From NCBI RefSeq assembly GCF_012295575.1, contig NZ_CP051180.1, forward strand, positions 2,170,001-2,234,000: a DNA stretch of 64,000 nt, given 5' to 3'. This document shows, piece after piece, positions 1 through 64,000 of this stretch (position 1 is its first letter; each line of letters starts with the position of its first letter). The notes under the pieces are model-generated. The model saw nothing but the letters and a program-made list of their open reading frames with translations, did no database searches and was not told the DNA's origin. This DNA is from Ferrimonas lipolytica (GTDB lineage Bacteria > Pseudomonadota > Gammaproteobacteria > Enterobacterales > Shewanellaceae). Made by a program: the position numbers and the translations under genes.

Positions 1-1
1 T

Positions 2-661
2 GGCTGGCAACTGCAGTTTGCAAACCATAAACAAACAGTAACAGCGAACAGTGACGCGGTAGTTTTAGCAATGGGACACCATAGTGTTGGCTTCGAGCAA
101 ACCAAACCGTTACCGCTTAATCCAGTTAGAGGGCAGATTGCCTACCCGCCGGAAAAACCACTAACGGCACCACTAAAAACCGTGCTGTGTGCTGATGGTT
201 ACCTAGTACCCAGCCTTAATGGGCGACTAACCTGTGGTGCCAGTTTTGGCCGTGGCGACGATAGTTGCAAATGGCGATCTGAGGATAAGATCGAGATTGA
301 TGCCCGAATGGATAACAGCTTTGGCCGCTACGTTTGGCGTACACAACTGCAGCAGGATGACCACGGCCGTGCTTCCGTTCGCGCTGCAGTGAGAGATCAT
401 CTGCCATTAGTTGGGCCAGTTTTAGATTGGGATTTGGTGGACAACAATACACCGATTAACGACCCACCGTTACAGCAAGGGCTGTTTATACTGGCAGGAC
501 TTGGCTCTCGTGGCTTATGCAGTGCGGGCTTGAGCGCTGAGCTATTAACAAGCCAAATGTTAGACGAACCTAGACCGTTAGCTGAAGATCTACAGAAGTT
601 ATTGGCACCGGGAAGGTTTTGGCTGCGTAAGATCGCCAAAGGTCAACCATTACCAAAGTGA
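2..661 (+). CDS. mnmC: MnmC C-terminal part (tRNA mnm5s2U biosynthesis bifunctional protein), 5' end outside window
   Basis: The frame is open from base 2, so the gene starts before the window; the first ATG at 71 is internal. The visible part is the end of the FAD-dependent oxidoreductase half of MnmC. That half removes the carboxymethyl group from cmnm5s2U34 in tRNA, before the other half methylates the product to mnm5s2U. Family hallmarks seen are VRGQIAYPP, KTVLCADGYLVPS, GASFGRGDD, AAVRDHLPLVGPV and the FAD-domain ending GLGSRGLCSAGLSAELL, followed by the usual basic tail FWLRKIAKG. The stop at 659-661 fits the normal C terminus. The methyltransferase half cannot be checked. Identification is from remembered family motifs and is fairly secure. 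Confidence 0.88.
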   Translation, partial: GWQLQFANHKQTVTANSDAVVLAMGHHSVGFEQTKPLPLNPVRGQIAYPPEKPLTAPLKTVLCADGYLVPSLNGRLTCGASFGRGDDSCKWRSEDKIEIDARMDNSFGRYVWRTQLQQDDHGRASVRAAVRDHLPLVGPVLDWDLVDNNTPINDPPLQQGLFILAGLGSRGLCSAGLSAELLTSQMLDEPRPLAEDLQKLLAPGRFWLRKIAKGQPLPK

Positions 662-747
662 TTGAACCAATAATGGTTAAAACAAAGCGATAGCTAAGTG
701 GGATTATCGATGCACCAGACTCAACGCTGGGCATCGAAATATCGTAT

Positions 748-776
748 TAGCACGCTACCGTCATCAGGCCGTGCTA
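748..776 (-). terminator. Weak hairpin downstream of the DUF3297 gene
   Basis: TAGCACG (748-754) and CGTGCTA (770-776) can pair just past the stop of the minus-strand DUF3297 gene. There is no T-run after the stem, so this is at best a weak or factor-assisted terminator. It also lies in the convergent gap after mnmC. Confidence 0.3.
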
Positions 777-781
777 GCTAC

Positions 782-1030
782 TTAGATGTAAAAGGCTTCA
801 ACGGTGCCTTTACGGGTAAGCAGCATCGGTTGACCACGACGATCTAGTGCTTTAGGAGAGGCAACTTTTACCCAGCCTTCGCTAATGCAGTATTCCTCTA
901 CATCATTACGCTCTTTGCCGTTCAAGCGGATACCAATTTCATGCTCAAAACACGCTTCCACATAATGTGGGCTGCGCGGGTTGCTTGAAAGGTGGTCAGG
1001 TAATGCTGGTTTTGCAGTGGTATCGGTCAT
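782..1030 (-). CDS. DUF3297 family protein
   Basis: An 82-residue soluble protein matching the DUF3297 pattern along its whole length: an N-terminal LPDHLSSNPRSPHY, a central GIRLNGKERNDVEEYCISEGWV and a C-terminal KALDRRGQP...GTVEAFY. The family is common in proteobacteria and has no established function. There is no signal peptide, membrane segment or cysteine cluster. It stands alone, convergent with mnmC and about 280 bp from the next gene. The start is the ATG at 1030, which is the family's usual start. The name is secure; the function is unknown. Confidence 0.85.
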   Translation of the reverse strand: MTDTTAKPALPDHLSSNPRSPHYVEACFEHEIGIRLNGKERNDVEEYCISEGWVKVASPKALDRRGQPMLLTRKGTVEAFYI

Positions 1031-1236
1031 GTTGCTGGCCTTAAGTACGTATAAAGGCGGTCATTGTAGGTAATGGGCGCCCTGCCCTCAAGGGATCTCG
1101 TAGAAAATGGAGATCACCGGTTTGGGCTAGAACAACAAATTCGTGAACGGACTTACAGGCCCCATAGCTGACGGTATGACTTTAGAGTATTGCAACAAGT
1201 TAAGTAGATTCAACTGACCTTTGGTTGCTGCCAAAA

Positions 1237-1270
1237 CATCACCCTCAGCCCGTGCGGATTGAGGGTGATG
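1237..1270 (-). terminator. Rho-independent terminator of the DUF885 gene
   Basis: CATCACCCTCA (1237-1247) and TGAGGGTGATG (1260-1270) form a perfect 11-bp stem downstream of the minus-strand DUF885 gene. Read on the minus strand it is followed by TTTTGG. The rest of the 1031-1312 gap shows no gene. Confidence 0.6.
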
Positions 1271-1312
1271 CCGACATACAATTGAGGCTGCCTAGATCGT
1301 AACTTACTGTGG

Positions 1313-3118
1313 CTATGCGCTTTGCTGTTGCTTAACCCACAAATCGATTTTATTTTCCAGCAATGCCATTGGCAACGAGCCTGACGAAAGTACCTGATTA
1401 TGAAAATCACGTAGGTCAAACTTATCACCCAATTGAGCTTCAGCATCCGCGCGCAAGCGCAAAATCGTTAGCTGACCAACCTTATACGACAGTGCTTGCC
1501 CCGGGATCGCCATATAACGTTCTACCTCAGCAATTACATCGGTTTCTGCCAAGGGACTGTTATCAAGCATGTATTGGATAGCCTGCTCACGGCTCCAACC
1601 TTTAGCGTGTAAGCCGGTATCGACCACCAAGCGCATCGCTCGCAGCATCTCATCGGAGAGTTTGCCAAAATACTGGTAGGGATCGTCAAACAGTCCCATC
1701 TCAATGCCAAGATATTCAGAGTACAGTGCCCAGCCCTCTTCGAAGGCAGTATAGCCGCCAAAACGCTGGAAACTCGGTATACCTTCTAGTTCTTGCTTAA
1801 TCGCAATCTGAAAATGGTGTCCTGGTGACGCTTCATGCAGCGATAGCGTGGTCATCCCCCACTTTGGCTGTGCCTTCAGGTTGTAGGTATTAACGTAAAA
1901 TACCCCTGGGCGACTGCCATCAGGTGCTGGCGCTTGATAGCTGGCGCCAGCAGCCGACTTCTCCCGAAACGGCTCAACCGCCTTAACCACGTAATCGGCC
2001 TTCGGCATCACATCAAAGTACTGCGGCAATACCGTATTAATCTTGGTGCGGATCTCACTGTAACCTTCAACCAGTTGTTCTGGTTTAGCAAAAAAGAATT
2101 GCGGATCGGAACCAAGGTACTCAAAGAATGCTGCTAGGTCGCCCTCAAAACCAACCTGAGCACGGACCTTATCCATTTCAGCAAGAATCCTAGCTACCTC
2201 TTCTAGCCCCAACTGGTGGATTTCAGCGACCGGTAGCTCGGTAGTAGTGTGCTTATTAGCAAGATGCTGATACCACTTGGCACCATTAGGTAGCTGCCCC
2301 CACCCATGGGATTGACGACTCGCCCCTAAATAGACCTCAGTGAAATAGTCTCGCAACTGCGCTATCGCCGGCATTAGCTTATTTGCTAGGGCCGCATGAT
2401 AGCGATTACGTAACGGCGTCGCCGCCGACTCCGGAATGGCGTCGCTGAGGTTAACCAACGGGCTGTAGAATGGGCTATCTTGCAAATCGACATCGACCAG
2501 TGCCGACAGTTGCGGTATTAGTTTTTCAACCAATACCGTTGGCAACACGACCCCCTGTTCAATACCTTGATCCATTCGCGCTTGCGCCGAATCAAGCCAC
2601 ACAACAAAGTCGTCGATACGACTAATAAAATTTTCAAAGTCCTCAACGGTGGCAAACGGCTGCGCGCTCTGCCCACTGCCGAGCTGCACAAAGGTGATTA
2701 CCTTGCTGTAGAACTGATTCATCGGTAGCAGTTCAGCGGCGAACTGTTCTCCTTCAATGGCTATCTCAAGCTCATATTGCAGAATATCGCGACTCAGTTG
2801 TTGCTGCGCTGTCAACGTTGAACGGTCATATTCGGTCACCGCCGTAAGGTACTTAGCATTAATTTGCTTACTTTTTGCTAGGTATTCATCGCTGCTGGTA
2901 TTGGCGAGATGGTTGTTGTATTCAGCTCGACCGATGTAGGTTCCCATCAATGGATTAAGATCGATACCATCATCAAAGTAGTTTTGCGCTAATTGATCAA
3001 AGCGAAGATCAGCCACTTCGACCACAACGTTGCTAACTACAGTATCCGTTGCAGCAGGCTGGCAGCCGCTGATCATTGCCGCTGTCGCCAATGCTACGAC
3101 TGAGAGTTTAAAACCCAT
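1313..3118 (-). CDS. DUF885 family lipoprotein, predicted zinc peptidase
   Basis: A 601-residue exported protein. The N terminus MGFKLSVVALATAAMISGC is a lipoprotein signal peptide with the lipid-accepting Cys at residue 19, so the protein should be membrane-anchored in the periplasm. The DUF885 hallmark HEASPGHH begins at residue 428; it resembles the HExxH zinc motif of gluzincin peptidases, with H428, E429 and H433/H434 the likely active-site residues. The length is normal for the family. DUF885 proteins are thought to be metallopeptidases or carboxypeptidases, but the substrate here is unknown. It is transcribed alone. Its upstream region contains repeat copy A (3157-3376), so the repeat lies in or near its promoter. 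Confidence 0.85.
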   Translation of the reverse strand: MGFKLSVVALATAAMISGCQPAATDTVVSNVVVEVADLRFDQLAQNYFDDGIDLNPLMGTYIGRAEYNNHLANTSSDEYLAKSKQINAKYLTAVTEYDRSTLTAQQQLSRDILQYELEIAIEGEQFAAELLPMNQFYSKVITFVQLGSGQSAQPFATVEDFENFISRIDDFVVWLDSAQARMDQGIEQGVVLPTVLVEKLIPQLSALVDVDLQDSPFYSPLVNLSDAIPESAATPLRNRYHAALANKLMPAIAQLRDYFTEVYLGASRQSHGWGQLPNGAKWYQHLANKHTTTELPVAEIHQLGLEEVARILAEMDKVRAQVGFEGDLAAFFEYLGSDPQFFFAKPEQLVEGYSEIRTKINTVLPQYFDVMPKADYVVKAVEPFREKSAAGASYQAPAPDGSRPGVFYVNTYNLKAQPKWGMTTLSLHEASPGHHFQIAIKQELEGIPSFQRFGGYTAFEEGWALYSEYLGIEMGLFDDPYQYFGKLSDEMLRAMRLVVDTGLHAKGWSREQAIQYMLDNSPLAETDVIAEVERYMAIPGQALSYKVGQLTILRLRADAEAQLGDKFDLRDFHNQVLSSGSLPMALLENKIDLWVKQQQSA

Positions 3119-3156
3119 AGTTGTGCTCCTTGCATAATAAAAAGACGGTGTAACAG

Positions 3157-3376
3157 TTACGTGTTGAGGTTTATATCAAGCCTTCCGGTCTACCGATTGC
3201 AGTACTCTTAAGAGGAGCTTCGCCCCCTTTGGAATCCCCCTTTGCCTTAGGTCACAGTCCAAAACGCTTCGCTGGACTGCTCCTATGCGGCAGAAGATCA
3301 ACGGCGGTAGTGCTTTCCCTTGTATCAAAACTCGCCTAGCCGGTACTTTACCAGCATTGGAAAGAACAACACTTAA
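3157..3376 (+). repeat. Dispersed palindromic repeat, copy A (220 bp, lacks internal module)
   Basis: This is one of four related copies in the window. The left end reads TTACGTGTTGAGG and the right end CAACACTTAA, giving imperfect terminal inverted repeats. Internal landmarks shared with the other copies are TTTATATCAAGCC, CTACCGATTGCAGTACTCTTAA, a G/C-rich GGAGCTTCGCCCCC hairpin, TTGCCTTAGGTC, a CAGTCCA/TGGACTG hairpin (3255-3261 with 3273-3279), GGCGGTAGTGCTTTCCC and CGCCTAGCCGGT. Relative to copies B and C it lacks about 45 bases carrying the GTCGCGGTGGCGAC hairpin. It has no convincing reading frame. It sits between the DUF885 start and the terminator of the TonB2 operon. Confidence 0.85.
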
Positions 3377-3393
3377 TTGGTACACAACATAAT

Positions 3394-3420
3394 AAAAAGC
3401 CCCGCAGTGCGGGGCTTTTT
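3394..3420 (-). terminator. Rho-independent terminator of the TonB2 operon
   Basis: A stem of AAAAAGCCCCGC and GCGGGGCTTTTT around a three-base loop lies 15 bp past the stop of the TPR gene. It has a run of T on both strands, so it can act in both directions. Confidence 0.9.
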
Positions 3421-3434
3421 GGTACTGAGATAAC

Positions 3435-4688
3435 TTATCTCACCGATACTTTTTTCCGCTTAGCGGTGTCTTCAATGTAAGACAACCAGCTCTTGGCATT
3501 TTTAGCCGTCTTACTATCTTTGGTCGCCGCCATACATGCTTTATAAGCAGACTTGAACTCATCTAGATAGAAGTGAGCTTGCGCTAAGATCATCTGTGCT
3601 TCACCAGTGCTCTTGAGGCCAGTGCCATCAAGTGCTTTGCGAACCGCAGTCTTTGCTTCACCGTAACGCTCACGCTCCATCAACAGACCAGCTTGACGCA
3701 TATAGTGCTTTGAGTTGCCGGACAGTTCGCCAGCTTCCCCATAGAACTTCACTGCTTTATCAATCTGTTTTGCCTGATGATAAGTGTTAGCCAACATCGA
3801 AACGGCGCCAACGTCACGCTCCACCAACCCATCTTTCAAGTATTGTTCTTGTAGCTGAGCTGACTTAAGCGGCACTTCATTCTGAGCGTAAAGCTGAGCT
3901 AGCATTTTGTACTCGCTCGCTTTCTCCAGAAAGCCATTACGGAAGGCAACGTCCATGGTGTACAAAGACTTTTTATAATCTTCACCCAACATGTACATCT
4001 GCGCTAACTGAACCCAAGCACGGCCTTCTTGCGGGAATAAGCGAACAATCTCTTCAGCAATTTTTGCTGCATTTTTGTATTGCTTAGTCTCGTAGTAGGC
4101 ACCCATCTTCAAGCTGTAAGGTGCTTTATTAACACGCTTTTGCAAGGCGATAGACTTATCAGCAAAGCTGATAGCTGGCTTGTATTCTTTCTTCTCGTAA
4201 TGCGCGCTCGCCATCCGCAAGTAAACGTTAACGTCTTCCTTACAGGTGAAGGTCATCCAATCTTGGTAGTACTTCAATGCGTCATCAAACTTACGCTCCG
4301 AGATACTCAGATCGGCCAACAACTTAATCGCGTTACCGTGATCGCTACCGCCAAGTTGGTTAATATCTACCGCCACCTTAAGGTGTTTCATTGCGGTATC
4401 TACCTTGCCATCTTTACCGGCGTACAAACTACCGATCATGCGCGAAACGTAAGCTTTATCGAAGTCACTGCTGGTTTTAATCTCCAGTAGGACTCCAAGC
4501 GCTTCATCAACTTGCTCGTTGCTGTAAAGCTCGTAGGCTTTCTGAACCTTCTTACCTACCCGCTCCGATACCGCACGACTCTTACGTTGGTCGATTGGAC
4601 ATTTTTCGGCGGCCAGTGCTGGCAACGTAATCGAGCCAGCAACGACGGTCAGCAATAAAGCAGGAATAAATTTGGTCTTCTTGAACAT
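3435..4688 (-). CDS. Periplasmic TPR protein of the TonB2 gene cluster
   Basis: A 417-residue protein with a Sec signal peptide (MFKKTKFIPALLLTVVAGS..LPALA, cleavage near residue 26) followed almost entirely by TPR-like helical hairpins (for example FDDALKYYQDW, YKPAISFADKSIAL, YKNAAKIAEEIVRLFP, YKKSLYTMDVAF, IDKAVKFYGEAGEL). Two cysteines near C30 and C149 could pair. It is the last gene of the DUF3450-TtpC-ExbB2-ExbD2-TonB2 operon, starting 14 bp after tonB, and is followed by a strong terminator. TPR proteins in this position are typical of Vibrio and Shewanella TonB2 clusters, where they are thought to assist the energy-transducing complex. The precise partner is not known. The start at 4688 is preceded by a good AGGAGG. 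Confidence 0.85.
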   Translation of the reverse strand: MFKKTKFIPALLLTVVAGSITLPALAAEKCPIDQRKSRAVSERVGKKVQKAYELYSNEQVDEALGVLLEIKTSSDFDKAYVSRMIGSLYAGKDGKVDTAMKHLKVAVDINQLGGSDHGNAIKLLADLSISERKFDDALKYYQDWMTFTCKEDVNVYLRMASAHYEKKEYKPAISFADKSIALQKRVNKAPYSLKMGAYYETKQYKNAAKIAEEIVRLFPQEGRAWVQLAQMYMLGEDYKKSLYTMDVAFRNGFLEKASEYKMLAQLYAQNEVPLKSAQLQEQYLKDGLVERDVGAVSMLANTYHQAKQIDKAVKFYGEAGELSGNSKHYMRQAGLLMERERYGEAKTAVRKALDGTGLKSTGEAQMILAQAHFYLDEFKSAYKACMAATKDSKTAKNAKSWLSYIEDTAKRKKVSVR

Positions 4689-4702
4689 ATTTTCCTCCTA
4701 CC

Positions 4703-5323
4703 TTAACCGTTAGCTTTATCAAGTGAGAAATCCAAACGAACTTGTTGAGCTGGCTGTTTTACCGGCTTACCGTCAACAATCTTCGGCTTGTATTTCCACT
4801 TACGTAATGCTCGACGCGCTTCTTGGTCGAACAAACGACGAGGCTCAGCTTGAATAACTTTAACGTCATCAACACCGCCCAACTCATTAATCGTGAAGCT
4901 CAACACTACGTAACCTTCTTTACCATCGCGTGCTGCTTTCACAGGGTAACGAGGTTCGATTCGTACGATTGGCGTTGCATCACCATCACGAGCCATTGCG
5001 TTGCTTGGATCGCCAAGTCCAGTATCAATACCACCAAGATCTGGGCCAGAGATGTTGACTGAAATCGAGTCACTCACATCGGCCGTATCTGGTTCCATTT
5101 CAACAGGCTTTGGCGGCTGTTGCGGCGGCTTTGGCGGCTTCGGCTTTGGACGGTCACGATTTTGCGCTTGCGCGTCTTGCCGCTCCATCACAATCTCAAT
5201 TGGTGGCGTCTCAAAGTTGTTGGCGTTACGTTTCGCACCGCCACCAACCAAAAACGCCATAAAAGAGAACAAAGCGAAGGTCACCGCAGCACCAACAATT
5301 AGGGCTAACAGTGATCTAAACAT
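4703..5323 (-). CDS. tonB: TonB2-type energy transducer
   Basis: A 206-residue TonB. It has one N-terminal membrane anchor (residues 4-28, MFRSLLALIVGAAVTF...), a proline/lysine-rich periplasmic spacer (59-74, RPKPKPPKPPQQPPKP) and a C-terminal TonB domain with IVRIEPRYPVKAARDGKEGYV, the family YP element that contacts TonB boxes of receptors. The upstream in-frame ATG at 5359 is rejected: the ATG at 5323 has GGAGG (inside the end of exbD) at good spacing, and this start gives the usual short cytoplasmic tail. exbD ends 1 bp before. TonB2 proteins are shorter than E. coli TonB and work with ExbB2/ExbD2 and TtpC to power outer-membrane receptors, plausibly including the receptor at 9732-12623. 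Confidence 0.92.
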   Translation of the reverse strand: MFRSLLALIVGAAVTFALFSFMAFLVGGGAKRNANNFETPPIEIVMERQDAQAQNRDRPKPKPPKPPQQPPKPVEMEPDTADVSDSISVNISGPDLGGIDTGLGDPSNAMARDGDATPIVRIEPRYPVKAARDGKEGYVVLSFTINELGGVDDVKVIQAEPRRLFDQEARRALRKWKYKPKIVDGKPVKQPAQQVRLDFSLDKANG

Positions 5324-5324
5324 A

Positions 5325-5729
5325 TTAGTTAGCCTCCGCTGAGACCGAAATTTGGTCAATGCCAGCCGCTTTAACTTGGTCCATCACTTTCACAACGACA
5401 CCGTGTTTAGCTTCTTTATCCGCTTGAATCATTACTTGCGCTTCTGGCGCTTCAGCCAGCATACGCTCAACGTTCGCACGAACACGCTGTACATCAACTT
5501 CACGCTTCTCCATGTAAACGATGCCGTTTTCATTGATCGCGATGAAGATGTTAGCGGACGGCTTCTTAGACGCCTGCTGAGCCTTTGGACGGTTCACTTC
5601 AATACCAGACTCTTTAACGAACGAAGTAGTTACGATAAAGAAGATCAGCATGATGAAAACGATGTCCAACATCGGAGTCATGTCGACTTCGGCTTCTTCC
5701 ATCCCTGTGGAATGCTTCTTACGTGCCAT
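5325..5729 (-). CDS. exbD: ExbD2 biopolymer transport protein
   Basis: A 134-residue ExbD/TolR-family protein. After the cytoplasmic N terminus MARKKHSTGMEEAEVDMTP comes the single transmembrane helix MLDIVFIMLIFFIVTTSFV, with the conserved membrane Asp (D20 in TPMLDIVF) that carries protons in the ExbB/ExbD motor. The periplasmic domain ends with VKAAGIDQISVSAE. It lies between exbB2 (gap 12 bp) and tonB (gap 1 bp). The length is normal. It forms the inner-membrane motor with ExbB2 and TtpC. Confidence 0.95.
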   Translation of the reverse strand: MARKKHSTGMEEAEVDMTPMLDIVFIMLIFFIVTTSFVKESGIEVNRPKAQQASKKPSANIFIAINENGIVYMEKREVDVQRVRANVERMLAEAPEAQVMIQADKEAKHGVVVKVMDQVKAAGIDQISVSAEAN

Positions 5730-5741
5730 AAAAAACTCTCT

Positions 5742-6266
5742 TTAATGATGCGGCAAGTTATCTACTAGCTGCTCTGCAGACAACTTTAAACGGGCTTTCA
5801 GACGTGTACTGAAGAAGACACCGGATAGAGCTGCTACCATTCCCGACATTGTCGGGATTGTGGCCATAGAGATACCACCAGCCATCAGACGAGGGTTACC
5901 AGTTCCCTGAATTGCCATTACATCAAATACTGCAATCATGCCGGTAACAGTACCAAGCAGACCCAACATTGGACAGATAGCAACCAGAGCATTGATTAAA
6001 CCCATACGTGCATTTAATTGTTCTTGTGCCTGGGAGATCCACGCTTCACGGATGCGATGGGCATACCAAGAAGTGCTGTCCTCGCGAGCGTCCCATTTGG
6101 CGATAATCTCTTTACGTACGCTTGGAAAAACAAAGCTAACGAAAAAGTATCGTTCCAACATCAACACCCACATCAGGAACAGCGCTCCTGCAACCAACCA
6201 GAGTACATCGCCTCCCGTGGCCATGAAGTCCCTGACAGACTCCCAGAGTTCTACCAGGTAAAGCAT
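5742..6266 (-). CDS. exbB: ExbB2 MotA/TolQ/ExbB proton-channel protein
   Basis: A 174-residue protein with three predicted transmembrane helices (about 17-37, 85-115 and 125-150). The MotA/TolQ/ExbB signature is visible as LVAICPMLGLLGTVTGMIAVFD followed by MAGGISMATIPTMSGMVAAL. It is shorter than E. coli ExbB because it lacks an N-terminal extension, as is normal for ExbB2. It starts 2 bp after ttpC, so translational coupling is likely. It is the pentameric channel part of the TonB2 motor. The start has no competing upstream ATG. Confidence 0.94.
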   Translation of the reverse strand: MLYLVELWESVRDFMATGGDVLWLVAGALFLMWVLMLERYFFVSFVFPSVRKEIIAKWDAREDSTSWYAHRIREAWISQAQEQLNARMGLINALVAICPMLGLLGTVTGMIAVFDVMAIQGTGNPRLMAGGISMATIPTMSGMVAALSGVFFSTRLKARLKLSAEQLVDNLPHH

Positions 6267-6268
6267 AA

Positions 6269-7639
6269 TTACTTGCCTCGCTGTTCAGCGTGAGACGCAA
6301 CGATGCCGGTGCTCTGTTTATCAAGCACATCTGTAACAGACTTGGCACGACCAGCAACAAATGCATGCATCAAAATCAATGGCAATGCAGCAACCAGACC
6401 CAATACGGTAGTTACCAACGCCATTGAAATACCACCAGCCATAATCTTCGGATCACCGGTACCAAACAATGTGATGTCTTGGAAGGTCGCGATCATACCG
6501 GTTACGGTACCCAACAGACCCAACATCGGCGCGATAGCAGCCAGAACCTTGATCAGGTTGATGCCAGACTCAATCTTCGGAGTTTCTTGCAGAATCGCTT
6601 CGTCCAGTTTCAACTCAAGCGTCTCAACGTCAACGTCGCCAGCTTCTTTATAAACCTTAAGAATACGACCCAAAGAGTTGTTGCCAGGGTTGTCCAGCTT
6701 CTTCATTTGAGCACGGATCTTGGCAGATTCAGCGGTTAGCGTTAGCAGTTTCCATACTGAGATCAGCAAACCAAATGCCAACAGACCAGCAATGATCTTA
6801 CCTACGATGCCACCGGCTTCAAATTGCTCTTCAAGAGTTGCCTTCTGGGTGTAAACCTGTAACAGGCCACCGCGAGATGGATCAATAAACACCTGTGTGG
6901 TTTCGCCCGGAGCAGCGCCCTGGAATTTACCAACAGTTGCTACCTTGTAGCCTTCTGGCTGCTTAGGTAATTGCAAGATGGTGCCAGTGTTTGGGTTAAA
7001 GTTAAGGAACTCGCCGTTACCCATCAGGGTAAAGCTACCAACACGAGTCACTTCCATCGCTTTAACTTCACCAGAAGAATCAGTCACGTCAGCGGTAAAC
7101 TTAACTACCTTGCCAGACTGAGTCATTTCGGTTTGCAGCGAGTACCAAAGCTCTTCAAGTTCCTTGATGGTTGGAAGCTCTTTCGCCATACCCAACTTCA
7201 TCATAACTTCGTCACGACCAGGGTACTGGGAGCTAACCAAAGAGGTTGCTAACTGACCAGACATGTCACCAGAAACCTGACGAACCACACCAAACATTTC
7301 GCCCAAGTCACCGGTAGCTGTAGCCAAATCACGGCTTAAGCGGTCGATTTCCTGATCGTTGTCGGTAAAGCTTTTCTGCAGATCCACACCGCGCTGCTTT
7401 TCACCAGCCAGTGCCGACTTAGCGCTCTTTAATAGCGCTTGCTTGTCTGCGCGCTCAGAAACAAATTCAGCTTCACGCTTCTTGTTTAATCGTGCGTCAG
7501 ATTGGCGATCGGCTTTAATTTGGCTAAGCAGTTGATCTAGGGTTTGCGCAGCGCTTTGTGCTGCTGGTTCTGCGGCTAAAGTACTCGCAGAGAAAGTCAT
7601 AGCGGCTGCAACAACGGCAGTAGTGATGAGCTTTTTCAT
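6269..7639 (-). CDS. TtpC-like MotA/TolQ/ExbB protein with long periplasmic N-terminal domain
   Basis: A 456-residue exported protein. It has a signal peptide (residues 1-22, ending STLAA), a coiled-coil-rich region (about 30-110, LDQLLSQIKADRQSDARL..EAEFVSERADK), a beta-rich middle part, then three membrane helices with the ExbB signature at the C-terminal end (IAPMLGLLGTVTGMIATF, MAGGISMALVTTVLGLVAALPL). This architecture matches TtpC, the fourth component of Vibrio TonB2 systems, needed together with TonB2-ExbB2-ExbD2. Its ATG overlaps the DUF3450 stop (TAATG). The domain order and position in the operon make the call strong, though the assignment rests on motifs only. Confidence 0.9.
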   Translation of the reverse strand: MKKLITTAVVAAAMTFSASTLAAEPAAQSAAQTLDQLLSQIKADRQSDARLNKKREAEFVSERADKQALLKSAKSALAGEKQRGVDLQKSFTDNDQEIDRLSRDLATATGDLGEMFGVVRQVSGDMSGQLATSLVSSQYPGRDEVMMKLGMAKELPTIKELEELWYSLQTEMTQSGKVVKFTADVTDSSGEVKAMEVTRVGSFTLMGNGEFLNFNPNTGTILQLPKQPEGYKVATVGKFQGAAPGETTQVFIDPSRGGLLQVYTQKATLEEQFEAGGIVGKIIAGLLAFGLLISVWKLLTLTAESAKIRAQMKKLDNPGNNSLGRILKVYKEAGDVDVETLELKLDEAILQETPKIESGINLIKVLAAIAPMLGLLGTVTGMIATFQDITLFGTGDPKIMAGGISMALVTTVLGLVAALPLILMHAFVAGRAKSVTDVLDKQSTGIVASHAEQRGK

Positions 7640-8412
7640 TATTCTGCACTCTCCGCGGTTTTAACTGGAACTCGGAACAGATCAGGTGCAGCTTGACGAC
7701 GAGCCATCTTGATTGCACTGGTTACGTTCCGCATTGAATCTTCTGGCATTGCTGTCCAGCTGCGGTCTTCGTTATCCCATACCCAAGCCTGCTTCTGATC
7801 AACAGATTGAGCCATGAAAACAACGCGGCCGAGGTGGAAGAAATCAACAACCTTCTCTTTGCCATCCAGAGACAATGTGCCTTCGTAGGCGTTCATCTTG
7901 TTGCCGTACTCGTTTTCGATCTGGTACGCGTCCAAGACCAAACGATATTTCTCAGAAGTAGAAACGTCGGAGTCGCCCATTACTTCTTTCAAACGTTCTA
8001 CGCGGGCAGTACGTTCTTCAATTTGGAAAGGAATATCCAGAGCAACGAATTGGTCTAAAGATTCGATCATGCGGCTCATCAATGGAACAACACCCTGTTT
8101 GGTGCGTTCAATACCATCAATCTGTGATTGCAGCGAATCAATACGATCTTGTTGATCAGAAACCAATGTTGATACGTAGTCGTTGTAATGCTTCAACGTT
8201 TCGGTTTCATCAACAACCAAACGGTACTCAAACAACATATCTTGAGCTTGGTCGTACAGTTTATTCACTTTTTGTTGAGATTTAGCCGCGTCCACTTGGA
8301 TCTGCTTATCGGCATCTTGAATATTCGTCAGCTTGTCTGCTGCTACAGACATACCACTTACAGTAAGCGCTAAAGCAGCTATAACTGTAGAGGCTAGTTT
8401 GGTTCTTTTCAT
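7639..8412 (-). CDS. DUF3450 family periplasmic coiled-coil protein
   Basis: First gene of the TonB2 operon. From the ATG at 8412 it is 257 residues: a signal peptide (MKRTKLASTVIAALALTVSGMSVAA) and a long helical, coiled-coil region (about 30-130, IQVDAAKSQQKVNKLYDQAQ, LVSDQQDRIDSLQSQIDGIER), then a conserved beta-rich tail (GRVVFMAQSVDQKQAWVWD). The longer frame to 8583 is rejected because it puts about 57 non-signal residues ahead of a perfect signal peptide; an ATG three codons upstream (8421) is equally possible. DUF3450 genes are regularly next to TtpC/ExbB2 genes. The role is unknown; a periplasmic spacer or assembly factor for the motor is an inference. Confidence 0.88.
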   Translation of the reverse strand: MKRTKLASTVIAALALTVSGMSVAADKLTNIQDADKQIQVDAAKSQQKVNKLYDQAQDMLFEYRLVVDETETLKHYNDYVSTLVSDQQDRIDSLQSQIDGIERTKQGVVPLMSRMIESLDQFVALDIPFQIEERTARVERLKEVMGDSDVSTSEKYRLVLDAYQIENEYGNKMNAYEGTLSLDGKEKVVDFFHLGRVVFMAQSVDQKQAWVWDNEDRSWTAMPEDSMRNVTSAIKMARRQAAPDLFRVPVKTAESAE

Positions 8413-9405
8413 CACGGACATAGTTCCCAACCAGTCTTGTTTTGAGTCCACAGCCCCGAACACTATTCCACTGTGTTCGTCCAGCGTTGCACCGGGGCCA
8501 GTGCCGTTTTTTATTGCTTTTTTATTAGCCGGTTCACGCTTTTGCGAGAGTTTAGGCCTCTGCATCATTCCATAGCGCAACAAGTTGTGTCAACTACGCA
8601 ACAACAGTAACAGGTGAGTTCACTTGTCTTTAAAATATACCCAATCGCAATACTCAATTCGAACACAAACAATCAAAATGTAAACACTCATGTTTTCAAA
8701 TGGTCTGTGCAAAGGTAAATATTAAGTAGCGACTCTTCATTAGTGTTAAAAAAAACGATTCACTCAGTAACAGTAAATACAACGACCACAACCGGAAAAC
8801 AGAGTTTCAAGGGCGCTTTACAGCTCAGTCAATCATTTTTTACGGCAATTAGTTGCAAAAATGTTATCGCTGTAGGCGGGGTTAGATCTCTGCTTAGGTG
8901 TTAATGATCAACCAGTTGCCGTAGCAAAAATGAGCTGGATAAGTTGAAGTAATAACCAGCTTTAGCTAGCGTTCGCTCACTTTGTCTCGTTATTCCATCC
9001 GTTCGGTTTGTGATTTTTGCCTGAATTGGGCTTCATTAATTACCTAAACCAATACAATTTAGCCTTAGCTAAATAAAACCTAAGATATGGAACCAAAACA
9101 AATTGATATAGTGACGGTCAAAAAACAGGCAACCATATGATAGCTAAAGAAGTAATGGCGCTATTTTGCTAGCCAAAATAATAACTCTCGCTAACAGCAC
9201 TGGCAGTTTGTTTAATTCAAGTGACGGTTATTTATGCAACCAAAGAGGATATTAACTCAAAGGAGGGGGAATTTGAGTTAATCGCTAGTGCAGACGCTTT
9301 ACCGAAGAATAAAACGGCAACACAACGGCAGAGAGTTACTACCGTTACGTCAGCATCAGTGTCGATGACCATAAAGGCCTTACAACAGAATATTGTCGCG
9401 CTAAA
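8413..9405. other. AT-rich gene-free stretch upstream of the TonB2 operon
   Basis: About 990 bp without a convincing gene. It must contain the promoter of the DUF3450-TPR operon. I looked for a canonical Fur box (GATAATGATAATCATTATC-like) and did not find one. The only frame of note, 9221-9409, begins with GTG without a ribosome site and matches nothing. An AGCTGG/CCAGCT pair (about 8932-8965) and the perfect inverted repeat at 9251-9282 are the visible structures. Confidence 0.6.
9251..9282. promoter_or_regulatory. Perfect 11-bp inverted repeat, possible operator or hairpin
   Basis: ATTAACTCAAA (9251-9261) and TTTGAGTTAAT (9272-9282) are exact reverse complements separated by ten bases (GGAGGGGGAA). 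The purine-rich spacer looks like a ribosome site, but no gene follows in a fitting frame. It could be a dimer operator or a hairpin; no regulator is assignable. Confidence 0.45.
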
Positions 9406-9672
9406 TTAAGAACCTGAATCCGCGCCAATTTGACTTTTACGAGCGTCCAGCATCTCCTTTGCTTTACGACGTGCCTCTTCCCGTTGTGCTCGCGTGGTAC
9501 AGCGCTTCTTAGACATAATCGATCCAGTAACTCTGGTGCTTTCACACTTATATCCTAGGGAGTTTTCCGCTATCTCTTGTTCAGACATGGTCTCCAACGC
9601 TTGAGTGGTTGGGCTCTTACTGCTGCAAGCAGTTAATGCAAATACCGCCGCCATCAAAATAATCTTTTTCAC
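9406..9672 (-). CDS. Small lipoprotein, hypothetical
   Basis: The gene encodes an 88-residue protein. I take the GTG at 9672 as the start because AGAGGG lies six bases upstream, and translation from there gives a clean lipoprotein signal (MKKIILMAAVFALTAC, lipidated Cys at 16). The ATG five codons upstream has no ribosome site. The mature part has two further cysteines (in GYKCES and KKRCTT) and a very basic helical region (RAQREEARRKAKEML). The family is not recognised; short lipoproteins with ..GYKCE..TGSxxxKKxCTT.. occur in Alteromonadales. The mRNA leader overlaps the terminator of the upstream receptor gene. Confidence 0.7.
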   Translation of the reverse strand: MKKIILMAAVFALTACSSKSPTTQALETMSEQEIAENSLGYKCESTRVTGSIMSKKRCTTRAQREEARRKAKEMLDARKSQIGADSGS

Positions 9673-9688
9673 AAAAATCCCTCTCATT

Positions 9689-9716
9689 AAAAAAGGCCAG
9701 TCGAGTGACTGGCCTT
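9689..9716 (-). terminator. Rho-independent terminator of the TonB-dependent receptor gene
   Basis: AAGGCCAGTC (9693-9702) and GACTGGCCTT (9707-9716) form a perfect 10-bp stem with a GAGT loop, followed on the minus strand by a T-run. It lies 16 bp after the receptor stop and only about 16 bp before the start of the small lipoprotein gene. Confidence 0.9.
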
Positions 9717-9731
9717 GTTAGTAATATTAGC

Positions 9732-12623
9732 TTAGAACTTCAAGCTTACACCTGCAAACAAGTAACGACCTAAGGCGTCATAGGTGCCTGGGAAGGTGTT
9801 ACCGTTACCGATGCCTGAAGGAGCGTTACCAATGATTGGCGGCTCTTCATCCAGTACGTTGTTCACACCAGCACTGAAACTCAGGTTGTCAGTTGCGTAC
9901 CAAGATGCCTGCAGATCGAAGTAAGTCTGTGAATCGATACTGGTATCACCATCATCTAACTCATCAACTTCGCCAATGAAGCGTAATGCAGCAGAAACGT
10001 TTACGTCCCAAGGGGTATTCCATGCCGCACGGAAGTTGGTGCGCCATTCTGGAGTTGGAGCGCCACAGATACTGCGGTCCCAGTAACCCACACACTCGAT
10101 AACGTCTGAATCAGGAGTACTTTGGATTTCGTAAGAGTCCAACCAAGTACCAACAACGTTCAACTTAATGTCACCCATGTCGCCGATAACAAAGTTGTAG
10201 TTCACGTCGAAATCGACACCAGTAGTAGCCAAGCTACCAATGTTGATATCGGTGGACATGATGTTGTCATCACCTACCCACAGGGTACCGGTGCCAGTGC
10301 CACGGTTAATCAAGTCACAGAACTGCTGATCATTATCCAGAGCACACTTGTCTAGAATGTAACGCTCAGGTACTGAACTGATAGCCTTGTCTACATCGAT
10401 ATCGAAGTAATCCAAGGTCACAGAGAAACCGTCAATGAACTCAGGGCTGTAAGACACACCAAATGAGTAGGTGTCTGACTCTTCAGGCTCTAAATCTGGG
10501 TTACCACCAGTAATGCTGTTGTACTGACCAGCTGGAGAATCGGCGATGCTACCGTATTGATCCGCAGTTACACCGGTACGAGCACACTGCTCAAAGGTGT
10601 AAGCTGGATTTGCACCAGAACATGGATCTGAGTCCATGTTGAACAGGCCAAGAGTCTGTGGACGGTACAAATCACGGATGTTACCGGCACGTACTGCACG
10701 CTGGTAGCTACCACGTACTAACAAGTCATCAATTGGACGCCAGTCCAAAGCAAACTTGTAGGTGTTGGTATCTTGATCAGTTGAGTAATCAGAGTAGCGG
10801 TAAGCGGTTTCGAAGTTCAGGCTCTCTGCGCCGGTTACATCTTGCAGTAACGGTACAGACATCTCACCGAAAATCTCTTTCACGTAGAAGCTACCTTCCA
10901 CGCCAGCAGTTGGGCCACCTTGACCAGCACCATCACCTGAAGTGAAGCCAGTATCCGGTTCAAGCAACAGATCTTCGTTGCGGTACTCTAAACCAAATGC
11001 AACGGCAACACCGTCAGACGCAGTTGGAAGTACAACACCAGCGTTAGTCAAATCACCAGTGATGATACCAGAAACCTGAATAGACTCAGTTTCACCACGT
11101 GAGTACAGCGGCTTAACCAAGTAATCGATAGCTTCGTCAGTTACTCCACCTTCAGTGAAGATATTCCAAGGTACACAGTTAGGATCGCTGCCATCTACAA
11201 CAGATTGACAAACCGCGTTCCCCTCTTCGTCAGCAACAACGTTCAACGCACGACCGATGTTGGTAATAGACAGTTCGTTACGGTAAGTCTCAACATAAGA
11301 AACAGTACCGTAGTTGAAGAAGGTGTCGTAAGACCAATCGTCATTGATCATACCGCGAGCACCAAACACACCACGCCAAGAGGTATGACGCAAATCATCT
11401 TGACGCGGACCGCCTTCAACGTTACGACGGCCGATGTATACGTTCTGAGTATCATCGCCAGTCAAACCGTTCGCACCACAAATCGCTTCACGCTGTTGAT
11501 CTGACATCAACGGGTTATCACAATTCAAGGTTTCGGTTACAAAGAACGCACCAGAAGGCGCAATCTGTGCAACTGAACGGTCATCCATAAACATTACTTC
11601 AGAGTAAAGCTCTAGGTTCTCGTTGATTTCGTACTTACCAATTGCACCAAGAGTAGTTCGCTCATCTGGACGTTGGAAGTAGTTCAATGGACCGTAGTTG
11701 TACACGGTGCCATCACGGTCAACAAATTCATCGCCTTGCACCATCAAGTCGAAACTGTTACCGCCAATCGCGGTACCAAAGTCAGTGAATCGACCTTGTG
11801 GAATGGTAGATGAACCACCACACACTTCACCGTCGTCAGTTGGGAACAATGCACAAGCACTGTAATCACGACCAGATTGTGAAACTGCGGTAATATCACG
11901 GTAGGTAGCGTACATAGATACATTACCGCGACCATCAGCAGTGTTAGCACCCAACATAAAGCTGAAGTCACGAGTGTGACCGTCAGTTTCGCTGCCATCT
12001 GGATTGTCAAAACCGTTTGCATCTAGCTCGCGCTGCACGCCACCGTTGTCATTGTCATGTTGGTACATGCTGAACTGGTAATCGAACTGGAAACCTTCGA
12101 AATCATCTTTCAATACGAAGTTAACAACACCAGCTACCGCGTCAGAACCATAGGTTGCCGAAGCACCACCGGTTAATACTTCAATACGCTCAACGAACGC
12201 TGCTGGAATTTGGTTAACATCGGCGCCAATACCACCTGCAGATGGTGAACCCGAAGGCATACGACGACCGTTAATCAGAACCAAGGTACGAGTGCTACCC
12301 AAGTTACGTAAATCTACGGTTGCTGTACCGGTCGCGCCGTTTGCAATACCAGAACTCTGACCCGCAAAGATCTGCGGCATGTCATTCAAAAAGTCCTCAA
12401 TACGGGTAATACCTGTTGCTTTAATTTCTTCTGCGGTAATTACTGCAACTGGGCTTGAGCCTTCCATATCAACACGCTTAATGCGTGAGCCGGTTACTTC
12501 AATACGTTCTACTTCATCACCATCAACAGCAAATGCTACTGGAGCAGTTGTCATTGCGGCTGACGTTGCGCCTGCAATCAATGCAAAGCGAACCGCTTTT
12601 GACACTGTATTTGTGTTAAGCAT
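9732..12623 (-). CDS. TonB-dependent outer-membrane receptor
   Basis: A 963-residue receptor. The ATG at 12623 is chosen because AGGGAG precedes it and it gives a signal peptide (MLNTNTVSKAVRFALIAGAT...FA). The plug domain starts with IEVTGSRIKR and contains SSPVAVITAEEI, TRTLVLINGRRMPSG and FVERIEVLTGGASATYGSDAVAGVVNF, the classic plug signature. The rest is a large beta-barrel ending in ...GRYLFAGVSLKF with a terminal Phe as expected for barrel insertion. Several Cys-bounded loops (for example CALFPTDDGEVC, CDNPLMSDQQREAIC) are likely extracellular. The ligand cannot be read from sequence; receptors of this Alteromonadales type often take up peptides or carbohydrates. It is monocistronic and close to the TonB2 motor operon. 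Confidence 0.93.
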   Translation of the reverse strand: MLNTNTVSKAVRFALIAGATSAAMTTAPVAFAVDGDEVERIEVTGSRIKRVDMEGSSPVAVITAEEIKATGITRIEDFLNDMPQIFAGQSSGIANGATGTATVDLRNLGSTRTLVLINGRRMPSGSPSAGGIGADVNQIPAAFVERIEVLTGGASATYGSDAVAGVVNFVLKDDFEGFQFDYQFSMYQHDNDNGGVQRELDANGFDNPDGSETDGHTRDFSFMLGANTADGRGNVSMYATYRDITAVSQSGRDYSACALFPTDDGEVCGGSSTIPQGRFTDFGTAIGGNSFDLMVQGDEFVDRDGTVYNYGPLNYFQRPDERTTLGAIGKYEINENLELYSEVMFMDDRSVAQIAPSGAFFVTETLNCDNPLMSDQQREAICGANGLTGDDTQNVYIGRRNVEGGPRQDDLRHTSWRGVFGARGMINDDWSYDTFFNYGTVSYVETYRNELSITNIGRALNVVADEEGNAVCQSVVDGSDPNCVPWNIFTEGGVTDEAIDYLVKPLYSRGETESIQVSGIITGDLTNAGVVLPTASDGVAVAFGLEYRNEDLLLEPDTGFTSGDGAGQGGPTAGVEGSFYVKEIFGEMSVPLLQDVTGAESLNFETAYRYSDYSTDQDTNTYKFALDWRPIDDLLVRGSYQRAVRAGNIRDLYRPQTLGLFNMDSDPCSGANPAYTFEQCARTGVTADQYGSIADSPAGQYNSITGGNPDLEPEESDTYSFGVSYSPEFIDGFSVTLDYFDIDVDKAISSVPERYILDKCALDNDQQFCDLINRGTGTGTLWVGDDNIMSTDINIGSLATTGVDFDVNYNFVIGDMGDIKLNVVGTWLDSYEIQSTPDSDVIECVGYWDRSICGAPTPEWRTNFRAAWNTPWDVNVSAALRFIGEVDELDDGDTSIDSQTYFDLQASWYATDNLSFSAGVNNVLDEEPPIIGNAPSGIGNGNTFPGTYDALGRYLFAGVSLKF

Positions 12624-12840
12624 GTAAATCTCCCTGGACACTTTTATTGTGTTTATTTCCTTGCCTCAGCAACCGCTCAATACCGAGGTTTTGTTGGGTA
12701 ATCCCAATCTTTCACGTCCAGATGTAATCAGATCAACACCATAACTTCAACCCCCAACCAACAATTCGTTCACATTTGCATTACAACGGTGTTTCCATAT
12801 ATTCGAAAAAACAAATCAGGCTGCAGTTGTTTTACGCAAA

Positions 12841-12870
12841 AAAAAAGCCTAATCCATGACGATTAGGCTT
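12841..12870 (-). terminator. Rho-independent terminator of the first porin gene
   Basis: AAGCCTAATC (12845-12854) and GATTAGGCTT (12861-12870) pair perfectly around a six-base loop, and the minus strand then runs into nine T. It lies about 26 bp past the porin stop. The remaining bases up to the receptor start (12624-12840) are its promoter region, with no gene seen. Confidence 0.92.
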
Positions 12871-12896
12871 TAAATGCACAAAAACAGGATATTTAT

Positions 12897-14048
12897 TCAG
12901 AAAAAGAAGCGAACCCCAATACCAATGAAATTGTCATCATCCTCTTTAGAGAAACCAAATTCACTCGAGTCCAGTTGCCCTTCTATAAATACCAAGGCGC
13001 CATCTTCCCATTGATAGTGAACACCAGCTACGTAAAACTCTCGTTTAAAGTCACCGTAATTTTGCTCATAATCGGCATCGTCAGAACGGAGTGAATTAAG
13101 CCCAACCACATAGGTAAGGTTCTGATCTGTCGTCCACGCCAGCATCAACTCTGCCCCCGAACTGTCAAACAGACGGTTATTATTATCCAATTCATGATGA
13201 TCGCCGATGGCAGATGAAACCGCCGCAAATAACCCTGGTTGATACAGTTGGCCATATTTAATCGTAGCCACATAAACACTGTCTTTATCGACATCGTTGT
13301 CGCGGCTATCATCAATATTACCGCTATTTATTGCCGCGCCGACAAACCAGCGTCCATCATCGTAAGCAAGCTTTGCTCCCCAACTATCATCATATTCAAT
13401 CTCGATATCGTCGTAATCGATAAAGTTATCGCACTGCGGTGGTGGATTATCCAAGTTACATTCATCCGGGGTTTCAAAACCAACTTCATCCTCAGTTCGC
13501 GCTTGGTATTGCAGTCCTAAATACCAGTTGCCCCAGTTATTGCGATATTGCAGCGCGGTATCAGCTCGACCGGTACCAGAAACGCCACCATCAGTGTTGA
13601 AATTATAAACCCCAAGGGCCATTCCCCCTGTGAGAATAAAATTATCGGTATGTTGGGCAACATCGTAATAAATTGACCACTGCTTTCCAGCCGAGAAACG
13701 ACCATATTGCTGGTGTTCAAGGGCAATATAACCAAGCCGACTAAATAAAAATTCCGATTCCCGTTGTCCCTGTAACGAGTCGCCATTTAGGGTGAAATTA
13801 TCACCACCATCAACTAGGTTATACCCCCATTCAAGCTTCGCTTCCGCTTGCCAGTCGGGTGTCATTTGACGTTTAAACTGCAGGTTGATTCGGGATGAAC
13901 TATCGACGAGTTTATGATCGCCATCGATATTGATGAAGGCTAAACCAGCCCAGCCACCCACATTAAGTTGAGTTGTCTCACCTTGGTGAATGGGCATTGA
14001 AAAAGCTGACGCTGAAACACAGAGTAGGATGGGTATGAAAAGCCGCAC
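12897..14048 (-). CDS. Gram-negative porin (general diffusion type)
   Basis: A 383-residue porin. The GTG at 14048 is preceded by AAGGAG at seven bases and starts a signal peptide (MRLFIPILLCVSASAFS); the upstream ATG at 14081 has no ribosome site. The mature protein shows the trimeric-porin pattern LNVGGWAGLAF, SRINLQFKRQMTPDWQAEAKLEWG, FSRLGYIALEHQQYGRFSAGKQWSIYYDV and ends GVRFFF with the terminal Phe. An acidic, Cys-containing insertion (CNLDNPPPQC) is a probable surface or eyelet loop. It is related to the porin at 14458-15498, so the pair probably arose by duplication. It has its own terminator, and repeat copy B lies between the two. Confidence 0.88.
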   Translation of the reverse strand: MRLFIPILLCVSASAFSMPIHQGETTQLNVGGWAGLAFINIDGDHKLVDSSSRINLQFKRQMTPDWQAEAKLEWGYNLVDGGDNFTLNGDSLQGQRESEFLFSRLGYIALEHQQYGRFSAGKQWSIYYDVAQHTDNFILTGGMALGVYNFNTDGGVSGTGRADTALQYRNNWGNWYLGLQYQARTEDEVGFETPDECNLDNPPPQCDNFIDYDDIEIEYDDSWGAKLAYDDGRWFVGAAINSGNIDDSRDNDVDKDSVYVATIKYGQLYQPGLFAAVSSAIGDHHELDNNNRLFDSSGAELMLAWTTDQNLTYVVGLNSLRSDDADYEQNYGDFKREFYVAGVHYQWEDGALVFIEGQLDSSEFGFSKEDDDNFIGIGVRFFF

Positions 14049-14126
14049 GATAGCACTCCTTACTGAATGGGCTACGCACAACCTAAAGGATTAACTCAGT
14101 TTTGGCCAAAAAAAGGCGTGTACTAA

Positions 14127-14390
14127 TTAAGTGTTGTTGTTTCCAATGCTGTTAAATCACCGGCTAGGCACGTGCCAATACAAAGGGAAGCACTACCGCC
14201 GTTGCTCTTCTGCCGCATTAGAGCAGTCCAGCAAAGTGTTCGGGGCTGCGACCTAAGGCAAGGGAGATTCCAAAGGGGGCGAAGCTCCCCCAAAATGCAT
14301 ACAAGAATGTGCCGTCGCCACCGCGACATCCTCTGCCAACAGCACCGTAATCGGTAGAGCCAAAGGCTTGATATAAACCTCAACACTTAA
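14127..14390 (-). repeat. Dispersed palindromic repeat, copy B (264 bp, full length)
   Basis: This is the best-preserved copy: it begins TTAAGTGTTG and ends CAACACTTAA, an exact 10-bp terminal inverted repeat. It lies in reverse orientation to copies A and C. On its own strand it carries GTTGAGGTTTATATCAAGCC, the GTCGCGGTGGCGAC hairpin, a GGGGGAGCTTCGCCCCC hairpin, CCTTAGGTCGCAGCCCC...TGGACTG, GGCGGTAGTGCTTCCC and GCCTAGCCGGTG. It sits between the 5' end of one porin gene and the terminator of the other. The 87-residue frame across it is not conserved in the other copies, so the repeat is treated as non-coding. Confidence 0.9.
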
Positions 14391-14403
14391 CTATGACACA
14401 GCC

Positions 14404-14435
14404 AAAAAAAAACCACTGCCCTAAGGCAGTGGTTT
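14404..14435 (-). terminator. Rho-independent terminator of the second porin gene
   Basis: AACCACTGCC (14411-14420) and GGCAGTGGTT (14425-14434) form a perfect 10-bp stem with a CTAA loop, followed on the minus strand by a long T-run. Confidence 0.93.
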
Positions 14436-14457
14436 AGATGTCTAGCTTAAACTTCGA

Positions 14458-15498
14458 TTAGAAGTATACGCGAGCACCGATAGTGAAGTTAGAAGAGTCG
14501 TTGTCGTCGTACTCGTCTTCCAGGTCGAATTCGTAACCAGTGTAAGCAACAACTTGCTTAGCAATTGGGTACTCAACGAAAGCAGCTACAGTATCAACGC
14601 TTACGTTGTCAGAGTTGTTGTCGTCTTCAACGTGCTCGTAAGTAGTACCTACGCGCAGACCAGACTGCATGGTGTAAGCAACAGCAACGTTGTAAGCAAC
14701 TGCTTCTTCAAAGCCACCTAAGATGTTATCAGCAGTAGAGTAAGAACCCGCTGCGAAGAAACCTTTGTTGAAATCACCGTACTTGATGGACATTGCATCG
14801 ATGTCAGCGTCAACTTTTTTAGCGCCATCTACAGATTTTTCACCGGTAGACTGTGCGTAACCAACGGTAACACCCATGATTTCGTAAGACAGTGCAAACG
14901 CGATACGGTCATCGTAGTCAGTAGAATGTGCTGCAGGCAGCTCACCATCTTTCAGAGTCAAGGTGTCTTCTTCGTTGTCACCCTGCCATTGCAGACCGAT
15001 GTTGAATTTACCCATGTCACCAAAGTCGTGACCTTTACGGTAAGTCAATGCACGTTCTGCACGAGCAATACCCAGAGCAGCGTGATCGGTGTACAAGTAA
15101 TCGTTACCGTACTGGATAGATTGGTCAGCTACTAAAGCAACGTCACCAAATACGCCCCACTGTTGACCAACACGCATGGTGCCGTAAGTGTCGTGGCTTA
15201 CACCGATGTAACCTAGACGGTTGTAAAACAGATCGCCTTCTTGCTCAACGAAGTCTACGCCCCACTCAGCTTTCGCTTCCAGTGCAAAGCCGTTAGCCAT
15301 TTCACGGTTAACAGCAAAGTTTACACGGCCAGAGTTGTCATCAACTTTGGTGTCGCCGTCTTTTACGTCTTTAACCAAAACGGTGAAGTGGCCACCCATA
15401 GATACGGAGGTAGCGCCATCGTTGTACATTTCAACAGCTGAAGCGCTGGTTGCCATCATCAAAGCAGGGATAGCTACTGCAAGCAGAGTCTTTTTCAT
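14458..15498 (-). CDS. Gram-negative porin, OmpC/PhoE-like
   Basis: A 346-residue outer-membrane porin. It has a signal peptide MKKTLLAVAIPALMMATSASA (cleavage after residue 21), then MGGHFTVLVKDV, SGRVNFAVNREMANGFALEAKAEWGVDF, FYNRLGYIGVSHDTYGTMRVGQQWG and a C-terminal strand ...FTIGARVYF with the required terminal Phe. Internal strands repeat the alternating pattern of a 16-strand barrel. Acidic loops are prominent (EQEG, DDNNSDN, DLEDEYDDNDSSN). The codon choice looks strongly biased, as for a highly expressed protein (visual impression). It has a strong terminator and a 440-bp upstream region. The specific solute preference is unknown. Confidence 0.93.
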   Translation of the reverse strand: MKKTLLAVAIPALMMATSASAVEMYNDGATSVSMGGHFTVLVKDVKDGDTKVDDNSGRVNFAVNREMANGFALEAKAEWGVDFVEQEGDLFYNRLGYIGVSHDTYGTMRVGQQWGVFGDVALVADQSIQYGNDYLYTDHAALGIARAERALTYRKGHDFGDMGKFNIGLQWQGDNEEDTLTLKDGELPAAHSTDYDDRIAFALSYEIMGVTVGYAQSTGEKSVDGAKKVDADIDAMSIKYGDFNKGFFAAGSYSTADNILGGFEEAVAYNVAVAYTMQSGLRVGTTYEHVEDDNNSDNVSVDTVAAFVEYPIAKQVVAYTGYEFDLEDEYDDNDSSNFTIGARVYF

Positions 15499-15937
15499 CG
15501 GGAATTTGCCTAACCAAATCGAGCTTAAAATTCTTTTGTGTTCCTATCGATTCCATGGAACTTTTGTCGTCATCCTTTGAACGAGATGGACAGTAGCAAA
15601 GGCACCCGTTAGGCAAAAGCGAGCAGAGTCACACTTTATGACAATTGAATGTCATTTTCGAAAATAAACGACAAAGTACAACATTAAAGATCGCACAACT
15701 TAACATTGCATTTACAATCGATCGTGTTTTAAAACATCGAGCAACCACAGTTGTTGCGGCAATTAGCAAGCTTGATGCGATTTTAGCCAACAACGATAAA
15801 CTCCAATAAAAACTCACAACTGAAGCCTTGCAAATGGCATTCATGTAACTTAATTACCAATTCGATTGTTGCGACTACGAAACTGGGGCTACAAAAATGC
15901 GACAACTGTCTTATTGAAGGGGGTTCTGCCAAACCGA
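15499..15937. promoter_or_regulatory. Upstream region of the porin gene, with a TGACA-N6-TGTCA dyad
   Basis: A 439-bp gap with no credible gene between the porin start and the polB stop. It contains ATGACA (15638-15643) and TGTCAT (15650-15655), a 6-bp dyad with a six-base spacer about 140 bp upstream of the porin start, and a generally AT-rich sequence suited to a regulated promoter. No regulator can be assigned. Confidence 0.4.
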
Positions 15938-18259
15938 TCAGAAACCAAGCCCAAGTTGATTACTCAAAAGTTGATCAAAATCATCACCACTTAATGCCAG
16001 AATCGGCTCAACAATGGGTCGTATCTGTTTGTCGATGTAGTGGAAGTAATCTGGTGTTGCGGTTTCATCATCAATCGCAACCGCGCCGCTGCTGGTTATG
16101 AGGTAACGAATGGTACTGCCCTTGCGATAGCGGTTGCGACCCAGTTTACTGTTGGCTTGATTTGCCGCATATACATGAGGTGCATTAGCTTGATACTCCT
16201 CTAGATGGCGTCGTAAGCGCTTCTTATATACCAATTGCTGATCTAACTCTCCAGCCTGTACCTGAGCAACCAACGCTTTGATCAATGGCTTTATCGGCTG
16301 ATGAGTAAACCAAGCTTGATAAAGCTGCTGCTGAAACTCCCGTGCCAAAGGAGTCCAATCACTGCGAACGGTTTCCATCCCTTTAAAGGTCAGTTGCAGC
16401 TGCTCGCCATCAGCAACGGCTCCAACATAGCGCTTTTTCGAGCCTTTCTCTGAACCGCGAATGGTTGGCATAAAAAAGTGGCTAAAGTGAGATTCATACT
16501 CCAGCTCTAACGCACTGGTTAATCCAAGCTGTTGTAACTCAATGTTCCAGTTGCGATTCACAAGTTCGACTAGGCTAGGGCCAATGACAGCCGCTTGCTC
16601 GCTAGATAAGTGGTCACCTACGTGAACAAAGGTCGAGTCGGTATCACCGTAGATCACTCGATAGCCCTCAGCTTCAATCCACTGCCGCGTCTGCTTCATG
16701 ATCTGATGTCCTCGTAAGGTGATTGAACTGGCTAAATGAGGGTGATGGAAGCGACAGCCTGCCGCACCAAGGACGCCGTAGAAAGAGTTCATAAGGATCT
16801 TAATTGCTTGGGACAGCGGTTTATCGTTTGCGAGTTTGGCTTGCTCCCGTTGCTGTGCTAATTCGGTAACGATCGCTGGCAAACAGTGGTAGTGACGATG
16901 AAACTTAGCACCACGAAATCCTTCAACTTGTAACTCTGGCGGAGCAACTGCTCCGGTCACCATTCCCATTGGGTCGATTAGGAAGGAGCGGATAATCGAT
17001 GGGTACAAACTTTTAAAGTCCAACACCAATACATGCTGGAACCGGCCCGGTACCGAATCCATCACATAGCCTCCTGGGCTCGGAGCAATGTCGGTATCAG
17101 TTAAGGTTGGGGCAATAAAACCGGCACGGTGTAATTGCGGTAGATAACGAAAGGTAAAGGCTGCAACTGATCCACCGAGACGATCCAATTCGATACCGGT
17201 GATTTGACCACGTGCGAGGATGAATTCAAGCAGCTTCGTTTTCTCAAAAATACGCCACACTAACTCGCAGTCTTTGAGGTTGTAGTGGGCCAGCGCAGGT
17301 TTGTCGTGGTGAAAATTATGCTCAATCTCCCCCATGCGATTAGCGCTGTCATTGCAGGCTTTGCCTTCACCGAGCAACTCGAAGGCAACATTATCTAAAG
17401 CGAAGCTATCAAAATGATAAAACGCCGCTCGTAACCATTCGATCCCATCCAGCACCAAACGGCCGCATATATTGCACTCGCGTCCCGGTCCCGCTTTGCC
17501 TTGCCAGCGGGGTTCGCTACCGTCGCGGCCAAGGCTCAAGCGCAGGCCGTGGGCTTTGGCTCGCCGCTCCAACAAGGCGATGTCGAAACTAGCAACCGCC
17601 CAGCCGATGATGCCATCGGGATCAAAGCGTTCAAACCAGTCTAATGTTGCCCGTAATAACGCCACTTCATCGGCAACAAAATGGAGGTAGTCTGCACTAG
17701 GTTGCAACGGCGGTTCGCCAATCATCAGCACCCGCTTATCTGCATTACTATAGAAAGCAATGCTATATAAAATGCCGTCGCGGCTGCATTCTATATCAAG
17801 GGAAACCAGTTTCGGTCTATGGGTTGGATTAGCCGGTTTGGCAGCAACAATGCAATTATCGTTAGCCCTTGCTGCCATACCGCCACGAATATAGCGTTCC
17901 ATCAAATAGCGATCGCAGCTACGAATATCCGCTTCCAACAACGGCAACTGCTGTTGTTCAGCAAACTGCCGCACTTGTTGCCATAGGCTCTGCTTATATA
18001 CGTAGAGTGCAACTTGGGGGCGCAGCTCAAAGTCACGAGCGGTTATCGGTTTGAGTTCCCACCCGCTTTGTCCGGCAAGCAATGTGCGCCAACGGGGCTC
18101 ATCAGCCTTATTAATAAACCCTTGCCACGGTTGCTCTGGCACAATCAGGCACCGCGGTTTGTTGGCACCGCTCAACCAATAAATCAACTCCAGCCCGGTG
18201 GCTGTCGCGCGCTGTTCGCGACCGAGCAACCAGCCATCGACAATAACTTCGTTTTTCAT
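15938..18259 (-). CDS. polB: DNA polymerase II
   Basis: A 773-residue family-B DNA polymerase, the SOS-inducible replicative bypass and restart enzyme. The 3'-5' exonuclease motif I is LVSLDIECSRDG (D155, E157), with exo II FDPDGIIGWAVASFDIALL and exo III YNLKDCEL. Polymerase motifs are A DFKSLYPSII (414-423), B KILMNSFYGVLG (487-498) and C YGDTDS (537-542). All catalytic residues are intact and the length matches E. coli PolB (783). The ATG at 18259 is preferred over the one at 18298: it matches the family N terminus, and the longer frame would place the LexA-like box inside the gene. It is divergent from dinG. Confidence 0.95.
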   Translation of the reverse strand: MKNEVIVDGWLLGREQRATATGLELIYWLSGANKPRCLIVPEQPWQGFINKADEPRWRTLLAGQSGWELKPITARDFELRPQVALYVYKQSLWQQVRQFAEQQQLPLLEADIRSCDRYLMERYIRGGMAARANDNCIVAAKPANPTHRPKLVSLDIECSRDGILYSIAFYSNADKRVLMIGEPPLQPSADYLHFVADEVALLRATLDWFERFDPDGIIGWAVASFDIALLERRAKAHGLRLSLGRDGSEPRWQGKAGPGRECNICGRLVLDGIEWLRAAFYHFDSFALDNVAFELLGEGKACNDSANRMGEIEHNFHHDKPALAHYNLKDCELVWRIFEKTKLLEFILARGQITGIELDRLGGSVAAFTFRYLPQLHRAGFIAPTLTDTDIAPSPGGYVMDSVPGRFQHVLVLDFKSLYPSIIRSFLIDPMGMVTGAVAPPELQVEGFRGAKFHRHYHCLPAIVTELAQQREQAKLANDKPLSQAIKILMNSFYGVLGAAGCRFHHPHLASSITLRGHQIMKQTRQWIEAEGYRVIYGDTDSTFVHVGDHLSSEQAAVIGPSLVELVNRNWNIELQQLGLTSALELEYESHFSHFFMPTIRGSEKGSKKRYVGAVADGEQLQLTFKGMETVRSDWTPLAREFQQQLYQAWFTHQPIKPLIKALVAQVQAGELDQQLVYKKRLRRHLEEYQANAPHVYAANQANSKLGRNRYRKGSTIRYLITSSGAVAIDDETATPDYFHYIDKQIRPIVEPILALSGDDFDQLLSNQLGLGF

Positions 18260-18279
18260 CTGCCTATTGTCAGCAACCA

Positions 18280-18295
18280 CTGGTAATATGTACAG
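18280..18295. promoter_or_regulatory. LexA-type SOS box shared by polB and dinG
   Basis: CTGGTAATATGTACAG fits the gammaproteobacterial LexA pattern CTG-N10-CAG, with ACAG perfect and one mismatch in CTGT. It lies 21 bp upstream of the polB start and 36 bp upstream of the dinG start. Both genes are LexA-regulated in E. coli, although there they are not neighbours. Confidence 0.75.
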
Positions 18296-18330
18296 CAATT
18301 ATCTGTCTCTCTCGGAATATCGGATCGCCA

Positions 18331-20406
18331 ATGCTCAGTGACAAAGTCAAAGCCGCTACCCGCGCTGCTTACAACAACATCGCCGAGGCGATCCCAAACT
18401 TTGTCCGCCGCAAAGAGCAAAATTACCTAATTGCTGAAATAGCCAAGACCTTTGCCGGCAGTTACGATAAGAATCGCCGGATTGTGGTGTGCCAAGCCGG
18501 CACCGGTACTGGCAAATCGCTGGCCTATGCCTTAGGAGCATTACCACTGGCCGTTGCCACCGGTAAAAAGATCTGCATCTCAACCGCAACCGTCGCACTG
18601 CAGGAACAGTTGGTAAACAAAGATCTGCCGCTACTGCAACGACACAGCGGCTTAGAGTTCAAGTACGGCTTGGCTAAAGGTCGTAATCGTTATGTCTGTT
18701 TATCCAAACTGGAACTGCTGGCCGGTGAGGTTCCTACGGATCAACAAGCACTGTTCGACACCAAACCTGCTGATGGTGATGTAAAGCTATTGCAGCGTTT
18801 GCACACTGCCTATCACGAAGGCAAATGGGATGGCGAAGTCGACTCGGTGCCAGAGCCGGTGCCAGATTATCTTTGGAGCCAAATCGGTTCAGACAAACAC
18901 AGCTGCAATCGCCAACTGCCTGCCCACCGTCAGTGTCCATTCCATAAAAGCCGCGAAGATATGGATAGCTGGGATGTATTGATCATCAACCATAGCTTGC
19001 TCATGGCGGATCTCGAACTGGGCGGCGGGGTGATTCTGCCCGACCCCGACAGCATGTATTACGTCTTGGATGAAGCGCATCACCTCCCCCAAGTCGCACG
19101 CGACTTTTCCGCCGCCAATGCCCAGTTAAAAGGCTCGATTGAAGCGCTGAATAAATTAGAGAAGCTAGCCCACAAACTGGCCAAAGAGCTGGCATCTGAT
19201 AAAGCAGCCATCCTCGCCGGCGATCTGAGCGAAGAGATCAGCAATCAAAGCGAAGGCATCAACCATCTGCAATCCTTTTGCGATAATAACCTGCAACTGT
19301 TTAACAACGAAGACCGACGCCATCGCTTTATCGGGGGCGAACTGCCCGACGCTATTGTCACGTTAGCCGAGAACTTGATGAAGTCCTCCAATGAGTCGAT
19401 GAAGAAACTGGGTAAACTGCAACAGATGCTAATGGAAGCCATTAAGGACGGCGATCTTAAAAGCCACAAGGCTGAGCCATTGGTCACTGAAGCTGGCTTT
19501 TCGATGCAGCGGTTAGAGGGACAAAATTGCACCTGGATGATGCTTGCCAAGCCAGTACCAGAACGCGGTGCACCGCAAGCTCGCTGGATCGAGAAATTAG
19601 AAGGCAAGCGCGACGACTTCCTCTTTTGTGCCTCTCCTATCGAGATCGGCTTTATGCTGGAAGATATGTTGTGGAGCAAAGCCGCTGGGGTTGCATTGAT
19701 GTCGGCCACGCTGATGGCACTAGGCAGCTTTGAGCACTATCGCCATCAGGTTGGTCTGCGTGGCGACGACGGCACTCGCTTTATTGACCTACCATCCCCA
19801 TTTGATTACCAACAAAATGCGACCTTGTTTATTCCTAAAATGGAAGTCGAACCGACCAGCGATGCCTTCGGTGATACCCTCAACAAGATGATTCCGGAGC
19901 TACTGGAAGAACAGCAAGCCAGCTTGGTGTTGTTTACCTCCTATCGTCAAATGGAAGGCGTGGCGGAATCATTACGACGATTTAAACGCCTACCGGTATT
20001 AGTGCAAGGCGAGTCACCACGGCAAGATCTTATTCGCGAACACAAAGCGCGGATCGATGCCGGTAAGCCATCAATCTTATTTGGTACAGGCAGTTTTTCC
20101 GAAGGGATGGATTTACCTGGAGATTACCTAACCAACCTAATTATTACCCGTTTACCGTTTGCAGTACCGACATCACCGGTAGACCAAGCCCACGCTGAAT
20201 ACATTAAAGTACGCGGCGGTAACCCATTTTTACAGCTAACGGTACCCGATGCGGCAAAAAAACTGGTGCAAGCGTGCGGGCGCTTACTGCGCAACGAACA
20301 GGATTATGGCAGGATCACCATCCTCGACCGACGTTTAGTAAGTAAACGTTATGGCAGCTCTTTAATGGAATCTCTGCCGCCTTATCGTCGCCATATTGAA
20401 TATTGA
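18331..20406 (+). CDS. dinG: ATP-dependent DNA helicase DinG
   Basis: A 691-residue XPD-like superfamily 2 helicase of the DNA-damage response, which unwinds 5'-3' and resolves R-loops. Walker A is CQAGTGTGKS (about 54-63), the DEAH box is YVLDEAHHLP, and the C-terminal helicase motifs include LMSATL, GTGSFSEGMDLPG and QACGRLLRNEQDYG. The Fe-S region holds C123 (RYVCLSK), C192 (KHSCNRQ) and C202 (HRQCPFH). E. coli DinG uses four cysteines, so one ligand position appears to lack Cys here, and a nearby His (H199) might substitute (inference). It is divergent from polB and shares the LexA-like box. Confidence 0.94.
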   Translation: MLSDKVKAATRAAYNNIAEAIPNFVRRKEQNYLIAEIAKTFAGSYDKNRRIVVCQAGTGTGKSLAYALGALPLAVATGKKICISTATVALQEQLVNKDLPLLQRHSGLEFKYGLAKGRNRYVCLSKLELLAGEVPTDQQALFDTKPADGDVKLLQRLHTAYHEGKWDGEVDSVPEPVPDYLWSQIGSDKHSCNRQLPAHRQCPFHKSREDMDSWDVLIINHSLLMADLELGGGVILPDPDSMYYVLDEAHHLPQVARDFSAANAQLKGSIEALNKLEKLAHKLAKELASDKAAILAGDLSEEISNQSEGINHLQSFCDNNLQLFNNEDRRHRFIGGELPDAIVTLAENLMKSSNESMKKLGKLQQMLMEAIKDGDLKSHKAEPLVTEAGFSMQRLEGQNCTWMMLAKPVPERGAPQARWIEKLEGKRDDFLFCASPIEIGFMLEDMLWSKAAGVALMSATLMALGSFEHYRHQVGLRGDDGTRFIDLPSPFDYQQNATLFIPKMEVEPTSDAFGDTLNKMIPELLEEQQASLVLFTSYRQMEGVAESLRRFKRLPVLVQGESPRQDLIREHKARIDAGKPSILFGTGSFSEGMDLPGDYLTNLIITRLPFAVPTSPVDQAHAEYIKVRGGNPFLQLTVPDAAKKLVQACGRLLRNEQDYGRITILDRRLVSKRYGSSLMESLPPYRRHIEY

Positions 20407-20430
20407 GCCTAGCTCAGAAGGAGTATTACA

Positions 20431-21204
20431 TTGGAGTTGGCTCTCTCACTGGAGGTTATCTCAGCATTAGCTGCGGTCGCATTTGTTGCCGGATTTGTTG
20501 ATGCTATTGCCGGTGGCGGTGGCTTACTGACCATCCCAGCACTACTTACTGCCGGGCTACCTCCGCATCTAGCACTCGGCACCAATAAGTTAGCGGCTAG
20601 TTTCGGCTCCGCAACTGCCGGTTGGACCTTCTATAAAAAGCAGCTATTTACGCCCGCCTTTTGGAAACGCTCGGTTATCGGTACCTTTATTGGTGCTGCG
20701 GCCGGCACCCTGTTTGTCAGTGTGGTTAGCGTCGATTGGCTCGACAAGCTGTTGCCACTGCTGATTATGGGTATTGCCATTTACACCCTGTTTGGGCCAA
20801 ACCCAAAAGAGGAACAGAACCAACTGCCAAAACGGGATAACAAGCTATTTAGAACCCAATGGATACAGGGATTAAGTATCGGCTTTTATGATGGTTTTGC
20901 TGGCCCAGGAACCGGCGCCTTTTGGACGGTATCAAACATGATGCTGTACCGAATCAATATCATGCTGAGCTCGGGTTTAGCCCGCTCAATGAACTTTGTC
21001 AGCAACGCCACTTCATTAGGCTTCTTTATCGCACTTGGCCATGTCAATTTTGGTATTGGTATCGCAATGGGCGTTGCATTGATGGGCGGAGCCTGGCTCG
21101 GTGCCCATTCAGCCATTCGCTTTGGCAGCCGCTTTATTCGACCGGTGTTTATCACTGTGGTCATGATTATCGCCGCCAAGCTCGCTTGGAATGCGTGGTT
21201 ATGA
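20431..21204 (+). CDS. TSUP family (YfcA/TauE-like) membrane permease
   Basis: A 257-residue protein with about eight membrane helices of the TauE/SafE (TSUP) family. The family signature FVDAIAGGGGLLTIPALLTAGLPPHLALGTNKL is at residues 22-54, and the second half repeats it weakly (GFYDGFAGPGTGAFW). E. coli YfcA is the closest type known to me. TSUP proteins move sulfur-containing or organic anions; the substrate is unknown. Translation starts at TTG (20431), with AAGGAG seven bases before it. The stop overlaps the priC start (ATGA), so the two are likely co-translated, and dinG ends 24 bp upstream. Confidence 0.88.
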   Translation: MELALSLEVISALAAVAFVAGFVDAIAGGGGLLTIPALLTAGLPPHLALGTNKLAASFGSATAGWTFYKKQLFTPAFWKRSVIGTFIGAAAGTLFVSVVSVDWLDKLLPLLIMGIAIYTLFGPNPKEEQNQLPKRDNKLFRTQWIQGLSIGFYDGFAGPGTGAFWTVSNMMLYRINIMLSSGLARSMNFVSNATSLGFFIALGHVNFGIGIAMGVALMGGAWLGAHSAIRFGSRFIRPVFITVVMIIAAKLAWNAWL

Positions 21205-21827
21205 AGCTATCCCAGCTAGATCAGTTACGCGCAAAGCTGGCTGAGCTAGAGCGTCATGTTTATCAACACGACGCGCAGCTGTCAGACAATGATAAAAAGT
21301 GGCTTAACAATAAAAATCGCTTTCACGATCAATTGTTTGAACAACAAGGTGCTACACTCGCTGGCTGCCTCGCGGTGATGAAAAAAGATCTGCAACAAAT
21401 TGAGCAGATGATAACCATCAACGTCAAAGGCGATGCCTTAGATCTGGCGTGCCAACGGTTCGGCAATCGCTTTCAAGCGGTAATGCAAGCCATCGCTAAT
21501 ACCAGTACGGTAAAACGCGGCTTACAACAAACCGCACGACGCCGCAGTCGTTCACGAAACGATAGCCAATACCAATGGATTGCACGCTCTGTAATGAATT
21601 CAAGCCACCAGTTGTATGCGGAACTTCGCAAACATCAAAATTGGGATGGCCAATTACAGCAAAGGATCCTTGAATTAGAACAAAATCTTGATGATCATCA
21701 GGGTAAAGATAAAATCGCTCATCAGAATCTAATATTAACTACCCATCAACGGTTAGGAAAATGCCGTCAGGCTATTAGTTACATCGAGCAACGTATCGCA
21801 TGGCTAGAGAAGAAAAGCTATGATTAA
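21201..21827 (+). CDS. priC: Primosomal replication protein PriC
   Basis: A 208-residue, mostly helical, basic protein of the PriC (primosomal protein N'') family, which reloads DnaB at stalled forks. The family feature RFHDQLFEQQGATLAGCL follows the N-terminal helix LDQLRAKLAELERHV, and the C-terminal half has regularly spaced basic and aromatic residues (QLYAELRKHQNWDGQLQQRILELE). The start is the ATG at 21201, overlapping the TSUP stop; the frame stays open far upstream inside the TSUP gene but that part is a shadow. It is longer than E. coli PriC (175) with a basic RRRSRSR insertion near residues 114-120. Sequence conservation of PriC is low, so the call is good but not certain. Confidence 0.8.
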   Translation: MKLSQLDQLRAKLAELERHVYQHDAQLSDNDKKWLNNKNRFHDQLFEQQGATLAGCLAVMKKDLQQIEQMITINVKGDALDLACQRFGNRFQAVMQAIANTSTVKRGLQQTARRRSRSRNDSQYQWIARSVMNSSHQLYAELRKHQNWDGQLQQRILELEQNLDDHQGKDKIAHQNLILTTHQRLGKCRQAISYIEQRIAWLEKKSYD

Positions 21828-21843
21828 CCACTTAGGAGCTCCA

Positions 21844-22662
21844 ATGAAAAAGGCACTTGCTACTGCTATTCTGGCGATCAGTCCGATCACCTTTGCAGGC
21901 ACCTTAACTATCCCGCAAGAATTTGAGTTTATTGCCATCAATGGTAAAACCGTAAGCTCCTCCATGTTTAGCCACAATGACGAAGAGAAGTTGGTTGATG
22001 GCGAAAACAAGGTGGCGTTGCAGTACAAAGACCTAATCCGCGAAGAGATTGGTGATGGTCACGTTAAGGTTTCTTCCGCACCATTTGTTATCACATTCGA
22101 TGCCGATGCCGATTTAGATTACAAACTCAAATCTGCAGCCAAGCTGACTGATCAGGCCGAAGCTGAAGCTTACGCCGTTAAGCCTATGGTTGTGGTAAAA
22201 GATGAAAACGGTAAGCAAGTAAGCCTAGAGGTGGTACACACGGCCAGCCACGATCGCGGTATCTTCAACCAGCTGATGGGAGTTTACCCAACTGCCCAGC
22301 AAGAATCTGTTGCTGCAACAGGAGGCGCACAGGTTGCGCAGGCAGTAAGCCCGATGGCAGCTGCAACCGCACCAGCGGGCACTGTTGCCGTCGCTGCTGC
22401 CGCAGCACCTACCGTTGTGGTCGCGCCAGCGCCAACCGTAGCCAACCAACCACACAGCATGCTGCAATACTGGTGGAGTGAAGCCGATGCCGCTACTCGT
22501 GCTGGCTTTACCAGCTGGGCTGTACAACACTTGGTTAGTACCGATGCCCCTAAAGCAAGCAACGGCGACAATCAAGCCGAAAACATGTTGCGTTACTGGT
22601 TCCTAAAAGCCGATGAGTCTACTCGTAAAACCTTTATGAGCTGGGCTATCCAGAACCTGTAA
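21844..22662 (+). CDS. DUF2057 family exported protein with duplicated C-terminal motif
   Basis: A 272-residue exported protein. The ATG at 21844 follows GGAG and begins a signal peptide (MKKALATAILAISPITFAG). Residues 20-150 are the DUF2057 (YccT-type) domain: LTIPQEFEFIAINGK, DGENKVALQYKD, SAPFVITFDA. An Ala/Pro/Val-rich linker (about 165-200) follows. The C-terminal end carries two copies of a 25-residue motif, at 206-230 and 248-272, both fitting MLxYWxxxADxxTRxxFxSWAxQxL. Proteins of this family are periplasmic or surface-associated and of unknown function. It starts 16 bp after priC and ends at a strong terminator. Confidence 0.85.
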   Translation: MKKALATAILAISPITFAGTLTIPQEFEFIAINGKTVSSSMFSHNDEEKLVDGENKVALQYKDLIREEIGDGHVKVSSAPFVITFDADADLDYKLKSAAKLTDQAEAEAYAVKPMVVVKDENGKQVSLEVVHTASHDRGIFNQLMGVYPTAQQESVAATGGAQVAQAVSPMAAATAPAGTVAVAAAAAPTVVVAPAPTVANQPHSMLQYWWSEADAATRAGFTSWAVQHLVSTDAPKASNGDNQAENMLRYWFLKADESTRKTFMSWAIQNL

Positions 22663-22670
22663 TCATCAAC

Positions 22671-22704
22671 GTCAGCCGAGCTTTTGCTCGGCTGACTTGT
22701 TTTT
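22671..22704 (+). terminator. Rho-independent terminator after the DUF2057 gene
   Basis: GTCAGCCGAGC (22671-22681) and GCTCGGCTGAC (22686-22696) form a perfect 11-bp stem with a TTTT loop, followed by TTGTTTTT. It closes the dinG-TSUP-priC-DUF2057 run only 7 bp before the next start. Confidence 0.93.
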
Positions 22705-22710
22705 ATCACG

Positions 22711-23616
22711 ATGCTGCCTTCGGTTTACCACCCCATCTATTCGCAGTTGCCATTGCCCGCGACGCACCGCTACCCCATACAGAAATACCAACTGCTGTAC
22801 CACCATTTACTGCAACAGCAACTCATCGACCAGCACAGCTGTATGGAAGCTAAGCCCCTTTCAGCAGATCTGATTAAGCGTGTCCATCAACATGACTACG
22901 TTGATGCAGTACTCAGTGGCCGCTTGGATCGCAAAGCGGAACGGCGTATTGGCTTCCCCTGGAGTAAACAACTCGCTCGGCGTTGCCTAATCTCCTGCGG
23001 CGGCACTTGGCAAACAGCACAGTTGGCCCTTCAACACGGGATCGCCCTGCACCTTTGCGGTGGCTATCACCACGCCCACTTCGATTTTGGTTCTGGCTAT
23101 TGCGTCTTTAACGACTTAGTTATTGCGGCACAATTATCACTGGATGAGCAATTAGCAGAAAAGGTGATGATCATCGACTGCGATGTGCATCAAGGTGACG
23201 GTACCGCCACCCTTACTGCCAACAATGCCAATATTATTAGTGTCTCAGTGCATTGCCAACGAAACTTCCCCGCGCGCAAAGCGCAGTCGGATATCGACAT
23301 CGGTTTGGACAACCATAGCGACGACACCAGCTATCTAAATGTCTTGGCTGAAGTCATTCCTTGGGCGTTAGCACTACATCAGCCAGATTTGGTGATTTAT
23401 GATGCCGGAGTCGACATTCACCAGCATGACCGATTGGGTTACCTTGATATTACCGACGAAGGTTTGTATCGCCGCGATAAAATGATTATCGACCTGTGCC
23501 GCCTCCAAAAACTGCCACTGGCAGCAGTCATTGGAGGCGGGTATGCTGTTGATCAGAGAGAGCTAATTCCTAGGCATAGCCAACTCTTTCAAGCTGCATA
23601 TCGAAGTTGGCAATAA
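22711..23616 (+). CDS. Histone deacetylase family (acetylpolyamine amidohydrolase-like) hydrolase
   Basis: A 301-residue arginase/deacetylase-fold zinc hydrolase. Catalytic features are in place: the His dyad in CGGYHHAHFDFGSGYC (H120, H121), the zinc ligands D158 and H160 in DCDVHQGDGT, the third ligand D235 in YDAGVDIHQHDRLG, and VIGGGYAVD near the end. Bacterial members deacetylate small acetylated amines or proteins; the true substrate is not known. The N terminus SVYHPIYSQLPLPATHRYPIQKY is the usual family opening. The gene follows a terminator, so it has its own promoter or very close transcription start, and runs into the ComFB-like gene 17 bp later. Confidence 0.9.
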   Translation: MLPSVYHPIYSQLPLPATHRYPIQKYQLLYHHLLQQQLIDQHSCMEAKPLSADLIKRVHQHDYVDAVLSGRLDRKAERRIGFPWSKQLARRCLISCGGTWQTAQLALQHGIALHLCGGYHHAHFDFGSGYCVFNDLVIAAQLSLDEQLAEKVMIIDCDVHQGDGTATLTANNANIISVSVHCQRNFPARKAQSDIDIGLDNHSDDTSYLNVLAEVIPWALALHQPDLVIYDAGVDIHQHDRLGYLDITDEGLYRRDKMIIDLCRLQKLPLAAVIGGGYAVDQRELIPRHSQLFQAAYRSWQ

Positions 23617-23633
23617 CCACAGGTAGGGACGCT

Positions 23634-23897
23634 ATGGATTGGGATATCCGCAACTATTATGAATACTTGGTCAAAGAGGCGATCAATGAGCGCCGTCTTT
23701 ATAAAGCAATGACCGAAGATGAGCTAATGGATTTGTTGTGCTTAACTTTGAATCAACTTCCAGCCAAATATATCCGTTATCACATCGATATGGTCAACAG
23801 TCTCACGGTGGAGCAGCGCAACAAGTTGGATATTGAAGTCACACATGCGCTCGATAGCGCATTTAAGTACTTAGCCAGTAACCCAAGACAAGAATAA
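23634..23897 (+). CDS. ComFB-like small protein
   Basis: An 87-residue protein from the ATG at 23634, which has AGGGACG in front; the frame start at 23607 overlaps the deacetylase gene and is rejected. The core YYEYLVKEAINE...DLLCLTLNQLPAKYIRYHIDMV resembles late-competence protein ComFB (typically ..DIxALALNxLPPKYV). The usual cysteine cluster of ComFB is absent; only one Cys (in LLCLT) is present. Cyanobacterial ComFB proteins bind cyclic dinucleotides, but I do not extend this to the present protein. The role is unknown. It probably shares a transcript with the upstream deacetylase. Confidence 0.7.
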   Translation: MDWDIRNYYEYLVKEAINERRLYKAMTEDELMDLLCLTLNQLPAKYIRYHIDMVNSLTVEQRNKLDIEVTHALDSAFKYLASNPRQE

Positions 23898-23955
23898 TTG
23901 CATTTGTGGCAGCAGCCATTACCCTATGGCACCTAATTCCTCAATCAAGCTATAA

Positions 23956-24618
23956 ATGAAGATCCTGCTGTCTGCCGCATTACTGCTCATTGCCTGCGTT
24001 ACCAATGCAGCGCCTGTTGAATACACCGCCAGTTACCGAGCCTCGAGTGCGGGACTGCCCTGCGGCAAGGGAACCCTTAGTTTAGTGGCATTAGAGAACG
24101 GTAAATACCAGTATCGAGCCGAAGGCAAAGCCTGCGTGCTGAGCCAATCGCTGGATCATCGCAGCCAATTTTCATTGATGCCGCTGCGGGGCGATAACTA
24201 CACCAGCAAATTCAAAGGTTGGTTTAGCAAGCGCTTACTGGAAGGTGAGAACATTGATGGCAGCTACAACGTAACACTTAATGGCGAACCACTAACTACC
24301 GAAGTATTTGCTGCGGCAGAGCTTGAGCCAACCATTATGATGTACCAGTTAGGGCACAGCAGCGAATCGCAGCAACTGAGTTATACCTGGGGCGAAGAAA
24401 CCCGCGATTACTGGTTTGAATACCTTGGTACCGAAACCATCGACACCGAGTTGGGCGAATTGCTAACCCATAAATACCGCCAGAAACATCCCAACGAAAG
24501 CCGGGTTGCCACCTTATGGTTTAGCCCCCAGCACGACGGCTTAATGGTAAAGGCCAAAGTCAGCCGTTTAGGGATCTCTTGGCTGCACTTTAAGATCACT
24601 GAGTACCAAATCCACTGA
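23956..24618 (+). CDS. DUF3108 family periplasmic protein
   Basis: A 220-residue exported protein. It has a signal peptide MKILLSAALLLIACVTNAA, then a beta-rich DUF3108 domain opening with EYTASYRASSAGLPCGKGTLSL and ending ATLWFSPQHDGLMVKAKVSRLGISWLHFKITEY. The conserved LWFSPQHDGLMVK resembles the family's closing motif. The family is of unknown function and is predicted to be a periplasmic barrel-like fold. Its stop overlaps the start of the DUF2919 gene (TGATG), so the two are probably translated together. Confidence 0.85.
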   Translation: MKILLSAALLLIACVTNAAPVEYTASYRASSAGLPCGKGTLSLVALENGKYQYRAEGKACVLSQSLDHRSQFSLMPLRGDNYTSKFKGWFSKRLLEGENIDGSYNVTLNGEPLTTEVFAAAELEPTIMMYQLGHSSESQQLSYTWGEETRDYWFEYLGTETIDTELGELLTHKYRQKHPNESRVATLWFSPQHDGLMVKAKVSRLGISWLHFKITEYQIH

Positions 24619-25085
24619 TGCGGCAATTGCCACTACACCGGCTTAACGATCACGGTTGGTTCCGCCCCAGCCCGTGGTTATATCTGTGCATGATTCTACT
24701 GGCCCGCACCTGGATTTTGTTCATCGGGGCTGTCGCCAGTCGTGAAGCCGGTGCGGATCTGCTCGCGCTATTCTACCCAAATAAATTCAGTTTCTATCTC
24801 GGCTTAGCATTGGGCTCTCCGGCGTTACTGTTGCTATGGTTACAAGGGCTGCGGCATCGTTTTCACTGGATCGGTAAAGTATGGCGTTATGGCTATGGGC
24901 TATTAACCTCCATTGTGATTATTGATATCTGCGTGCAGGGGTATCACATCATAAAACTGCACGGCGCCTTTTCACTTGGCCCGGCAATAATCTTGCTGCT
25001 GTCGATATGGGCGCTTTGGTACCTACTAAAAAGTAACAGCAGCCGCTTGGTTTTTTCCCATCAAGGCCATGTAGATAGCGACTGA
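24618..25085 (+). CDS. DUF2919 (YfeZ-like) inner-membrane protein
   Basis: A 155-residue protein with four hydrophobic helices (about 22-43, 59-77, 91-109 and 119-138). The N terminus LPLHRLNDHGWFRPSPWLYLCMILLARTW is typical of DUF2919/YfeZ, followed by FYPNKFSFYLGLALGSPALLLL. No function is known for the family. It overlaps the DUF3108 stop by one base and is followed by a 168-bp gap in which I see no gene. Confidence 0.82.
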   Translation: MRQLPLHRLNDHGWFRPSPWLYLCMILLARTWILFIGAVASREAGADLLALFYPNKFSFYLGLALGSPALLLLWLQGLRHRFHWIGKVWRYGYGLLTSIVIIDICVQGYHIIKLHGAFSLGPAIILLLSIWALWYLLKSNSSRLVFSHQGHVDSD

Positions 25086-25253
25086 AGCACGCTAGCTCAA
25101 TGTATCGATCCGTTACCGGCCTGTGCCGTCGGTTGTTTTGGCCATAACGGTTCCATCCTACCACCACTGGTCTATCCTGTTTAGCGTTGCTTATTACTCG
25201 GTTGATGCGATCATCTAGCATCAAATAATTCTAAACAGCCAGAAGTCACGCTG

Positions 25254-25814
25254 ATGAAAAAACTACTTTCCGCTCTATCGCTTTCTATTGCCCTTTGCGG
25301 CACCGCCAACGCCGAAACTATTGCCGATGTTGAGTTGCAAGCTAATATCGATGTGCAGGGCCAAGCACTGACATATTATGGTGCAGGGATCCGCAAAAAA
25401 TTGTTTATGAAACTGTACGTTGGTTCGCTGTATTCACAACAAAATGGGCTATCTGCCGAAGCCATTATTGCTGGTGAAAGCATCAGCGCGGTGCGATTAA
25501 ATATCTTATCCAGCATGATCACCTCAGATCGTATGGTTGATACCATCGAAGAGGGCTTTGAAAAAGCCAGCAACGGCAACGTAGCGCAGCTGCGTGACCG
25601 CATCGATAACTTTGTAGGAGTTTTCAATCAGCCGATTGAAGTAGGCGACCAATTTACCTTGGTTTCACTTCCTGGAACCGGCATTGAAGCATTTAAAAAC
25701 GGACAACTGCTGACTATGGTTGAAGGCGATGATTTCCGCCAAACCTTGTTAGCCATCTGGCTCGGTGAAGAGCCCGCCGATGACGATCTGAAAGAAGATA
25801 TGTTAGGCCTTTAA
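25254..25814 (+). CDS. Chalcone isomerase-like periplasmic protein
   Basis: A 186-residue exported protein. It has a signal peptide (MKKLLSALSLSIALCGTANA) followed by a chalcone-isomerase-like domain: LQANIDVQGQALTYYGAGIRKKLFMKLYVGSLYSQ, SAVRLNILSSMITSDRMVDTIEEGFEKA and LPGTGIEAFKNGQLL...LLAIWLGEEPAD. Bacterial members of this fold lack the plant enzyme's activity and are probably fatty-acid or ligand binding; that is family knowledge, not visible here. It is monocistronic, with a clear terminator four bases past the stop. Confidence 0.85.
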   Translation: MKKLLSALSLSIALCGTANAETIADVELQANIDVQGQALTYYGAGIRKKLFMKLYVGSLYSQQNGLSAEAIIAGESISAVRLNILSSMITSDRMVDTIEEGFEKASNGNVAQLRDRIDNFVGVFNQPIEVGDQFTLVSLPGTGIEAFKNGQLLTMVEGDDFRQTLLAIWLGEEPADDDLKEDMLGL

Positions 25815-25818
25815 CCTA

Positions 25819-25842
25819 AACGGAGCCACTGGCTCCGTTTTC
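25819..25842 (+). terminator. Rho-independent terminator after the chalcone isomerase-like gene
   Basis: AACGGAGCC (25819-25827) and GGCTCCGTT (25831-25839) form a 9-bp stem with an ACT loop and a short T-run. Confidence 0.88.
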
Positions 25843-25923
25843 ATATCTATCTACCGTTGCCCTCAATGCATCCCTCCCCTATGGTACCGGTACCTTATTA
25901 GTATCGTTCACAGGACGTTACCG

Positions 25924-26532
25924 ATGCCAATTCGATTCAATCAACAACCGCTACAGCCTGAGAAAGTTATCTGTGTCGGCCGCAACTATCTCGACCACAT
26001 CAGCGAACTCGGCAACGAGGTACCGCAGCAGATGGTGCTATTTATCAAGCCCGGCAGCGCTATCGCCGACAGTTTGTGCAGTCACCACCAAGAGCCGCTG
26101 CATTACGAAGCAGAATTAAGTTTCCTCATACAACAAGGAAAACCAGTCGCAGTTGCCGTTGGGCTTGATCTCACCAAACGAGGATTACAACAAACACTAA
26201 AGCAGCAACAGTTGCCATGGGAGCGTGCCAAGGCGTTTCCCGGTTCGGCATTGTTCTCCGAGTTTGTCACCCTCCCCACCGAGTTAAAGCAACTACGATT
26301 CGAGTTGTCGATTGATGACCATCTCGTTCAAAGCGGCAACCCCGAACTGATGATCCACAGTGTCGATAATATCCTCGAGGAGATACACTGGGCGTTACCG
26401 TTAGCCGACAATGACATTATTATGACCGGCACGCCCAAAGGGGTTGGCGTGATACCAGCGAACGCTCAGTTCACTGTAAAGTTATGGCAACAGCAACAAT
26501 TGCTGACCTCGAAGACATGGGTAGCGACCTGA
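25924..26532 (+). CDS. Fumarylacetoacetate hydrolase family protein
   Basis: A 202-residue cytosolic protein of the FAH superfamily (YcgM/FAHD1-like acylpyruvase or oxaloacetate-decarboxylase type). Motifs are KVICVGRNYLDHISELGN near residue 14, FIKPGSAI, the metal-binding HYEAELSFLIQ (E57 and E59), KAFPGSALFSEFV, and the C-terminal DIIMTGTPKGVGVI. Metal-binding and GTPxGVG features are intact. The substrate cannot be told among short acylpyruvates and fumarylpyruvate. It is a single gene, convergent with norR with only 5 bp between stops. Confidence 0.9.
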   Translation: MPIRFNQQPLQPEKVICVGRNYLDHISELGNEVPQQMVLFIKPGSAIADSLCSHHQEPLHYEAELSFLIQQGKPVAVAVGLDLTKRGLQQTLKQQQLPWERAKAFPGSALFSEFVTLPTELKQLRFELSIDDHLVQSGNPELMIHSVDNILEEIHWALPLADNDIIMTGTPKGVGVIPANAQFTVKLWQQQQLLTSKTWVAT

Positions 26533-26537
26533 TTGAA

Positions 26538-28064
26538 TCACTTGAGCCCAAGACGTTTTGCGAGTCGATGCAGATTACCGCTATCAAGCTGTAATTGGCG
26601 CGCAACTGCGGCCCAATTATGGTTATTGTGTTGCAGCGCTTGCTCAATCAACTGTCGCTGATAACGCTCGGTGGCGTCTTTTAGGCCCTCATTGGTGCTT
26701 ACAGGCACGGCTATCACACGATTGTCGACACCGCTATCGACTTCATGAACCGTTAGCGCCAAGTGATGTGATTCAATTAGCACATCGAGTTTATTGGACT
26801 CAGCCCGAGCCAATACCGCCGCTCGATTAATGCAGTGCTCCAGTTCGCGTACGTTGCCTGGCCATTGGTATTGCTGAAGTTGCGTTAGTGCTCCAGCACT
26901 TAGTCGCAGCTGTTCCAACCCCAACTTCGCACTGCATCGTTCTAGAAAATAACCGGCTAACAACACCACATCGTCATGCCGCTCTCGCAGTGGCGGCACC
27001 AGCACCGGAAATACGCTCAGGCGATGATAAAGATCGGCACGAAAACGCCCAGCGGCCACTTCCTGTTTTAGATCTCGATTAGTGGCAGCAACGATGCGTA
27101 CATCTACGTTCACCGCCTTGTCTTCCCCTACCCGTTGGACATCACCGTACTGGAGAACTCGCAGCAATTTAGCCTGCAACTCCAATGATAACTCGCCAAT
27201 CTCATCGAGGAATAGGGTGCCCTCATCGGCCAACTCAAACTTCCCTTGGCGATGGCTAATGGCACCGGTAAAGGCACCTTTGACGTGTCCGAACAGCTCG
27301 CTTTCAGCAACAGAATCTGGCAGCGCAGCACAATTAAGGTAAACCAAAGGTTGCCCTGCCCGATTTGACAGTTGATGTACCTGCTGCGCGACCAACTCCT
27401 TGCCAACCCCGGTTTCCCCGAGTACCAGTACGCTTAACTCGCTAGTCGCAACCACAGTCAAATCACGCTTAAGGGCAACCATCGCTTCGCAGCGCCCAAT
27501 CATCTCGTTGCTTTCATTAGCAGACTTAGTCGGACTATTACTTACCGCGATCCGCCCCGCTCGTTCCAGCGCTTGTAACTGCAACGCGTTATTGAGACTG
27601 GCCGCTGCCAGCGCAGTAACAATGCGCAGCTCATCGTCACTAAATTGATTAAATTGCAGCGCATCAAAACCATCAATGGTTACTGCACCGATAAGCCGTT
27701 GCTCCACCAACAATGGCAAACCGATACAAGCGTGCACCTTCAGTTCACCATGCAGTGAGGGAATTAAGCCGTCATAGGGATCTGGCAAGCTACTATCCGC
27801 AGGGAAACGCACAACATCACCGGCGCGTGCAATGGCCTCGAGTCGAGGGTGATCCGCCAGCGCAAACCGCCGTCCCAACACCTCTCCAGCCAAACCATTA
27901 ATGGCTAGCGGCACAAAACGTTGATCTTGGTAGAGCAATAGCGCCGAGGCGTCGCATTTCAACAAGGTTCTGACAGTAGTAAGTAAGCGGTCGAAGCGAT
28001 CTTGATTAGAGAGCCCAGAAGTCAGATCTAAGGCCAGATTGGTGATATCACTAATGGCTAACAT
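26538..28064 (-). CDS. norR: NorR, nitric-oxide-responsive sigma-54 activator
   Basis: A 508-residue enhancer-binding protein. The N-terminal GAF domain (about 20-165) includes the NorR-type DHPRLEAI and [17 protein letters not shown] segments that in E. coli hold the NO-sensing mononuclear iron. The AAA+ domain has Walker A GETGVGKE (216-223), the sigma-54 contact loop GAFTGA (263-268) and Walker [12 protein letters not shown] Fis-type HTH closes the protein ([28 protein letters not shown] region). It is divergent from norV, and the 190-bp gap contains three NorR sites and a sigma-54 promoter, so its target is directly visible. Confidence 0.95.
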
Positions 28065-28093
28065 CGTTAGTTACTCGAGAGAGGAGAACAATT

Positions 28094-28148
28094 GTCATTA
28101 TGACAAATCAATGTCATTTAGACAAACATATGCAAATGTCATAATGAC
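28094..28148. promoter_or_regulatory. Three NorR binding sites (enhancer of norVW)
   Basis: Three near-palindromes GTCATTATGAC (28094-28104), GTCATTTAGAC (28113-28123) and GTCATAATGAC (28138-28148) fit the NorR pattern GT-N7-AC. Their centres are 19 and 25 bp apart. E. coli norVW likewise has three NorR sites, all needed for activation. Confidence 0.88.
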
Positions 28149-28191
28149 ACTACAAAAACATCAAACCAATATAAATCAATAACTTAAAAGT

Positions 28192-28207
28192 TGGCATGAA
28201 ACCTGTA
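28192..28207 (+). promoter_or_regulatory. Sigma-54 promoter of norVW
   Basis: TGGCATGAAACCTGTA has GG at 28193-28194 and, 12 bp later, GT in place of the usual GC, matching the -24/-12 layout of TGGCAC-N5-TTGCA with a few mismatches. It lies about 45 bp downstream of the last NorR site and 45 bp before norV. Confidence 0.65.
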
Positions 28208-28252
28208 ATAACAAAGACAGAATTTTGAAAATATTATTGTTTGAGGTACTGC

Positions 28253-29737
28253 ATGTCTATCCACGTTAAGAACAACATCCACTGGGTCGGTCAACGCGAT
28301 TGGGAAGTACAAGACTTTCACGGCACAGAATACAAAATGACCAAAGGCACCAGCTACAACAGCTACCTCATTCGCGAACAGAAAAACGTGTTAATCGATA
28401 CCGTCGATCACCGTTTCAGCCATGAGTTTGTCCGCAACCTCGAGAACGAGATAGATTTAAACTTAATCGACTTTATCGTGATTAACCACGCCGAAGAGGA
28501 TCATGCTGGTGCCTTAGCTGCTCTGCTTGAAAAAATCCCTGGAACACCAATCTACTGCAGCGAAAATGCCATCGACTCCATCACCGGCCATCACCATCGC
28601 CCTGACTGGAACTTCCATCCAGTAAAAACCGGCGACAGCGTCGATATTGGTAACGGCAAACAACTGGTATTTATTGAAGCACCAATGTTGCACTGGCCAG
28701 ACAGCATGATGACCTACCTCACCGAAGATGCGGTGTTGTTCTCCAACGATGCCTTCGGCCAACACTACTGCGACGAGCGTTTGTTCAACGATGAAGTGGA
28801 CCAAAACGAATTGTACGAACAGTGCTTACGCTACTACGCCAATATCCTTACGCCATTTAGCTCCTTGGTAATTGCCAAGATCAAAGAGGTACTGAGTTTT
28901 AACCTGCCAGTCGATATGATCGCGACCTCCCACGGTATTGTGTGGCGCGACAACCCGACTCAGATTATCCACAAGTACTTAGAATGGGCAGAGGCGTACC
29001 AAGAAGATCGCATCACCATCTTTTACGACTCTATGTCAGGCAATACACGGATGATGGCCGACGCCATTGCCCAGGGGATCTACGATGTAGATCCCAGCGT
29101 TGCGGTTAAGGTGTTTAACGTTTCTCGTCACGATAAAAACGAAATCCTCAGCAACCTATTCCGCTCGAAGGGGGTGTTGGTCGGCTCCTCAACCATGAAC
29201 AACGTGATGATGCCAAAGATCGCTGCAATGTTAGAGGAGATCACCGGGCTACGCTTTAGCAACAAGCAAGCGGGTGCCTTTGGCAGCTATGGTTGGAATG
29301 GTGGTGCAGTAGACCGCATCCACAGTCGCTTGGTCGACGCTGGTTTTAACACCACCGACAACCTTAAAGCCAAGTGGAAGCCCGACGGCAGTGCGTTACA
29401 ACAATGCCGCCAGCATGGCCAGCAGGTCGCACGCCAGTGGGCCCTAAAAGGGTTGCCCGCGGTTGCACCGGTACAAGCGGTTGCCAGCCCTGTTGCGCCA
29501 GCATCAGTTCAAACTGCTAAGTCATGCGCTAGCACCAACAGCACTGATGGTGGCCAATCGATGCTGTGTACAGTATGCCAGTGGGTTTACGATCCAGCCG
29601 TGGGCGAGCCAAACCAAGAGGTTGCCGCTGGGACAAGCTGGCAACAAGTGCCAGATTATTTCCTTTGCCCTGACTGTGGTCTAGGCAAGTCGGTATTCGA
29701 ACCTATCGATGCTAATGCAGCGAAGCAGGCCAGCTAA
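28253..29737 (+). CDS. norV: Anaerobic nitric oxide reductase flavorubredoxin
   Basis: A 494-residue enzyme that reduces NO to N2O. The ATG at 28253 (GAGG upstream) matches the family start [18 protein letters not shown]. The diiron beta-lactamase-like domain carries the HxExDH ligands (H79, E81, D83, H84 in [10 protein letters not shown]). The flavodoxin domain begins near [19 protein letters not shown] (FMN loop), and a C-terminal rubredoxin domain (about 438-490) has CTVCQW and CPDCG to bind iron. An Ala/Pro/Val linker joins the last two. It is the first gene of norVW and controlled by NorR. Confidence 0.96.
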
Positions 29738-30921
29738 TGAACACCTCGAGCCCACAAATCAGTGACGATACCCCAATTGTCATCATCGGCAGTGGTTTCG
29801 GTGCATACCAGCTAGTGAAGTCGATTCGTCGACTTCACCCCGAACAACCGATTACCGTTATCTGCGCCGACGATGGCAGTGAATACAGCAAACCGGATCT
29901 AAGCCATGTGTTTAGTAGAAACCAACAAGCTCGAGATCTGGTTAAACTCAGTGGCGTGCAGTTTGCGCATCAACAGCGGATCACCCTGTTAGCCAATAGC
30001 ACCGTAACCAGCATTGATACCAACACCAAAACGGTGCAGTGCGGCATCGCCAATGTTCATTATCACAAGTTGGTACTCGCTACCGGTGCCAATGCTATTG
30101 TGCCGAGCTTAGAGACAGAATCGCAGCCGAAGCTGTTAACTCTCAATAGCCTTGGAGAATATCAGCGAGCTCAACGGCAGCTGCAACAAGCGCAACGAGT
30201 TGCAGTACTGGGCGCCGGGTTAATCGGTACCGAGATTGCGATGGATCTGGCGCAGTCCGGCAAAGAGGTGGTGCTCATTGACCGCGCTAATCGCGTACTG
30301 CCTAACCTGCTACCGGAGTTTGTCGCTAGTCAATTACAACTGCGAATGACGCAACAGAATCAGCATCGCGGCGCAATTCAGTTTGAACTTAACACCGAAT
30401 TAACCCGAGTTATAAGCACTGAACACGGCACTTCAGCCACACTCGCGAATGGCCACCAACACCAAGTAGATGCGGTTATCAGCGCCATCGGCTTGCATCC
30501 CAACACCTCATTAGCAAAGGTTGCAGGCATCGAGGTTAACCGCGGCATCGTCGTTAATGACCTAATGCAAACCAGCAACAACGACGTATATGCCATTGGT
30601 GATTGTGCCGAGCTTAATGGGCAACTGCGCCCCTATCTGCAGCCGGTTGTGATTAGTGCCAATGCACTGGCTAATACCCTTTGTGGTCAACCAACGGTGG
30701 TTAGCCTTCCGCCAATGTTGGTGAAGGTAAAAACCCCATGGTTACCCATCGCCTTAGCTGGCCAAACTGCTGTTGCAGAAGCCAACTGGCAGATTGAATT
30801 AGACCAAGCCGGCATGGTCGCCAAGGCTCACGGTAGCGACGGTGAATTAATTGGTGTGGTAGTGACGGAGCAGAAGGTAAATGCTGCCCTGCCACTGCTA
30901 CGACATCTACCAGCAGCATAG
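29737..30921 (+). CDS. norW: NorW, NADH:flavorubredoxin reductase
   Basis: A 394-residue FAD/NAD-dependent oxidoreductase that passes electrons from NADH to the rubredoxin domain of NorV. The first dinucleotide fold is PIVIIGSGFGAYQLVKSIR (about 14-32), the second VAVLGAGLIGTEIAMDLAQSG (about 152-172), and the FAD-closing motif is VYAIGDCAELNG. Its ATG overlaps the norV stop (TAATG), showing translational coupling. The length is close to E. coli NorW (377). Confidence 0.93.
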   Translation: MNTSSPQISDDTPIVIIGSGFGAYQLVKSIRRLHPEQPITVICADDGSEYSKPDLSHVFSRNQQARDLVKLSGVQFAHQQRITLLANSTVTSIDTNTKTVQCGIANVHYHKLVLATGANAIVPSLETESQPKLLTLNSLGEYQRAQRQLQQAQRVAVLGAGLIGTEIAMDLAQSGKEVVLIDRANRVLPNLLPEFVASQLQLRMTQQNQHRGAIQFELNTELTRVISTEHGTSATLANGHQHQVDAVISAIGLHPNTSLAKVAGIEVNRGIVVNDLMQTSNNDVYAIGDCAELNGQLRPYLQPVVISANALANTLCGQPTVVSLPPMLVKVKTPWLPIALAGQTAVAEANWQIELDQAGMVAKAHGSDGELIGVVVTEQKVNAALPLLRHLPAA

Positions 30922-30962
30922 GTTACTAACAGCCTATTTCTAACCTCAAGCGGAGCACTATT

Positions 30963-31304
30963 ATGAGCCATCAGCAGATTAACCAAGACTGGACCATTCG
31001 TCGTTCTACCCCATTTTTCACTAAAGAGACGGTGCCAGCGGCACTGCTCAGCCACCACAACACCGCCGCGGGCGTATTTGGTCAGTTGGTGGTGATGCGA
31101 GGCACCGTGACCTACTTTGGCTTCGCCGACGAAAACGCAACTGAGGCGGAAGTAAAGGTGGTGATCCCTGCCGGCCGGTTTGCTACCAGTCCTCCGCAAT
31201 ATTGGCATCGAATTGAACTGAGCGATGACGCCCAGTTCAACATCAACTTTTGGTCTGATCCACGCCAAGATCAGGCCGACACGTTGTTCAACAGCAAGCG
31301 ATAA
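30963..31304 (+). CDS. DUF1971 (YeaR-like) cupin-type protein
   Basis: A 113-residue protein with the DUF1971 pattern: RRSTPFFTKETVPAALLSHHNTAAGVFGQLVVMRGTVTYFGF and the closing VIPAGRFATSPPQYWHRIELSDDAQFNINFW. E. coli YeaR belongs to this family and is induced by nitrate and nitric oxide; its biochemical role is not established. Here the gene begins 41 bp after norW on the same strand with no terminator between, so it is probably part of the NorR regulon. A cupin-like fold is suggested by the spaced His residues (SHHN, YWHR). Confidence 0.87.
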   Translation: MSHQQINQDWTIRRSTPFFTKETVPAALLSHHNTAAGVFGQLVVMRGTVTYFGFADENATEAEVKVVIPAGRFATSPPQYWHRIELSDDAQFNINFWSDPRQDQADTLFNSKR

Positions 31305-31321
31305 AACAGTTTGTCTATTGG

Positions 31322-31356
31322 GGACACCTTTTTCGAGTTAGCAGCGGTAGGTGTCC
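31322..31356. terminator. Hairpin between DUF1971 and gnd
   Basis: GGACACCT (31322-31329) and AGGTGTCC (31349-31356) can pair across a 19-base loop, 17 bp after the DUF1971 stop. Without a T-run it could be a weak terminator, an mRNA end-stabiliser or an operator. Confidence 0.4.
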
Positions 31357-31398
31357 GCCAATTAGTCCATTTAACCCGTTGCGCTTAAGGAGCTAACC

Positions 31399-32889
31399 AT
31401 GACGGTTTCATCCAATTCAGATGTACAGGTTGCCATCATTGGTCAGGGCGTTATGGGGCACAACCTTGCCCTCAATTTTTCCAGCCATGGCTACTCAGTA
31501 GCGGTATTCGATCTCGATGACTCACTTGCTAAAGCAACCGAAACTGCGGCGCTTTCACAACAATTACCAGGCACCGTTAACGTAGCCAGCGATCTAGCGC
31601 AACTGCTTAGCATCAGCCAACAACCACGACGAATCGTGTTGTCGGTTCCTGCTGGCAAAGCAGTCGATAGCATTTGTGATTCATTACTGGACTCGGGCTT
31701 ACAACCACAAGATATCGTTATCGACACCGGTAACTGCCATTGGAACGATACCCTCGCTCGTCAGCAGCGCTATCACAGCAAGTTCCATTTCATTGCTTCA
31801 GCTATCTCTGGCGGTGAAGTCGGTGCCCGTCACGGGCCATCATTGATGGTTAGTGGTGACAGCAATGCATGGGACCAAATTGCCACCATGTGGCAGACCA
31901 TCGCAGCGCAAGTTGATGCCGATAGCGGCCAGCCATTACCGCCCCACTCCAAACGGAGCAATCGCCACGCCTGCGCCGATTACGTAGGCCCGTACGGCAG
32001 CGGCCACTTCGTTAAAACCATTCATAATGGCATTGAATATGCGCAGATGCAGATGTGGGCAGAGGCATACCAACTGCTGCGTCAGCATGGGCAAATGGAT
32101 AATTTTGCCATCGCCGCCGTATTTCGCGACTGGCAACAAGGGCAACTGCATAGCTACTTACTGGAGTGCACCATCGCAGTACTGGAGGCAATGGATGGCC
32201 ACAGTCAGCAGCCGTTGCTGCCATTGATTGTGGATGCTGCGGGACAAAAGGGCACCGGCACCTGGACCACTATTGCCAGTCTGGAACTCGGCGTTGCTGC
32301 GCCATCGTTAGCCAGCGCCGTCTATGCTCGTGCAATAAGCAGTCAACGCGCTCTGCGGCAAGCATTGCATGGGAATTTAGCCAGTCCAGCACAACCTGCT
32401 GTTGAGTTAGCTCAGCTAGAGAGGTTCCAGAGCGCCTTAGAACAAACCCTTATCGGTACAACCTTAGCCAATTATGCGCAAGGGTTTGAGTTAATGGCGG
32501 CACAGGCGCAACAACAGCAATGGCCGTTGGACTTGGTTACTATCGCTAAGTTATGGCGAGCGGGCTGTATTATCCGGACCCCGTTGCTGCAACAGTTTGT
32601 GAACGCATTCAGCGCCAACCCTAAGGCTCATCTATTTAGCGATCACACCATCCAGCAGCAACTCGAGGCGACATTGCCACTTTGGCGTAGGTGTTTAATT
32701 GATGGCATTGCCAGCGGTGTGGCTCTGCCAGTACTGAGCAGCGGCCTTGCTTATGTTGATGGCCTGCGCTGTGCTGATAGCCCAGCGAATTTGTTGCAAG
32801 GAATGCGTGACTACTTCGGTGCCCATCGCTTTGAGCGCCACGATGCTTCCCAAGGAACCTTATTCCATCACCCATGGCATGACAGCTAA
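31399..32889 (+). CDS. gnd: 6-phosphogluconate dehydrogenase (decarboxylating), divergent
   Basis: A 496-residue enzyme of the oxidative pentose phosphate pathway, giving ribulose 5-phosphate, CO2 and NADPH. The NADP fold is IIGQGVMGHNLALN (13-26). Other active-site elements are ISGGEVGARHGPSLM, the catalytic Lys206 in FVKTIHNGIEY, VYARAISS and RDYFGAH near the end. However the normally invariant GTGKWT motif reads GTGTWT, replacing the substrate-contacting Lys with Thr288, and GPSLMPGG reads GPSLMVSGD. It has AAGGAG before the ATG. It is not next to zwf or other pentose-phosphate genes but follows the NO genes, which may suit a need for reducing power (speculative). Confidence 0.88.
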   Translation: MTVSSNSDVQVAIIGQGVMGHNLALNFSSHGYSVAVFDLDDSLAKATETAALSQQLPGTVNVASDLAQLLSISQQPRRIVLSVPAGKAVDSICDSLLDSGLQPQDIVIDTGNCHWNDTLARQQRYHSKFHFIASAISGGEVGARHGPSLMVSGDSNAWDQIATMWQTIAAQVDADSGQPLPPHSKRSNRHACADYVGPYGSGHFVKTIHNGIEYAQMQMWAEAYQLLRQHGQMDNFAIAAVFRDWQQGQLHSYLLECTIAVLEAMDGHSQQPLLPLIVDAAGQKGTGTWTTIASLELGVAAPSLASAVYARAISSQRALRQALHGNLASPAQPAVELAQLERFQSALEQTLIGTTLANYAQGFELMAAQAQQQQWPLDLVTIAKLWRAGCIIRTPLLQQFVNAFSANPKAHLFSDHTIQQQLEATLPLWRRCLIDGIASGVALPVLSSGLAYVDGLRCADSPANLLQGMRDYFGAHRFERHDASQGTLFHHPWHDS

Positions 32890-32940
32890 GCACCAATCAA
32901 GATAGTGAGCCGATAGCTACTTCTGTGCTGTTTTAACTAA

Positions 32941-33222
32941 AAAGGGGGAGAAAATATCACCACTGGCGAGGCCAATCGGTCATTGCTGAGGTTATTTAGC
33001 GATGCTGAAGACGATACCATCAAAGGTTACACCCTGGTCGCCGCTGAATATTCCATCACTGTTATCGCAGATGATGGTATAAATCAAACCAGTGCCAAGA
33101 TGATGCTCACGGTTAATGAAACGGTTGCCGCTGTCCTTCAGGAAGAGGTTGATAGCGGCAGTGGTGGTATCGGCTTTGCTTTGTCGCTACGGGCGTGGTT
33201 ACTCTGGCGCCGCCGCTCATAA
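32941..33222 (+). pseudogene. Orphan GlyGly-CTERM tail, probable gene remnant
   Basis: An open frame of 93 codons after the TAA at 32938 has no signal peptide and no good start (TTG at 32983 is the first option). Its middle, YSITVIADDGINQTSAKMMLTV, reads like the end of an Ig/cadherin-type extracellular domain. It closes with DSGSGGIGFALSLRAWLLWRRRS: Gly/Ser stretch, short hydrophobic segment and Arg cluster, the plan of a GlyGly-CTERM sorting tail. Because such tails need an exported N terminus, this is probably the 3' remnant of a larger lost gene. It lies immediately before a complete GlyGly-CTERM protease. Confidence 0.6.
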
Positions 33223-33282
33223 ATTGCATCATAAGATCCCCCAGTAGGGTGCCTGAAAAACAATACCAACAAGGAGTTAGTA

Positions 33283-36200
33283 GTGTTTAAACTCTCGGTT
33301 ATCGCGATCATATTAATTGCATCAACTGGTGCTAATGCAGCAGTTCACCAAGGAGCATACCAGGCTCCAGCAAACCATGGCTTATCTTCTGCCTCGCTCA
33401 AAGCACAACAACGCGACATCAGTGATCTGTACTTTGTCCATTTTAATAACGCACCATTAGCGCAAATGGCCAAGTCGTTGCGGCAGGTAGGCATCCAATC
33501 TATGTATGCCCACGACGGTCGCCTTAATATCCAAGCGACTTCAAGCCAAAGCTACCTAAGCCAGCTACAACAACAACGGCAAAATGCACGGAAACAATTG
33601 AGTAAAAACCTTGGCCGTTCACTCCTGTTTGAGCGCCAATATGACACCGTATTAAACGCCGTTACAGTTCGCTTAAGCCAAGCAGAAGCGGATAAGCTCG
33701 CCGCTAACCCATTGGTGAGCTTGGTCGATAAGGTCACCATACACCAACTTCATACTGATTCAGGCCCGGACTTTATCGGTGCCGATCAGATCTGGGACGG
33801 TCTCGACAGTGAACTGCCAACCAAAGGCGAAGGGGTTATTGTCGGTATTATTGATACCGGTATCGACGCTGATCACCCCTCGTTTACTGCAAAAGCCAGC
33901 GATGGTTACAGCCACATCAACCCGCTTGGTGAAGGCAATTACCTCGGCGACTGTGGTCCCCAGCCATGGCTATGTAACGCTAAGTTGATTGGTGTGGTTA
34001 GTTATCCTGAGCTGCGTGACTACTACCCAAGCGAAACTGTCCCCGGCTTCGACCGCGCTGAGATTATCGAAACCGGCTGGGACATGCAGGGCCATGGCAC
34101 CCATGTGGCCTCAACCGTCGCAGGCAACCCGCTGAGCAACCTACCGATGTTCAACATCAATGGCGACTTAGCTCAATTTTCCATGGCCCAAATGAGTGGT
34201 GTTGCTCCCCGTGCCAACATCGTCTCCTACCAAGTTTGCTTACCAGCGATAGATGGCCAAGATAGCGGTTGTTTCCCCGACTTGACTATCGAAGCGTTGG
34301 AACATGCCATTGCCAATGGCGTTAACGTGATTAACTATTCGGTCGGTGGCGACGCCACTAACCCGTGGTTATCCAGCGACTCCATGGCGTTTCTCAATGC
34401 GCGTATTGCCGGTATTCATGTTGCCACTTCCGCCGGTAATGCGGGGCCGGAAGCGACTACCATTGGCGCTCCTGCTAACTCACCGTGGATCACCACCGTT
34501 GCCGCTTACACCCACGACCGCTCATACAGCGACAAGCAACTTAACGACTTTAGTGGTGGCGACAGCACCCCAACCGCAATGACCGGTAAAGGGGCGACTC
34601 TGGCTTACACTGGTAGCGTTGTTGATGCGGCTGACTATGGCGATGGCGATTGCCTCAATCCATTCAGTGCCGGCACCTTTAGTGGTGAAATCGTGGTTTG
34701 TCGCCGCGGTGATATCGGCCGGCTCGAGAAAGGCGCCAACGTACTTGCTGGCGGTGCCGGCGGTTTGGTGTTGGTGAATGTCAGCGAAGACGCCAACAAC
34801 TTAGTGGCCGATCTGTACAGCCTCCCAGCCATTCAGCTGAACATCAGCGATGGACAGAAACTGCTCGATTGGCTCCGCTCTGGCAGTGGTCACCAAGCCA
34901 CCATTAGCGCCGCTGCATCGATTAAGGACCCAGCTCTGGGCGACGTTGCCGGTGATTTTAGCTCTCGTGGCCCAAACGCCCCCTACGCCGAACTGCTGGC
35001 ACCGGATGTCGCAGCACCGGGAGTGGATATCTTTGCCGGTCACACCACTGAGTTCCCCTACTCCACTGCCGCCGCGCCTGAATATGCCTTTATGAGCGGT
35101 ACCTCGATGTCGAGCCCGCACGTTGCCGGTGCGCTGGCACTGCTGCACGCGATGCGCCCCGACTGGAGCCCTGCGCAAGCGCAATCCGCGCTGATGACAA
35201 CAGCAACCACCAACACCTTCACCGACGACGATTACGATGGCGTGCTTATCCCATCTACCCCGTACGATGCGGGGATGGGTCGTATTCAGATAGCGCAAGC
35301 GGTTAAAGCAGGCTTGTTGCTCGACATCGCGGAGCAGGATTACCTTGATGCCAACCCCGATGAAGGCGGTGATCCAACTGCCCTTAATCTACCATCGATG
35401 GTTGCTATGGCTTGTGTAAACAGTTGCAGCTGGACTCGAACCGTAACTGCAGCCGCTGCGGCCAGCTGGACCACCCAGATGGGCTACGATATGTCAGGCT
35501 TTGATATGACGGTAGTCCCGTCTAGCTTTTCCCTAGCCGCTGGGCAGAGCCAGCAACTGACCATTACCGCAACCGCAAACGACGAGCTAACTTCGTCGCT
35601 CACCCATGGTCGTATTCAACTAATGGCTGATGGCCTTCCAACCCAGCATCTTACTGCGGTCGTTGAGTTCTCTGCCGGCAGCGTACCAGTTTCAGATCCA
35701 GACTCTCGTGGGCCGGTAATATTGGCTGAGTCTGATCAAGGCAGTTATACCCTTGATGGCTTCCAAACCAATGGGTCTGACAACCTACAATTTGAACTAT
35801 TTGGCCTCAACAAAATTCACCAAGTGAGCGCCGTAACCACTGGCGATGTCGACGTCAGTAATCCAGTGGATGACAGCGCTAACGTGCATGTTGAGCCCAT
35901 CACCGTGTATGCCAATACCCGTGCGTTAACCGCTTGGATCGTCAATGCCCAAGCGCCGGATCTTGATCTCTACATCGCCCGTGATGCCGATCTTAATGGC
36001 CAGATCTCTTTTATTGAACTGAGCAACTCAATCTGCGTCAGTGGTCGCGTCGATAGCCAAGAGTCTTGTGTCGTTGAAGATCCTGCTCCGGGTAATTACC
36101 TCGTGGTGGTGCATAACTTCGCTGGTACCGCAGTAGACGCTTTGGACAGTCACACTATCGCTTTTGGGGTACTCACCGATCATCAAGCAAACTTTGAAGT

Positions 36201-37089
36201 GGTGGCGCCCAGCAGTGTCGGCATGGGTGAAGCGTTCAGCGTCGACATCAATTGGGATCAACCAATGGCAGCCGGTGATATCTATTACGGCGCCTTCTCC
36301 ATGGGTACCGCCCCAGAAACACCAGACAATGTCGGTACGGTTCAATTTGAGTTGCATCGCGCCAATGCCCTCATTGAACTGGCGGTGAGCGTTGCTGAGG
36401 CAGTCGCTGGCGACATCATCAGTTACAGCTTAACGGTAGCTGCCAACACCAGTAGCAGTGCGCGTCAGTTGGTCATCACTACCGAGCTACCTGAAGGCGT
36501 AGAAGTTTCCAATGCTGCGGACGCTCAGGTCAATGGCAATATGGTTAGCTGGATCATCACTCAAGCGGCTCATGCCAGCGCAAGTGAGCTGAGCTTGCAC
36601 CTCGACAGCAGCGGCATCAGTAACGATACCGAACTATCCCTTGGGTTTGATTACAGCGTTGACGGAGGCGCTGGCCAGCGCATGGAAACTGAGCCAGTAC
36701 AGGTATTGGTGCCAGCAACGGCAATGATCAATGGTCTTAATGAGGTCGCAATAACGGTTGGGAGCCCGGCGACGATAAGCTTGAGCGGTGCCGCCAGTAT
36801 TGGCGACAGTCTGACTTATCAATGGACGCAGTTGAGTGGCCCAACGCTTGCTTTTACCGGAGTTGATATGGCAACCGTTAACGTCACCGTTCCTGCTCAG
36901 TCTAGCGATACTACCGCTCACATCGAACTGGTGGTCACCGGCAGCAACGGCCTGGCAAGTGAGCCCGCGGTTGCCACCTTGAACCTACAAGCGGCACCCG
37001 AAGACAGTAGCGGAGGCAGTAGCAGCGGTAGCCTTAGTCGCTGGATATTGTTGTTATTGGCTGCTGCAACACTCTTCCGTCGCCGATAA
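33283..37089 (+). CDS. Secreted subtilisin-family (S8) protease with GlyGly-CTERM tail
   Basis: A 1,268-residue exported protease starting at GTG with AAGGAG upstream. It has a signal peptide (1-20, ending ANAA), an inhibitor-like propeptide (about 45-150), then the S8 domain with the catalytic Asp191 (GIIDTGIDADHPS), His271 (HGTHVASTVAG) and Ser608 (GTSMSSPHVAGALAL). A PA-type insertion lies between His and Ser (about 430-555), shown by VVCRRGDIGRLEKGANVLAGGAGGLVLVN. Beta-rich domains follow (a FnIII-like/pre-peptidase region and a DUF11-like repeat with ISYSLTVAANTSSSARQLVITTELPEGV). The last 30 residues are SSGGSSSGSLSRWILLLLAAATLFRRR, a GlyGly-CTERM sorting signal processed by rhombosortase after type II secretion. 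It ends at a terminator. Confidence 0.93.
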   Translation: MFKLSVIAIILIASTGANAAVHQGAYQAPANHGLSSASLKAQQRDISDLYFVHFNNAPLAQMAKSLRQVGIQSMYAHDGRLNIQATSSQSYLSQLQQQRQNARKQLSKNLGRSLLFERQYDTVLNAVTVRLSQAEADKLAANPLVSLVDKVTIHQLHTDSGPDFIGADQIWDGLDSELPTKGEGVIVGIIDTGIDADHPSFTAKASDGYSHINPLGEGNYLGDCGPQPWLCNAKLIGVVSYPELRDYYPSETVPGFDRAEIIETGWDMQGHGTHVASTVAGNPLSNLPMFNINGDLAQFSMAQMSGVAPRANIVSYQVCLPAIDGQDSGCFPDLTIEALEHAIANGVNVINYSVGGDATNPWLSSDSMAFLNARIAGIHVATSAGNAGPEATTIGAPANSPWITTVAAYTHDRSYSDKQLNDFSGGDSTPTAMTGKGATLAYTGSVVDAADYGDGDCLNPFSAGTFSGEIVVCRRGDIGRLEKGANVLAGGAGGLVLVNVSEDANNLVADLYSLPAIQLNISDGQKLLDWLRSGSGHQATISAAASIKDPALGDVAGDFSSRGPNAPYAELLAPDVAAPGVDIFAGHTTEFPYSTAAAPEYAFMSGTSMSSPHVAGALALLHAMRPDWSPAQAQSALMTTATTNTFTDDDYDGVLIPSTPYDAGMGRIQIAQAVKAGLLLDIAEQDYLDANPDEGGDPTALNLPSMVAMACVNSCSWTRTVTAAAAASWTTQMGYDMSGFDMTVVPSSFSLAAGQSQQLTITATANDELTSSLTHGRIQLMADGLPTQHLTAVVEFSAGSVPVSDPDSRGPVILAESDQGSYTLDGFQTNGSDNLQFELFGLNKIHQVSAVTTGDVDVSNPVDDSANVHVEPITVYANTRALTAWIVNAQAPDLDLYIARDADLNGQISFIELSNSICVSGRVDSQESCVVEDPAPGNYLVVVHNFAGTAVDALDSHTIAFGVLTDHQANFEVVAPSSVGMGEAFSVDINWDQPMAAGDIYYGAFSMGTAPETPDNVGTVQFELHRANALIELAVSVAEAVAGDIISYSLTVAANTSSSARQLVITTELPEGVEVSNAADAQVNGNMVSWIITQAAHASASELSLHLDSSGISNDTELSLGFDYSVDGGAGQRMETEPVQVLVPATAMINGLNEVAITVGSPATISLSGAASIGDSLTYQWTQLSGPTLAFTGVDMATVNVTVPAQSSDTTAHIELVVTGSNGLASEPAVATLNLQAAPEDSSGGSSSGSLSRWILLLLAAATLFRRR

Positions 37090-37166
37090 ACCCTGCGCCG
37101 CAACGTCTGAAGCAGCTAGGTCAAAGTGATAATTTGGTTAAACAATGATTTGCTTCAATTGAATGA

Positions 37167-37189
37167 CCTCCGGCAGCGCCGGAGGTTTT
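37167..37189 (+). terminator. Rho-independent terminator of the subtilase gene
   Basis: CCTCCGGC (37167-37174) and GCCGGAGG (37178-37185) form an 8-bp GC-rich stem with an AGC loop and a TTTT tail, 77 bp after the stop and before the convergent yfcL gene. Confidence 0.85.
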
Positions 37190-37210
37190 GCTACAAGCGG
37201 TTAAACAGCA

Positions 37211-37489
37211 TCAAGTTGTTGGCTGCAGTTGCTCACACAATTGTTGCCATGCGTTACTAACCAGCGCCATATCTTCTGGTGCTAATTCACTTTTCGCTTG
37301 CTCAAGATTCTGCGCCATCTGTGCTTGTAACAGTGGGAAATCGAGCTGAGGTTGTTGCTCTAGATGCGACAACACCACGGCAAAATGGCCTTGCAGATAA
37401 CCACTGGAAAACACCTCATCATCACTGCCGTGCTCTAATTGATGATTAACCCAATTCTGACAAATTTTATCCCAGCGCTCTAACATCAT
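37211..37489 (-). CDS. yfcL: YfcL family protein
   Basis: A 92-residue acidic helical protein of the YfcL family, recognised by WVNHQLEHGSDDEVFSSGYLQGHFAVVLSHLE and by its place at the end of the prmB-aroC gene neighbourhood, as in enterobacteria. No function is established. It follows the GGDGT kinase-like gene by 5 bp on the same strand. The first codon could be either of the two adjacent ATGs. Confidence 0.85.
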   Translation of the reverse strand: MMLERWDKICQNWVNHQLEHGSDDEVFSSGYLQGHFAVVLSHLEQQPQLDFPLLQAQMAQNLEQAKSELAPEDMALVSNAWQQLCEQLQPTT

Positions 37490-37494
37490 ATTCC

Positions 37495-38613
37495 TCAGGA
37501 TTCTTCTGGATTGGCTAACGGATAAAGTACCGCATCTCGATAGCCAGTAACAATTCGATAGTGCCCAGCCAGTTCAGCATTTAACTGTGTATCGCCGGTA
37601 TCCGCTAACAAAGCACGTCCGCCTAAGGCGGTTAATTTGGTTTTGGTGGCGAGCACAATGATGTTTTCTCGCCCTACAGCTTTAATTAATGCCGGACATA
37701 ATTGTTGATTACCTCGACCAAACAGATGGCCTTGACCACCAATAAGAGTGATAACCAGTTTGGTGGGCTTATTGGCTACCGCTTGCAGCAGCTGCTGCGC
37801 GGTTAAGTCAGTGCCAACTAACTCTCCTGCTTGTACCAGATCAACTCCAAGCAAGGTGTTATCGAGCCCTAGTTGTGCCATTACCGCCGCCACGGTTGAG
37901 CCAGATCCGACAATATATTGAAACTCATCTTCCATCTGCTCAATCACTTCAGCAGCGATATCGTCCAATACTAATTGTTCCGATTCACGTCCGCCCTGCT
38001 TTACCGCCTGCATAAATCGTAACGCTTCCGGCACCATCATCTCGCCAAAGTAGCGGGCTTTTACCTGCCCTTGGCGAAAAGCATTTTCGTCGATGTCACG
38101 CACCTCGGCATCGGTGACGCTAACCAACTCGCCTTGAACCATCTGCACTGCCACCAGTCCCGCAGCCTTAGGGGTAATCGCATATACGCCGGAATGGATT
38201 TTGACACCAGCAGGCACCCCCAGTACCGCCTGTTGGCTGCCAACGGCACTGAATATGTCACGAGCAGTACCGTCGCCACCAGCAAACAGGATCAGATCAA
38301 CCCCCAATTGATGCAACGCCGCAGCGGTATGAAAGCTATCGTTGGCATCAGTAATGTTGGCTGGCCGATGCACTACCTCAACCTTGAAGCCCAACCTACG
38401 CGCTACGCTTTCGCCCATTTTGCCACCGGCACAATACAACGTAAGCCTGTCGGCCAGTGGTTGCAGCAGTTGCAACGCCTGCACCATGCGGAGCTCAGCC
38501 TTTGGTTCAGCACCAAGTGCCAGTGCTTGCTGGGCAACCCCATCCGACCCTTTGAGCGCGACCGCGCCCCCTAAGCCCGCTAATGGATTAATTATCAAAC
38601 CAAGTTTAAACAT
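37495..38613 (-). CDS. ATP-NAD kinase-like (GGDGT) protein
   Basis: A 372-residue protein of the NAD kinase / diacylglycerol kinase-fold superfamily, AcoX-like subgroup. The phosphate-binding signature is FAGGDGTARDIF (GGDGT at 112-116), followed by VLGVPAGVKIHSGVYAITPKAAG, which replaces the NE/D box of true NAD kinases. The N terminus LGLIINPLAGLGGAVALKGSDG is characteristic of this subgroup. The substrate is unknown; NAD or a sugar/polyol are possibilities. It begins 36 bp after the MFS gene and shares its direction, so probably lies in one transcript from prmB to yfcL. Confidence 0.85.
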   Translation of the reverse strand: MFKLGLIINPLAGLGGAVALKGSDGVAQQALALGAEPKAELRMVQALQLLQPLADRLTLYCAGGKMGESVARRLGFKVEVVHRPANITDANDSFHTAAALHQLGVDLILFAGGDGTARDIFSAVGSQQAVLGVPAGVKIHSGVYAITPKAAGLVAVQMVQGELVSVTDAEVRDIDENAFRQGQVKARYFGEMMVPEALRFMQAVKQGGRESEQLVLDDIAAEVIEQMEDEFQYIVGSGSTVAAVMAQLGLDNTLLGVDLVQAGELVGTDLTAQQLLQAVANKPTKLVITLIGGQGHLFGRGNQQLCPALIKAVGRENIIVLATKTKLTALGGRALLADTGDTQLNAELAGHYRIVTGYRDAVLYPLANPEES

Positions 38614-38649
38614 CGACGGAGTAGATTCCTTATTACCTAGCCGTTTAAA

Positions 38650-39822
38650 TCAGCCTGCAGGCTTCGATTGGCAGTGGCGAAACAGCAGTAATATCAGCAG
38701 TGCCAACAACGCTGCAGTTGCTGCGCCAAACCAGGTTGCGCTAGCACCGGCACCATCTTGCCAACCCAAGCCGCCGCACCACGCCCCCATCGCTCCGCCC
38801 AAACCAAAGGCCACGCTGGCATAGAGTGCCTGCGCTTTGCCTTGATCGGCAACGGGGAAGCTACGATGGATATACTGGATTGCGCACGCATGCCCCAAGC
38901 CAAAACTGATACCGTGCAGTCCTTGTACCAGAAGTTGCCCAACCTGATTGGCTTCCATTACTCCGGTTAGACCCCAACGCAGCGCAGTGATAGCAGCGGT
39001 AAACAGCAACAGGTTAGCGAGACTAAATCGAGCTAATAGTCGCGGCGCTATAGCAAAGATGCCAATCTCAGCAAACACACCGCCAGCGACCATTACACCA
39101 GCCATACCCTCACCGACACCCAATTGGCTCATGTGCAACACAAAGAAGGTATAAAAGGGGCCGTGACTGGCCTGCAACAGAATGCTGGCGAGCAGAAACA
39201 ATATCATTGCTGGGCTCATCAATACCGTCATAAATGCAGCACTACTGGCTTTACTCGAAACGGCGACTTGGGGTTCGCTCACCCACAGGCTCGAGCAGGC
39301 TAAGCCGATAAACAGCGCCAAGCCGATATACGCAAAACTGCTACTACCGTGATACTCAAACCAAGCACCGGCGCAGAGCACTACCACGATATAACCAATG
39401 CTACCAAAGCTACGCAGCGTACCGTAACGATGGCTTTGGTTACCCAAACTGGTGAGAGTAACCACTTCCAACTGCGGTAACACGCCATTCCAGAAGAAGG
39501 TGTAACCAAACAAGATTAACGCTAAATAGAAAAACGCAGTGGTACCGATGGTCGCCGAGAAGATCAGTGCCGCGAGGAACGCGCCCATCTTAATAAAGCG
39601 AGCACGATGACCCAGTTTATCCGCTAGGTAGGCCCACAGGTTGGGCGCAACCATACGTGTCACAAACAGCACCGACATCAACTGCCCAATGGCAAAAGAG
39701 TCGAAGCCCAAGTCACTAAAATAGGTACCGAGATAAGGGAGTAACAAGCCATTAATGGCAAAGTAGAAAAAATAACAGGCCGCCAAGGCTTTGCCCTGAC
39801 GGCCTGATAAAAGTTGGCTCAT
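38650..39822 (-). CDS. MFS transporter, HcaT/PPP-like
   Basis: A 390-residue membrane protein with 12 predicted helices. The opening YFFYFAINGLLLPYLGTYFSDLGFDSFAIGQLMSV is typical of the MFS_1-like / 3-phenylpropionate-type permeases (HcaT family), as is GLHGISFGLGHACAIQYIHRSFP in the second half. The substrate is not deducible. It starts 12 bp after aroC and could be co-transcribed with it; in Shewanella-type genomes an MFS gene of this kind is often found here (from memory). Confidence 0.85.
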   Translation of the reverse strand: MSQLLSGRQGKALAACYFFYFAINGLLLPYLGTYFSDLGFDSFAIGQLMSVLFVTRMVAPNLWAYLADKLGHRARFIKMGAFLAALIFSATIGTTAFFYLALILFGYTFFWNGVLPQLEVVTLTSLGNQSHRYGTLRSFGSIGYIVVVLCAGAWFEYHGSSSFAYIGLALFIGLACSSLWVSEPQVAVSSKASSAAFMTVLMSPAMILFLLASILLQASHGPFYTFFVLHMSQLGVGEGMAGVMVAGGVFAEIGIFAIAPRLLARFSLANLLLFTAAITALRWGLTGVMEANQVGQLLVQGLHGISFGLGHACAIQYIHRSFPVADQGKAQALYASVAFGLGGAMGAWCGGLGWQDGAGASATWFGAATAALLALLILLLFRHCQSKPAG

Positions 39823-39834
39823 ACTTCCGCCAAA

Positions 39835-40932
39835 TTAAGGCTGCATCGAAAGTTCTGGTGTCGCCACCACAACATCATGGTTCTGGCCACGATGACGCAG
39901 CAGGTGATCCAGCAGGACGATAGCTACCATCGCTTCCACAATCGGCACCGCACGAATACCAACACAGGGGTCATGGCGCCCTTTGGTAATCATCTCAATC
40001 GACTCACCACTGGTGTTGATGCTCTTGCCGGGTACGGTAATTGAGCTAGTCGGTTTGAACGCCACCGAGGCAGTGATCGGCTGACCAGAGCTGATGCCAC
40101 CAAGAACTCCACCAGCGTGGTTACTTGCAAAGCCATTAGGGTGCATCTCATCACGATGAACTGACCCCTTTTGAGCGACACAATCAAAGCCGTCACCAAT
40201 GGCAACAGCCTTCGCTGCATTGATGCCCATCAACGCATGTGCCAAATCTGCATCTAAGCGGTCAAACACCGGCTCACCCAATCCTACTGGCACATTGGTA
40301 GCTTCAACAAACACCTTGGCTCCAACAGAATCGCCCTCTTTCTTCAGATCGCGCATGTACTGATCGAGTTGATCAAGCTTATCGCTATCGGCGAAGAAGA
40401 ACGGATTTTGATTTACTTGGTCCCATTGGATCTGCTCAGCGCAGATAGGGCCTAGTTGATCAACGCAGGCTCGTACCTCGACTCCAAACTTGGCATGCAG
40501 ATACTTTTTAGCAATGGCACCGGCAGCCACCCGCATGGCGGTTTCCCGGGCCGAACTGCGGCCACCACCACGATAATCGCGATTGCCATATTTGTGGTGG
40601 TAGCTGTAATCAGCGTGGCCTGGGCGAAACACCTCAGCGATGTCGGAATAATCGCGACTGCGCTGATCGGTATTCTCAATCAGCAAACCAATCGAAGTTC
40701 CGGTGGTTTTGCCGTTGAATACGCCCGAGAGGATCTTAACCTCATCCGCTTCGCGTCGTGCGGTGGTAAAGCGAGACGTACCGGGACGACGGCGATCTAA
40801 ATCGCCCTGCAGATCCGCTTCGCTTAACTCTAGCCCCGGAGGACAGCCATCAACGATGGCACCGATAGCGATGCCATGACTTTCACCAAAACTGGTGACT
40901 CGAAATAAGGTTCCAATACTATTGCCAGCCAT
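39835..40932 (-). CDS. aroC: Chorismate synthase
   Basis: A 365-residue enzyme that converts EPSP to chorismate with reduced FMN, the last step of the shikimate pathway. Family signatures are [18 protein letters not shown] (about 12-29), [38 protein letters not shown] and [17 protein letters not shown]. Length and motifs match E. coli AroC (361). It lies 23 bp after prmB, as in enterobacteria. Confidence 0.97.
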
Positions 40933-40955
40933 GGCGGGTACAGCTCCTAAATCAA

Positions 40956-41888
40956 TTATTTAAATGGGGCGAAGTGCTCTGCCGCAGCAACCAATTGCTC
41001 GCGCGTCAGGGTAAAGACGCCGTGACCACCCATCTCAAACTCTAACCAAGTAAATGGTACTTGCGGGAACTGCTCAGACAGTGCCGGCATCGAGTTACCC
41101 ACCTCAACAAACAACACTCCGTCATCGGTTAGGTGATCGGCCGCGTTAGCCAAGATGTGGCGGGTTAGATCCAGACCATCATTACCAGAGGCTAAGCCAA
41201 GTTCGGGCTCGTGGTGGAACTCTTCCGGCAGATCCGCCATGTCATCAGAATCAACGTATGGTGGGTTAGAAACGATCAAATCGTATTTCTGCCCAGTCAG
41301 TACGCCAAAGCCATCAGACTGAATTGGGTAAACACGCTCGAGCAAACCATGTTGCTCAATGTTGACCTGTGCCACTTCCAGCGCTTCTGGGCTAATATCA
41401 ACCGCGTCAACCTGAGCGTCTTCAAAGGTATGCGCACAAGCAATGGCGATACAGGCAGAGCCAGTACACAGATCCAATACGTTGTTGATGCTCTTGTTGT
41501 AGATCCACGGGTTAAATTCGTTTTCGATCAGCTCCGCAAACGGGCTGCGCGGCACCAGTACGCGCTCATCAACAAAGAACTCGTAACCAGCAAAGTAAGC
41601 AGTATTAGTTAGGTAAGGCACCGGCACACGCTCACGTACACGACGGATCGCCAGTTCAACAATGCGATGCTTTTCAGTGCTGGTTAAGCGCGCATTGCGC
41701 ACCTGAGCACCCAGTTCAATCGGTAGGTGTAGGGTGTGCATTACTAAGCCAATGGCTTCATCCCAAGGGTTATCTGTGCCATGACCGTAGTAAAGGCCAG
41801 CAGCATTAAATCGGCTCACGCACCAGCGCAACATATCATCAATGGTATGAAGCTCATTGACGGCTTCATCGATAAAGATTTTTTCCAC
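40956..41888 (-). CDS. prmB: Ribosomal protein L3 glutamine methyltransferase PrmB
   Basis: A 310-residue N5-glutamine methyltransferase that modifies Gln150 of ribosomal protein L3. The SAM-binding motif is [16 protein letters not shown] (about 137-152), the acidic post-motif is [10 protein letters not shown], and the substrate-binding NPPY is at 208-211. The N terminus [21 protein letters not shown] aligns with E. coli PrmB, which supports the GTG start at 41888 despite a weak ribosome site. It is first in the prmB-aroC-MFS-kinase-yfcL series and divergent from smrB across a 125-bp gap. Confidence 0.95.
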
Positions 41889-42013
41889 GTAGGAGATCCC
41901 TTAAAATGTAATCTTCGCCATTGTACCCAATCGCCGTGACCGTTCCTATTATTGTCACTTCCCAGTAAAATGGCTGCTGCTTTCTTTATCACTTAATTAG
42001 CGCTATCACGCCC

Positions 42014-42553
42014 ATGACCAAACCGATTGACGACCACCAAGACGATTTTGACCTGTTCCGCCAAAGCATGGGCGATGTAAAACCGATGGGAAACGATAAG
42101 GTAACCCATCAGAAGGTAATACCAACGCCGAAGAAAACCCGAGCTAAACAGGAACGAAAGCTGGCTGATCATTACTTCTCAGATAGCTACCACCCTGTAT
42201 TTCCGAGCGATGGGCCCATGCGTTGGACTCGCGATGATATCGATACCTTTGAGTTGAAGAAATTACGCCGTGGTGAGTACAGCCCCGAATTACTGCTAGA
42301 TTTGCACGGCTATACCTTGGCGGAAGCACGACATGAACTGATTGCATTGATTAACGCCTGTAAACAACAACATGTGCCCTGCGCAAGCGTAATGACAGGT
42401 ATAGGTACCGGCGTATTAAAACAAAAGGTGCCAGCATGGCTATGCCAGCACCCTGATGTTTTAGCCTTTCACCAAGCCCCACTAGAATGGGGAGGCAATG
42501 GTGCCTTGCTTATCTTGGTTGAGATCCCCGATTCAGAAATGCATCTGCGGTGA
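42014..42553 (+). CDS. smrB: SmrB, ribosome rescue endonuclease
   Basis: A 179-residue Smr-domain protein that cleaves mRNA at collided ribosomes. The N-terminal hook region (DDFDLFRQSMGDVKPM) is the ribosome-binding part, and the Smr domain has LLDLHGYTLAEARHEL (DLHG) and VPAWLCQHPDVLAFHQAPLEWGGNGALLILVEI. The second motif, HGxG in many Smr proteins, reads TGIGTG here; a T in this place also occurs in other Smr families. The last 21 bp overlap the convergent sixA gene. Confidence 0.92.
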   Translation: MTKPIDDHQDDFDLFRQSMGDVKPMGNDKVTHQKVIPTPKKTRAKQERKLADHYFSDSYHPVFPSDGPMRWTRDDIDTFELKKLRRGEYSPELLLDLHGYTLAEARHELIALINACKQQHVPCASVMTGIGTGVLKQKVPAWLCQHPDVLAFHQAPLEWGGNGALLILVEIPDSEMHLR

Positions 42554-43000
42554 TGCGCGACGTTCCAGTTGCGGTTTCTCTAACATCGCGATCTCAGCAA
42601 TCCCTGAGGTCGCAAACAAACAGGGTTCCTGCCCTGGCACCAATTCAGCGAGCAGATAGCCTAATAGCGGCATGTGAGCGATAACCAGTACGTTATTCGC
42701 CTTAGCTACTGCTGCAGTCGCAACCACAACATCACGGGTAATCGCTGGATCGGCCTCTGGCACCAATTCATCCAACACCTGCACCTGTGGTTGTGCTTGG
42801 CACAGCGATTCAATCATCTGCCAGGTCTGTTGAGCTCGTAGGTAAGGACTCACCAAAACCAAATCCATATGCTGCATCGCCACTAAAAACTGCTGGGCAA
42901 CCTCTAAGCTTTGGCTCTTGCCTAGCGACGTCAGTTGCCGCAGCTGATCCGACGGCGCGTCAAAACCAGCCTCACCATGACGCATTAAATAGATGTTCAT
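42533..43000 (-). CDS. sixA: Phosphohistidine phosphatase SixA
   Basis: A 155-residue histidine-phosphatase-superfamily enzyme that removes phosphate from phosphohistidines (in E. coli, from the nitrogen phosphotransferase protein NPr). The catalytic RHG is at residues 7-9 (YLMRHGEAG), the second His appears in VIAHMPLLGYL, and LVSPYLRAQQTW is the family's middle motif. The length matches SixA (161). It is convergent with and overlaps smrB by 21 bp. Confidence 0.93.
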   Translation of the reverse strand: MNIYLMRHGEAGFDAPSDQLRQLTSLGKSQSLEVAQQFLVAMQHMDLVLVSPYLRAQQTWQMIESLCQAQPQVQVLDELVPEADPAITRDVVVATAAVAKANNVLVIAHMPLLGYLLAELVPGQEPCLFATSGIAEIAMLEKPQLERRASPQMHF

Positions 43001-43293
43001 TTATACTCTTATTAACTGTTGCCTGAGGTGGCAAGGTGTTGCGTACCATTTTCGCTACCTATGCACCTGAATAAAATCGCTTTAAACCTATGTTAACTTG
43101 AAATAGATGTCAGCCGTTCCATGTCTATTTTGAGATAACTGGCGTTTATTTACGTCAAAGTGAAACATTTGTACCTAAAGCGATAACCACAATCGACCCG
43201 ACCAAGGTCTGATCGCCCTCCTAGCGATTGCTCTTGTACGCTTGTCAGCGCACACTAGGCTTCTGTAATACAAAAATTTTTATGGGGAACTGC

Positions 43294-46080
43294 ATGCCAC
43301 AAACTCTGAAAATCAGCCCCAATGACCCGCGGGAATATCGCCATCTCGTCCTCAGCAACCAATTAACGGTGTTGCTAGTTCGAGACCCGTCCGCCAGCAA
43401 ATCTGCTGGCGCCATGACGGTGAAAGTAGGTCAATTCGATGATCCTTGCGATCGCGAAGGCATGGCACACTTTTTAGAGCACATGCTATTTCTCGGTACC
43501 GACAAATATCCGGTTGCCGGCGAATACCAGCAGTTTATTAGCCAAAATGGCGGCAGTCACAACGCGTGGACCGGCCCAGAGTTCACCAGCTACTACTTCG
43601 ATGTTAAGCCGGATGCTTACCATGAAGCGCTCGACCGTTTCTGCCAGTTCTTTACCGCGCCGCTATTCGATGAGCACCTTGTCGATAAAGAGCGTCAATC
43701 GGTCGACTCTGAATTTAAGATGAAGTTGCAGGATGATACTCGCCGCTTCTATCAAGTCCATAAAGAAACGGTCAACCCGTTGCATCCGTTTTCAAAGTTC
43801 TCCGTTGGTAACCAACAGACCCTTGATGATCGTGATGGCCAGCCGGTACGGGACGCACTGATCGACTTCCACCAAAGCCATTACTCCGCCAACCTAATGA
43901 CACTGGTATTGGTTCAAGCTGAGCCTTTAGATCCACTAGAGCAGCTGGTGCATGAGCAGTTTAGTCAGATCAATAATCACAATGGTGACAAGCAGCTACC
44001 TGACTTACCCCTTTATAGCGACAATGAACTGGGTATCGAAATCTCGATTATGCCAATTAAAAAGGCACGCCAGCTCACTATCACCTTCCCGTTAGGATCG
44101 CTCGACGATTGGTATCGTCACAAGCCACTGACCTATCTATCGTACTTATTAGGGCACGAAGGCGAAGGCAGCTTAATGTCGGTGCTGCGCCAAGACGGCT
44201 ACATCGTTCAACTCTCTGCCGGTGGTGGCATCAACGGCTACAACTTCAAAGATTACAACATCAGTTTCCAGCTGACGGAGCTTGGGTTAACCAGCATCGA
44301 TCACATCATTGCGGTTACCTTCCAGTTTATTAAATTGGTTGCCGATAGCGGCTTCGACCAATGGCGTTACCAAGAACGCCAACTTCTGCTGGAACGCGCC
44401 TTCCGTTACCAAGAACAAGCCAAGCCGGTTGATATCGCCTGTCATCTGGCGGTCAATATGCATCACTATGATGTCGAAGATATCCTCTACGGCGATTACC
44501 GTATGGACGGTTTAGAAGAAGGCATTGTTCGTCAGGTGCTAGCGCAATTCACCATCGATAATATACGCCTTAGCGTTGTTGCGCCGGACATCAAGACCGA
44601 TCAACAAGCAAAATGGTACGACACCCCGTACGCCATCAGCCCCATTAGCGCAGAACGCAAAGCCCGTTGGTTCGAACTCGAGCTCGATTCGCGCTTGTCA
44701 TTGCCGGAGCCGAACGAATACATCAGCGATCTGCTCGACCCACGCCCATCAGAGGGCAACAAGCCTAGCCCCGAGGTAATCTATCGCAATGATCAGCTGG
44801 TGTTCTGGCACAAAAAGGACGATGAATTCAACGTCCCTAAAGCGCATCTATTCGTAGCCCTAGACAGCGATAACTGTCATAAGACCTGCCGGGCGGCGGC
44901 AATCACTCGCCTTTACATTAACTTGCTTACCGATTCGTTAACCGAAATCACCTACGCCGCTGAAGTGGCTGGCCTTAGCTATAATATTTATCCACACCAA
45001 GGTGGCTTAACGCTGCACCTGAGTGGCTTTACCGGTGGACAAGAACGGCTATTGGCTGTGCTATTACAGCAAGCACGACAGCGCAACTTCCCCCAAACCC
45101 GCTTTGACGACATCAAACAACAAGTACTACGTAGTTGGAACGGCAGCCGCAATGCTCGCCCTATCTCACGTTTGTTCAGCGCCCTTACCACAACCTTGCA
45201 GCAACGCAGTTACAGTCCGTTGGATATGGCTGACGAGCTAGAAACCGTTACCCTTGACGAGTTGCATCAACATCTCGATGAGGTATACAGCAACCTACGG
45301 GTTGAAAGTATGGTGTATGGCGATTGGACTCGAGTAGAAGCTGAAGGCCAAGCTGAGCGCCTGCAACTGCTCCTCAAAGAGATTGGCCAGCCAGGATCTG
45401 AAGTGCCACGGCAGCTGATCAGCATCGACGACAAAGGCACAGTATTCCGTGAGATTGAAAGTTTTCACCAAGACAGTGCCATTTTGGTTTACTACCAATC
45501 CCGCAGTAATGATTTGAAAAAGATGGCGCTGTTTTGCTTGCTCAATCACGCCATCTCCAGCGACTTTTTCCACGAGCTGCGCACCAAGCAACAGCTCGGT
45601 TATATGGTTGGTACCAGCTATGTGCCGATGAACCGCTGCCCAGGGATTATCTTTTATATTCAAAGCCCGGTTGCTGGCCCACTGCAGCTACTCGAAGCGA
45701 TCGATCAATTTATCAGCGACTTTGGCTATGCCTTGATGCAGATCTCCAACAAACAATGGGAAGAGACCAAAAGCGCGTTAGCCAATCAGATCTCTGAGCA
45801 AGACAGCAATCTAAAAGCCAAAGCTCAACGGGCTTGGGTGTCGATCGGCGGCAAAGATTTCAGCTTCAGTCAGCGCCAAAAAGTGGCGGCGTTATTATCC
45901 AACATAGACCGAGCTGAACTTATCCGCTTTATGATGGAACGCATGCGCAGCCGCGATCCCAATCGATTAGTACTGCATACTAGCGGTAGCTCCCATAGTG
46001 ATATGACGCCACTCAAAGGAGCGCAGCAAATTACTGATTTGGCTGGCTTTAAGCATCAAGCCAAACTACTTGAATTCTAA
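43294..46080 (+). CDS. M16 family zinc peptidase (insulysin/pitrilysin-like)
   Basis: A 928-residue inverzincin protease. The inverted zinc motif HFLEH is at 59-63, with the third ligand E140 in VDSEFKMK, 77 residues after the second His, exactly the pitrilysin spacing. NGGSHNAWTGPEFTSYYFDV and the C-terminal half with ELRTKQQLGYMVGTSYVPM are family hallmarks. It lacks a signal peptide, unlike E. coli pitrilysin, so it should be cytoplasmic. The start at 43294 follows GGGGAA; the upstream in-frame starts at 43228 and 43282 have no ribosome site. Insulysin-type enzymes degrade peptides. The 290-bp upstream gap shows no gene but holds an AAATAGA/TCTATTT pair. Confidence 0.92.
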   Translation: MPQTLKISPNDPREYRHLVLSNQLTVLLVRDPSASKSAGAMTVKVGQFDDPCDREGMAHFLEHMLFLGTDKYPVAGEYQQFISQNGGSHNAWTGPEFTSYYFDVKPDAYHEALDRFCQFFTAPLFDEHLVDKERQSVDSEFKMKLQDDTRRFYQVHKETVNPLHPFSKFSVGNQQTLDDRDGQPVRDALIDFHQSHYSANLMTLVLVQAEPLDPLEQLVHEQFSQINNHNGDKQLPDLPLYSDNELGIEISIMPIKKARQLTITFPLGSLDDWYRHKPLTYLSYLLGHEGEGSLMSVLRQDGYIVQLSAGGGINGYNFKDYNISFQLTELGLTSIDHIIAVTFQFIKLVADSGFDQWRYQERQLLLERAFRYQEQAKPVDIACHLAVNMHHYDVEDILYGDYRMDGLEEGIVRQVLAQFTIDNIRLSVVAPDIKTDQQAKWYDTPYAISPISAERKARWFELELDSRLSLPEPNEYISDLLDPRPSEGNKPSPEVIYRNDQLVFWHKKDDEFNVPKAHLFVALDSDNCHKTCRAAAITRLYINLLTDSLTEITYAAEVAGLSYNIYPHQGGLTLHLSGFTGGQERLLAVLLQQARQRNFPQTRFDDIKQQVLRSWNGSRNARPISRLFSALTTTLQQRSYSPLDMADELETVTLDELHQHLDEVYSNLRVESMVYGDWTRVEAEGQAERLQLLLKEIGQPGSEVPRQLISIDDKGTVFREIESFHQDSAILVYYQSRSNDLKKMALFCLLNHAISSDFFHELRTKQQLGYMVGTSYVPMNRCPGIIFYIQSPVAGPLQLLEAIDQFISDFGYALMQISNKQWEETKSALANQISEQDSNLKAKAQRAWVSIGGKDFSFSQRQKVAALLSNIDRAELIRFMMERMRSRDPNRLVLHTSGSSHSDMTPLKGAQQITDLAGFKHQAKLLEF

Positions 46081-46110
46081 TCGAATAAAATTATGCGACA
46101 GTTCACAAAT

Positions 46111-46137
46111 CGCCGGTTAGTTCATAACCGGCGTTCA
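46111..46137 (+). terminator. Hairpin terminator after the M16 peptidase gene
   Basis: CGCCGGTTA (46111-46119) and TAACCGGCG (46125-46133) pair perfectly with a five-base loop, 31 bp past the stop. The T-run is poor (TTC), so termination may be partial. Confidence 0.7.
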
Positions 46138-46188
46138 AAATCCCTGCTAGCATCAGCAACAATTTTTTAACCCGCGGGAATAATCAGA

Positions 46189-49100
46189 ATGAAAATATGG
46201 GGTGTTGTAGTCTGGTTATTCCTCTGTTCAAGTGCGCTTGCTCAAACCGCATCGTTTCAACAAGAGTTTCGAACTCAATATTATGGTTTTGAGCAAGGAC
46301 TAACCAACAACAACATCACCAGCATGACTCAAGGGCCGTTAGGGTTTATCTGGGTTGGTACCAACCACGGCCTGAGCCGCTTTGATGGCCAGTACTTCAG
46401 CGCCTATCCCTCGTCACATGCCAATCAACACGGGTTAAATTCCGACAAGATCTGGGAAGTACTATCGTCAACTGATGGCACCATGTGGGCGCTGACGGAT
46501 AACGGTATCTATTACTACGACAGTCAGTTCGACTATTTCAACAAGATAAGCTTGGACCACGTCCGTTCCGCCCAAATAACCAAAGCCCTGCCAACAAGCA
46601 ACGGTATTGTGGTCATCGATGACAACCGCTTGCTATTTATCAACGCTGAGCAGATCCAAGCCGTAGCCGTAAATGAGCACAAGCTGCAAACGTTGCTCCC
46701 ACACACCAATCAATCTATCTATGTTGAAACAGCCAACGGTACGCATTATCAAGTTAACCTACTTACCCTAGAGCCAGAAAAAACCGAAGCGATGGATTCG
46801 CAACTGCAGGGCTTGGCACCAGACGGCAGTGTTGGCTTCTATAAAAATCACATCGAAGACGGTGACGGAAACCTACTGCACACAGTGCGCGGCATCCGCA
46901 ACGTAAAATTCTCTCAAGATGGGGCGATATTCTCCTCCAACTCTGGCCTATACAAGCTGTCAGCTGCGGATCATCGCTTACAGCGCTTCTACGCCAGCGG
47001 CTCCGATGTGATCCACGTCGACCATGGTGGTAACGCTTGGCATGTCGCCAAGGGGGTTGGTTTAAGCAAAACTTACACCGCTAAGCCGGAGTTCTCATTG
47101 ATGGTACCGACGGATAAACGGCTTCAGTCGATTTCGGGCATCACCACAGTTAACGACAAGCTATGGGTGAGTACCAATTCGCAATATCTGTTCTCCCTCG
47201 ATGAACAGTTTCAACTGGATGGTCAATTCGATCTCGGTTTTGCTGGTAAAAAAGCGTTATGCGGCGTACCCAACTCAAACATATTGTACGTCGGTGGCAA
47301 AACCGGTCTCACGGCCATCGATATGAGTAACGGTTACCGTAATAAGCTTTTCAACAGCGGTGTCGTAACCAGTATTAATGGCTGTGGCCAGCAGTTAGTC
47401 TTTGGTACTTTCACTGGCCGTGTTTATCAACTGCGACACGGGGAAATAAGTCAATTATCGCTCGATAAGTCGATAGACGTACCGATATTGGCCATTAACC
47501 GCTACGAGGATACCCTCTATTTCGCCACCCAATCTGGCATGTACGAATACAAGTTATTGAATGGCACGTTACGCTATCAAACCCTTCGTAATGAAGGTGA
47601 GCAAGTCGTTGCGGTCGGCCGGTATGACTCAACCCTGTTTATCGGCACTTTAACCGGAGCCTACCTGTATAACCTTGCCCCCGGTGCTGACCCCGCTCCT
47701 CAAGTTGTTGGTGATAACCACACGGTATTCAGCGCCGTTCAAGACGATAATAATATCTATGCTGCAGCCCTCAACGGTGTTTTTGTCTTTAACAAAAAGC
47801 GCGAGCTGGTGACGCATCATTTCAATACCAGTAACGGTGCCCAAACTAAGTACTTTCCGTTGGTATTTGCCACTTATGGCAATCAGATCTTATTCAGTGG
47901 TATTGAGGGAATAAACCACCTCAATGTAGCCAAAATGAGTCAACGGCATTACCTTGCCAAACCGATCGTCTCCCAACTCCAAGTGATTGACCAAAATGTT
48001 CACGCGAGCACCAGTAATATTATCGAACAGGCCATTGCCGTCGCCGACAAGATTGAGCTGGACCATACCCAGATGCCGCTATCGTTTAGACTATCTCAGT
48101 TGGAGTATCACAATCTCGATGAACTAAGTTTGCAATACCGCCTGGTCGGGCTTGATGAGCAATGGCTGGATACCGATTCCTATAATCTGGCGTCGTTTGC
48201 ACATATTCCTGCGGGTGATTATCAGTTTGAATACAAAGCGATTTTAAAGCGCAGTAACCTTGAGTCTGAGATTGGGCAACTGACGATTCATGTCCACTCA
48301 CCATGGTGGCTCACCCCGGTAGCCAAAATAATATACGCGCTGCTAACGCTGACATTAATCGGCTATTTACTGCTTGGCTTATATCGTCGACGCAGTAATC
48401 GACTTGAAATCCAAAAAAGCGAAGAACGACTCAAACTGTCATTGTGGGGCAGTGGCGACGAAATGTGGGATTGGGATATAGAAAAAGATCTGATCTATCG
48501 CTCTAACGCCTCGCAACAGTTTACTGCTTCGATGTCACCAGCCGGCTTTGTCGCCGGCGGACGTGAGATCCACCCAACGGATCAATCTCGAGTCGATGAC
48601 ACCTTAAAGGCACACCTTGGTGACGAAACCGAGCACTTTGAGTCTACCTACCGTATTAAAAGTGGCGCTAATAATTGGGCATGGATTCTCGACCGCGCCA
48701 AGGTTGTTGAACGGGACAAGAGCGGTAAACCAATCCGTATGACCGGCACCATGCGAGACATATCCCAAGAGAAACAAGACGAAGCTAGGTTGTCGTTGTT
48801 CGAGAAAGCGTTAACCAACATATCCGAAGGGATGTTTATCTTGGACAGCAATTTCGAATATATCGAAGTGAATGATAGTTGCTTACGTCTGTCTGGTTAC
48901 AAACGCGAAGACTTTATCGGACAACCTCTAAAGGCTAATGGAAAACCGTCAAGTTACCTCGAGCAGGGCAAAAAGGCCTTAGCCACTAACGACAACTGGC
49001 GCGATGAGTTCAGTTTGATCCGAGCGGACGGTAAACGCCTCGCGGTCGAATTCTCCATTGACCGATTATTCGATATTGCACGTCAGCGCTATTTTTACGT

Positions 49101-50448
49101 CGGCCTCTTTTCCGATATTACCCTACGTAAACAAGCTGAGGCCAGATTAACCGAGTTAGCCAACCACGATGGGTTAACCAAACTCTTTAATCGCAGCTAT
49201 TGCCATAGCTACATCGACAAACTGATTGATAGCTCAACGCCATTCGCGCTGTTGTTGTTTGATCTCGACAACTTTAAGCGAGTAAATGACTCGCTTGGCC
49301 ACAGTGCCGGCGATCAACTCTTATGCGACTTAACCACGCGTATTCGCGCAGCTTTACCTGAGCAAGCTATCGTATTCCGCCTTGGCGGAGACGAGTTTGC
49401 TGTGGTCTACCATGACCAGGTTGATGAGCTTACCAGTAAGCGTTATGCCAAGCTGATCTTGGCAACCTTTGTAGAGCCCTACAATATCGATAATCGACTG
49501 TTCTATATGAGCTCAAGCATCGGTATTGTTCATTATCCTAACGACGATGACAGCACTGAAGCATTAGTACGCAAAGCCGATTTAGCCATGTATCACGGCA
49601 AACGTCAGGGCGGGCAACGCTACCAATTATTTGATGAAGAGTTGAGCCAACAGGCCGAAAACCGCATGCGCCTTGAAAGCGTGATGCGCCAAGGGTTGAG
49701 TGAAAATTGGTTTGAGGTCTACTACCAGCCAAAAGTTGCTGCGGACCACTTCACCATCACTGGGATGGAGGCATTAGTCAGACTGCGCCACCCTGAGATT
49801 GGCCTAATCTCTCCAGCAGAATTTATTCCGCTGGCAGAGGAGAGTGATTTAATCATTAAAATCGGCGAATTCGTATTAACCGAAGCCTGTAACACGGTGC
49901 GACGCCTCATTGATGAGCGCAACTTTGAAGGGCGGGTTGCCGTTAACCTATCCTCCAAACAGCTCAATACGCCAAGATTAACTGAGACCGTATTAGCAGT
50001 ATTAGCAAAGACCAAGGTTCCGAGTCGATATCTCGAACTTGAAATCACCGAGAGTTCGGTGATTGAGTTCCCTCTACAGGCAAAATCTGAGTTACTGCTA
50101 CTACAACAAAAAGGGGTCACCATCGCTTTGGATGACTTTGGTACCGGTTACTCATCGTTGGCTTACTTAAGTCAGCTGCCACTCAATACCTTAAAGATCG
50201 ACAAGTCCTTTGTTGACAACGTAGTAACCAAAGAGAGCGACCGCTCAATGCTTGATTCGATTATTACTATTGCCAAAAACCTCGGCTTAACGGTAGTGGC
50301 AGAGGGGATTGAAGATCGTGACCAACTGGAAATCTTACAGCAGCTCCAATGCCAAGTAATTCAAGGCTATCTCTTCAGCCGACCGTTACCGGAGAACGAG
50401 CTGCATAAGCTGTTTGACAATAAAACCATTGAACCTACTGACGCCTAA
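46189..50448 (+). CDS. Membrane sensor with beta-propeller, PAS, GGDEF and EAL domains
   Basis: A 1,419-residue signalling protein. It has a signal peptide (ending ALAQ, residues 1-19), a two-component-regulator propeller (about 25-640) with QGPLGFIWVGTNHGLSRFDG blades, a Y_Y_Y domain (about 660-705), one membrane helix (706-733), two PAS regions (about 750-870 and 870-985, DITLRKQAEARL), then a diguanylate cyclase with GGDEF at 1066-1070 and a phosphodiesterase with EAL at 1194-1196. EAL motifs NLSSKQL, ELEITESSVIE, DDFGTGYSSLAYL and VVAEGIED are intact, so both activities are possible. It should sense a periplasmic signal and set cyclic di-GMP. The ligand is unknown. Confidence 0.93.
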   Translation: MKIWGVVVWLFLCSSALAQTASFQQEFRTQYYGFEQGLTNNNITSMTQGPLGFIWVGTNHGLSRFDGQYFSAYPSSHANQHGLNSDKIWEVLSSTDGTMWALTDNGIYYYDSQFDYFNKISLDHVRSAQITKALPTSNGIVVIDDNRLLFINAEQIQAVAVNEHKLQTLLPHTNQSIYVETANGTHYQVNLLTLEPEKTEAMDSQLQGLAPDGSVGFYKNHIEDGDGNLLHTVRGIRNVKFSQDGAIFSSNSGLYKLSAADHRLQRFYASGSDVIHVDHGGNAWHVAKGVGLSKTYTAKPEFSLMVPTDKRLQSISGITTVNDKLWVSTNSQYLFSLDEQFQLDGQFDLGFAGKKALCGVPNSNILYVGGKTGLTAIDMSNGYRNKLFNSGVVTSINGCGQQLVFGTFTGRVYQLRHGEISQLSLDKSIDVPILAINRYEDTLYFATQSGMYEYKLLNGTLRYQTLRNEGEQVVAVGRYDSTLFIGTLTGAYLYNLAPGADPAPQVVGDNHTVFSAVQDDNNIYAAALNGVFVFNKKRELVTHHFNTSNGAQTKYFPLVFATYGNQILFSGIEGINHLNVAKMSQRHYLAKPIVSQLQVIDQNVHASTSNIIEQAIAVADKIELDHTQMPLSFRLSQLEYHNLDELSLQYRLVGLDEQWLDTDSYNLASFAHIPAGDYQFEYKAILKRSNLESEIGQLTIHVHSPWWLTPVAKIIYALLTLTLIGYLLLGLYRRRSNRLEIQKSEERLKLSLWGSGDEMWDWDIEKDLIYRSNASQQFTASMSPAGFVAGGREIHPTDQSRVDDTLKAHLGDETEHFESTYRIKSGANNWAWILDRAKVVERDKSGKPIRMTGTMRDISQEKQDEARLSLFEKALTNISEGMFILDSNFEYIEVNDSCLRLSGYKREDFIGQPLKANGKPSSYLEQGKKALATNDNWRDEFSLIRADGKRLAVEFSIDRLFDIARQRYFYVGLFSDITLRKQAEARLTELANHDGLTKLFNRSYCHSYIDKLIDSSTPFALLLFDLDNFKRVNDSLGHSAGDQLLCDLTTRIRAALPEQAIVFRLGGDEFAVVYHDQVDELTSKRYAKLILATFVEPYNIDNRLFYMSSSIGIVHYPNDDDSTEALVRKADLAMYHGKRQGGQRYQLFDEELSQQAENRMRLESVMRQGLSENWFEVYYQPKVAADHFTITGMEALVRLRHPEIGLISPAEFIPLAEESDLIIKIGEFVLTEACNTVRRLIDERNFEGRVAVNLSSKQLNTPRLTETVLAVLAKTKVPSRYLELEITESSVIEFPLQAKSELLLLQQKGVTIALDDFGTGYSSLAYLSQLPLNTLKIDKSFVDNVVTKESDRSMLDSIITIAKNLGLTVVAEGIEDRDQLEILQQLQCQVIQGYLFSRPLPENELHKLFDNKTIEPTDA

Positions 50449-50531
50449 TCAATGCAGCTGGCAAACACAGCGCGACTCAACCCTGCGCCATTCACGCGTC
50501 GTTATTGCCACCATCAAGATAACCATAAAGA

Positions 50532-50563
50532 ATCCGAACCCCTAGTGAGGCTCGGATCTGTTA
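50532..50563 (+). terminator. Probable terminator after the GGDEF-EAL gene
   Basis: ATCCGA (50532-50537) and TCGGAT (50552-50557) flank a partly paired loop about 85 bp downstream of the stop, followed by CTGTTATT. This is a moderate candidate. Confidence 0.5.
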
Positions 50564-50596
50564 TTGCAGCGGATAGTAATTAAAAGCTGTACACAG

Positions 50597-50855
50597 TGAA
50601 GTGGTTGAGGTTTATATCAAGCCTTCGGCTCTACCGATTGCAGTACTCTTAACGGGTTATGTCGCGGTGGCGACAGCACATTCTTGTATGCATTAGGGGG
50701 GAGCTTCGCCCCCCTTTAGAGTCCCCCTTGCCTTAGGTCGCAGCCCAAAACGCTTCGCTGGGCTGCGGCAAAAGAGCAACGGCAGTAGTGCTTTCCCCTT
50801 GTATCAAAACTCGCCTAGCCGGTGCTTTAACTGTATTAGAAAGAACAACACTTAG
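50597..50855 (+). repeat. Dispersed palindromic repeat, copy C (259 bp, near full length)
   Basis: This copy has the same orientation as copy A. The left end is degraded (TGAAGTGGTTGAGG) and the right end reads CAACACTTAG. It keeps TTTATATCAAGCC, the TGTCGC/GCGACA hairpin with a GGTG loop, CACATTCTTGTATGCATTAGG, a G6/C6 hairpin around AGCTTCG, TTGCCTTAGGTCG, CAGCCCA (50741-50747) paired with TGGGCTG (50759-50765), and CGCCTAGCCGGTGC. It lies in the convergent gap between the GGDEF-EAL gene and fadJ. The rest of this 447-bp gap holds the two terminators listed. Confidence 0.88.
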
Positions 50856-50877
50856 TTGCTGCACCGCCTAATTAAAG

Positions 50878-50913
50878 CGTTTCCACGCAGAGTAGCTAGT
50901 CTGTGTGGAAACG
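50878..50913 (-). terminator. Terminator hairpin overlapping the fadJ stop
   Basis: CGTTTCCAC (50878-50886) pairs with GTGGAAACG (50905-50913), and the stem extends inward through CAGA/TCTG. On the minus strand the stem begins inside the last fadJ codons and is followed by CTTTAATT. The fadJ stop codon lies in its loop. Confidence 0.6.
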
Positions 50914-53025
50914 GGCACCACTCTCAGCCATCTCAACCAACTTGGCGGCTGGCGCAAAACGGTCTCCAAACTGGCCTTGGTATTTGTTCAACTTCTCAAC
51001 CAATACCTTGGCGCCAAGGGTGTCGATATAACGGAAGGGGCCACCTAAGAATGGTGGGAAACCAATGCCAAAGATGGCACCGATATCGCCGTCACGCGCT
51101 GAGGCGATAATGCCCTCTTCCAAACAACGCACTGCTTCGTTAAGCATCTGCACGGTACAACGCTCAGCCAACTCGTCTTGCGACAACTTACCTGCTGGAG
51201 TAACGCCCAATACTTGGTAAACCGACTCATCAACCGGTTTAGCCCCCTTCTTCTTACTATCAAACTGATAGAAACCTCGACCGTTCTTCTTACCCTTACG
51301 GTCGTCCGCTAGCAACTTGTCAAAGGCTACCGGTGCGGCAAAGCGATCGCCCAGCTCTTTGGTCAAAATTGGAGCAATCTTAGCACCAACATCGATGCCT
51401 ACTTCGTCCAGTAAGGTTACCGGCCCTACTGGGAAACCAAACTTAACGATGGCTTTATCCAGTTGCTCAATCGGCTCGCCATCCAATATTAAGTTAGCTG
51501 CTTCGTTCATATACAACGCTAAGATACGGTTAACGTAAAAACCAGCACCGTCTTGTACCACGATCGGCGTCTTGCCCTGACGCTTAGCCAACTTAACCGT
51601 GGTGGCAATGGTTTCGGCTGAGGTCTTTTCGTGAGCGATGATCTCCACCAGTGGCATCTTTTCTACCGGAGAGAAATAGTGCAAACCAACCACGTTTTCT
51701 GGACGCTGTGCCGCTTCGGCAATCTGTCCGATTGGCAATGACGAGGTGTTAGAGGCAAAGATGGTGTTGTCGTTGCAGTTTGCTTCAACGTCTTTCACCA
51801 TCTGATGCTTAAGGTTTAAATCTTCAAATACAGCTTCGATAACGATATCAACATCTTTAACACCACTATAAGTCGTAGTGGTCGACAGCAGACTCATCTG
51901 TTTATCACGTTGCGATGCAGAGATTTGTTTACGCTTAACCCGCTGATCAACCTGCTTATAGGTGTACGCCAACGCATTTTGTAAGCCTTGCTCGGCAATA
52001 TCCTTAATGCGAGTGGGTACCTTAGCTTTCAGCGCCGATACCGAGGCGATACCACCCCCCATCAATCCACCGCCAAGCACCATCGCTTTATTAACTTTAC
52101 GTGGCTGTACATCACCAGCGCCGGTCTCTTTCTTCATCGCTGTGGTTGCAAAGAAAATTGAGCGCAATGCCGCCGACTCTGGGGATGAAACCAGCTCACC
52201 AAAGGCCTTTGCCTCAGCAACTAAGCCTTTATCCATGCCCTGCTCACGACCGGTCTTAACCACGTCAATGATCTTCTCTACCGCAGGGTAATTACCCTGA
52301 GTTTTCTTATAGGCTTGCTTAGCTGCTTGATCGTAAATGACATTGCGACCAATCGGCGTCGCTTCCAGCGCCTTGTTGATACCGCTCAACTTGGGTTCAA
52401 TAGTGCCGCGCTTGCCTTTCAACGCCCATTTTTTAGCAACCTGAACCAACACAGAATTCGGTACGGACTCATCTAAGATCCCTAACTTAGTCGCCTGTTT
52501 TGCACGTAGCTGCTTGCCAGCAAGCATCAATTCTAAACCTTTGGCAACACCGACAATTTGCGGTAATCGTTGAGTACCGCCGCCACCTGGCAGCAGCCCC
52601 AGTTGCGACTCAGGTAAACCAACAATGGTACTCGGCGCGTCGGAACCGATGCGGTAATCACAGGCAAGCGCCACCTCAAGACCGCCACCCAGACATGGGC
52701 CATGAATGGCTGCAACTACCGGGATGCTAAGCTCTTCAAACATGGCCAATACTTTGTGACCAGAGCGGGAGATATTCTCTGCGTCTTGCGCGGTTTTACA
52801 GGCCGCCAGCATGGTGATATCTGCACCAGCAATAAAGGAATCAGGCTTACCTGAAGCCAACACCGCTCCTTTAAGGCTGCTGTCGGCTTTGATTTCAGCA
52901 AGAATGTCGACCACTTCATCGTTGAAGCTATCGCGCAGAGTATTCATGGTTTCGCCGGGCACATCCATGGTGATAATGGCAATGCCATCTTCGTCTTTAT
53001 GCCAGCTAAAGGTCTTGTCAGTCAT
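50896..53025 (-). CDS. fadJ: FadJ, fatty acid oxidation complex alpha subunit
   Basis: A 709-residue multifunctional enzyme with enoyl-CoA hydratase/isomerase (about 1-190) and 3-hydroxyacyl-CoA dehydrogenase (about 300-700) activities. Hydratase motifs are SFIAGADI and GPCLGGGLEVALACDYRI with E117 and E139 (GLPESQLGLLPGGGGTQRLP). The NAD site is VLGGGLMGGGIAS, and the catalytic His lies in GLHYFSPVEKMPLVEI. The ATG at 53025 with GGAGG in front is preferred to the frame start at 53076, which overlaps fadI. fadI ends 2 bp before. It works with FadI; the GGGGTQRLP and overall layout fit FadJ rather than FadB. Confidence 0.94.
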   Translation of the reverse strand: MTDKTFSWHKDEDGIAIITMDVPGETMNTLRDSFNDEVVDILAEIKADSSLKGAVLASGKPDSFIAGADITMLAACKTAQDAENISRSGHKVLAMFEELSIPVVAAIHGPCLGGGLEVALACDYRIGSDAPSTIVGLPESQLGLLPGGGGTQRLPQIVGVAKGLELMLAGKQLRAKQATKLGILDESVPNSVLVQVAKKWALKGKRGTIEPKLSGINKALEATPIGRNVIYDQAAKQAYKKTQGNYPAVEKIIDVVKTGREQGMDKGLVAEAKAFGELVSSPESAALRSIFFATTAMKKETGAGDVQPRKVNKAMVLGGGLMGGGIASVSALKAKVPTRIKDIAEQGLQNALAYTYKQVDQRVKRKQISASQRDKQMSLLSTTTTYSGVKDVDIVIEAVFEDLNLKHQMVKDVEANCNDNTIFASNTSSLPIGQIAEAAQRPENVVGLHYFSPVEKMPLVEIIAHEKTSAETIATTVKLAKRQGKTPIVVQDGAGFYVNRILALYMNEAANLILDGEPIEQLDKAIVKFGFPVGPVTLLDEVGIDVGAKIAPILTKELGDRFAAPVAFDKLLADDRKGKKNGRGFYQFDSKKKGAKPVDESVYQVLGVTPAGKLSQDELAERCTVQMLNEAVRCLEEGIIASARDGDIGAIFGIGFPPFLGGPFRYIDTLGAKVLVEKLNKYQGQFGDRFAPAAKLVEMAESGARFHTD

Positions 53026-53027
53026 TG

Positions 53028-54332
53028 TTATTCTACCTCCACGATCATCGCTGCACCGAGACCACCTGCGGCACAAGCAGTCGTTAGGCCAGTACCGCCA
53101 CCACGGCGTTTCAACTCATTACACAATTGGGTGATTAAGCGGGCGCCAGTAGCTGCAAATGGATGACCATAAGCCAGTGAACCACCGGTAACGTTAAACT
53201 TGTCCATATCGATATCGCCGATGATCTCGCTGCGACCGAGCTTCTCTTGAGCAAACTTCTTACTGCCGAACATCTTCATGTTGGCCAATGCTTGTGCAGC
53301 AAAGGCTTCGTGCATCTCGATAAGATCAAGATCCGCCAGCTTCATACCCGCACGCTCTAGCGCCATTGGCGTCGCGTAAGAAGGTCCCATCAACAAGTCT
53401 TCCCACACATCAATAGCACTGAATGCATAACTACGGATGTAGCCGATAGGATCATAACCCATTGCCTTGGCTCGGCTTTCAGACATCATCAGCAAGGCTG
53501 AAGCACCGTCAGTCAGTGGGGTTGAGTTAGCCGCCGATACAGTACCGTGCTTACGATCAAACACCGGCTTTAACTTAGCCAGCTTTTCCAACTGAATCGA
53601 TTCACGAACGTTGTTATCGCGCTCAATAAATTGTTTGTATGGCGGTACATGACAGGTCATCACTTCGTTAGCCAGTACACCAGATTCCCACGTTTTATAA
53701 GCTAACTGGTGCGAACGAACGGTCAGCTCATCCTGAGCCTGACGGGTAATACCATGGCTTTTGGCCATCTGCTCTGCGGTTTGTCCCATCGACAGGCCGG
53801 TAGAAAACTCAGCAACTGCCGGTGGCTCCGGCGCCAAATCTCGGGGACGGAGCTTAGAAATAATCGATAAACGGTCACTAAGGCTGCGAGCCTTAGTTAA
53901 ATCAACCAACGCATGCGCCAGACGCTTGCTCACACCGATAGGCAGTACCGAGCTGGAATCCGCACCACCAGCAATACCGACTTCAACCGAGCCAGCCATA
54001 ATAGACTCAGCCACATTAACGGTTGATTGGAATGAGGTCGCACAGGCGCGGCTAACGGAATAGGCATCGGTACCAACATTCATGCCCGTGCCTAATACAA
54101 TTTCACGGGCAATGTTCGGTGCCTTTGGCATCTGTACAACTTGGCCATACACCACTTGATCGATAATTGCCGGATCGATTTCGGTACGAGCGAGTAACTC
54201 TGATACCACCATCTTGCCCATATCCAACGCCGAGATCCCGTGAAAGGCGGTTGCTTGACGCGCAAACGGAGTACGGAGTCCAGAAACAATGGCTATTCGA
54301 TCTCCCGCCGCAGTTTTCAATTGTTGCCTCAT
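53028..54332 (-). CDS. fadI: FadI, 3-ketoacyl-CoA thiolase (beta subunit)
   Basis: A 434-residue thiolase that cleaves 3-ketoacyl-CoA in beta-oxidation, partner of FadJ. The nucleophilic Cys97 is in [13 protein letters not shown]. The second region is [19 protein letters not shown], the His is in [18 protein letters not shown], and the end has the second catalytic Cys in [18 protein letters not shown]. The length is that of E. coli FadI (436). It is the promoter-proximal gene of fadIJ. A FadR-like site lies about 40-57 bp upstream. Confidence 0.95.
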
Positions 54333-54372
54333 TATGTTCCCTCTTAATTCAACAATAGCAGTGTGACCAAGT

Positions 54373-54389
54373 CGAGGTCTGACCAGTCT
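54373..54389 (-). promoter_or_regulatory. FadR-type operator upstream of fadIJ
   Basis: On the minus strand the sequence reads AGACTGGTCAGACCTCG, whose core CTGGTC-A-GACC agrees with the FadR consensus ANCTGGTCNGACCNGNT. It lies 41-57 bp upstream of the fadI start, a position suited to repression. FadR control of fadIJ is established in E. coli and predicted in Shewanella-type genomes. Confidence 0.72.
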
Positions 54390-54493
54390 TTTGTGACCTA
54401 ATACTAACTATTGTTGCGTCGGTTTAAAACAGTTGTGTAAATTTGTAGCTCTAATCTGGGGTTCACGACTAATTTGAAGGACTTAAAAGACCG

Positions 54494-54835
54494 ATGAAAG
54501 AGATGGTAGACAAGGGACGCAGGCCGCTTTCGATATGGATTTTGCTGTTATATGTACCCTTAGGGCTGCAGCTGTTATTTTGGATGATGGGCTTTCATTA
54601 CGTAGATTTTAGCCTGCCAAAACAATTTGTTGAGTTACCAATGGCACTAATTCGCTACTACGCCAGTCTAACCCTGCTACTGCATCCATTGATTTATGCC
54701 TATGGCCTGTTCCATAGCTTGCATTTAAACCGAATTGGCGCAAAAGCGAGCAAGGTTTTGTTATCGTCGCTATTGCCGTTCGCCAGTGCTGGTCCATATC
54801 TCATTGGTGAAAGAATTTGGCAGTATTTCCAATAA
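54494..54835 (+). CDS. Small inner-membrane protein, hypothetical
   Basis: A 113-residue protein with three hydrophobic segments (about 13-33, 48-72 and 86-104) and a basic N terminus (MKEMVDKGRRPLS). The short loop LFHSLHLNRIGAKAS lies between helices two and three. I do not recognise the family. It stands alone between divergent fadI and the moxR operon, with 58 bp before moxR, and may share its transcript. The ATG at 54494 has GAAGGA about 13 bases upstream; the ATG at 54503 is an alternative. Confidence 0.65.
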   Translation: MKEMVDKGRRPLSIWILLLYVPLGLQLLFWMMGFHYVDFSLPKQFVELPMALIRYYASLTLLLHPLIYAYGLFHSLHLNRIGAKASKVLLSSLLPFASAGPYLIGERIWQYFQ

Positions 54836-54893
54836 CTTTTGTTTTAAAATAAGTGCCTTACGCACTGACAGTTAACTTAGTAAGAGAGTTTCG

Positions 54894-55850
54894 ATGCAAC
54901 CGCAACGCCTCATTCAAATTCAGCAGTACCTGTCCAAAATGGTACTGGGTCAGCCAAACTTGGTCGAAGGGCTGCTTATCGCCCTATTTGCCGACGGTCA
55001 CTTACTGGTAGAGGGGCCTCCTGGGTTAGCCAAAACCCGAGCGGTTAAAGCCTTGGCTGATTGCGTCGAGGGGGATTTTCAACGAATTCAATTTACCCCA
55101 GATCTTCTGCCAGCCGATCTCACTGGTACCGATATATTTCGCCAAGAGACCGGTCAATTTGAGTTTCAAACCGGGCCGCTATTCCATAACTTGATCTTGG
55201 CAGATGAGATCAACCGTGCTCCCGCGAAGGTGCAGTCAGCGCTATTGGAAGCGATGGCAGAAGGTCAGATCACCGTTGGCAAAAACAGCTACCGCTTACC
55301 AAAGCTGTTCTTAGTAATGGCGACGCAAAACCCAATTGAGAACGAAGGCACCTATCCGCTACCAGAGGCTCAGTTAGACCGCTTTTTACTGCACCTGTCA
55401 TTGGATTACCCAGATGCGGAAACCGAGTTAGAGATCTTGACGCTGTCCCGCAATGAAGCACAACACAGCGAGTTGCAAAAGCCACAACCGCTAACTGAGT
55501 CGGAGCTGTTCGCTGCTCGTGACGAAGCCTTAAAGCTCTACCTAGCGCCGCAGCTAGAGAGCTACATCGTTGCCTTAACGATGGCAACTCGTCGTCCGGC
55601 TAGCCTCGATGAACAACTGGGCCAATGGCTCCAGTGGGGCGTTAGCCCTCGTGCCAGCATCGCCCTTGAGCGTTGTGCCCGGGCTCGCGCTTGGATCAAT
55701 GGTCGCGACTATGTTGCGCCAGAAGATATTCAAGCGGTAGCACCAAACGTACTGCGTCACCGAATTCTGTTGAGCTACCAAGCGGAAGCGGAAGGGATCA
55801 GCAAGGATCAGGTGATCCAGCGTCTACTTAAATTGGTTGCGGTGCCGTAA
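54894..55850 (+). CDS. MoxR family AAA+ ATPase
   Basis: A 318-residue AAA+ chaperone-like ATPase. Walker A is VEGPPGLAKTRAVKAL (about 41-56), Walker B is NLILADEINRAPAKVQSALLEAMAEG, the sensor-1 region is LFLVMATQNPIENEGTYPLPEAQLDRFLLHL, and GVSPRASIALERCARA is the C-terminal lid motif. All are diagnostic of MoxR. The ATPase acts with VWA proteins, here BatA and BatB of the same operon, to mature or stress-proof target complexes. It is directly followed by the DUF58 gene with no gap. Confidence 0.95.
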   Translation: MQPQRLIQIQQYLSKMVLGQPNLVEGLLIALFADGHLLVEGPPGLAKTRAVKALADCVEGDFQRIQFTPDLLPADLTGTDIFRQETGQFEFQTGPLFHNLILADEINRAPAKVQSALLEAMAEGQITVGKNSYRLPKLFLVMATQNPIENEGTYPLPEAQLDRFLLHLSLDYPDAETELEILTLSRNEAQHSELQKPQPLTESELFAARDEALKLYLAPQLESYIVALTMATRRPASLDEQLGQWLQWGVSPRASIALERCARARAWINGRDYVAPEDIQAVAPNVLRHRILLSYQAEAEGISKDQVIQRLLKLVAVP

Positions 55851-56759
55851 ATGCTAGCGTTACCCCGCCACAGTGATGGTGTGCAGGTGACCCTGCCCGA
55901 GCTGATTGCTCGGGCTGAACACCAAGGCTTGATCCGTAGCCACCACACCAATAATGCCAAAGCGTTGCAAGCCGGTGAGCGTCTGTCGCGGCTTAAAGGC
56001 CGTGGAATGGAGTTTGCCGAAGTACGTGCCTACCAGTATGGCGACGACGTACGCAGTATCGATTGGCGCGTCACCGCACGCACCGGTAAGGCCCACACCA
56101 AGTTGTTTCGCGACGAGCGTGAACAACCGGTGTTGCTGTGTGTTGATTTAGGCAGCCGCATGCAACTGGGCTCGAAGCTGGTACTGCAGGCTGTGCAAGC
56201 GGCTCACTTAGCCGCAACCATCGGTTGGCATGTCAGTAATCAAGGCGACCGCCTAGGCGGTATTATTGTCAACGAAACCGACCACAGTGAACTCAAGCCG
56301 CGAGCTCGCCGTGGTGGCCTGTTACCGCTGTTAGAAAGCATGGTTGAGCTCCAACCAACCACGGAGCACAACAATGACTACTGGCAACAAGCGCTAGAGC
56401 GGTTGCACCGCTTAGCGCGGGCAGGCAGCCAAGTTGTGATCATCACCAACCCGTTAGGTTTTGATGAGGCCTCGATGCAGCAAATCCGCCGCCTACGTCA
56501 GCACGCTCAGGTGCGCTTATTTTGTATCACTGATCCTCTGTTCGAACAGCTGGCGCAACAACGCCATAGCTTGCCGGTGCGACTGCCAAACCACGACAGC
56601 AATAGCTGGCTGGATAACGCCGGTAGTACTCAGTTGGCCAACCGCTGGCACCAAGCACAGCAGAATGCCGAACGATTTGGTCGTCAACATCAATTGCCGA
56701 TCACCGAGATCAGTGCCGCCATACCACTAGAACAACAGTGGCAGAAACTCTGGTTATGA
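55851..56759 (+). CDS. DUF58 domain protein
   Basis: A 302-residue cytosolic protein. The DUF58 signature GRGMEFAEVRAYQYGDDVRSIDWRVTARTGKAHTKLFRDERE is at about residues 45-86, followed by a von Willebrand-like fold (VLLCVDLGSRMQLGSKL). It is always found beside MoxR and VWA genes. The role is probably as an adaptor of the MoxR machine; no reaction is known. It starts at the base after the moxR stop and its own stop overlaps the next start (ATGA), so coupling is tight. Confidence 0.93.
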   Translation: MLALPRHSDGVQVTLPELIARAEHQGLIRSHHTNNAKALQAGERLSRLKGRGMEFAEVRAYQYGDDVRSIDWRVTARTGKAHTKLFRDEREQPVLLCVDLGSRMQLGSKLVLQAVQAAHLAATIGWHVSNQGDRLGGIIVNETDHSELKPRARRGGLLPLLESMVELQPTTEHNNDYWQQALERLHRLARAGSQVVIITNPLGFDEASMQQIRRLRQHAQVRLFCITDPLFEQLAQQRHSLPVRLPNHDSNSWLDNAGSTQLANRWHQAQQNAERFGRQHQLPITEISAAIPLEQQWQKLWL

Positions 56760-57202
56760 ATCCGCTAGATCAACTACAAGATATTGCCCTACCCGCTCAG
56801 GTAGGCACATTTCCGTGGGCATGGGGCTGGTGGCTGTTGTTGGCCGTTACACTGGTCGCTATTGGTGCCGCTATTTATTGGCTCAAACAGCGGCGACAAC
56901 AGCGCCACTTTGCCACTTTAGCGAGCACACAACTGACTCAGTTGAGCAGCACCGCGCCGCAGTTTTCACAGCAAGTAAGTGAACTACTGAAGCAAACCTT
57001 TGCCGCCTACGGTCAGCGTCAACAATGCGCCGCCTTGGCCGGTGAACAGTGGCATCAGTTCCTTAATGAGTATCACAGCGCCGATTGGTTAGCGCTGCTG
57101 GGTAACCCTTATCAACCGCAAGCAACTCACGGCGGCGAGTCGTTGCGTCAAGCTGCCCAACAAGTGCTAAAACAGATCCCCAAAGGAGTCCCCGATGCTT
57201 AG
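56756..57202 (+). CDS. DUF4381 domain membrane protein
   Basis: A 148-residue protein with one transmembrane helix (about 20-42, WAWGWWLLLAVTLVAIGAAIYWL) and a cytosolic helical domain (LLKQTFAAYGQRQQCAALAGEQWHQFLNEY). The opening MNPLDQLQDIALPAQVGTFPWAWGWW is the DUF4381 hallmark. The ATG at 56756 overlaps the DUF58 stop (ATGA). It belongs to the MoxR-Bat operon; the role is unknown. Confidence 0.9.
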   Translation: MNPLDQLQDIALPAQVGTFPWAWGWWLLLAVTLVAIGAAIYWLKQRRQQRHFATLASTQLTQLSSTAPQFSQQVSELLKQTFAAYGQRQQCAALAGEQWHQFLNEYHSADWLALLGNPYQPQATHGGESLRQAAQQVLKQIPKGVPDA

Positions 57203-58163
57203 TTTGCAATGGCCATGGCTCCTGTTGCTCTTACCATTACCGTGGTTACTGCCGCGCAAGGCAAAAACCACCGCCGCCGCTCTACGTTTGCCAATGGGCT
57301 TAAGTCATTCTCTGCCGCTTGGGAGCGATCCAACCCCAAATCGCGCTTGGCAAGTCATCGCTGTGCTTATCTGGCTCTTGGCCGTCGGTGCCGCAACCCG
57401 ACCGTTATGGCTTGGCGAGCCGGTAGCACTTAAGCGGGAAGGTCGCGATCTGATGGTGGCGGTTGATCTATCTGGTTCAATGCGAGTCGAAGATATGCAG
57501 CTCAATGGCCAGTTAGTCGACCGATTTACCATGATTCGTCAGGTTTTGGGGGATTTCATCGAGCGTCGAGATGGTGATCGTTTGGGACTAATCCTGTTTG
57601 CCAATGACGCTTACCTGCAAGCCCCGCTGACCTTTGATCGCAAAACCGTTAAACGCTTTTTGCAAGAAGCTGAACTTGGCTTAGTTGGCACCCAAACTGC
57701 AATTGGCAGTGCCATCGCCTTAGCGACGAAACGGTTTGAACAATTGGAGCAAAGTAACCGCGTGTTAGTGCTGCTGACTGACGGTGAAAACACTGCCGGT
57801 AAGTTTACCCCCGAGCAAGCGGTGCAGTTCGCTAAGCAAGCCAACGTTACCCTCTACACCATTGGTGTTGGCGCCAGCGAGATCCGTGAGCGGCGCCTGT
57901 TTGGTAGCCGTACTCAAAACCCGTCGAAAGAGTTAGATAAAGCCGAAGCCAGTTTTATCAAACTGAGTGAATCAACCGGTGGTCAATACTTCCGCGCCCG
58001 CAGCACCGATGAACTGGAACAGATCTATCAGGCCATCGATCAGCTGCAACCAATCGAGCGCGAACAAACCAAATGGCGGCCGCAAACCGAACTTTATCCG
58101 TGGTTGCTTTGCCCTGCATTACTGCTGTTATTCGTTACTGCATTAGGACGGCGTTTTGGCTGA
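57195..58163 (+). CDS. BatA-like von Willebrand factor A protein
   Basis: A 322-residue membrane protein with an N-terminal hydrophobic hairpin, a second helix near 55-72 (VIAVLIWLLAVGAAT), a VWA domain (about 85-280) and a C-terminal helix (LLCPALLLLFVTAL). The MIDAS motif is VDLSGSM, with D91, and LLTDGENTAGK supplies the later metal ligand. It overlaps the DUF4381 stop by eight bases and the next gene start. It likely partners with BatB in the aerotolerance-type system, whose function is poorly known. Confidence 0.92.
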   Translation: MLSLQWPWLLLLLPLPWLLPRKAKTTAAALRLPMGLSHSLPLGSDPTPNRAWQVIAVLIWLLAVGAATRPLWLGEPVALKREGRDLMVAVDLSGSMRVEDMQLNGQLVDRFTMIRQVLGDFIERRDGDRLGLILFANDAYLQAPLTFDRKTVKRFLQEAELGLVGTQTAIGSAIALATKRFEQLEQSNRVLVLLTDGENTAGKFTPEQAVQFAKQANVTLYTIGVGASEIRERRLFGSRTQNPSKELDKAEASFIKLSESTGGQYFRARSTDELEQIYQAIDQLQPIEREQTKWRPQTELYPWLLCPALLLLFVTALGRRFG

Positions 58164-60084
58164 ATTTCATCTTTTGCGCCCGTGGGCGCTGGCGTTGCTT
58201 TTGCTACTGCCACCAATCTATTTGCTGCTTAAAAAACAGCGTAAACAGGGCCAATATTGGTCAAATGTGATCCCAGCGCATTTGCGTCAAGCGATGCTCG
58301 CTGGGCACGACAACAACACTAAGCCAGCGGCTTTGATGTGGCCGCTGTCCACCTTACTCTTAATGATATTGGCATTGTCTGGGCCCACTTGGGAAAAACA
58401 GCCGGTGCCTCTATTTCAGCTACAGCAAGGTCGGGTATTAGTGATGGATCTATCCGCCTCGATGTGGGCCACGGATCTCAAGCCTAACCGCCTAACTCAG
58501 GCCCGCTATAAAGCTCAAGATCTGCTTAAACTGCTAGATGAGGGAGAGATGGGGTTAGTCGCCTACGCCGGTGATGCGTTTGCTTTAGCGCCGTTAACCA
58601 GCGATCGCAGCACCATTGCCAATATCTTGCCAGCACTAGGCCCAGAAATGATGCCAGCACTTGGCTCCAATCTGCCTGCAGCCCTAACCCAAGCGGACCA
58701 ACTGCTACGCGATGCTGGCCATCAAAGCGGTGAAATCATCCTATTGGCTGACGATGTGTTACCGGAGTATATGGATGAGGCCTTCGCCCTTATCGATAAG
58801 ATGCCGTGGAAACTGCAGATCCTCGCCTTTGGCAGCAGCACCGGTGCGCCGATGAAGAACACTGAAGGCATTTTACTGCGGGATCTCGACGGCAGTGTCG
58901 CCTTTGCTAAAACCAACTACGACGCACTGACTAAACTGGCTCAACGGAGTGGCGGCAAAATGGTGCCCTATCACCCAAGCGATAACGATCTGCTGGCACT
59001 GCTGCCACAGCTAGACCCCAATCAGCCCGTTGATGAAACCAGCCAACAACAGAGCATGCAACAATGGCTCGACCGTGGCGGTTATCTTATTCCGTTACTG
59101 TTGCCATTATTAGCATTGGCATTGCGCCGCCACGGCCTGCTAGCCCTCGCACCATTGTTGCTGTTGGGCACGCCAAGCGCAGAAGCCAGCCCATGGCAAA
59201 CCGATGATCAACGGGGGCAGCAGCTATTCGAGCAGCAGCAGTATCAGCAAGCAGCCGAAACCTTTACCGATCCCTCTTGGCGCGGCAGTGCTTACTATCG
59301 CGCTGGCGACTATCAAGGAGCATTAGACGCCTTTAATCAAGCGGAAGGGGCAGACGCGCTATTCAACCAAGGTAATGCCTTAGCCCAGCTTGGTGATACT
59401 GAACAAGCGTTGCAACGCTATCAACAAGCGTTGCAGCAGCAACCAGAACACCCCGGCGCCCTAGCCAACAAAGCATTGTTGGAGCAGTTACAGCAACAAC
59501 AGCAACAACAGCAACAACAGCAACAATCTGGTGACGGTGAATCAGAACAGAGTCAACAAGACGATTCACAGCAGCAAGATAGCCAAAGCGAGGATGCTCA
59601 GCAGCAGGACGGCCAGCAACAGGATCAGCAGCAATCACAGCAAAACTCGCAGCAACAAGATCAATCTGAGCAAAGCTCTGAACAGCAGCAAGATCAAAAC
59701 CAGAACAGCAGCAACGCCAACTCACAGCAGACGGATCAATCGCTAGATGAACCACAACAACCGCCTGAATCCGAGCCCAAGTCGAACCCTGCAACCGGCC
59801 AGCAAAGTCCTGAAGAGCAAGAGCAAGCACAACAAGCTGAGCAAATGGAAGCCGCTACGACAGATGAACAACCAGAGCAATCGGAGCAAGATGGCGAGCA
59901 ACAAAACGCCGCCACTGCGCTGGGACAGCCCAGCCAACGAACAGAAGAACAGCAACAGCAGTTACAACAGATCCTCAACCAAGTGGAAGACGATCCGACC
60001 CTTCTGCTGCGCAATAAAATGCAATTGGAATACCAACGCCGTCGTCAACAAGGCAATGTTCAACGGGAGCAAACCCAGTGGTAA
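58156..60084 (+). CDS. BatB/BatC-type protein: VWA and TPR domains with Gln-rich tail
   Basis: A 642-residue protein that starts with TTG (58156), overlapping the BatA stop; no better start exists. It has two N-terminal membrane helices (about 8-25 and 60-78), a VWA domain with MIDAS VMDLSASMWATD (D98), membrane segments near 315-345 (LIPLLLPLLALALRR), then TPR repeats (about 355-430: AYYRAGDYQGALDAFNQAEG, NALAQLGDTEQALQRYQQAL). The segment 446-600 is low complexity, beginning with 12 consecutive Gln and continuing as Q/S/D/E. BatB and BatC, separate in Bacteroides, are fused here as usual in gammaproteobacteria. Signalling or export roles are unproven. Confidence 0.92.
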   Translation: MAEFHLLRPWALALLLLLPPIYLLLKKQRKQGQYWSNVIPAHLRQAMLAGHDNNTKPAALMWPLSTLLLMILALSGPTWEKQPVPLFQLQQGRVLVMDLSASMWATDLKPNRLTQARYKAQDLLKLLDEGEMGLVAYAGDAFALAPLTSDRSTIANILPALGPEMMPALGSNLPAALTQADQLLRDAGHQSGEIILLADDVLPEYMDEAFALIDKMPWKLQILAFGSSTGAPMKNTEGILLRDLDGSVAFAKTNYDALTKLAQRSGGKMVPYHPSDNDLLALLPQLDPNQPVDETSQQQSMQQWLDRGGYLIPLLLPLLALALRRHGLLALAPLLLLGTPSAEASPWQTDDQRGQQLFEQQQYQQAAETFTDPSWRGSAYYRAGDYQGALDAFNQAEGADALFNQGNALAQLGDTEQALQRYQQALQQQPEHPGALANKALLEQLQQQQQQQQQQQQSGDGESEQSQQDDSQQQDSQSEDAQQQDGQQQDQQQSQQNSQQQDQSEQSSEQQQDQNQNSSNANSQQTDQSLDEPQQPPESEPKSNPATGQQSPEEQEQAQQAEQMEAATTDEQPEQSEQDGEQQNAATALGQPSQRTEEQQQQLQQILNQVEDDPTLLLRNKMQLEYQRRRQQGNVQREQTQW

Positions 60085-61730
60085 TCGGTAACATCGGGCG
60101 GCGCTTGCTGCCATTTCTCCTTCTATTTTTGATTAGCCCTAGTTGGGGTTTCACCAAGCTTGTCGCCAGCATCGAAAAGAACCCGGTGATCGTCGGCCAA
60201 TCATTTGGCATGCAGATCACCGCCGACGACAGCATTAACGATCAACTGGATTTAACGCCGTTGGAGCAAGATTTTATTATCTACCGCTCCCGTGTTAGTC
60301 AGCGCACCGAAGTGATCAACTTCGATATGAAGCGCCAAACCGTATGGACTCTTGAGCTGCGCGCCCGCCGCGAAGGCAAGATCACCATTCCGGCACTGAC
60401 GCTTAATGGCATCAATAGCGACCCAATTAACTTAACTGCGATACCGTTGCAGGATATCCCCAACACGCCGGATCAACCGGTGCGGATTGAAACTACAGTA
60501 AGCGCCACTGAGGTGTGGTTAGGGCAACCAATTGCCATTACCGCACGGCTTATCATGGCTGCCGAACTGCAACGAGGTAATCTCGAAGCACCAGACCACC
60601 CAGACGTACAGATCCAACAGCAAGGTGAAGACAGTAACACCACCGAGATTATCGATGGAGTGCGGGTCCAAGTGATCACCCGCCAATACGTGGCTATTCC
60701 TCAACGCAGCGGCGAGATCGACTTAGGCAGTTTAAGCTTTAATGGCGACTTGATGGTGAGCACCGGTCGACCGGATCTGTTCAGCCGCGGTCGTGCGGTA
60801 AATTTTTCCGCCAGCAGCGCCCCAATAACCCTAAAAGTAAACGCTCAGCCAGCCCACTACCAAGGACAGTGGTTAGTGGCTGACTTGGCAACCCTACGCC
60901 TCGATCCCCTCGAACAAACAGAGTACGAGGTCGGCCAACCGGTAACCTTAACGCTGCGACTCACTGCGATGGGCGCCGTGGCTGAATCTTTGCCACAAAT
61001 CGCCATTCCTGAGATCGATAACCTACGTTCCTACCCTGATAAACCGGAACGTCAAGGCGGTTTCCAACAGGGCAAACTGCTCGCACGAATGAGCCAAACC
61101 GTTGCCTTGGTGCCGCAACAGCCTGGCACCTATACCATTCCAGAGATCCGGGTGCCGTGGTGGAATGCCCGTTCCAACAAGCAAGAGTTCGCCGTTGCGC
61201 CAGCACAAACCATTACCGTTGTGCCAAGCAGCACCACAACTGCTCCAGCACCGGTGATTGCCACGCCCGTTACGGCTACAACAGTACAATCGGCAGCGCT
61301 GCAGCTATGGCAAGGCTTAACGGCTCTGTTCGCGCTGCTGTGGTTGCTCACCTTGATATGGGGATGGCGTCGCTCTGCTCCGCCACAAATAAGCACACCA
61401 AATCAAGCTGCGACTCTAGCTGCAAATCACAACAGTGCCTTACTGCAAGCCTGCCGCAAAAATCAAGCCGCAGTAGTGATCAACCTACTACCGCGCTGGG
61501 CTAGTGAACGCCATCAACAACCATTAACGCTCGCCGAAGTTGCCAAGGTTTACCCACAGCTTGAACCGCACATCGATGCACTGCAGCGAAGTCGTTTCTC
61601 ACCAATGCAACAGCAATGGAATGGTGCCGAACTCGCGAACGCAATAAACCAGTGCGACCAGCAAAAAGCGACAAATAGTCAATCTTCATTGCCAGCGCTT
61701 AACCCTGCATCCACAATAGTCAACAACTAG
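60078..61730 (+). CDS. BatD family protein
   Basis: A 550-residue exported membrane protein. Translation starts at GTG (60078), overlapping the previous stop by seven bases. It has a signal peptide (ending near GF, residue 25), beta-rich domains with KNPVIVGQSFGMQITADDS and RSRVSQRTEVINFDMKRQTVWTLELRARREGKITIPAL, typical of BatD, one C-terminal membrane helix (about 413-432, LWQGLTALFALLWLLTLIWGW) and a cytosolic tail. It is the last gene of the moxR-Bat operon, followed by a strong hairpin. The function is unknown. Confidence 0.92.
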   Translation: MVIGNIGRRLLPFLLLFLISPSWGFTKLVASIEKNPVIVGQSFGMQITADDSINDQLDLTPLEQDFIIYRSRVSQRTEVINFDMKRQTVWTLELRARREGKITIPALTLNGINSDPINLTAIPLQDIPNTPDQPVRIETTVSATEVWLGQPIAITARLIMAAELQRGNLEAPDHPDVQIQQQGEDSNTTEIIDGVRVQVITRQYVAIPQRSGEIDLGSLSFNGDLMVSTGRPDLFSRGRAVNFSASSAPITLKVNAQPAHYQGQWLVADLATLRLDPLEQTEYEVGQPVTLTLRLTAMGAVAESLPQIAIPEIDNLRSYPDKPERQGGFQQGKLLARMSQTVALVPQQPGTYTIPEIRVPWWNARSNKQEFAVAPAQTITVVPSSTTTAPAPVIATPVTATTVQSAALQLWQGLTALFALLWLLTLIWGWRRSAPPQISTPNQAATLAANHNSALLQACRKNQAAVVINLLPRWASERHQQPLTLAEVAKVYPQLEPHIDALQRSRFSPMQQQWNGAELANAINQCDQQKATNSQSSLPALNPASTIVNN

Positions 61731-61738
61731 CACCACAA

Positions 61739-61763
61739 CTGCTGCCTGCAGTGCAGGCAGCAG
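61739..61763 (+). terminator. Perfect 12-bp hairpin after the Bat operon
   Basis: CTGCTGCCTGCA (61739-61750) and TGCAGGCAGCAG (61752-61763) are exact reverse complements with one base between. With no T-run it may be a processing or attenuation hairpin rather than a full terminator, and the ECF gene begins 48 bp later on the same strand. Confidence 0.55.
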
Positions 61764-61810
61764 TGACCTTTAAGCGGGTGTCATCCAAACAATAAAGGCG
61801 GATAAAGGAA

Positions 61811-62377
61811 ATGTTCGGCGGATTTGGAAAGAAAAAAATGGAAACGGCGGTCTCCTCAGACATGATAAGTAAACAACGCCGTTACGAAACATTAGTGCGC
61901 GCCCTCCATACGGATCTATTCCGCTATGCCTACTGGCTGGTCAGCGACCGCTCGGTCGCGGAAGATTTGGTTCAAGAAACCTTCTTACGGGCGTGGAAGT
62001 CACTCGATTCACTCAAGGACGAAAAGGCTGCCAAAGCTTGGCTTATCACCATTTTACGGCGTGAGAACGCGCGCCGTTTTGAACGTAAACAGTTCGATTT
62101 GTCTGATATAGAAGACCATCAGCTTGCAGATACCACCACCGCTGGGCCGGACCAAAATACCGAAAGCCATCTGCTCCAACAAAAGATGGCACAGTTGCAA
62201 CCGGACTATCGTGAACCGTTGATCCTGCAAGTTCTGTATGGCTTTAGTGGTGAAGAGATCGCCACCATCTTAGAGTTAAATCGTAACACCGTAATGACCC
62301 GCTTATTTCGAGCTCGTAATCAATTGCGAGAAGCGCTCGAAGTAGACCCGTTAGATGTTGGACACCGCAATGGATGA
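61811..62377 (+). CDS. RNA polymerase sigma factor, ECF subfamily
   Basis: A 188-residue sigma factor. Region 2 is LVRALHTDLFRYAYWLVSDRSVAEDLVQETFLRAWKSLDSL (about 28-68, with the DLVQETFLRAW core), and region 4 is MAQLQPDYREPLILQVLYGFSGEEIATILELNRNTVMTRLFRARNQLR (about 125-172). The start at 61811 has AAAGGA just before it; the ATG at 61862 is a less likely alternative. It overlaps the DUF3379 gene by eight bases. In related bacteria such a pair is a sigma factor and its membrane partner. Confidence 0.93.
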   Translation: MFGGFGKKKMETAVSSDMISKQRRYETLVRALHTDLFRYAYWLVSDRSVAEDLVQETFLRAWKSLDSLKDEKAAKAWLITILRRENARRFERKQFDLSDIEDHQLADTTTAGPDQNTESHLLQQKMAQLQPDYREPLILQVLYGFSGEEIATILELNRNTVMTRLFRARNQLREALEVDPLDVGHRNG

Positions 62378-63071
62378 TTTAGAATTCCGCCGGCGCCTAT
62401 TTGCCGAGCCCAATAGCCAAGATCCGCAACTGACAGCGGCAACCTCGCTGTCCGAACAACGCAGTCAGCTGCGCGATGAAGTACGCCAACTCGATAGCAA
62501 GATCGTCGATGCGCTGAAAATCGATGTGCCAGAGGATCTCGCTGAACGCTTACTGCTGCGTCAAAATTTGACTGTGCATCAGCAATCCAAACGTCGGCAC
62601 CGTTGGCAATTAGCAGCCGCCGCATCGGTTGCCTTTGTGGTAGGCATAACCTTTACCCTGATAAGCCAACGCCCTGACAACCTCGGTGCGCACGCCTTTG
62701 CCCATGTTGATCACGAAAACGACTTCGTTGCCGAGCTTAATGAACACGTAAGCCTTGCTTCGCTAAACTACAAAATGAAGCCGTTAGGTGGCCAGCTGGC
62801 AGCGCTTCCTGGTGATGTGGTTTATGCCAACTACTGCGACTTCCAAGGGGTTCGTAGCTTACACATTGTAATGGAAACACCACAGGGCCGAGTGACTCTG
62901 TTTATGATCCCGGAAGAGGGTGGGATGAATTTGCCGAGCACGTTTACCAACGATAAATATAACGGCGTTGGTGTCGACAAACATAATCTTCACCTCGCGC
63001 TGGTCGGCAACAAGCAACAAGAGCTGAAGCCAGTACTGGATGAGTTAAGCCGCAATATGAATGCGATTTAA
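62370..63071 (+). CDS. DUF3379 family protein, probable anti-sigma partner
   Basis: A 233-residue protein with one transmembrane helix (about 80-100, WQLAAAASVAFVVGITFTLI). The N-terminal cytosolic part begins MDDLEFRRRLFAEP, a DUF3379 hallmark, and the periplasmic part has VVYANYCDFQGVRSLHIVMETPQGRVTLFMIPE. The ATG at 62370 overlaps the sigma gene stop; the in-frame ATG at 62355 is an alternative. An anti-sigma role follows from the coupling and topology, not from direct evidence. It is closed by a hairpin. Confidence 0.85.
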   Translation: MDDLEFRRRLFAEPNSQDPQLTAATSLSEQRSQLRDEVRQLDSKIVDALKIDVPEDLAERLLLRQNLTVHQQSKRRHRWQLAAAASVAFVVGITFTLISQRPDNLGAHAFAHVDHENDFVAELNEHVSLASLNYKMKPLGGQLAALPGDVVYANYCDFQGVRSLHIVMETPQGRVTLFMIPEEGGMNLPSTFTNDKYNGVGVDKHNLHLALVGNKQQELKPVLDELSRNMNAI

Positions 63072-63123
63072 CCATTAACTCGGGAACAAAGCAGTGGCGC
63101 TGCTACCGCGACATAGCCACCAC

Positions 63124-63143
63124 AAGGCCTCTACTGAGGCCTT
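63124..63143 (+). terminator. Hairpin after the ECF sigma/DUF3379 pair
   Basis: AAGGCCTC (63124-63131) and GAGGCCTT (63136-63143) form an 8-bp stem with a TACT loop, 52 bp past the stop, followed by ATTACT. Moderate strength. Confidence 0.65.
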
Positions 63144-63161
63144 ATTACTGCTGTGTGCCAA

Positions 63162-63236
63162 CTAAGTGCTGTTGTTGCTAATACTGTTAAAGCACCGGCT
63201 AGGCGAGTTTTGATACAAGGGCAAAGCACTACCGCC
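63162..63236 (-). repeat. Dispersed palindromic repeat, copy D (truncated, 75 bp)
   Basis: This copy keeps only one end of the element, in the orientation of copy B: CTAAGTGCTG, then TTGTTGCTAATACTGTTAAAGC, ACCGGCTAGGCGAG, TTTTGATACAAGGGCAAAGCACTACCGCC. After 63236 the similarity stops abruptly. Confidence 0.8.
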
Positions 63237-63247
63237 TGTAGGGGACG

Positions 63248-63390
63248 AATAAAGTTTCATACTGAACTCGACTGCACGCCCATCCAGCCGCTACCTAAAG
63301 TCTGTGTAGAAAATTAAAGTATCATACTCAACCATCGGTCATGCTCATTAGCACCTCAGTATTGAGTAATAAAGATGCATACTCGACCCG
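63248..63390 (+). repeat. Three degenerate AATAAAG-N3-CATACT repeats
   Basis: AATAAAGTTTCATACT (CATACT at 63258-63263), AATTAAAGTATCATACT (63323-63328) and AATAAAGATGCATACT (63378-63383) recur at 65- and 55-base spacing, the last two followed by CRACC. They lie directly after truncated repeat copy D in a gene-free stretch (63072-63547) that looks like the remains of mobile or repeat DNA. No reading frame crosses them convincingly. Confidence 0.5.
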
Positions 63391-63507
63391 ATGCTGCATG
63401 TTCGATGGTTATCTAGCCAAGGACCGGATCGTGCCCAAAGGGGACACTCGCCAAGTCCGGGGCAACGACAGCTTTGGCGCCAAAAGGGGTCATTCAGCAG
63501 ATGTAAC

Positions 63508-63530
63508 AAAGCCCGCGTAATGCGGGCTTT
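63508..63530 (-). terminator. Rho-independent terminator after the orphan GlyGly-CTERM frame
   Basis: AAAGCCCGC (63508-63516) and GCGGGCTTT (63522-63530) form a 9-bp stem with a five-base loop and short T-tracts on both sides. It serves the minus-strand frame or permease gene that ends just upstream. Confidence 0.8.
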
Positions 63531-63547
63531 GGAACTAGGCATCAGAT

Positions 63548-63787
63548 TTAGCCGCGACGACGGCGCAGACCAGCAATGGTCATCATGCTGAGCAGGTCGA
63601 ACAAGCTAAGGGAACCACTGTCGCTGTCCTTGCCTCCGCCGTCAGGGCCGTCAGGGCCGTCAGGCTTATTGATGTCGGAGTCGTCACCGGTAGCGTTATC
63701 ATCGTCACACCAGTCCACATTGCCGCAGGCGTTAGCACCGCACATGCGGCCAGCACATACGCTCAACGTCCGCGACGCCGTCGCCAA
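63548..63787 (-). pseudogene. Orphan GlyGly-CTERM tail after the permease gene, probable remnant
   Basis: A 79-codon frame begins at TTG six bases after the permease stop, in the same frame, without a signal peptide. It has five cysteines in the first 27 residues and a PDGPDGPDGGG stretch. It ends GGGKDSDSGSLSLFDLLSMMTIAGLRRRRG, the Gly-rich, hydrophobic, Arg-cluster plan of a GlyGly-CTERM sorting signal. A neighbouring frame upstream encodes GIGDGVADVE, reminiscent of calcium-binding thrombospondin-3 repeats, suggesting a frameshifted remnant of a larger surface protein. A functional short protein is less likely because export is impossible without a signal. Confidence 0.5.
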
Positions 63788-63793
63788 TACCCG

Positions 63794-64000
63794 TTAAGCC
63801 ACTAAGTTGTATAACAGTCCGGTTGAAATCGCCATGGTGAATACCACCAGCAGGAACACGGCAATCAACTTATTCTTGAACAGAGACTTCAACAAAATCA
63901 CCTCGGTCAGACTGGCACCGGCACTGCCGACGATCAGCGCAAGCAATGCGCCCATGCTCATGCCTTTGGCGATCAGCACTGAACTCAGTGGGATCAGCGA
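63794..64000 (-). CDS. C-terminal end of a membrane permease (ArsP/YraQ-like), gene continues outside window
   Basis: The frame is open to the end of the window, so only the last 68 residues are seen. They contain two hydrophobic helices: LIPLSSVLIAKGMSMGALLALIVGSAGASLTEVILLKSLF and AVFLLVVFTMAISTGLLYNLV. The helix-loop spacing and the GSAGASLTEVILLKSLF segment resemble the C terminus of ArsP_1/DUF318 permeases (YraQ type), which move metal or arsenic compounds in some members. With so little sequence the substrate cannot be judged. Confidence 0.6.
   Translation of the reverse strand, partial: SLIPLSSVLIAKGMSMGALLALIVGSAGASLTEVILLKSLFKNKLIAVFLLVVFTMAISTGLLYNLVA

Follow-up and report, generated by a model that had tools for sequence, protein, structure and literature searches.

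A high-copy MITE with IS1595-type ends in Ferrimonas lipolytica is commonly inserted in the U-tracts of intrinsic terminators

The repeat that recurs between the genes of Ferrimonas lipolytica is, in our reading, a non-autonomous MITE of the IS1595 family that was moved in trans, that had the U-tract of terminators as its commonest target and that now persists as the fossil of a burst, a reading to which we assign a probability of roughly 0.86. It was followed up from four copies in the window, the stretch of 64,000 nucleotides analysed here (G000:C1:2170001-2234000), through a genome of 4,133,133 bp in a single contig.

Structurally, the aligned copies yield a non-coding consensus of 291 bp with the TIRs GGCTGTGTMMCARYTAAGTGTTG at both ends. 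An earlier note, made from the letters of the window, had taken TTAAGTGTTG...CAACACTTAA to be the ends of the element; these sequences hold as the inner part of the terminal repeat and not as its true ends, since an alignment of 30 copies with their flanks showed similarity extending beyond them to GGCTGTG...CACAGCC, outer ends that each element carries, in some as a decayed form. The same note had anticipated a high copy number and had made its reading depend on further copies in the genome, and these are plentiful: TTTATATCAAGCC occurs 136 times genome-wide at up to one mismatch, and the end pattern GGCTGTGTMMCARYTAAGTGTTG 400 times (214+186) at up to three mismatches, with 0 occurrences of either in the reversed controls. 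The number of ends detected per element was 1.83 at 30 BLAST-picked loci, a rate that is if anything high, as it comes from the best matches to copy C, and 400 ends at this rate therefore correspond to ~218 copies (about 200), or roughly 1.5% of the genome, with badly decayed copies left out. A query with the inner part of copy C gave at least 44 matches, and 40 of 323 first-look candidates were scored. Target-site duplications, also to be looked for, were found as 8-bp repeats: among 74 copies with both ends, the two sides agree at 8/8 positions in 25, at 7/8 in 22, at 6/8 in 13 and at fewer in 14, which puts 47/74 copies at 7/8 or better; shuffles of the right flanks among copies gave 2.7 such copies on average and never more than 9. 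The target logo reads S-W8-S, with a weak sequence preference. The repeat is thus short, non-coding, bounded by TIRs, flanked by a target duplication and dispersed in many copies, as a MITE is. Three copies lie in one orientation within about 900 bp at G000:C1:909390-910286 (L081, L016), perhaps through local duplication or through repeated insertion beside an earlier copy.

Within the window, all four copies were found where they had first been noted, between long open reading frames, and all four adjoin a stem-loop of −14 to −19 kcal/mol; each of the four was read and its place checked. Copy A (3144..3390, plus strand), an internally deleted form of 247 bp, is flanked by the exact duplication aataaaaa (3136-3143 and 3391-3398) and sits in the U-tract behind GCCCCGC..GCGGGGC, the intrinsic terminator stem (3399..3415, minus strand; −19.0 kcal/mol) that follows a TPR-protein gene (3435-4688, minus strand). 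Copy B (14115..14403, minus strand; 289 bp) has the duplication caaaaaaa/aaaaaaaa, which matches at 7/8 positions (14107-14114 and 14404-14411), and adjoins the stem-loop AAACCACTGCCTTAGGGCAGTGGTTT with its U-tract (14410..14435, minus strand; −17.4 kcal/mol), the terminator of a porin gene (14458-15498, minus strand) that matches Porin_1. Copy C (50585..50868, plus strand; 284 bp) lies between exact copies of taattaaa (50577-50584 and 50869-50876), next to a stem-loop and U-tract TTTAATTA (50876..50919, minus strand; −16.1 kcal/mol), whose stem extends into the end of a 3HCDH/ECH gene of 726 aa (50896-53076, minus strand). Copy D had been described as truncated, whereas it is whole and was split at 63237 by an insertion of 2,172 bp: its first part lies at 63149..63236 (minus strand), with the duplication cttattac at 63141-63148, and its second half was found beyond the window at G000:C1:2235414-2235617, where its terminal CACAGCC is followed by a second copy of the duplication at its start, CTTATTAC. 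The target of copy D was a terminator-like stem-loop, AAGGCCTCTACTGAGGCCTT followed by ATTAC (63124..63143, plus strand; −14.0 kcal/mol).

The insertion that splits copy D (L257, G000:C1:2233237-2235408; its left part, with no strand assigned, at 63237..64000 of the window) is itself a non-autonomous element, with a 5-bp duplication ccgcc, the left copy of which lies at 63232-63236, and with ends TGTAGGGGACGAATAAAG and CTTTATTCCTCTCCTACA that contain repeated AATAAAG..CATACT-like units. It resembles a Tn7-like element; among its ORFs are a 304-aa ArsP_1 permease and a 98-aa HTH_20 protein, and none was recognised as a transposase.

Genome-wide, the association with terminators was measured on 60 of the 74 both-ended copies, leaving out the 14 with a duplication below 6/8, and against non-coding controls defined by ORF length only. 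A stem-loop at or below −10 kcal/mol, no longer than 35 nt and with its end between positions −4 and +3 relative to the duplication, was present at 35/60 sites, compared with 99/600 AT-rich non-ORF 8-mers (Fisher p = 8e-12) and 21/300 shuffled flanks (p = 3e-18). With stem-loops of up to 46 nt and a broader AT-rich non-ORF control, the duplication is abutted in 41/60 copies versus 276/888 controls (p = 1e-8), a control baseline of 31% that probably reflects both real terminators in non-ORF sequence and the lenient setting. The difference depends on the composition of the duplication: for those with at least six T or at least six A it is 30/34 versus 65/195 (p = 1.5e-9), for those with five T or A 6/12 versus 78/264, and for those with fewer than five there is no difference (5/14 versus 133/429). 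The terminator association therefore rests on the T/A-tract sites. In 34/39 scorable cases the stem lies where the tract reads as a U-tract behind it. Even at the wide setting 19/60 sites are without an adjoining stem-loop, and terminators are therefore preferred and not required.

Evolutionarily, the ends of the MITE point to the IS1595 family. The suggestion that the repeat is a MITE moved by a transposase encoded elsewhere held as to kind, given the TIRs, the 8-bp duplications, the lack of a gene and the IS1595 remnants described here, from which we infer its mobilisation. Searching the genome with the PF12762 (IS1595 DDE) profile gave one locus, with 2 stops inside, which is a decayed IS of 1,029 bp with TIRs GGCTGTGTCTTAATTAGCTGTTG / CAACAGTTAACTCAAACACAGCC and a duplication tattaaaa/tattaaag that matches at 7/8 positions; NF033547 picked up this locus as two pieces and, at a score under the cut-off, a second place. 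The second IS1595 remnant (L293, G000:C1:3351056-3351494), of 439 bp and with ends GGCTGTGTCGCAGTTAACTGTTG / CAACAGCTAATTAAGACACAGCC, keeps both ends of the gene without its middle and showed no matching duplication at its flanks. Where a transposase gene flanked by the same termini was to be sought, the genome thus offers two broken remnants of the IS1595 family whose ends are of the same kind as those of the MITE. On its own account, L293 is a natural deletion derivative with intact ends, the interior of which, by reading, is unlike that of the abundant MITE.

PF12762 matches occur in 4/14 Ferrimonas genomes, and an intact relative is encoded in F. futtsuensis (G008), where a 315-aa protein (100% in 4 records) scores 185 bits against NF033547 (cut-off 75) and 42.9 bits against PF12762 (cut-off 27); the gene pieces of the decayed 1,029-bp IS are 58-82% identical to this protein and those of L293 57 and 71%. 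Ends starting GGCTGTGT and an 8-bp duplication are what the MITE has in common with the IS1595 family (NF033547, PF12762); more closely, GGCTGTGT and TTA..TGTTG are common to the MITE, both remnants in its own genome and the left end of the F. futtsuensis IS, the last of which was, like the ends of the copies in the congener G010 described below, taken from reading the sequence and not from automatic end-finding. It differs from the family in having no transposase and an interior unrelated to the two compared IS: the consensus shares only 8-9-bp matches with the decayed IS or the F. futtsuensis IS, and an origin by deletion from either is not supported. MITEs need not be deletion products, and an interior derived from an IS marks only one sub-type of them. 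Read plainly, this is a MITE whose IS1595 ends enclose an interior related to neither of the compared IS.

Mechanistically, we posit that an IS1595 transposase acting in trans would have used the GGCTGTG... ends of the MITE to carry it into A/T-rich targets of 8 bp that have G/C-rich flanks. A terminator, with its GC stem and then its U-tract, would supply such a target, and U-tracts that immediately follow intrinsic terminator stems are the commonest targets of this kind in the genome. With 8 bp duplicated, each side would receive a copy of the tract and the stem-loop would keep its U-tract; the terminator should therefore stay whole and the insertion be cheap, and at such a low cost about 200 copies could accumulate between genes. 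The transposase gene remnants in the genome being broken, the family would be an extinct burst.

The excess at terminators could come about through choice by the transposase or through selection sparing such sites, and static genomes are compatible with both. Under the second account, any A/T-rich 8-mer would be taken, and purifying selection would clear genes and promoters and leave the terminators; we regard it as a serious possibility, though a somewhat improbable one, and the weak sequence content of the S-W8-S logo is in keeping with it. Less easily accommodated is the neighbourhood of the insertions. We scored alternatives within 150 bp of each site, with a motif score no lower than that of the site minus 1, or than the sites' 25th percentile if lower, using a target motif derived from the tested sites themselves, and 68/297 of these alternatives abut a stem-loop versus 35/60 of the sites; for the 58 sites with an alternative, 35 were observed against a conditional expectation of 19.75 (sd 3.1). 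This comparison favours some real preference, and the register of the insertions, exactly at the base of the stem, is not readily explained by selection alone.

Related elements in other genomes bear on the same question. Both visible left flanks of the F. futtsuensis IS consist of a stem and CTTTTTTG, and in G010 at least 5/10 of the TIR-bearing copies read adjoin a stem (L047, L049, L051, L055, L057). In a set of 28 loci of IS1595 relatives from named genomes, with end-finding on 18 and on L124 and with the ends of L136 and L124 judged spurious, 7/9 loci with credible ends have a stem-loop at or below −10 kcal/mol (six in Telluria antibiotica, one in Massilia pinisoli), while L135 and L146 are above the threshold. 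IS1595 relatives were also matched in 121 plasmid records. Across the order, we took 50 IS1595 loci together with 50 loci of a control family, ISL3; ends were found for 25 and 20, and removing duplicate places (one IS1595, two ISL3) left 24 and 18 distinct sites. Such a stem at or below −10 kcal/mol adjoins 8/24 of the IS1595 sites, from 4/14 genomes, with 5/5 in G162 and 0/7 in G024, and none was present at the examined sites of the 10/14 other genomes; the address is therefore not a property of the whole IS1595 family, and the 0/7 of G024 is also what the account by selection can draw on. In the IS1595 elements of G024 (L219-L225), CTG precedes the duplication at a distance of one base in 6/7 and ACAG immediately follows it in 5/7, a palindromic flank motif. 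In ISL3, 12/18 distinct sites adjoin a stem-loop, all 12 in two of five genomes (G098 9/9, G119 3/5, the other three 0/4), and we accordingly rejected terminator targeting specific to IS1595; that another family with 8-bp A/T-rich duplications has the same address would again fit selection. The ISL3 copies seen in terminator U-tracts are L188, L191, L237-L246, L248 and L252 (G098, G119). We put forward only tentatively, with the balance tipping slightly against it, that some IS1595 and, independently, some ISL3 transposases choose terminator U-tracts as a safe address, at which passengers such as this MITE could reach hundreds of copies at little cost; the cue could be the stem, the T-tract beside it, or an RNA polymerase that pauses or terminates there.

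Terminators at the places of two window copies are also present in species that have no copy there. At the place of copy A, a GC stem and T-tract come after the best match to the gene (58-88% identity) in 13/13 congeners, none of which has a MITE in the 330 bases read, and at that of copy C (gene 70-85% identity) a terminator-like stem occurs within the 130 bases read in 13/13 congeners, with no MITE visible in those bases; the comparison is at species level, of a terminator without the element at the place and not of base-for-base empty sites. A pattern flag at L280 was discarded as a MITE, its genome (G013) having no match to the element query. These observations weigh on the idea that the MITE was itself co-opted as a transcription terminator or insulator, its copies at gene ends being kept by selection, which would account for the clustering of copies at terminators and could draw on the ability of TIRs and T-tract to pair; with a terminator already in place in congeners without the MITE, copies A and C missing from the matching places of all 13, and an element orientation indifferent to the T strand (27/54), we consider it very improbable.

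Functionally, the copies might also be thought to work as RNA. The sole frame tested for a peptide, which starts with GTG, covers copy B at 14123-14386 and would encode 87 aa, was without a Pfam match at E up to 1 and was rejected as coding, in agreement with the earlier view that the family encodes no conserved peptide. The alternative raised alongside the MITE, a structured RNA or REP-like repeat, has little support: Rfam gave 0 matches in the window at gathering thresholds, and the RNAalifold consensus fold of 55 copies reaches −7.56 kcal/mol with a compensatory change in 1/18 pairs. In five named helices, 6 pairs show two-sided change versus 4.9 in shuffles (161/500 shuffles as high), the covariation score is 0.078 versus 0.070 (5/500 as high) and 89.8% versus 89.2% of cells are paired (1/500 as high). 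Cells with two-sided change number 20 versus 10.9 (0/500 as high), of which 14 belong to a single pair (T-A to C-G) and could go back to one inherited change; related sequences can exceed such shuffles without structure, and inheritance within subfamilies can also explain the excess. Retention for a folded transcript, whether as a structured non-coding RNA or as a REP-like element, would gain from the two-sided cells, from a covariation score that tops nearly all shuffles and from the fold of the consensus to −111.6 kcal/mol on a single strand, a value taken without a shuffle control, and is scarcely credible beside the weak alignment fold, the empty Rfam search and the duplications and scattered sites that fit a transposon.

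In distribution, the family is narrow: among 40 genomes (own included), the element query matches only its own genome and the congener G010, with no match in the other 12 congeners at E 0.001. The related elements in G010 measure about 275 and 530-620 bp and have ends of the same type, and the longer relatives (L047, L049, L057, L061) have IS1595-type ends and an extra central block that has no match to the window's MITE. Some copies of the MITE core in G010 seemed to be without TIRs, and a second mobile element of that core was considered and set aside, as L037 and L053, when read, proved to have TIR-like ends in a decayed form. In F. lipolytica, the 55 aligned copies (from 66 copies of 240-310 bp, 11 having been left out by hand) form at least two sequence groups by eye, with a nearest-neighbour identity of 0.912 at the median and 0.961 at the maximum. 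As the partners are broken and even the closest pair is 96.1% identical, the family looks like a past burst, and it is probably a fossil that no longer moves.

The comparison with known systems is by description. Haloquadratum walsbyi and Ferrimonas belong to different domains. An IS1595-type MITE has already been published from the former, an ISHwa6-related element that is likewise short, with IS1595 ends and an 8-bp duplication, and that is set apart by its 165 bp and 7 copies from the 291 bp and about 200 copies found here (PMC3852290). Abundant bacterial MITEs such as Correia (>120 copies), ERIC (up to 711 in Photorhabdus) and Chunjie are similarly high-copy, intergenic and non-coding, and a terminator address is not described for them in the excerpts compared (PMC10969869). 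Among the interspersed repeats of the pneumococcus (SPRITE, RUP and BOX), SPRITE is enriched near the 3' ends of genes; it itself resembles a terminator, whereas the Ferrimonas MITE occupies the tract of a terminator that is also present in congeners lacking the MITE (PMC3049150). Precedents for a functional intergenic landmark as a target exist in the IS that target REP sequences (PMC1525189) and in the TnGBS/ISLre2/ISKra4 elements that insert upstream of promoters (PMC3942029), with REPs or promoters, and not terminator U-tracts, as the landmarks. A genome survey found IS1595 and ISL3, among others, over-represented between tandem-oriented genes and gave, for IS1595 in Beta/Gammaproteobacteria, a distance of 500-550 bp to the nearest gene, with no mention of terminator targeting in the parts consulted (PMC9208149). 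In searches of the open-licence PMC literature we recognised no description of IS1595 or MITE insertion in terminators. The repeat itself is a further IS1595-type MITE, and what sets it apart is its terminator address, which was measured against controls and recurs in some relatives.

If selection alone placed the copies, they would still be a clean case of where insertions are tolerated. If terminators are instead the address sought, this would explain how hundreds of copies of an intergenic parasite are carried with operons unbroken, would yield a testable prediction of the sites that some IS1595 and ISL3 elements take, and might offer a target usable for low-impact genome insertion.
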